Source: Treponema sp.
Lineage (GTDB): Bacteria; Spirochaetota; Spirochaetia; Treponematales; Breznakiellaceae
Assembly: GCA_031273405.1 (NCBI GenBank)
Contig: JAISRW010000154.1
Span: forward strand, 1 to 16,598
DNA: 16,598 bases
Direction of reading: 5' to 3'
Shown here in pieces: positions 1-16,598 of the stretch. Position 1 is the stretch's first letter. The number at the start of each line of letters is the position of its first letter. The position numbers and the translations under genes are program-made. The notes under the pieces were generated by a model. It saw only the letters and a program-made list of their open reading frames with translations. It did no database searches and was not told where the DNA came from.

Positions 1-90
1 CGTCGGACCTGTTGTTTTTCAAAGAAGCTGTATAACCACTTGAAGGCATTTGACATAGCTTTCTTTTACATCAATTATGGCTTTGTTTGA
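1..90 (+). CDS. C-terminal fragment of a protein, possibly an IS1-type transposase (partial)
   Basis: The frame is open from the window edge to a TGA at 88-90 and gives 29 residues. The motif RRTCCFSKKLYNH followed by an aromatic-rich end (FFYINYGF) resembles the tail of IS1-family transposases, where an R-T-x-x-FSK segment is followed by a hydrophobic, Tyr/Phe-rich helix. Only the tail is visible, so the assignment is resemblance by eye and could be wrong. The DNA after it (91-190) ends in a terminator-like hairpin, consistent with a gene end here. Confidence 0.35.
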   Translation, partial: RRTCCFSKKLYNHLKAFDIAFFYINYGFV

Positions 91-150
91 TGCCCTATCA
101 TACTTTCTGGATCACCACCAGTAAGGCAACGCAAAAGGGCCTGACACCAA

Positions 151-189
151 GCGGGGCGATGCGCAAGCGCAAAACCCCGCAATTTTTTT
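151..189 (+). terminator. Rho-independent terminator candidate
   Basis: GCGGGG (151-156) pairs with CCCCGC (175-180). The loop contains a second small palindrome, GCGCAAGCGC (161-170). A run of seven T follows at 183-189. It lies 60 bp after the stop of the partial gene at the left edge and probably ends that transcript. Confidence 0.5.
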
Positions 190-191
190 GT

Positions 192-344
192 CCTAGCAGT
201 TTGTTGCGCTTCGCGCATAAAACCTCAAAAAATCGCTTTGCAGGCGATTGCGAACCTACGGTTCGATTTACCTTACAAACTGCGTTCGAACCTTTGGTTC
301 GCGGATGCCCAAAAACCTACAAGCGCAACAGGCTCCTGGGCTAG
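192..344 (+). repeat. Dispersed intergenic repeat, copy A (~153 bp)
   Basis: The element starts CCTAGCAGTTTGTTGCGC and ends in GCGCAACAGGCTCCTGGG plus CTAG, so its ends form an imperfect inverted repeat (CTAG...TGTTGCGC). The same termini recur in opposite orientation at 3152-3308. The 5' part also recurs in fragments near 9331 and 16250. Inside lie two small hairpins of the form CGAACC-NNN-GGTTCG (251-265 and 287-301). Short open frames crossing this stretch have no coding character and no ribosome binding site. Confidence 0.65.
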
Positions 345-371
345 ATCCCGGGGAGGGGGGCGGAGCCCATA

Positions 372-546
372 CAGGGCAACAGCACTTACTTTCAAGTTTT
401 GAGAAATTACCAAAATTGAAGGAATTTTTACCGCCAAGTCGAAACAGACCGTAGGTCTGCTTCGACTTGGCGGTTAGGTTCTTCTTCGTAACTATTGCAG
501 TTTTGAGGGGATTTCAGAAGTTGAAAAAGTAAGTGCTGTTGCCCTG
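372..546. mobile_element. MITE-like palindromic element, 175 bp, with 21-bp terminal inverted repeats
   Basis: The outer ends, 372-392 and 526-546, are perfect 21-bp inverted repeats beginning CAGGGCAACAGC. The match continues with CAA/TTG after a 2-nt gap. The centre is a strong hairpin: 13 bp (431-443 with 461-473), one A-C mismatch, then 6 bp (445-450 with 454-459) around a GTA loop. There is no ORF of note inside. No clear target-site duplication flanks it, so mobility is an inference from the structure. It could instead be an RNA-level structural element ahead of rpmB. Confidence 0.5.
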
Positions 547-649
547 CCTGAGTAGACTCCGCTTTACATTTTTTTCGTTTTTCGCTAAGATTTGACTCTC
601 AAACTGAATTATCCCCTGAGGGCGGATTATAATTGGAAGGAAGGATGCT

Positions 650-841
650 ATGTCAAGAACCTGCGATATTTGCGGAAAACACACTGTCACCGGTAACTCG
701 GTGAGCCATGCCAAGAACCGCACCCGCCGTACCTGGAAACCCAACTTGCTTAAGGTCAAAACCGAAACGGGAGGCACTACGGTCACCCTTAAGATCTGTA
801 CCCGCTGTCTCAAAAGCGACTTTATCACCAAAAAAGTTTAG
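650..841 (+). CDS. rpmB: 50S ribosomal protein bL28
   Basis: This is a structural protein of the large ribosomal subunit. The 63-residue product has the L28 pattern: SRTCDICGK at the N-terminus, [15 protein letters not shown] in the middle (residues 19-33), and a C-terminal [11 protein letters not shown]. Four cysteines (C5, C8, C50, C53) form a CxxC...CxxC pair, marking the zinc-binding form of L28. The length is normal for the family. A strong Shine-Dalgarno run, GGAAGGAAGG (635-644), ends 5 nt before the ATG. The gene stands alone: the MITE-like element is 100 bp upstream and a possible hairpin terminator is 25 bp downstream. Confidence 0.95.
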
Positions 842-866
842 CTTTTCTGCGTCTTAAGCTGGTACA

Positions 867-895
867 CGGTCTGTGTCGAAAATGTGCATAGACCG
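867..895 (+). terminator. Weak terminator-like hairpin after rpmB
   Basis: CGGTCTGTG (867-875) pairs with CATAGACCG (887-895) over 9 bp with one G-T wobble and an 11-nt loop. It sits 25 nt after the rpmB stop. The following bases are GAAGGATTTT, so the T-tract is short and displaced. This makes an intrinsic terminator possible but not certain. Confidence 0.3.
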
Positions 896-904
896 GAAGG
901 ATTT

Positions 905-985
905 TAACCACCAACGGCACGGACAACACGGATTTTTTGTTTGAAATTCATGCTTCATTCGTGAGGTCGAACCTTTGGTTCGATG
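905..985. repeat. ACCACNNACNGCACG-type tract plus short hairpin in the rpmB-downstream gap
   Basis: AACCACCAACGGCACGGACA and the bases after it form a degenerate alternating tract (CAC-n-AA/GA-n-CAC), similar to the intergenic CACGAA-type repeats seen in many bacterial genomes. It is followed at 967-983 by a perfect hairpin, TCGAACC-TTT-GGTTCGA, whose core matches the hairpin at 287-301. In the rest of the gap up to the next gene at 1170 I see no gene and no convincing promoter. Confidence 0.4.
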
Positions 986-1169
986 TGTGGTGGGTAGTTA
1001 AATTCGTTTTTGCGTCTCCTTTGTTTTATCCACAGTTCAGATACAGACCGGTACTAAAAGCCCTCCCCCATTCCGCTGGTTTTCGCTATCTCCTACAGGC
1101 GGCTGAATAGTTGCGTTTTTTCTTTAATAAGCGTTTTGTTTTTACCGATAGTGAAAAGAGAGGTGTTTG

Positions 1170-1661
1170 ATGAATTTAAAAAGACCGGGGGTTTTTTTAG
1201 GTTTTTTTTGCTTGCTGGCTTTCCCTTTACAGGCTTCTGTGGTTTCTATCCTGGTAATAGAGACAGGGCTGAACCAGGAAACGGTTGTGAAGGATTATGC
1301 CGCTCTCTGGGAAGACGGCATCATGGCGGTGTTTTTTGACGCCGGCCATATTGTTACCAACGCTGCCGCCATCAGGGCGGGGAGAGGGCAAGGCGGGGAA
1401 TTTTCCGGCGAAGCCGGGGAGGATTTTGACGAAGCCGCCAGAGGGGGAGCGGATTATTTCATTCTGGCCCTTTTGGACTATAAAGAACTGAACGGGACTT
1501 TCAAGCCTTCCGTGGTTTCCTTAAGGCTTTACACCCTGGCCGGCCGGAAGCTGATTTACGAAGGGAAGTTCCCCGCCGGCGGGGAGGGGGACGGAAAAGA
1601 AGAACACGAGCGGGCCCGTGAAGCGGCCAGGATTCTTATTTCTCACATTAAGGATAGGTAA
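1170..1661 (+). CDS. Small exported protein of unknown function
   Basis: I do not recognise this family. Starting at the ATG at 1170, preceded by AGAGAGG (1157-1163), the product is 163 residues. A TTG codon immediately before it would add one residue but is a less likely start. Residues 1-22 form a classic signal peptide: MNLKR, a hydrophobic core, then PLQA followed by Ser at the probable cleavage site. There is no lipobox cysteine, so a periplasmic or outer-membrane-associated location is inferred. The mature part is mixed alpha/beta (VVSILVIETG, GGADYFILALLDY) with a Gly/Glu-rich loop near residues 70-85. The stop lies 3 nt before the next start, so the two genes form an operon and the protein may work with the SPOR-domain protein at the cell envelope. 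Confidence 0.75.
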   Translation: MNLKRPGVFLGFFCLLAFPLQASVVSILVIETGLNQETVVKDYAALWEDGIMAVFFDAGHIVTNAAAIRAGRGQGGEFSGEAGEDFDEAARGGADYFILALLDYKELNGTFKPSVVSLRLYTLAGRKLIYEGKFPAGGEGDGKEEHERAREAARILISHIKDR

Positions 1662-1664
1662 AGT

Positions 1665-3044
1665 ATGAAAAAGATAGGCGCTGTCTTGTTAATTGTCGCG
1701 GCCATGGTTGCTCTGACTAATGCCTCGGTATGGGAAGGCGCCGCCTCCAGTTCCTCGAGCAGGGATCTGCCCGAAACGGGATACTATGCGGCGACCAATG
1801 CCTTTCCCCGAAATACGGTGGTGGATATAACCAATCTGGAAAATGGTAAAACCATCCGGGCTGTCGTTTCGGCTCCCCTGGAGAATCCGGGGCTTTTGGC
1901 CCTTCTTTCCAAAGACGCCGCCGCCGTTATCGGCATCCCGGAGCGGACTATAGGCCGGATCAGGATGAACCAGAGCGGGGACCCTGCAGCCTTCTCCCGG
2001 TTCGGCGAAGCCCTGCCGAGTCCGGGAGATCCCGACCGGGACCCTTCGGCTTTTGTGTCAGGCAACCGCGGAGCCGCCGGCGCTTCCGTTGCGGAAGCCC
2101 CGCCGGTTCCGGAAATTCCCCCGGCGGCTTTGCCGGCTCCGGAAGCTCCCCCGGCGGACGAGGCCGCCGGTTCTGTAGCGGAAGCCCCGGCGGTTCCGGC
2201 GGCGGCCTTGCCGGTTCCGGAAGCTCCCCCGGCGGACGAGGCCGGTAGTTCTGTAGCGGAAGCCCCGGCGCCGGAACAAACCAGGGCGGAAGACATTGAC
2301 GACCTGACCATCGTGGATCTTCCCGATGACTATATCCCCCCTTCGGATCGGGAGGATATAGCCGCCGTTCCGGAAGCAACCATTCCTGACCGGGAAGCCG
2401 CCCCCGAGATCGTTCCTGATCTGGCCTGGAGCCCTCCGGCGGCAACAGAACGGGAAGATCTCATGGAGCCCGAACCGGAGGGCATAGCTGACGGCTATGC
2501 CGGGGAAGCCGCCCCCGAGATCGTTCCCGATCTGGCCTGGAACCCTCCGGCGGCAACAGAGCGGGAAGATCTCACGGAACCCAAACCGAGGGACATAGCT
2601 GACGGCTATGCCGGGGAAGCGCCCGCCGCCGCGGAAACGCCGGACGCCGGGGCCGGAACCCCTCGCGGCGAATACGGCCTCGCCCTGGTTCCTACGGAAG
2701 AACGCCCCCCCGCATCCGCCGCACCGGCCCCCGCGCTTCCGGCTCTCGCCGCCAGGACGCCTCCACCGGTTTCGGGAGATAACAATTTTCCCGTTCCTGT
2801 GATCAGGGAACTGGAAGCAGGCAAGTATTACCTCCAACTCGCGGCGTCCCGGAATTCCGACGCGGTAAAGACGGAACTGGCGAAAATCAACGGGAGATGG
2901 CCTCTGGCGGTGCAGGTGAGCGAACAGGCCGCCTTCCCCTACCGTATACTGGTGGGCCCGGTCAGCCAGGGGGAAAGCCGGGCCCTGCTCCAGCAGATAA
3001 GGATGAGTTACCAGGACGCCTTTGTGCGGGTGGGACAGAATTAA
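1665..3044 (+). CDS. Exported SPOR-domain protein with RlpA-like N-terminus and Pro/Ala-rich repeat region
   Basis: The product has 459 residues. Residues 1-21 form a signal peptide (MKKIGAVLLIVAAMVALTNA). Residues ~37-105 (GYYAATNAFPRNTVVDITNL, then an IGRIRM end) resemble a double-psi beta-barrel of the RlpA type. Residues ~140-380 are low-complexity Pro/Ala/Glu, with two kinds of tandem repeat annotated separately. Residues 386-459 (KYYLQLAASRNS...YRILVGP) are a SPOR domain, a family that binds denuded glycan strands in septal peptidoglycan. The layout fits an envelope protein that reaches through the periplasm to septal peptidoglycan. RlpA-type glycan cleavage is only a possibility, because I cannot verify the catalytic residues. 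The ribosome binding site is AGGATAGG (1651-1658). It is the second gene of the pair with the upstream small exported protein. Minus-strand open frames here are shadows of the GC-rich repeats. Confidence 0.8.
   Translation: MKKIGAVLLIVAAMVALTNASVWEGAASSSSSRDLPETGYYAATNAFPRNTVVDITNLENGKTIRAVVSAPLENPGLLALLSKDAAAVIGIPERTIGRIRMNQSGDPAAFSRFGEALPSPGDPDRDPSAFVSGNRGAAGASVAEAPPVPEIPPAALPAPEAPPADEAAGSVAEAPAVPAAALPVPEAPPADEAGSSVAEAPAPEQTRAEDIDDLTIVDLPDDYIPPSDREDIAAVPEATIPDREAAPEIVPDLAWSPPAATEREDLMEPEPEGIADGYAGEAAPEIVPDLAWNPPAATEREDLTEPKPRDIADGYAGEAPAAAETPDAGAGTPRGEYGLALVPTEERPPASAAPAPALPALAARTPPPVSGDNNFPVPVIRELEAGKYYLQLAASRNSDAVKTELAKINGRWPLAVQVSEQAAFPYRILVGPVSQGESRALLQQIRMSYQDAFVRVGQN
2085..2272 (+). 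repeat. In-frame tandem repeat coding SVAEAP...PEAPPADEA units
   Basis: Two full units (2085-2171, 29 codons; 2172-2249, 26 codons) and a third partial unit each begin SVAEAP. The two full units share ...LPxPEAPPADEA. Unit length changes by whole codons, so the frame is kept. This is the Pro/Ala linker of the SPOR protein. Confidence 0.8.
2394..2615 (+). repeat. Tandem duplication of a 111-bp (37-codon) unit in the SPOR gene
   Basis: 2394-2504 and 2505-2615 encode two near-identical 37-residue units beginning EAAPEIVPDLAW and ending IADGYAG. They differ at only a few codons (for example S/N after AW, M/T after EDL, and the EPE/KPR stretch). The high nucleotide identity indicates a recent duplication. 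A third copy begins (GEA) and then diverges. Confidence 0.85.
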
Positions 3045-3137
3045 GCCCAGGGGAGGCTTTCCCGTTCCTTCCGCACTGCCCGGTGTTGTTCGTTCCTGCG
3101 GACTACGACGGTTAAAACTCTCTCACAGGGCCGTAAT

Positions 3138-3321
3138 GCCTCAAAATAAAACCTAGGAGCCTGTGGGACTTGTAGGTTTTTATGGCTTTTTTAGCAGAAA
3201 AACCATAAAAACCACGATTTTCGGGGCTGCTTTGGGCGTTTGCAGGGTAAAAATCGCCTGATCGGCGATTTTTCAGATTTCATGCGCGAAGCGCAACAAA
3301 CTGCTAGGTTTTTTATGAGGC
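3138..3321 (-). repeat. Dispersed intergenic repeat, copy B (inverted relative to copy A)
   Basis: On the minus strand this begins GCCTCATAAAAAACCTAGCA, continues into GTTTGTTGCGCTTCGCGC, and ends in ACAGGCTCCTAGG, matching the two ends of copy A (192-344). The CCTAG-bounded core, 3152-3308, is 157 bp. The ends extend as an imperfect inverted repeat, GCCTCA/TGAGGC. It carries two internal hairpins: 3175-3185 with 3203-3213 (11 bp), and 3249-3258 with 3264-3273 (10 bp, GGCGATTTTT side). It occupies most of the gene-free gap 3045-3400. The rest of that gap, 3045-3137, shows nothing I can name. Confidence 0.7.
3249..3273 (+). terminator. Terminator-like hairpin downstream of the SPOR gene
   Basis: AAAAATCGCC, loop TGATC, GGCGATTTTT: a perfect 10-bp stem ending in five T. 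On either strand it has the A-stem-T form of a bidirectional intrinsic terminator. It lies ~200 bp after the SPOR stop inside repeat copy B, so ending that transcript is plausible but unproven. Confidence 0.4.
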
Positions 3322-3332
3322 AACGCGGATAA

Positions 3333-3362
3333 TTGACAGCGTTCTTCTGTTTCCGATATACT
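3333..3362 (+). promoter_or_regulatory. Sigma70-type promoter for tRNA-Leu and probably the tig operon
   Basis: TTGACA (3333-3338) is a perfect -35 box. It is followed after 18 nt by TATACT (3357-3362), a near-perfect -10. Transcription would begin near 3369, about 30 nt before the tRNA. I see no terminator between the tRNA and tig, so read-through into the protease operon is likely. Confidence 0.8.
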
Positions 3363-3400
3363 ATTATGGTACGGGATAACCCTTTTCCAAAGCCCGCTTA

Positions 3401-3481
3401 GCGAGAGTGGTGAAATTGGTAGACACGCCAGACTTAGGATCTGGTGCCTCTGGCATAAGGGTTCAAGTCCCTTCTCTCGCA
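3401..3481 (+). tRNA. tRNA-Leu, anticodon UAG
   Basis: It folds as a complete class II tRNA. The acceptor stem is GCGAGAG (3401-3407) with CTCTCGC (3474-3480). The anticodon stem is CCAGA/TCTGG around loop CTTAGGA, with anticodon TAG at 3435-3437. The long variable arm is TGCC-TCT-GGCA (3445-3455). The T-arm is AAGGG-TTCAAGT-CCCTT (3457-3473). The long variable arm and the UAG anticodon assign it to leucine (CUA/CUN codons). The discriminator is A3481. The bases after it are GGA, so the CCA tail is not encoded and must be added by nucleotidyltransferase. Confidence 0.96.
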
Positions 3482-3533
3482 GGAGATAAAAGTCAGCCGG
3501 GGAGCAAAATTTACATCATGAAGAGGAAACCAC

Positions 3534-4895
3534 GTGGTCATTACGAAAGAAATCACTAAGCTGGAACATTCAAACGTCAAACTAACCCTTACGGTAGGAA
3601 AAGACGACATCCGTTCCGAATACGACAAGCTGCTCTCTGAATATATCAGGACCGTACAGCTTCCCGGTTTTCGCAAAGGGAAAACCCCCAAAGATGTGCT
3701 GGTCAGGAAATTCGGGGATGTCCTAAAAAAGGAAGTCCTGAGCCGGATTGTCGAAAAATCCGTGACCGAGGTTTTTGACGACCAGTCTTTTCCCAAAGAA
3801 AACCGGCCCCTGCCTTACTCCGTTCCGGCGGTGCAGGACGGGCCTCCCCTGGAGCCGGATAAGGATTTTCAGTTTTCCATGGTTTACGATGTGTTGCCCC
3901 GGGTACAGGTCGGGCAATGGCAGGGCCTGGAGGTCGAAATCCCGGATGTTTCCATCACCGATGAGGATCTGGACCGGGAATTGGAGGCTCTGCGGGAGCG
4001 AAACGCCGTTGTCCTGGATAAAAACGATGAAGAAGAGGCGGCTCCGGGGGATGTGGTTACGGTAAACTACTGCGAATTGAACGACCAAGGAGAGGCCCTT
4101 GGGGGGACGGAACGCCAGGACTTTGTCTTTACCCTGGGTTCCCTCTATAATCCCTTCAAATTTGACGACCAAGTCAGGGGGATGAAAAAAGGGGAAACAA
4201 AAGACTTTGAGAAAACCTATCCCGCCGATTTGGCCGACAAAGATCTGGCCGGAAAAACCAAGAAACTCCGCGTCACCCTCACGGCCCTCAAGCTTAAACA
4301 GCTTCCCGAACTGGACGATGAATTAGCCCAGGATGTGGATGAAAAATTCGATACCCTGGAGGACCTCAAAAAGGATATACGGGAAAGGCTCAGCAAGGAT
4401 CTGGACAGCCGCCTCAAGGTAATAAAAATCAACAAGCTCATGGAAAAGGTCATGGAGAATACCCCGGCGGTGATCCCCGAATCCATGCTCAGGCTGGAAC
4501 TGGACTCCCGGTGGCGGAATCTGGCCCGGCGTTTCAATACCGATTCGGAGGGGCTTTATAAGATAATGGGAAAGAACGGCAAGGGAGCCCAATCCGTCAT
4601 AGACGGCTGGAAGCCCGACGCGAACAGGGCTCTCCATTCCCGCGTTATTGTCGAAACCCTTATAGAAGAACTTAAACTGGAGGCTTCCGACCAGGAACTG
4701 GACAGGGAGATTGAGAGCCAGGCCGCCCTGGGCAGCGCCGGAGAAGTCGAAAAATACTATGAGCAGGAGGAAGCGAGGGAATATCTAAGGGAGGATATAA
4801 AGGAGCGGAAATTCTTTGACCGGCTTTTATCGGAAAACACAATAAAACCGGGAAACAAAGAAAAATATCTGGATTTGATATCCAATAATGAGTAA
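3534..4895 (+). CDS. tig: Trigger factor, ribosome-associated chaperone
   Basis: Trigger factor binds the ribosome exit tunnel and shields nascent chains. The 453-residue product has all the usual parts. The N-terminal ribosome-binding domain carries the signature GFRKGK at residues 45-50. An FKBP-type peptidyl-prolyl isomerase domain lies at about 170-260 ([13 protein letters not shown]...GMKKGE). The long alpha-helical C-terminal arms are rich in charged residues. The start is GTG at 3534, chosen because AAGAGGAA (3521-3528) lies 5 nt before it and the protein begins with the typical [12 protein letters not shown] strand. An ATG at 3518 is out of frame. It is the first protein gene of the tig-clpP-clpX-lon order found in many bacteria, 52 bp after tRNA-Leu, and it overlaps clpP by 8 bp. 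Confidence 0.95.
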
Positions 4896-5520
4896 TTTAT
4901 ACAGTATGAACGAACAAATGAATAACCTGGTCCCTATTGTTGTGGAACAAACCGGCATGGGAGAACGGTCCTATGATATATATTCCCGGCTCCTCAAAGA
5001 CCGTATAGTCTTTCTGGACGGAGAAATCAATGATATTTCGGCAGATCTGGTGGTGGCCCAGCTTCTCTTTCTGGACGGCCAGGATACGGAAAAAGACATC
5101 AACCTCTACATCAATTCTCCCGGAGGATCGGTTACCGCGGGTTTGGCCATTTACGATACCATGCAGTACGTGAAATGCGGCATCCAGACTATCTGCCTGG
5201 GCCAGGCGGCCAGCATGGCGGCCCTGATCCTCACCGCGGGGACCGAAAGGAAGCGCTTTGTCCTCCCCTCGTCCCGGGTTCTCATCCACCAGCCTTGGGG
5301 GGGCGCCCAGGGGCAGGCCAGAGACATAGGGATTCAGTCCAAAGAGATCGTCAGGCTGAAAAAACTCACAATTGATTACTTTGCCAGGCATACCGGCAAA
5401 GAATTGGCGCAGATTGCCGTCGATATGGAAAGAGATTTCTATATGTCCGCCGCCGACGCGGTGAGTTACGGCATTGCGGATTCTATTCTGGAGAGGGAGA
5501 AACATGGCAAGGCTTCGTAA
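4888..5520 (+). CDS. clpP: ATP-dependent Clp protease proteolytic subunit
   Basis: ClpP forms the double-heptamer serine protease chamber that degrades substrates fed by ClpX. The catalytic triad is visible: Ser109 in GQAASMAA, His134 in VLIHQPWGG, Asp183 in MERDFYMSA. The family stretches [10 protein letters not shown] and [20 protein letters not shown] are intact. At 210 residues it is of normal length. The ATG at 4888 overlaps the tig stop, and no clear Shine-Dalgarno precedes it. In-frame ATGs at 4906 and 4918 are equally plausible, and the latter gives [11 protein letters not shown], the commonest N-terminus. Translation is probably coupled to tig. The 3' end overlaps clpX by 17 bp, fitting production as one functional unit. 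Confidence 0.96.
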
Positions 5521-6757
5521 CGGTTCAGGGGGATTTGAACGCTCTTGTTCTTTTTGCGGAAAAAGCGCGGATATGGCCCGGCGGCTTATCGCCGGCCCCA
5601 ATGACGTCTTTATCTGCGATGACTGTGTCGAGGTCTGCCGGAAAATCCTGGTTGAAGAGGATCACGATCTTTCCACCCAGTTTACCGGGGATATTCCCAC
5701 GCCGAAAGATATAAAAAATTACCTGGATCAGTTCGTCATAGGCCAGGATGCGGCAAAAAAGGCCCTTTCCGTGGCGGTCTATAACCATTACAAGCGCATT
5801 GCCAATCCCGGCAAGGAAAACGAAGAGGTGGAAATTGAAAAATCCAACGTCCTCCTCATCGGCCCCACAGGAACCGGGAAAACCCTCCTGGCTAAAATCC
5901 TGGCCAAAAAGCTCAGGGTGCCCTTTGCCATCGTAGACGCCACCACCCTTACCGAGGCTGGCTATGTAGGGGAAGATGTGGAAAACATCCTTCTCAAGCT
6001 TATCCAGAACGCCGGCGGGAACATAGCCACCGCGGAACGGGGCATTGTCTACATCGACGAAATCGACAAGATTGCCCGGAAAGGCGAAAACATATCCATC
6101 ACCAGGGATGTCTCCGGCGAGGGCGTCCAGCAGGCTCTCCTCAAAATAATCGAAGGCACCATCGCCTCGGTCCCCCCCCAGGGCGGCCGCAAGCACCCCA
6201 ACCAGGAGATGATTCGGATCGACACTACCGGCATACTCTTCATCTGCGGCGGCGCTTTCGTGGGGCTTGAGAAATTTATCGAAAGGCGGGTGGTCCAGCA
6301 CCCCATGGGATTCGGCGCGGACACAGGCAATTATTCCCAGAAAAATCTCAAAGACCTGTACGACGCCCTCCATCCCGACGACCTTATCCATTTCGGCATG
6401 ATCCCCGAATTCATAGGCCGCCTTCCCATTACGGTGTCCCTGGAGGAACTGAAACGCGAAGACCTCAAGCGCATCATTACGGAACCCAGGAACGCCATCG
6501 TCAAACAGTACCAGGCGTCTATGGCCATAGACGACGTAAAACTGGAATTCACCGACGGGGCCATTGACGCCATTGCCGACACGGCTATAAAGCAGAAAAC
6601 CGGCGCCCGGGGGCTCAGGGCCATTGTCGAAAAGCTCATGACCGACATCATGTTTGAAATTCCTTCGATAGAGGGAAGCAAGCGGGTCATCATCACCCAG
6701 GAAGTAGTGGAGAAATCCGAAGCGCCTGAAATTCAACTCCTGCAAAAAAGCGCATGA
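5504..6757 (+). CDS. clpX: ATP-dependent Clp protease ATP-binding subunit ClpX
   Basis: ClpX is the AAA+ hexameric unfoldase that feeds ClpP. From the ATG at 5504 (ribosome site GAGAGGGAGA, 5491-5500) the product is 417 residues. The frame is open 10 codons further upstream, but that extension runs inside clpP and lacks support. Visible parts are: a zinc-binding N-domain with C15, C18, C38 and C41; Walker A GPTGTGKT (120-127); pore loop GYVG (153-156); Walker B ending in Asp185-Glu186 ([10 protein letters not shown]); RKH loop (GGRKHPNQE); the ClpP-docking loop, here MGF instead of the more usual IGF; and sensor 2 in GARGLR. It overlaps clpP upstream, and its stop overlaps the lon start as ATGA. 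Confidence 0.97.
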
Positions 6758-9261
6758 AGCAAAAACACCCGATGGCCAGAATTTTTTCAGGGTTTTCGGG
6801 GCTAAAAATCAAACAGGGAGAGGAAAAAGAATTTCCCCTTCTCCCTTTGCGGGATTTTGTTATTTTTCCCCAGACCATGGCGCCGGTGTTTATTACCTAT
6901 AGATCGGGAATCAGGGCCCTTGAAAACGCCATGGCAAAGGGGAACCACCGGCTTTTCGCGGTCCTGCAAAAAAGCGCCGAAACAGGCGAAACCTGGAAGG
7001 TCGGCACGGTAGTCAGGCTCGTCCAGCACCTGAAGCTTCCGGACAACACCTACAGGGTGATCCTCCAGGGGGAATACCGGGCGTCCCTTATCTCGTCCCG
7101 GAATGCCGACAATGCCGTCTTCGCGGCGGTAGAACCCATCAGGGCCTCTGAACAAACCGGCGGCGGAGAAAGCCCGGGTTCCATAAATCCCGAAACCGCC
7201 GCCCTCATGCGGGCGGTGCAGAAGTCTTTCATCCAGTATGCGGAGCTTTCAAAAAAAATCGGCGTCGAAATCCAGACGGCGGTGGAAAAAACCGAAAACG
7301 CCGAGCGCCTGGCCAATCTCATCTGCAACGCCATGGCGATAAAGGTTGACAAAAAGGCGGAACTCATCGGCATCCGCGATCCCGGTGACAGACTGGAGGC
7401 GGTCCTTGAGACCCTGGAACTAGAAAATGAAATCTTCGGAATCCAGAAAAGCATCTCCGGCAAAGTCAAAAACCAGATGGCAAAAACCCACCGGGAATAC
7501 ATACTCCAGGAACAGCTTAAAGAGATCAACAAGGAACTGGGTCAGGAGAGCAAAGAGGACGAATTCGCCGATTTGGAAAAAACCATCGAGGCCAAAAATC
7601 CCGGTGAAGAGGTGCTGCTCAAGGCCAGGAAGGAGATTGCCCGGATCAGGAAGCTCCAGCCCTTCTCTCCCGAGGCGGGAGTCCTCAGGGGATATCTCGA
7701 ATGGATCGCCGATCTCCCCTGGAGCAGCTATTCTTCCGACACAGGGGATCTTTCGGAAGCCGAAAGGATCCTTAACGAAGACCATTTTAACATGCGGAAG
7801 GCAAAGGAAAGGATAATCGAATTTATCGCCGTCAGGCAGCTCTCAGCCGCCGGAGGATCGGGGGATGCCGGGGACGCCGGAGGTTCGGGATCGGAGGCTG
7901 CGTTTAAAGGGCCTATACTCTGCTTTGTCGGCCCTCCGGGAACGGGGAAAACAAGCCTGGGGAAATCGGTAGCCCGGGCCCTGGGCAGGCGCTTTGTACG
8001 GATCTCCCTGGGGGGCGTCCGGGACGAGGCGGAAATCCGGGGCCACAGAAAAACCTATGTCGGCGCCCTTCCGGGAAAGATCATCCAGTCCATGCGGAAG
8101 GCCGGTTCCATGAACCCGGTTTTCCTCCTGGACGAGATCGACAAGCTCTCCACGGATTTCCGGGGCGATCCCGCCTCGGCCCTCCTGGAGGTGCTGGACC
8201 CGGAACAGAATTCGACTTTCACCGATCATTATATGGAAGTTCCCTACGATCTTTCCAAGGTGCTCTTCATTACCACCGCTAATTCCCTCCACACCATCCC
8301 TTACCCCCTCCTGGACCGTATGGAGATCATCGAGATTCCCGGTTACGGGGAAAACGAGAAACTGGTTATAGCCAGGGAATTTCTTGTCCCCAAGGAGCTC
8401 ACGGAAAACGGGCTGGGGAAGGCGAAGATTACCTTTAAGGACGAGGCTCTGCGGGAGATTATCCGCCGCTGGACCATGGAGTCGGGGGTGCGGAACCTGG
8501 AACGGGAGATCGCCCGCTGCATCAGGCGCATAGCCAGGGGAGCAGTGGACAAGGAATACGGCAAGAAACCGGAAAAACCCGTGGTTTCCTTTAAAAAAAC
8601 GGTAAAAAAAGAGGATCTTGAAAAACTCCTGGGCCGGAAGAAATTCAAGAACGATGTGGTGTTTAAAGAAGCCCGCACAGGGGTAAGCTACGGCTTGGCC
8701 TGGACCGAAACCGGCGGCACCATGCTGCCGGTAGAGAGCATATGTTTCGAAGGCAGCGGGGACATGATCATAACCGGCAACCTGGGAGAGGTCATGAAGG
8801 AAAGCGCCCGCATCGCCCTTTCCTATCTCAGGAGCGTCCGGGAAAAGTATACTTTTAAAGTAAAGGACCTGGGGAAAACCGACTTCCATATCCATGTCCC
8901 CGCGGGCGCCATACCCAAAGACGGCCCGTCCGCGGGAATAACCCTGGCCGCGTCCCTCCTCTCCACCCTCTGCTCGACACCCCCAAGGCCGGGAACGGCC
9001 ATGACCGGGGAACTGACCCTCACAGGCCGCATTCTCCCCATAGGGGGCCTCAAGGAAAAGCTCCTGGCGGCCATACGGAACGGCATGGACCGGGTCCTCC
9101 TCCCCGAGGACAACCGGGAAGATTGGGCGGAACTGGACAAGGATATACGGGAGGCAATCCCGGTTGACTTTGCCGAAACCGCCGAAGAAGCCTTTGCACT
9201 GCTCTTTGACCGCCGCATCCGCAAGGCCCCCCTGAAAGCCCTAAAGTTGACCCACAAATAA
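6754..9261 (+). CDS. lon: Lon protease (LonA family)
   Basis: Lon is a self-contained ATP-dependent protease that degrades misfolded and regulatory proteins in the cytoplasm. The 835-residue product has: an N-terminal LON domain beginning [20 protein letters not shown] (residues 27-46); a helical region; an AAA+ module with Walker A GPPGTGKT (393-400) and Walker B ending Asp460-Glu461 (FLLDEIDK); and a C-terminal protease domain with the Ser726 (PKDGPSAGI) and Lys769 (GGLKEKL) dyad at the family spacing of 43 residues. A Gly/Ser/Asp-rich insertion (~366-381) precedes Walker A. The ATG at 6754 overlaps the clpX stop. An in-frame ATG at 6772 is an alternative, and neither has a good Shine-Dalgarno, suggesting translational coupling. 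It is the last gene of the operon and converges with trxB. Confidence 0.97.
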
Positions 9262-9330
9262 GCATGAAAAAGAAAAACCGCCGCGACACGAAAGCCCGGG
9301 AAAGAAGGATATAGGAGAAACCTTTCAGCA

Positions 9331-9350
9331 TAACCTAGCAGTTTGTCGCG
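9331..9350 (+). repeat. Fragment of the dispersed CCTAGCAGTTTGT repeat
   Basis: AACCTAGCAGTTTGT followed by CGCG matches the end of repeat copies A and B. It lies in the short convergent gap between lon and trxB. Only the terminal ~18 bp is present, so it is a remnant or an independent terminal motif. I see no clear terminator in this gap. Confidence 0.45.
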
Positions 9351-9361
9351 CCATGCCGCCT

Positions 9362-10303
9362 TTAGGATTCCAGTCTGCTGATATACCGTTCAGCCATATA
9401 TGCGGCGACAGCGCCATCGCCGACACTGGTAGCAAGTTGCCTCAAAGTTTTTTCCCTGACATCGCCGGCAGCGAATATGCCGGGCACATTGGTTTCCATA
9501 TTCTCGTTGGTCCGTATATATCCCGGCGGCGATAAATCAAGAAGCCCCTCGAAAATGCGGGTGTTCGGAATATAGCCGATAAAAAGGAAGCATCCGTCAA
9601 CTTCAACTGGAATCAATTCACTTGTCTTCATGTCTTTCAAAATCACCCTGCCGAGCGTTTGTTCCCCCTCAAACGCTTCTACTTCGGTGTTCCAAATGAA
9701 CCGCATGGCGGGATTTTTCATCGCCCTTTCACGAGCCGCCGCGTGGGCGCGCGTGTTCCCCGCATCGCGGCGTACCGAAACCAAAACTTCGGAAGCAAAG
9801 CGGGTAAGAAAAAGCCCCTCTTCCAAAGCGGCATTGCCGGAACCTACGATCAGCACCCGCTTTCCCGTATAGCGGGCGGCATCGCAAGCGGCGCAGAAGG
9901 AAATTCCCTTATTCAAAAACAGCGCTTCGTTCCGTGCGCCCGTGAGCCGAGGGCGGCCCCCGGTAGCAGCGATAACCGCCTTGGCACGGTATTCGATTCT
10001 GAAGGTGTTGACCGCCTTATAATCCCCGCAGTTCTCCACCGATATGACATCCGTTAGTTTCACGTCCGCGCCGAACTTTCTGAATTGTTTATCAAAAAGC
10101 CGCATCAGTTCGGTGCCGTCAATTCCCGAAGGGAAGCCGGGATAATTTTCTACCTCGCTGGTGTATGCCGCCAGTCCGCCTAGGAGGGACTTTTCGATGA
10201 GCAGGGTTTTGAGCCGCGCCCTGCCCGCATAGATGGCCGCAGTCATACCCGCCGCGCCGCCGCCTATAATGACCGCATCATAGGCTTCGGTTTTCTTTTC
10301 CAC
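9362..10303 (-). CDS. trxB: Thioredoxin-reductase-family flavoprotein with a CAAC redox site
   Basis: This is an FAD- and NADPH-dependent disulfide reductase of the low-molecular-weight thioredoxin reductase type, 313 residues, normal length. Visible motifs are FAD-binding GGGAAG (14-19), the redox pair C137-A-A-C140 in SFCAACD, the NADPH-binding fold GSGNAA (154-159) with a downstream RRD basic patch, and the C-terminal FAD motif GIFAAGD. Most relatives have CATC or CAVC in the redox site. The start is GTG at 10303, with AAAGGA 10-15 nt upstream. It is the last gene of tusA-yedE-trxB, 21 bp after yedE. By context it may reduce TusA or a released persulfide as well as thioredoxin. Which substrate it prefers cannot be read from sequence, so the symbol marks the family rather than a proven role. 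Confidence 0.85.
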   Translation of the reverse strand: MEKKTEAYDAVIIGGGAAGMTAAIYAGRARLKTLLIEKSLLGGLAAYTSEVENYPGFPSGIDGTELMRLFDKQFRKFGADVKLTDVISVENCGDYKAVNTFRIEYRAKAVIAATGGRPRLTGARNEALFLNKGISFCAACDAARYTGKRVLIVGSGNAALEEGLFLTRFASEVLVSVRRDAGNTRAHAAARERAMKNPAMRFIWNTEVEAFEGEQTLGRVILKDMKTSELIPVEVDGCFLFIGYIPNTRIFEGLLDLSPPGYIRTNENMETNVPGIFAAGDVREKTLRQLATSVGDGAVAAYMAERYISRLES

Positions 10304-10324
10304 GAAGTCCCGTTTCCTTTTGGT

Positions 10325-11551
10325 TTACCGCTGGGAATTAAAGGACGCGGTTTTATACTTTTCCCAGCGATCTGCGGCAATCCATAACACGAGGAGAGCC
10401 AGAAGCGTAAGCAAAACGGCGGGGCCAAATCCGCCCAATAGCTTGGGAAGGTATATAGCCTTGCCGGAGTAGAGGAGCGGGATTTTTCGAACTACATCGC
10501 TCATAAGCGGGGCGCTGATTATGCCTCCGATAATAAAGAAAATCAGGGCTATCAGGCTCTGGACATAGCCCTCGCCTATCCGCACAAAAGTCCCCGACGC
10601 GCAGCATCCGGCCAGTACCGCGCCAATTCCGAAGATGAAAGCTCCGATAACCAGGTGGAGGGCGACAATGCCTCCGGGAGCCGTCTCCGGCAGTTTTGAA
10701 AGGTCAACGCCGTAGCGGGAGATATGAAGTCCCGCGAATCCTATAGTCGATACCGCCAGTGCCGCGATGAGGGCTTTCGCCATTTTGGTGCTTCCTATCA
10801 GGGCAGGGTCTCTGTAGGCGGCGGTAAAGCAGAACCGCGAATGTTGGAGGGCGTAGCCGATACCGAGGCCGATGAAAAAGATAAAACCGGCGGACGGGGC
10901 GTTTGCTCCTGTCATCAGGGCGAATAAAAGCCAAACGCCGGTAAGAATGATACCCGCGATGATTTGTAAAGTCCGGTTTCGCTGCCGCGCTTCCGGCGTC
11001 AGTTTTTGCCGATTCTTTCTGCGCTCATGGGAGATCGGCGGCAAGAACCATTTTGTCAGCATTTTTCCCCCAACTATAGCGCCGAGAAACACAAATAGAA
11101 GAAAAATCCAGCCGCTTAACGAAAAGGAAGGTATGGAAGAAAACATGGCTCCGATATTACAGCCCGGACTAAGCCGCGCGCCAACGCCCATCAAGGTGCC
11201 GCCTATAGCCCCGGCCCACGCCTGCCGCGCACACTTAATGCCGCGAATTTTCCACTGGGCTGCCAGGAGGCAGGAAATCATGGAACCGAAAATCAGGGCG
11301 GTATTGGTAAGAGCCGCCTGGTTATTGACAAATCGATACTTTCCGAGGCTGCCGTTGAACATCTTCCACGAATCCGCGTCAATGCCGATAAGTGTGAGGA
11401 TTTTGCCGCCCCATATAGGCAGCGGGCCGAATACGCCCCACGGCGAGGCAAAAGCCGCCAGCATAACCGCCAAGACCGCCATAATAACCGCTCCCGTAGT
11501 GTAGCTCCATTCTTTTTTAACAAGAGTTTCGTAGTACGATGACTTTTCCAT
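10325..11551 (-). CDS. yedE: YeeE/YedE (TsuA-like) sulfur-compound transporter
   Basis: This is a polytopic inner-membrane protein of 408 residues in two related halves joined by a basic cytoplasmic stretch (~173-195, rich in R/K). Cysteines typical of YeeE/TsuA thiosulfate channels are present: C131 in LSPGCNIG, C241 in HSRFCFTAAYRD, and C316-C317 in LAGCCASGTFVRIGEG. These line the thiosulfate path in YeeE structures, including the one from Spirochaeta thermophila. The ATG at 11551 is chosen because GGAGGA lies just upstream. An earlier in-frame ATG at the end of tusA lacks a ribosome site. It lies 8 bp after tusA and 21 bp before trxB. The substrate is probably thiosulfate or other sulfane sulfur. 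YedE relatives also occur in selenium-metabolism clusters, but no selD-type gene is visible here. Confidence 0.85.
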   Translation of the reverse strand: MEKSSYYETLVKKEWSYTTGAVIMAVLAVMLAAFASPWGVFGPLPIWGGKILTLIGIDADSWKMFNGSLGKYRFVNNQAALTNTALIFGSMISCLLAAQWKIRGIKCARQAWAGAIGGTLMGVGARLSPGCNIGAMFSSIPSFSLSGWIFLLFVFLGAIVGGKMLTKWFLPPISHERRKNRQKLTPEARQRNRTLQIIAGIILTGVWLLFALMTGANAPSAGFIFFIGLGIGYALQHSRFCFTAAYRDPALIGSTKMAKALIAALAVSTIGFAGLHISRYGVDLSKLPETAPGGIVALHLVIGAFIFGIGAVLAGCCASGTFVRIGEGYVQSLIALIFFIIGGIISAPLMSDVVRKIPLLYSGKAIYLPKLLGGFGPAVLLTLLALLVLWIAADRWEKYKTASFNSQR

Positions 11552-11559
11552 GATTCCTC

Positions 11560-11790
11560 CTATACCCTTACCTTCTCGATGATGATGTCCCATTCTCCCT
11601 CGCCGGTTTCCTCAATTTCAACATGACAACCCTGATCCCGCGCCCAATCGGGGATATTCTTAATGGCGCAGGTATGATCCACATTAACGGTAAGAACATC
11701 GCCCAATGTCATTGTTTTCATTTCCTGCTGTACTTTGACCAAAGGCAAAGGGCAGGCTTCTCCCAAACAATCCAGAAATCTTTTATTCAT
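11560..11790 (-). CDS. tusA: TusA/YedF/TsuB-type sulfur carrier protein
   Basis: This is a 76-residue cytoplasmic SirA-like protein. The N-terminal FLDCLGEACPLPLVK has the family CPxP motif, with the sulfur-binding cysteine at C13 and a second conserved-type cysteine at C8. The second Cys is typical of the TsuB/YedF branch that partners YeeE/YedE transporters. The ATG at 11790 has AAGGAGA 7 nt upstream. The frame stays open to 11952, but the extension crosses the palindrome at 11843-11869 and is not coding. It is the first gene of the three-gene operon. The protein is inferred to accept a persulfide from the transported sulfur compound and pass it to metabolism, with trxB as a possible source of reducing power. 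Confidence 0.88.
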   Translation of the reverse strand: MNKRFLDCLGEACPLPLVKVQQEMKTMTLGDVLTVNVDHTCAIKNIPDWARDQGCHVEIEETGEGEWDIIIEKVRV

Positions 11791-11842
11791 AGCGTTTCTC
11801 CTTGCGACGTATAAGCCGCGTTTATTTTTGTAACACTGAGGT

Positions 11843-11869
11843 AGTTCCAAAATGTCAGATTTTGGAACT
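11843..11869. promoter_or_regulatory. Perfect 11-bp palindrome upstream of tusA (operator or repeat)
   Basis: AGTTCCAAAAT, spacer GTCAG, ATTTTGGAACT: a perfect inverted repeat 53 bp upstream of the tusA start. It has no T-tract on the minus strand, so it is not a typical terminator for the preceding gene. The position suits an operator for the sulfur operon. The half-site TTTTGGAACT recurs at 14739-14748 inside a promoter. A dispersed intergenic palindrome is the alternative. Confidence 0.45.
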
Positions 11870-11953
11870 GCAACCTTAGATTTACTGATCAAATCGCGCC
11901 GGATGTGCAACTCTCCCCTCGGTTCCCCGAATCGTCCTCCCGGCGGGCCCACT

Positions 11954-11974
11954 GTCCGCAGCCGCTCCGCGGAC
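11954..11974 (-). terminator. GC-rich hairpin right after the GatB-asparaginase stop
   Basis: GTCCGC (11954-11959) pairs with GCGGAC (11969-11974), starting only a few bases after the TGA at 11978-11980. No T-run follows, so it would slow or protect the 3' end rather than act as a classic intrinsic terminator. Confidence 0.25.
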
Positions 11975-11977
11975 GTT

Positions 11978-14449
11978 TCACCCTGAAGTGCTTTCGTGGG
12001 CCGCCGATTCCATCATGGCGGCCCGTTCTTCGTCGCTGTCGGCTATGATACTGGCCGCCAGAAAGCGGGCCACCGTGGTTTCGGTGGTATAGGCGCCCAT
12101 GGGCACGGCGCCGGACCGCCAGAGTTCCCTGGCCGTAACATAGCCCGAGAAATCCACAATCCCCTCCTGCTGGGAACTGCAATAGAACCGGACCGAGCGG
12201 CGTTTGCCCATGGAAAAAACCCGTTTCAGCGAATAGGGGCCTTCCCTAAAACCGGCGGTTCCTGTGTCGTAGAGTTCCAGGAAGAAATTTTTCACTCCCC
12301 TGTCCATAAGCGAAGTCAGGTAGTCGGAACGCAGGCCGGGGTAGATGCGGATCACGCACATGGAATTGACCGCGTCTTCCAGAAGCTGGGACAGGACATA
12401 CTGGTCCGCTTCCAGCCGATCGGCCAGGAGGGAAGTCCCCTCAAAGACAGGCCTTTCCATGTTCCAGTTTCTAAATTGATCCGCGCCGAACCCTATCTTT
12501 TCAAATCTGAGATTCAAAGGAGAGAGGATCTTGCCGCCGTGGACCACGTAGACCCCCCCGGGCTTGCTCAGCGCCAGGTTGACGGCTTTCTGAATGGTCC
12601 GGGCCGCTTCGGCGCTTTGGCCCGGCGGCGTGGAAGAGGCGGCGAGAACGATGGGCGCCCCGGCATCGGCAAAGAGCCAGTAGAGCAGGGGGGCGGTGTA
12701 GGAGAGGGTATCGGTGCCGTGGGCCACGACAATGCCGTTGGCCGTGCCGGAGTTAAGCTTCCCGGCAACGGCCGCTATGAGCGCCGCCCAGTCGGCGGGA
12801 ACGATTTCTTCCGAAAGAAGGCGTCCCACCTGGACGGACTCGAAACGCACCTTTGAGGCGTCGATATCCGCCCCCGGTTCCGCCGCCCCCTTGGCCAGCA
12901 GATCCCGGAGGGTCTGTTCGTCGCCGCTTTCCACGGTCCCGTCCTCGCCGATGCGGCCCGAAATGGCCCCGCCCATGGAGAAGACATAAACCAGCGAAAC
13001 CGAAAGCTGTTCCTTGAGCACGTCTTTGACCAGGGTCGGTTCGGCCAGAGCCGATGTTTCTTTCATGATGAGCCCCGTGAGAAACTGAATGGGGCCGGCG
13101 TCCCTTTCCCGGATGCGCCGCACCTCCTGGGGGTTTTTTTCGATTATGGTCTTGACTATTCCTTCTATGGTTTTCCTGTCCCTAAGCTGTTCCCAGCCCC
13201 GTTCGCGGATAAGCGCTTCGGGGTCGCGGTTTTCTGCCAGCACCGCGGAAATTACCTGCCTGGCAATGTTGCTGTGTATCCGCTTCTCCATGAGCATGCG
13301 GAGAATCCGGGAAAAGCGCTCCGGCGTGAGGGGGGAATCGGGCAGGTTCAGGCCGAGGCGCCGGGATTCCTTGACGCAGTAGGAGGCTATCCACTGGGCG
13401 GCCTCCCGGGGAGGGGCGCCCAGGGACGCGGTTTTTTCAAAGTAGTCGGCCCGGCTTTTCTCGTCGCAGACAAATTCAGCTTGAAGCTGGGTAAGGCCGT
13501 ATTCGCCCATGATCCGGTCCCGTCTGTATTCGGGGAACTCCACGGTAAAGTTTTCCATGGCTTCCATGATCTCCGCCCCCGGGACAAAGGGGTCAAGGCC
13601 GCCGGGCCTTTCAAAACGGGGCTTTTCTTCCCGGCTCCGGATCTGGAAAGACTCTGTGGCGTTTTTAGCCTCGTTCCAAATCCGGTTTTCGCTGACCACC
13701 GTGCCGCCGTTGGTGATGATTTCTTCCTGGCGGGAAAGCTCCGCGTTCACCGCCTTGTAGACAAAATTGAAGGAATTGAGATTCTTCAGCTTGACAAAAT
13801 AATCGGGGCTGTCGGGATAGGGAACTATGGCGACATAGGCGCTGCAACGGATCACGTTTTCCGGGATGACCCCCGGCAGAATTTCCAGGTACTGGATCCG
13901 CCTTCGCAGATCCGTCAGAAAGACCTCGGCCTCTTCCCCGATCTCAAGATCCGCCGCGGTTCTGAGCCGCAGCGAGGGCATGCCGGCGGTAGAATAATCC
14001 ATATAGATCCCCTGGGAACCTGCTCCCCTGGAGGGGCGGACGAGCCGGCCCGCGTCTTCTTCTATCCTGATTTCTTCTACCTTGATGCGCTTTTTCCGGC
14101 GGTGGAACATAATATCCACCCCCGCGTTTTCCCCCAGCTTGACCGAAAACCGCGAAATGGCCGCCGGGGGCTTTCCGCCGGAGGCTTCCGCTATAGCCGG
14201 GATATTCAGACAGCGTTCATAGGCCGCCTCCCTGACGATGGAACCCCCGAGCCCCCTGGTGAGGAGGTAGCCTTTCCTCGCGGCCTGGGGGTTTAGCCGG
14301 GGAACCGGCCCCGGCGAGCCGGGGACAAAACGGCCCGAACAGACCGGGCAAAGGCCGTCGGGACCGCAGGAGCAGAAGGTTTTAACCCAGGGCCGGGATT
14401 TTTCTTCAAGCAAAATCCGTACTTCCAGGGCAATATGGGGCTTATACAC
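11978..14449 (-). CDS. GatB-like / type I L-asparaginase fusion protein with altered catalytic residues
   Basis: The product is 823 residues. Residues 1-~475 follow GatB (tRNA-dependent amidotransferase subunit B): HIALEVRILL, a CxC...CxxC cluster (C26, C28, C34, C37), KLKNLNSF (residues 220-227), and a full YqeY-like helical tail (~385-475) that in GatB binds tRNA. Residues ~482-823 are a type I asparaginase: MGGAISG (492-498), HGTDTLSY with Thr579-Asp580, and Lys651, with Asp-to-Lys spacing of 71 as in E. coli AnsA. The pair mirrors archaeal GatE+GatD, here as one chain. However, the asparaginase nucleophile Thr (GGTI) is Ala495, the GatB HxxL is changed (EVH to EVR), and the NYFYPDLPKGYQ signature is absent. 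The frame is intact over 2.4 kb, so it is probably functional but not as a normal glutaminyl- or asparaginyl-tRNA amidotransferase. The start is GTG at 14449 with GAGGT 6 nt upstream. It reads toward tusA but is separated by 187 bp. Confidence 0.8.
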   Translation of the reverse strand: MYKPHIALEVRILLEEKSRPWVKTFCSCGPDGLCPVCSGRFVPGSPGPVPRLNPQAARKGYLLTRGLGGSIVREAAYERCLNIPAIAEASGGKPPAAISRFSVKLGENAGVDIMFHRRKKRIKVEEIRIEEDAGRLVRPSRGAGSQGIYMDYSTAGMPSLRLRTAADLEIGEEAEVFLTDLRRRIQYLEILPGVIPENVIRCSAYVAIVPYPDSPDYFVKLKNLNSFNFVYKAVNAELSRQEEIITNGGTVVSENRIWNEAKNATESFQIRSREEKPRFERPGGLDPFVPGAEIMEAMENFTVEFPEYRRDRIMGEYGLTQLQAEFVCDEKSRADYFEKTASLGAPPREAAQWIASYCVKESRRLGLNLPDSPLTPERFSRILRMLMEKRIHSNIARQVISAVLAENRDPEALIRERGWEQLRDRKTIEGIVKTIIEKNPQEVRRIRERDAGPIQFLTGLIMKETSALAEPTLVKDVLKEQLSVSLVYVFSMGGAISGRIGEDGTVESGDEQTLRDLLAKGAAEPGADIDASKVRFESVQVGRLLSEEIVPADWAALIAAVAGKLNSGTANGIVVAHGTDTLSYTAPLLYWLFADAGAPIVLAASSTPPGQSAEAARTIQKAVNLALSKPGGVYVVHGGKILSPLNLRFEKIGFGADQFRNWNMERPVFEGTSLLADRLEADQYVLSQLLEDAVNSMCVIRIYPGLRSDYLTSLMDRGVKNFFLELYDTGTAGFREGPYSLKRVFSMGKRRSVRFYCSSQQEGIVDFSGYVTARELWRSGAVPMGAYTTETTVARFLAASIIADSDEERAAMMESAAHESTSG

Positions 14450-14486
14450 CAGGATACCTCGAAAAAATCAGCCTTTCGGAAAAAAA

Positions 14487-14495
14487 ATTATAGCA
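14487..14495 (-). promoter_or_regulatory. Extended -10 promoter for the GatB-asparaginase gene
   Basis: On the minus strand the sequence reads TGCTATAAT followed by a T-run: a perfect TATAAT with the TGn extension. Transcription would start near 14480, about 30 nt before the GTG start. No good -35 is visible at the standard distance, as is common for extended -10 promoters. Confidence 0.5.
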
Positions 14496-14512
14496 AATTT
14501 TATCCACCAATA

Positions 14513-14546
14513 GTATAATAACAATGGTATAATAATAGTATAATAA
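14513..14546. repeat. Three copies of GTATAATAA in the divergent intergenic region
   Basis: GTATAATAA occurs at 14513-14521, 14527-14535 and 14538-14546. Each copy carries a TATAAT hexamer on the plus strand. The AT-rich array lies just upstream of the GatB-asparaginase promoter and about 250 bp from the glycosidase start. It may be an UP-element-like or protein-binding AT tract, or simple slippage. Confidence 0.5.
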
Positions 14547-14638
14547 AAAGAATCTTAGCGCAATTCCTGATTTTTTTGGAGGTACGAGTATCAGGCGGGT
14601 CTCAAAACAGGCAAGCCGGTCCCGGAACGGCGGCTTTT

Positions 14639-14659
14639 GGATCCTTTTGGGAAGGATCC
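14639..14659. repeat. Hairpin GGATCCTT-loop-AAGGATCC in an otherwise unexplained gap
   Basis: A perfect 8-bp stem with a 5-nt loop (TTGGG) lies in the gap between the divergent genes (14450-14798). A neighbouring weaker stem, AAGCCG/CGGCTT, lies at ~14612-14637. The rest of 14550-14720 shows no gene I can support. A 76-codon minus-strand frame that overlaps the GatB start looks spurious. Confidence 0.35.
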
Positions 14660-14732
14660 TGCGGGTCCCCAAGCACGAGAGAACAAGAAAAGTTCTGAAA
14701 TCACGCTATGACTGAATAGTTACAAATTTTAT

Positions 14733-14761
14733 TTGACTTTTTGGAACTCATGAAGTAATCT
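14733..14761 (+). promoter_or_regulatory. Sigma70-type promoter for the glycosidase gene
   Basis: TTGACT (14733-14738) and TAATCT (14756-14761) are separated by 17 nt, with transcription expected near 14768 and the start codon at 14799. The spacer contains TTTTGGAACT (14739-14748), the half-site of the palindrome ahead of tusA. This could mean shared regulation or a shared repeat. Confidence 0.6.
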
Positions 14762-14798
14762 TTTACGATTCCGCAAAAATTGGCGATTAGGAGTATCT

Positions 14799-16226
14799 GT
14801 GACTAAACGAGATTTCCCCAAGATCCACTTTTACGATCAGGATTTTGTTGATATATACGATAAAACCTGGGCATGGATTCAGGATTATTGGAACAACGGC
14901 AGTGAACGAAGCATCATTGAAGGGAAATTTTTTTCCTATCCCGGCAGTCTCGTGGTACAGCAGACAGACGCTATTTTCTCTTCTTTTTTTCTTGTTTATT
15001 CCAACCGTATTTATCAGGCTCATCCCACGCTGGATGTTTTTTATCAGCGCCAGGAACCTAACGGGGCCATACGATCCGCCTATAACATCGAAACCGGCCT
15101 CCCGGTGCTGGCCGACGGCGATAATCCCGAGGGCTTGGGGCTGCCCCTCTTTGCCTGGACCGAATTCAACCTGTACCACAAATCGGCCAACAAGAAACGG
15201 GTCAAGGACGTGATCCCCATTCTGCATAAATACGTAGAATGGATAGATTCCGTTTTTAAGCAGCCCAACGGCCTCTACCAGGTCCCCTTGAGCGCCACCG
15301 GTATGGCCAACGCTCCACGGGAACAGGCGGCGTATCCTCTGGACTTTAACACCATGATGGCGGCGAATGTTCTCTATATGTCGGCCCTGGCGGATATACT
15401 CAACGATAAAGAAGCCAGCTTTCAGTATAAAAAGCAGTATTTTTCCCTCAAAACCAGGATCAATTCCCTCATGTGGGACCCGGAAGACGGCTTTTACCAC
15501 GATATCGATAAAAGCGAAAAACGGCTGCCGGTTAAAACCATAGCAGGCTATTGGCCGCTTCTGGCGGAGATTCCCAACGACGACAAGGCCGAGCAGATCA
15601 TCGCCAAGTTACAGGACCCAAAGTTCTTCGGCGCTCCTCATCCTTTTCCTTCGATTTCGGCATCCGAAGAAGCCTTCGACGCAAATGGCCGGGGCTACCG
15701 GGGTTCGGTCTTTCCCCACCTCACCTTCATGGTGATCAAGGGGCTGGAGCGCTACCAGCGCTGGGATCTGGCCAGGGAATGCGCCATCCGGCATCTGTAC
15801 TTTGTGCTGGACTCCATGAGCCCCGACGGCAACCACCACAAGGGCAATCTGTGGGAGGCCTATCTGCCCCTCAAAGAAGGGCCTGCCCAATGGCCGGGAA
15901 ACGCCGATTTTCCCCGGCCGCAATACCTCAGCTACGCCGCCCTTTCCACCATCTGCCTTACCATCGAGAATATCGTGGGGCTTTTTATCTCCCTCCCCCG
16001 CAAAACCGTAGACTGGATCATCCCCAACCTCGAAATCATGGGGGTGGAGAATCTCTCCCTCAAAAAGAACATGATTACGATACTCTCCAATAAATCCGGC
16101 CGGGGCTGGGAGATCCACATGGAGAGCGAGAAACTCTATTACTTTACGATAAACATCCTGGGCAAAAAGAAGAAAACCCTCCCCATTCCCTCAGGAAAAT
16201 GCTCAATGCTGATAGACAAACTCTAG
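14799..16226 (+). CDS. GH63/GH37-like (alpha/alpha)6-barrel glycoside hydrolase
   Basis: The product is 475 residues with no signal peptide, so it is cytoplasmic. The pattern is that of trehalase-like clan enzymes, including mannosylglycerate-hydrolase-type members: YNIETGLPV, SATGMANAPRE followed by YPLDFNTMMAANVLYMSALA, GYWPLLAEIP, YRGSVFPHLTFMVIKGLERY, and NLWEAYLP with Glu353 as a candidate catalytic base. A ~75-residue C-terminal part (from ~402) looks like a small beta domain. At the site equivalent to the GMDNSPR catalytic acid, this protein has GMANAPR (Ala170), so activity is uncertain. The GTG at 14799 is the start, with TAGGAG (14788-14793) 5 nt upstream. A good promoter lies ahead, and the gene is divergent from the GatB-asparaginase gene. 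The substrate cannot be deduced. A compatible-solute or storage glucoside or mannoside is a guess from the family. Confidence 0.72.
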   Translation: MTKRDFPKIHFYDQDFVDIYDKTWAWIQDYWNNGSERSIIEGKFFSYPGSLVVQQTDAIFSSFFLVYSNRIYQAHPTLDVFYQRQEPNGAIRSAYNIETGLPVLADGDNPEGLGLPLFAWTEFNLYHKSANKKRVKDVIPILHKYVEWIDSVFKQPNGLYQVPLSATGMANAPREQAAYPLDFNTMMAANVLYMSALADILNDKEASFQYKKQYFSLKTRINSLMWDPEDGFYHDIDKSEKRLPVKTIAGYWPLLAEIPNDDKAEQIIAKLQDPKFFGAPHPFPSISASEEAFDANGRGYRGSVFPHLTFMVIKGLERYQRWDLARECAIRHLYFVLDSMSPDGNHHKGNLWEAYLPLKEGPAQWPGNADFPRPQYLSYAALSTICLTIENIVGLFISLPRKTVDWIIPNLEIMGVENLSLKKNMITILSNKSGRGWEIHMESEKLYYFTINILGKKKKTLPIPSGKCSMLIDKL

Positions 16227-16232
16227 CAGCCG

Positions 16233-16261
16233 CGGACCTTCGGTCCGATTGCGCTTTGCGC
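16233..16261 (+). terminator. Hairpin pair just after the glycosidase stop
   Basis: CGGACC-TTC-GGTCCG (16233-16247) begins 7 nt after the stop codon and is followed by GCGC-TTT-GCGC (16251-16261). No T-run follows, so an intrinsic terminator is only possible. The second hairpin begins a fragment of the dispersed repeat (GCGCATAAAACCTCCAAAAA, matching copy A near 212-231). Confidence 0.3.
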
Positions 16262-16323
16262 ATAAAACCTCCAAAAACCGCCCGCAAGGCCCAGTCCTCC
16301 CCCAGGCCCGGAGCAGCAGCCAA

Positions 16324-16382
16324 GCCGGCGCGTGGGGACTTTGCTCCGCAAAGTCCCTCGGAGTTTCGCGGAGCGAAACTCC
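16324..16382. repeat. Double hairpin repeat, copy 1 (loops TCC then GGA)
   Basis: GGGACTTTGC-TCC-GCAAAGTCCC (16335-16357) is a perfect 10-bp stem with a triplet loop. Two bases later comes GGAGTTTCGC-GGA-GCGAAACTCC (16360-16382), also 10 bp with a triplet loop. It is preceded by GCCGGCGCGTG. The same block recurs at 16548-16598 with the loops exchanged. Confidence 0.8.
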
Positions 16383-16409
16383 AGGCCCGTCGCAAGGCGG
16401 ACCGAAGCG

Positions 16410-16556
16410 TTGAGCCGGATTGCCGGCGCGATGAGCCGGATTGCCGGCGCGATGAGCCGGATTGCCGGCGCGTTGAGTTGGATTGCCGGCGCGATGAGTT
16501 GGATTGCCGGCGCGTTGAGTTGGATTGCCGGCGCGTTGAGTTGGATTGCCGGCGCG
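16410..16556. repeat. Seven tandem 21-bp repeats
   Basis: The units start at 16410, 16431, 16452, 16473, 16494, 16515 and 16536. The consensus is WTGAGYYGGATTGCCGGCGC plus a final G. The first base is T, A, A, T, A, T, T in order. The YY pair is CC in units 1-3 and TT in units 4-7. The array sits between the two double-hairpin copies and shares GCCGGCGCG with their leading edge. A 21-bp unit keeps any frame open on both strands, so the open frames across it are not evidence of a gene. Confidence 0.9.
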
Positions 16557-16598
16557 TGGGGACTTTGCGGAGCAAAGTCCCTCGGAGTTTCGCTCCGC
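16548..16598. repeat. Double hairpin repeat, copy 2 (loops GGA then TCC), cut by window end
   Basis: GCCGGCGCGTG then GGGACTTTGC-GGA-GCAAAGTCCC (16559-16581), then GGAGTTTCGC-TCC-GC... running off the window. It is identical to copy 1 except that the two triplet loops are swapped. Confidence 0.8.

Follow-up and report, generated by a model that had tools for sequence, protein, structure and literature searches.

An inherited fusion of GatB with a predicted pseudo-asparaginase in spirochaetes, present in a Treponema genome in an apparently doubly degenerate form

What a bacterium might do with a single chain that joins a GatB-like half to an asparaginase-like half is the question raised by a gene in the 16,598-nucleotide Treponema contig analysed here (JAISRW010000154.1, the whole of which we call the window). 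The first-pass annotation had described one intact 823-codon frame encoding such a chain, and this frame is real: it lies on the minus strand with three Pfam domains in one frame, and our reading-frame check found stops on the plus strand of 11978..14449. AnsL is the name given here to the asparaginase-like domain fused behind GatB. The gene and its domains are as follows.

11978..14449, minus strand: fusion gene, GatB-like plus asparaginase-like (AnsL), 823 codons, GTG at 14449 and stop at 11978
13622..14383, minus strand: GatB_N cradle (catalytic) domain, residues 23-276, Pfam PF02934, E 4e-26
13004..13447, minus strand: GatB_Yqey helical tail, residues 335-482, Pfam PF02637, E 1.5e-33
11984..13000, minus strand: AnsL, asparaginase-fold domain, residues 484-822

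Both GatB domains exceed their Pfam gathering scores (92.3 vs 23.4 bits for GatB_N and 116.2 vs 27 bits for GatB_Yqey, the tail being the tRNA-binding part of known GatB), and the Pfam Asparaginase match at residues 487-645 (E 2.4e-22) is in the same frame. The GatB half remains below the NCBIfam equivalog cut-offs for GatB, with 218.1 vs 314.8 bits for TIGR00133 and 255.3 vs 338 bits for NF004012/PRK05477. GatE profiles give 42-55 bits and match the tail only, and the GatE equivalog score is 41.6 vs 319.55 bits, over residues 287-483 only. The N-terminal half, for which the first-pass annotation had asked for a profile check, thus falls in the GatB superfamily, with GatB scores of up to 255 bits, and by profile score it is of the GatB type rather than the GatE type. 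The AnsL half has the asparaginase fold, and its best sequence match in the PDB is a Thermococcus asparaginase (9ufr_A, 80.9 bits); its scores are 83.7 vs 324 bits in the GatD equivalog test and 92 vs a cut-off of 260.5 bits with the type I asparaginase profile TIGR00519. Membership of GatE or GatD is ruled out by these profile scores.

A protein search with an E value of up to 1e-3 returned 385 homologues of the window protein, the best 120 of which all have the same three Pfam domains, are 62-100% identical, and include among their names Treponema, Spirochaetaceae, Breznakiella and Termitinemataceae. We sampled 392 genomes of the phylum to which a Treponema MAG belongs; the fusion occurs in 31 of them, as one open frame in 29, split by a contig end in G001 and interrupted by a stop in G072. 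The G072 copy (contig C21:43114-45358), which is of the window's type, is broken by an in-frame TAG and is the sole such copy among the 31 fusion genomes. The 120 listed three-domain homologues, together with the single frame in 29 of the 392 genomes, argue that the fusion is neither a chance occurrence nor a mis-join. The first-pass annotation had raised the prospect of close relatives that encode the two halves as separate genes; these were looked for in the 392 genomes and not seen. Neither did a search of the 392 genomes with the asparaginase-like half alone find a free-standing AnsL. The best other match to this query, in G041, scored 78.8 bits, and this protein and a second G217 protein carry the normal TGGT motif. 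Outside the spirochaetes, this domain arrangement recurs in P0310, a protein of Candidatus Wallbacteria, which likewise has Ala in place of the nucleophile discussed below. Of two further database proteins, P0313, of 270 aa, has an AnsL end joined to an OB-fold domain (PF01336) and is possibly an AnsL fused on to AspRS; P0320, from a contig of 2076 bases, has the AnsL motif at its very start and may be only a fragment. In the parts of the literature searched, mostly without subscription journals, we found no published fusion of GatB to an asparaginase domain, in Treponema or otherwise.

The GatB and GatA survey covered 32 relatives, namely the 31 sampled fusion genomes and G002, with the window's own genome outside the set, and it separates two forms of the fusion. 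In form A (G205, G295, G331, G336 and G379) the fusion is the sole GatB found and scores 520-558 bits with TIGR00133, over the cut-off. The other 27 genomes have form B, the type of the window, in which the fusion scores 147-285 bits, below the GatB cut-off, and 26 of these 27 have a separate GatB over the cut-off that is located elsewhere than the fusion. In G002, whose genome is fragmentary, only the fusion was seen and no other GatB. A GatB over the family cut-off is thereby present in 31 of the 32 genomes, in form A as the fusion itself. A GatA match of some kind was found in 32/32, so the usual amide-releasing subunit is present; it is over the cut-off in 21/32, is split into two pieces in several form B genomes, and is only a 48-bit fragment in G002. 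All five form A fusions combine a score over the equivalog cut-off, the catalytic motifs, an adjacent gatA and the status of sole GatB found, with the adjacent GatA over its own cut-off in only two of the five (G331 and G379). There is little doubt that the form A fusion functions as a GatB. Its design recurs in at least 120 database proteins, since the best 120 listed matches to a form A protein are all three-domain; 16 of these 120 carry an NCBI name, and 15 of the 16 are named GatB.

Together, gatA, gatB and a non-discriminating AspRS account for the amidation route to Asn-tRNA(Asn). Each of the five form A loci has, in this order, a divergent glycoside hydrolase, gatA, the gatB::AnsL fusion and an AspRS gene. 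One of the five AspRS proteins was scored against the non-discriminating family and exceeds its cut-off (410 vs 368.4); the remaining four share 64-70% identity with that protein. AsnRS is present in 5/5 form A genomes and GlnRS in 4/5. An ND-AspRS-like match was not seen in 19 of the 27 form B genomes searched, which makes the link of form B to tRNA(Asn) amidation weak. A comparable setting is described for Deinococcus and Thermus, which, in the presence of AsnRS and GlnRS, make Asn on tRNA with an additional AspRS of archaeal type (PMC4206432). A prediction that form A cells have no Asn synthetases and depend on tRNA-made Asn failed: AsnB is over the cut-off in 0/5 form A genomes, and AsnA is over it in 3/5, or in 5/7 when G395 and G396 are included. 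In the order of G331, a comparison of few genomes, AsnA is present in three fused genomes and was not seen in the unfused G394, G397, G398 and G399. Across the phylum sample AsnA occurs in 25/31 fusion genomes vs 112/361 others, a difference that is confounded by kinship.

The likely state of the GatB half can be judged from the residues that, in a study of the yeast enzyme, are modelled to hold Mg2+ (H36, E156 and E186) or to contact ATP (E34, T189, N230 and S232) (PMC4027206). We placed these residues on the window protein by motif, and two of the Mg2+ positions are substituted.

14417..14419, minus strand: Arg11, replacing the conserved His (yeast H36, modelled Mg2+ ligand), by motif match
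13967..13969, minus strand: Arg161, replacing the conserved Glu (yeast E186, modelled Mg2+ ligand), by motif match

The window protein therefore reads R11, E130 and R161, with two of the three modelled ligands replaced. These substitutions are typical of form B, in which the H36 position is Arg in 125 of 132 sequences (6 gaps, 1 K) and the E186 position is Arg in 128 of 132, vs His and Glu respectively in 123/123 form A sequences. The modelled Mg set is intact in all 123 form A sequences; form B keeps its first Glu in 132/132. Other positions of the form B cradle have been retained: the ATP-side Glu is present in 123/132 (7 gaps, 2 Asp) and the Thr in 132/132, and E9, E130, T164, N223 and S226 are each kept in at least 123/132. 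H128, D203 and E220, on the other hand, are changed in 132/132. The GatB half of the window protein is probably dead.

The AnsL pocket has been altered in a different way. Class 1 asparaginases need Thr12, Tyr25, Thr89, Asp90 and Lys162 in EcAII numbering (PMC8256714), and the corresponding segments of the window protein are these.

12965..12967, minus strand: Ala495, at the asparaginase nucleophile position (Thr12 of EcAII), by alignment
12806..12814, minus strand: Ser-Glu-Glu signature of AnsL, residues 546-548, by alignment
12707..12721, minus strand: HGTDT motif (Thr89-Asp90 of EcAII), residues 577-581, by alignment
12506..12508, minus strand: Arg648, at the probable catalytic-Lys position, placed by spacing to a conserved Phe

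The nucleophile position is Thr in 39/39 free-standing PF00710 proteins. Of the 125 form A rows, 6 have a gap at this position and 118 of the other 119 have Ala; among the 145 form B rows Ala occurs in 138, Thr in 4, Ser in 2 and Val in 1. Some rows of this alignment are duplicates (P0121/L024 in form A; P0001/window, P0047/L012 and P0088/L008 in form B). The four form B sequences with Thr (L013, L018, L025 and L029) probably represent a secondary change within form B. The activity of human ASPG is said to rest on the nucleophile Thr (PMC5443537). The other pocket positions have mostly been kept. In the Ser-Glu-Glu signature the Ser is conserved in 125/125 form A and 143/145 form B rows, the first Glu in 125/125 and 145/145, and the second Glu in 125/125 and 144/145. 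We take this Ser to be pocket Ser58. Thr89 is present throughout form A (125/125 rows) and in 138/145 form B rows, which leaves 7 of the 145 without the pocket Thr; Asp90 is conserved in 125/125 and 144/145. The Lys position holds K in 106 and R in 17 of 123 form A sequences, and K in 130 and R in 2 of 132 form B sequences; in the window protein this segment carries Arg648 and is longer by two inserted residues. The residue at the Tyr position varies among sequences and is T505 in the window protein, a placement by spacing that is less sure. At the five catalytic positions the window protein thus reads A495, T505, T579, D580 and R648, an incomplete set. To judge from the alignments, AnsL is without the nucleophile Thr and, less surely, the Tyr, and keeps the Ser, Thr-Asp and Lys/Arg pocket positions. 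The type I asparaginase half of the first-pass annotation accordingly holds for the fold and not for the active site, which has Ala at the catalytic Thr (residue 495).

AnsL is the best conserved part of form B, and the GatB tail is the least. Mean pairwise identities in form B (132 sequences) are 0.61 for the cradle, 0.585 for the tail and 0.71 for AnsL, and in form A (123 sequences) 0.79, 0.57 and 0.55; AnsL identity exceeds cradle identity in 1 of 1500 form A pairs vs 1453 of 1500 form B pairs. The smaller and more even locus sets give 0.78, 0.516 and 0.50 for form A (10 pairs) and 0.48, 0.400 and 0.53 for form B (276 pairs), with AnsL above the cradle in 0/10 and 233/276 pairs, respectively. 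The low conservation of the form B tail weakens the tRNA-binding step of the reading that we prefer below.

The history of the fusion was approached through its neighbours at 20 loci, 15 of form B (the window included) and five of form A. One neighbour is shared by all of them.

14799..16226, plus strand: divergent MGH1-like glycoside hydrolase, a syntenic marker of the ancestral gat operon, flanking the fusion or gat operon in 20/20 loci

This gene adjoins the fusion in the 15 form B loci and the gat operon in the five form A loci. In none of the 15 form B loci compared is gatA beside the fusion, and no adjacent aspS is found there either; in the window the neighbours are TusA-like, YedE-like and TrxB-like genes and the glycoside hydrolase. 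The shared flank suggests that the form B fusion sits at the apparent ancestral gatB site, from which gatA and aspS have gone. We set the glycoside hydrolase aside as a functional partner of the fusion because it also flanks the unfused gat operons L070-L073. The genes directly downstream of the fusion (9362-11952, minus strand) encode a TusA-like protein, a YedE/YeeE-like sulfur/selenium transporter and a thioredoxin-reductase-like protein; a link of these to the fusion was dropped, as the 19 other fusion loci compared have no homologues of them. A GatA-GatB fusion in L055 was also rejected, GatA being without a match in that frame. Elsewhere in the window, a 14-base A+T-rich repeat (14508-14546, 3 copies) lies between the fusion and the glycoside hydrolase, and a tandem 21-base unit (16407-16557, 7.2 copies, 95% match) lies inside a minus-strand ORF with RRQSNST-type repeats. 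A Pro/Ala-rich protein with a C-terminal SPOR domain is encoded at 1665-3044, with 78- and 111-base repeats at 2122-2270 and 2392-2624, and at 3401-9261 a tRNA-Leu is followed by trigger factor-, ClpP-, ClpX- and Lon-like genes in a row, named by eye from their translations.

In a tree of GatB halves (75 rows, built by a quick method with no bootstrap) form B is one clade with support 100, and form A and unfused GatBs are intermixed, so that AnsL has been gained or lost several times; L079 keeps gatB-aspS2 without AnsL amid fused kin. The separate GatBs of four sampled termite-type genomes, our own label for the form B group with T. primitia- and Breznakiella-like members, group beside the form A sequence A_L034 (support 88). 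In the same tree the separate GatBs of 11 Treponema-type form B genomes (L048, L050, L052, L054, L057, L059, L061, L063, L065, L067 and L069) are set off from other spirochaete GatBs by a very long branch (2.0 changes per site), as though they had come from another source. In a tree of AnsL (53 rows, also by a quick method, with P0125 left out because its motif pattern was not found) form B is nested inside form A, with P0186, P0195 and P0212 as its neighbours (support 95); AnsL, the Wallbacteria sequence included, stands apart from 20 free asparaginase-family proteins (support 99). As to whether AnsL came from GatD or from an asparaginase, form A sequences score 95-113 bits with asnASE_I and 89-118 bits with GatD, all far under the cut-off. 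By its sequence, the window gene is a copy, now diverged, of a spirochaete gatB to which an asparaginase-fold domain was fused long ago.

The reading that we favour, tentatively and as somewhat short of probable, is that AnsL is a pseudo-asparaginase which would bind free Asn (or Asp) without hydrolysis. In form A it would tune GatCAB, matching the formation of Asn-tRNA(Asn) by GatCAB and ND-AspRS to the supply of Asn; the form B protein would no longer amidate and would instead be an Asn-responsive, tRNA-binding regulator or holder, perhaps by way of its tail. With the transamidase ligands of form B lost and AnsL its best kept part, a regulator that may touch tRNA is the natural reading, and among the options of the first-pass annotation a tRNA-binding protein for another job, such as sensing Asn/Asp, would fit best. 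The window copy itself looks like a sensor or scaffold derived from two retired enzymes and not like a working enzyme. Several observations weaken the favoured reading, namely AsnA in three of the five form A genomes, the lack of AnsL in close unfused kin, Thr at the nucleophile position in four form B sequences, Arg648 and the insertion in the window protein, and the seven of 145 rows without the pocket Thr. The main rival to an Asn sensor is a scaffold role, which we consider unlikely: AnsL would be a structural module that dimerises GatB or docks AspRS as a built-in transamidosome scaffold, with its pocket kept for folding. GatD forms the core of GatDE. The pocket positions of AnsL, however, are among its most conserved columns, and form B keeps the domain at 15 loci without an adjacent gatA or aspS. 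Unlikely too, and more speculative, is an elaboration of the sensor reading in which form B would be a double pseudoenzyme, a dead GatB holding tRNA and a dead asparaginase holding Asn, that, as an independent sensor, ties the charging of tRNA(Asn) to the level of free Asn. Such a protein would have arisen when the sole, sensor-equipped ancestral spirochaete GatB was freed from catalysis after a second GatB arose, and form A would be a feedback-controlled transamidase.

The remaining explanations grant the protein either more chemistry or less function. It is improbable that AnsL is still an enzyme with altered chemistry, hydrolysing through the retained Thr-Asp-Lys or acting on another amide: T579, D580 and K/R648 are indeed retained, and 4 of 145 form B rows have Thr at position 495, but the nucleophile Thr is nearly always missing, position 505 (the Tyr position, by spacing) varies, and human ASPG is said to depend on the nucleophile Thr (PMC5443537). 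More improbable still, in our view, is that the fusion works as a GatDE-like enzyme in one chain, or serves as an alternative GatB that joins the GatA and GatC of the genome. Form A, as almost certainly a working GatB and the sole GatB found in 5/5, speaks for this, as does the retention of E9, E130, T164, N223 and S226 in at least 123 of 132 form B sequences, yet form B has Arg at two modelled Mg ligands, changes at H128, D203 and E220 in 132/132, and no adjacent gatA at 15 loci, and in 26 of 27 genomes another GatB, encoded separately, exceeds the cut-off. The likeness to archaeal GatD-GatE proposed at first pass thus survives as a fusion of GatB-superfamily and asparaginase-family parts in a bacterium, and fails as a working GatDE-like enzyme, with the nucleophile gone and GatA present. 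Least probable of all is a functionless, decaying relic of the old gat operon; the loss of the operon partners, the in-frame TAG of the G072 copy and the long branches are what such a relic would show, but 24 of 26 sampled form B genomes have one open frame, and AnsL retains conserved pocket positions and a mean pairwise identity of 0.71 (0.53 in the locus set).

We know of no described amino-acid-sensing domain in GatCAB, a core translation enzyme. At least five sampled spirochaete genomes carry a candidate for such a domain on the sole GatB found, and its named database homologues are mostly annotated as GatB. A Treponema group has kept a version in which both halves seem to have lost catalysis. 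Should AnsL bind Asn, as in the pseudo-asparaginase reading, free asparagine would be directly coupled to its tRNA-dependent synthesis, and the fusion would be a natural counterpart to archaeal GatDE, which is built from the same fold families.

On the evidence of the comparisons above, the fusion of GatB with a pseudo-asparaginase is an inherited one built from known parts, and the copy in the window is its doubly degenerate form. Compared with the GatB of bacterial GatCAB (TIGR00133/PRK05477), the window copy is below the cut-off, has Arg at two of the three modelled Mg ligands and adds a 340-residue asparaginase-fold extension. Unlike archaeal GatD-GatE, it is one chain with GatB first, of GatB type by score and with the nucleophile gone, and GatA is present in the genomes searched. 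With the type I (cytoplasmic) L-asparaginases (the Thermococcus/Pyrococcus enzymes and EcAI) AnsL shares the fold and most pocket residues, but it differs in having Ala for the nucleophile Thr and a variable Tyr position, and in occurring only attached to GatB in the 392 genomes. The closest parallel to form A is the tRNA-dependent Asn biosynthesis of Deinococcus and Thermus, as form A likewise has GatA, GatB and an ND-type AspRS beside gatB in genomes with AsnRS (5/5) and GlnRS (4/5); it differs from that system in having AsnA in three of the five genomes and AnsL on its GatB.
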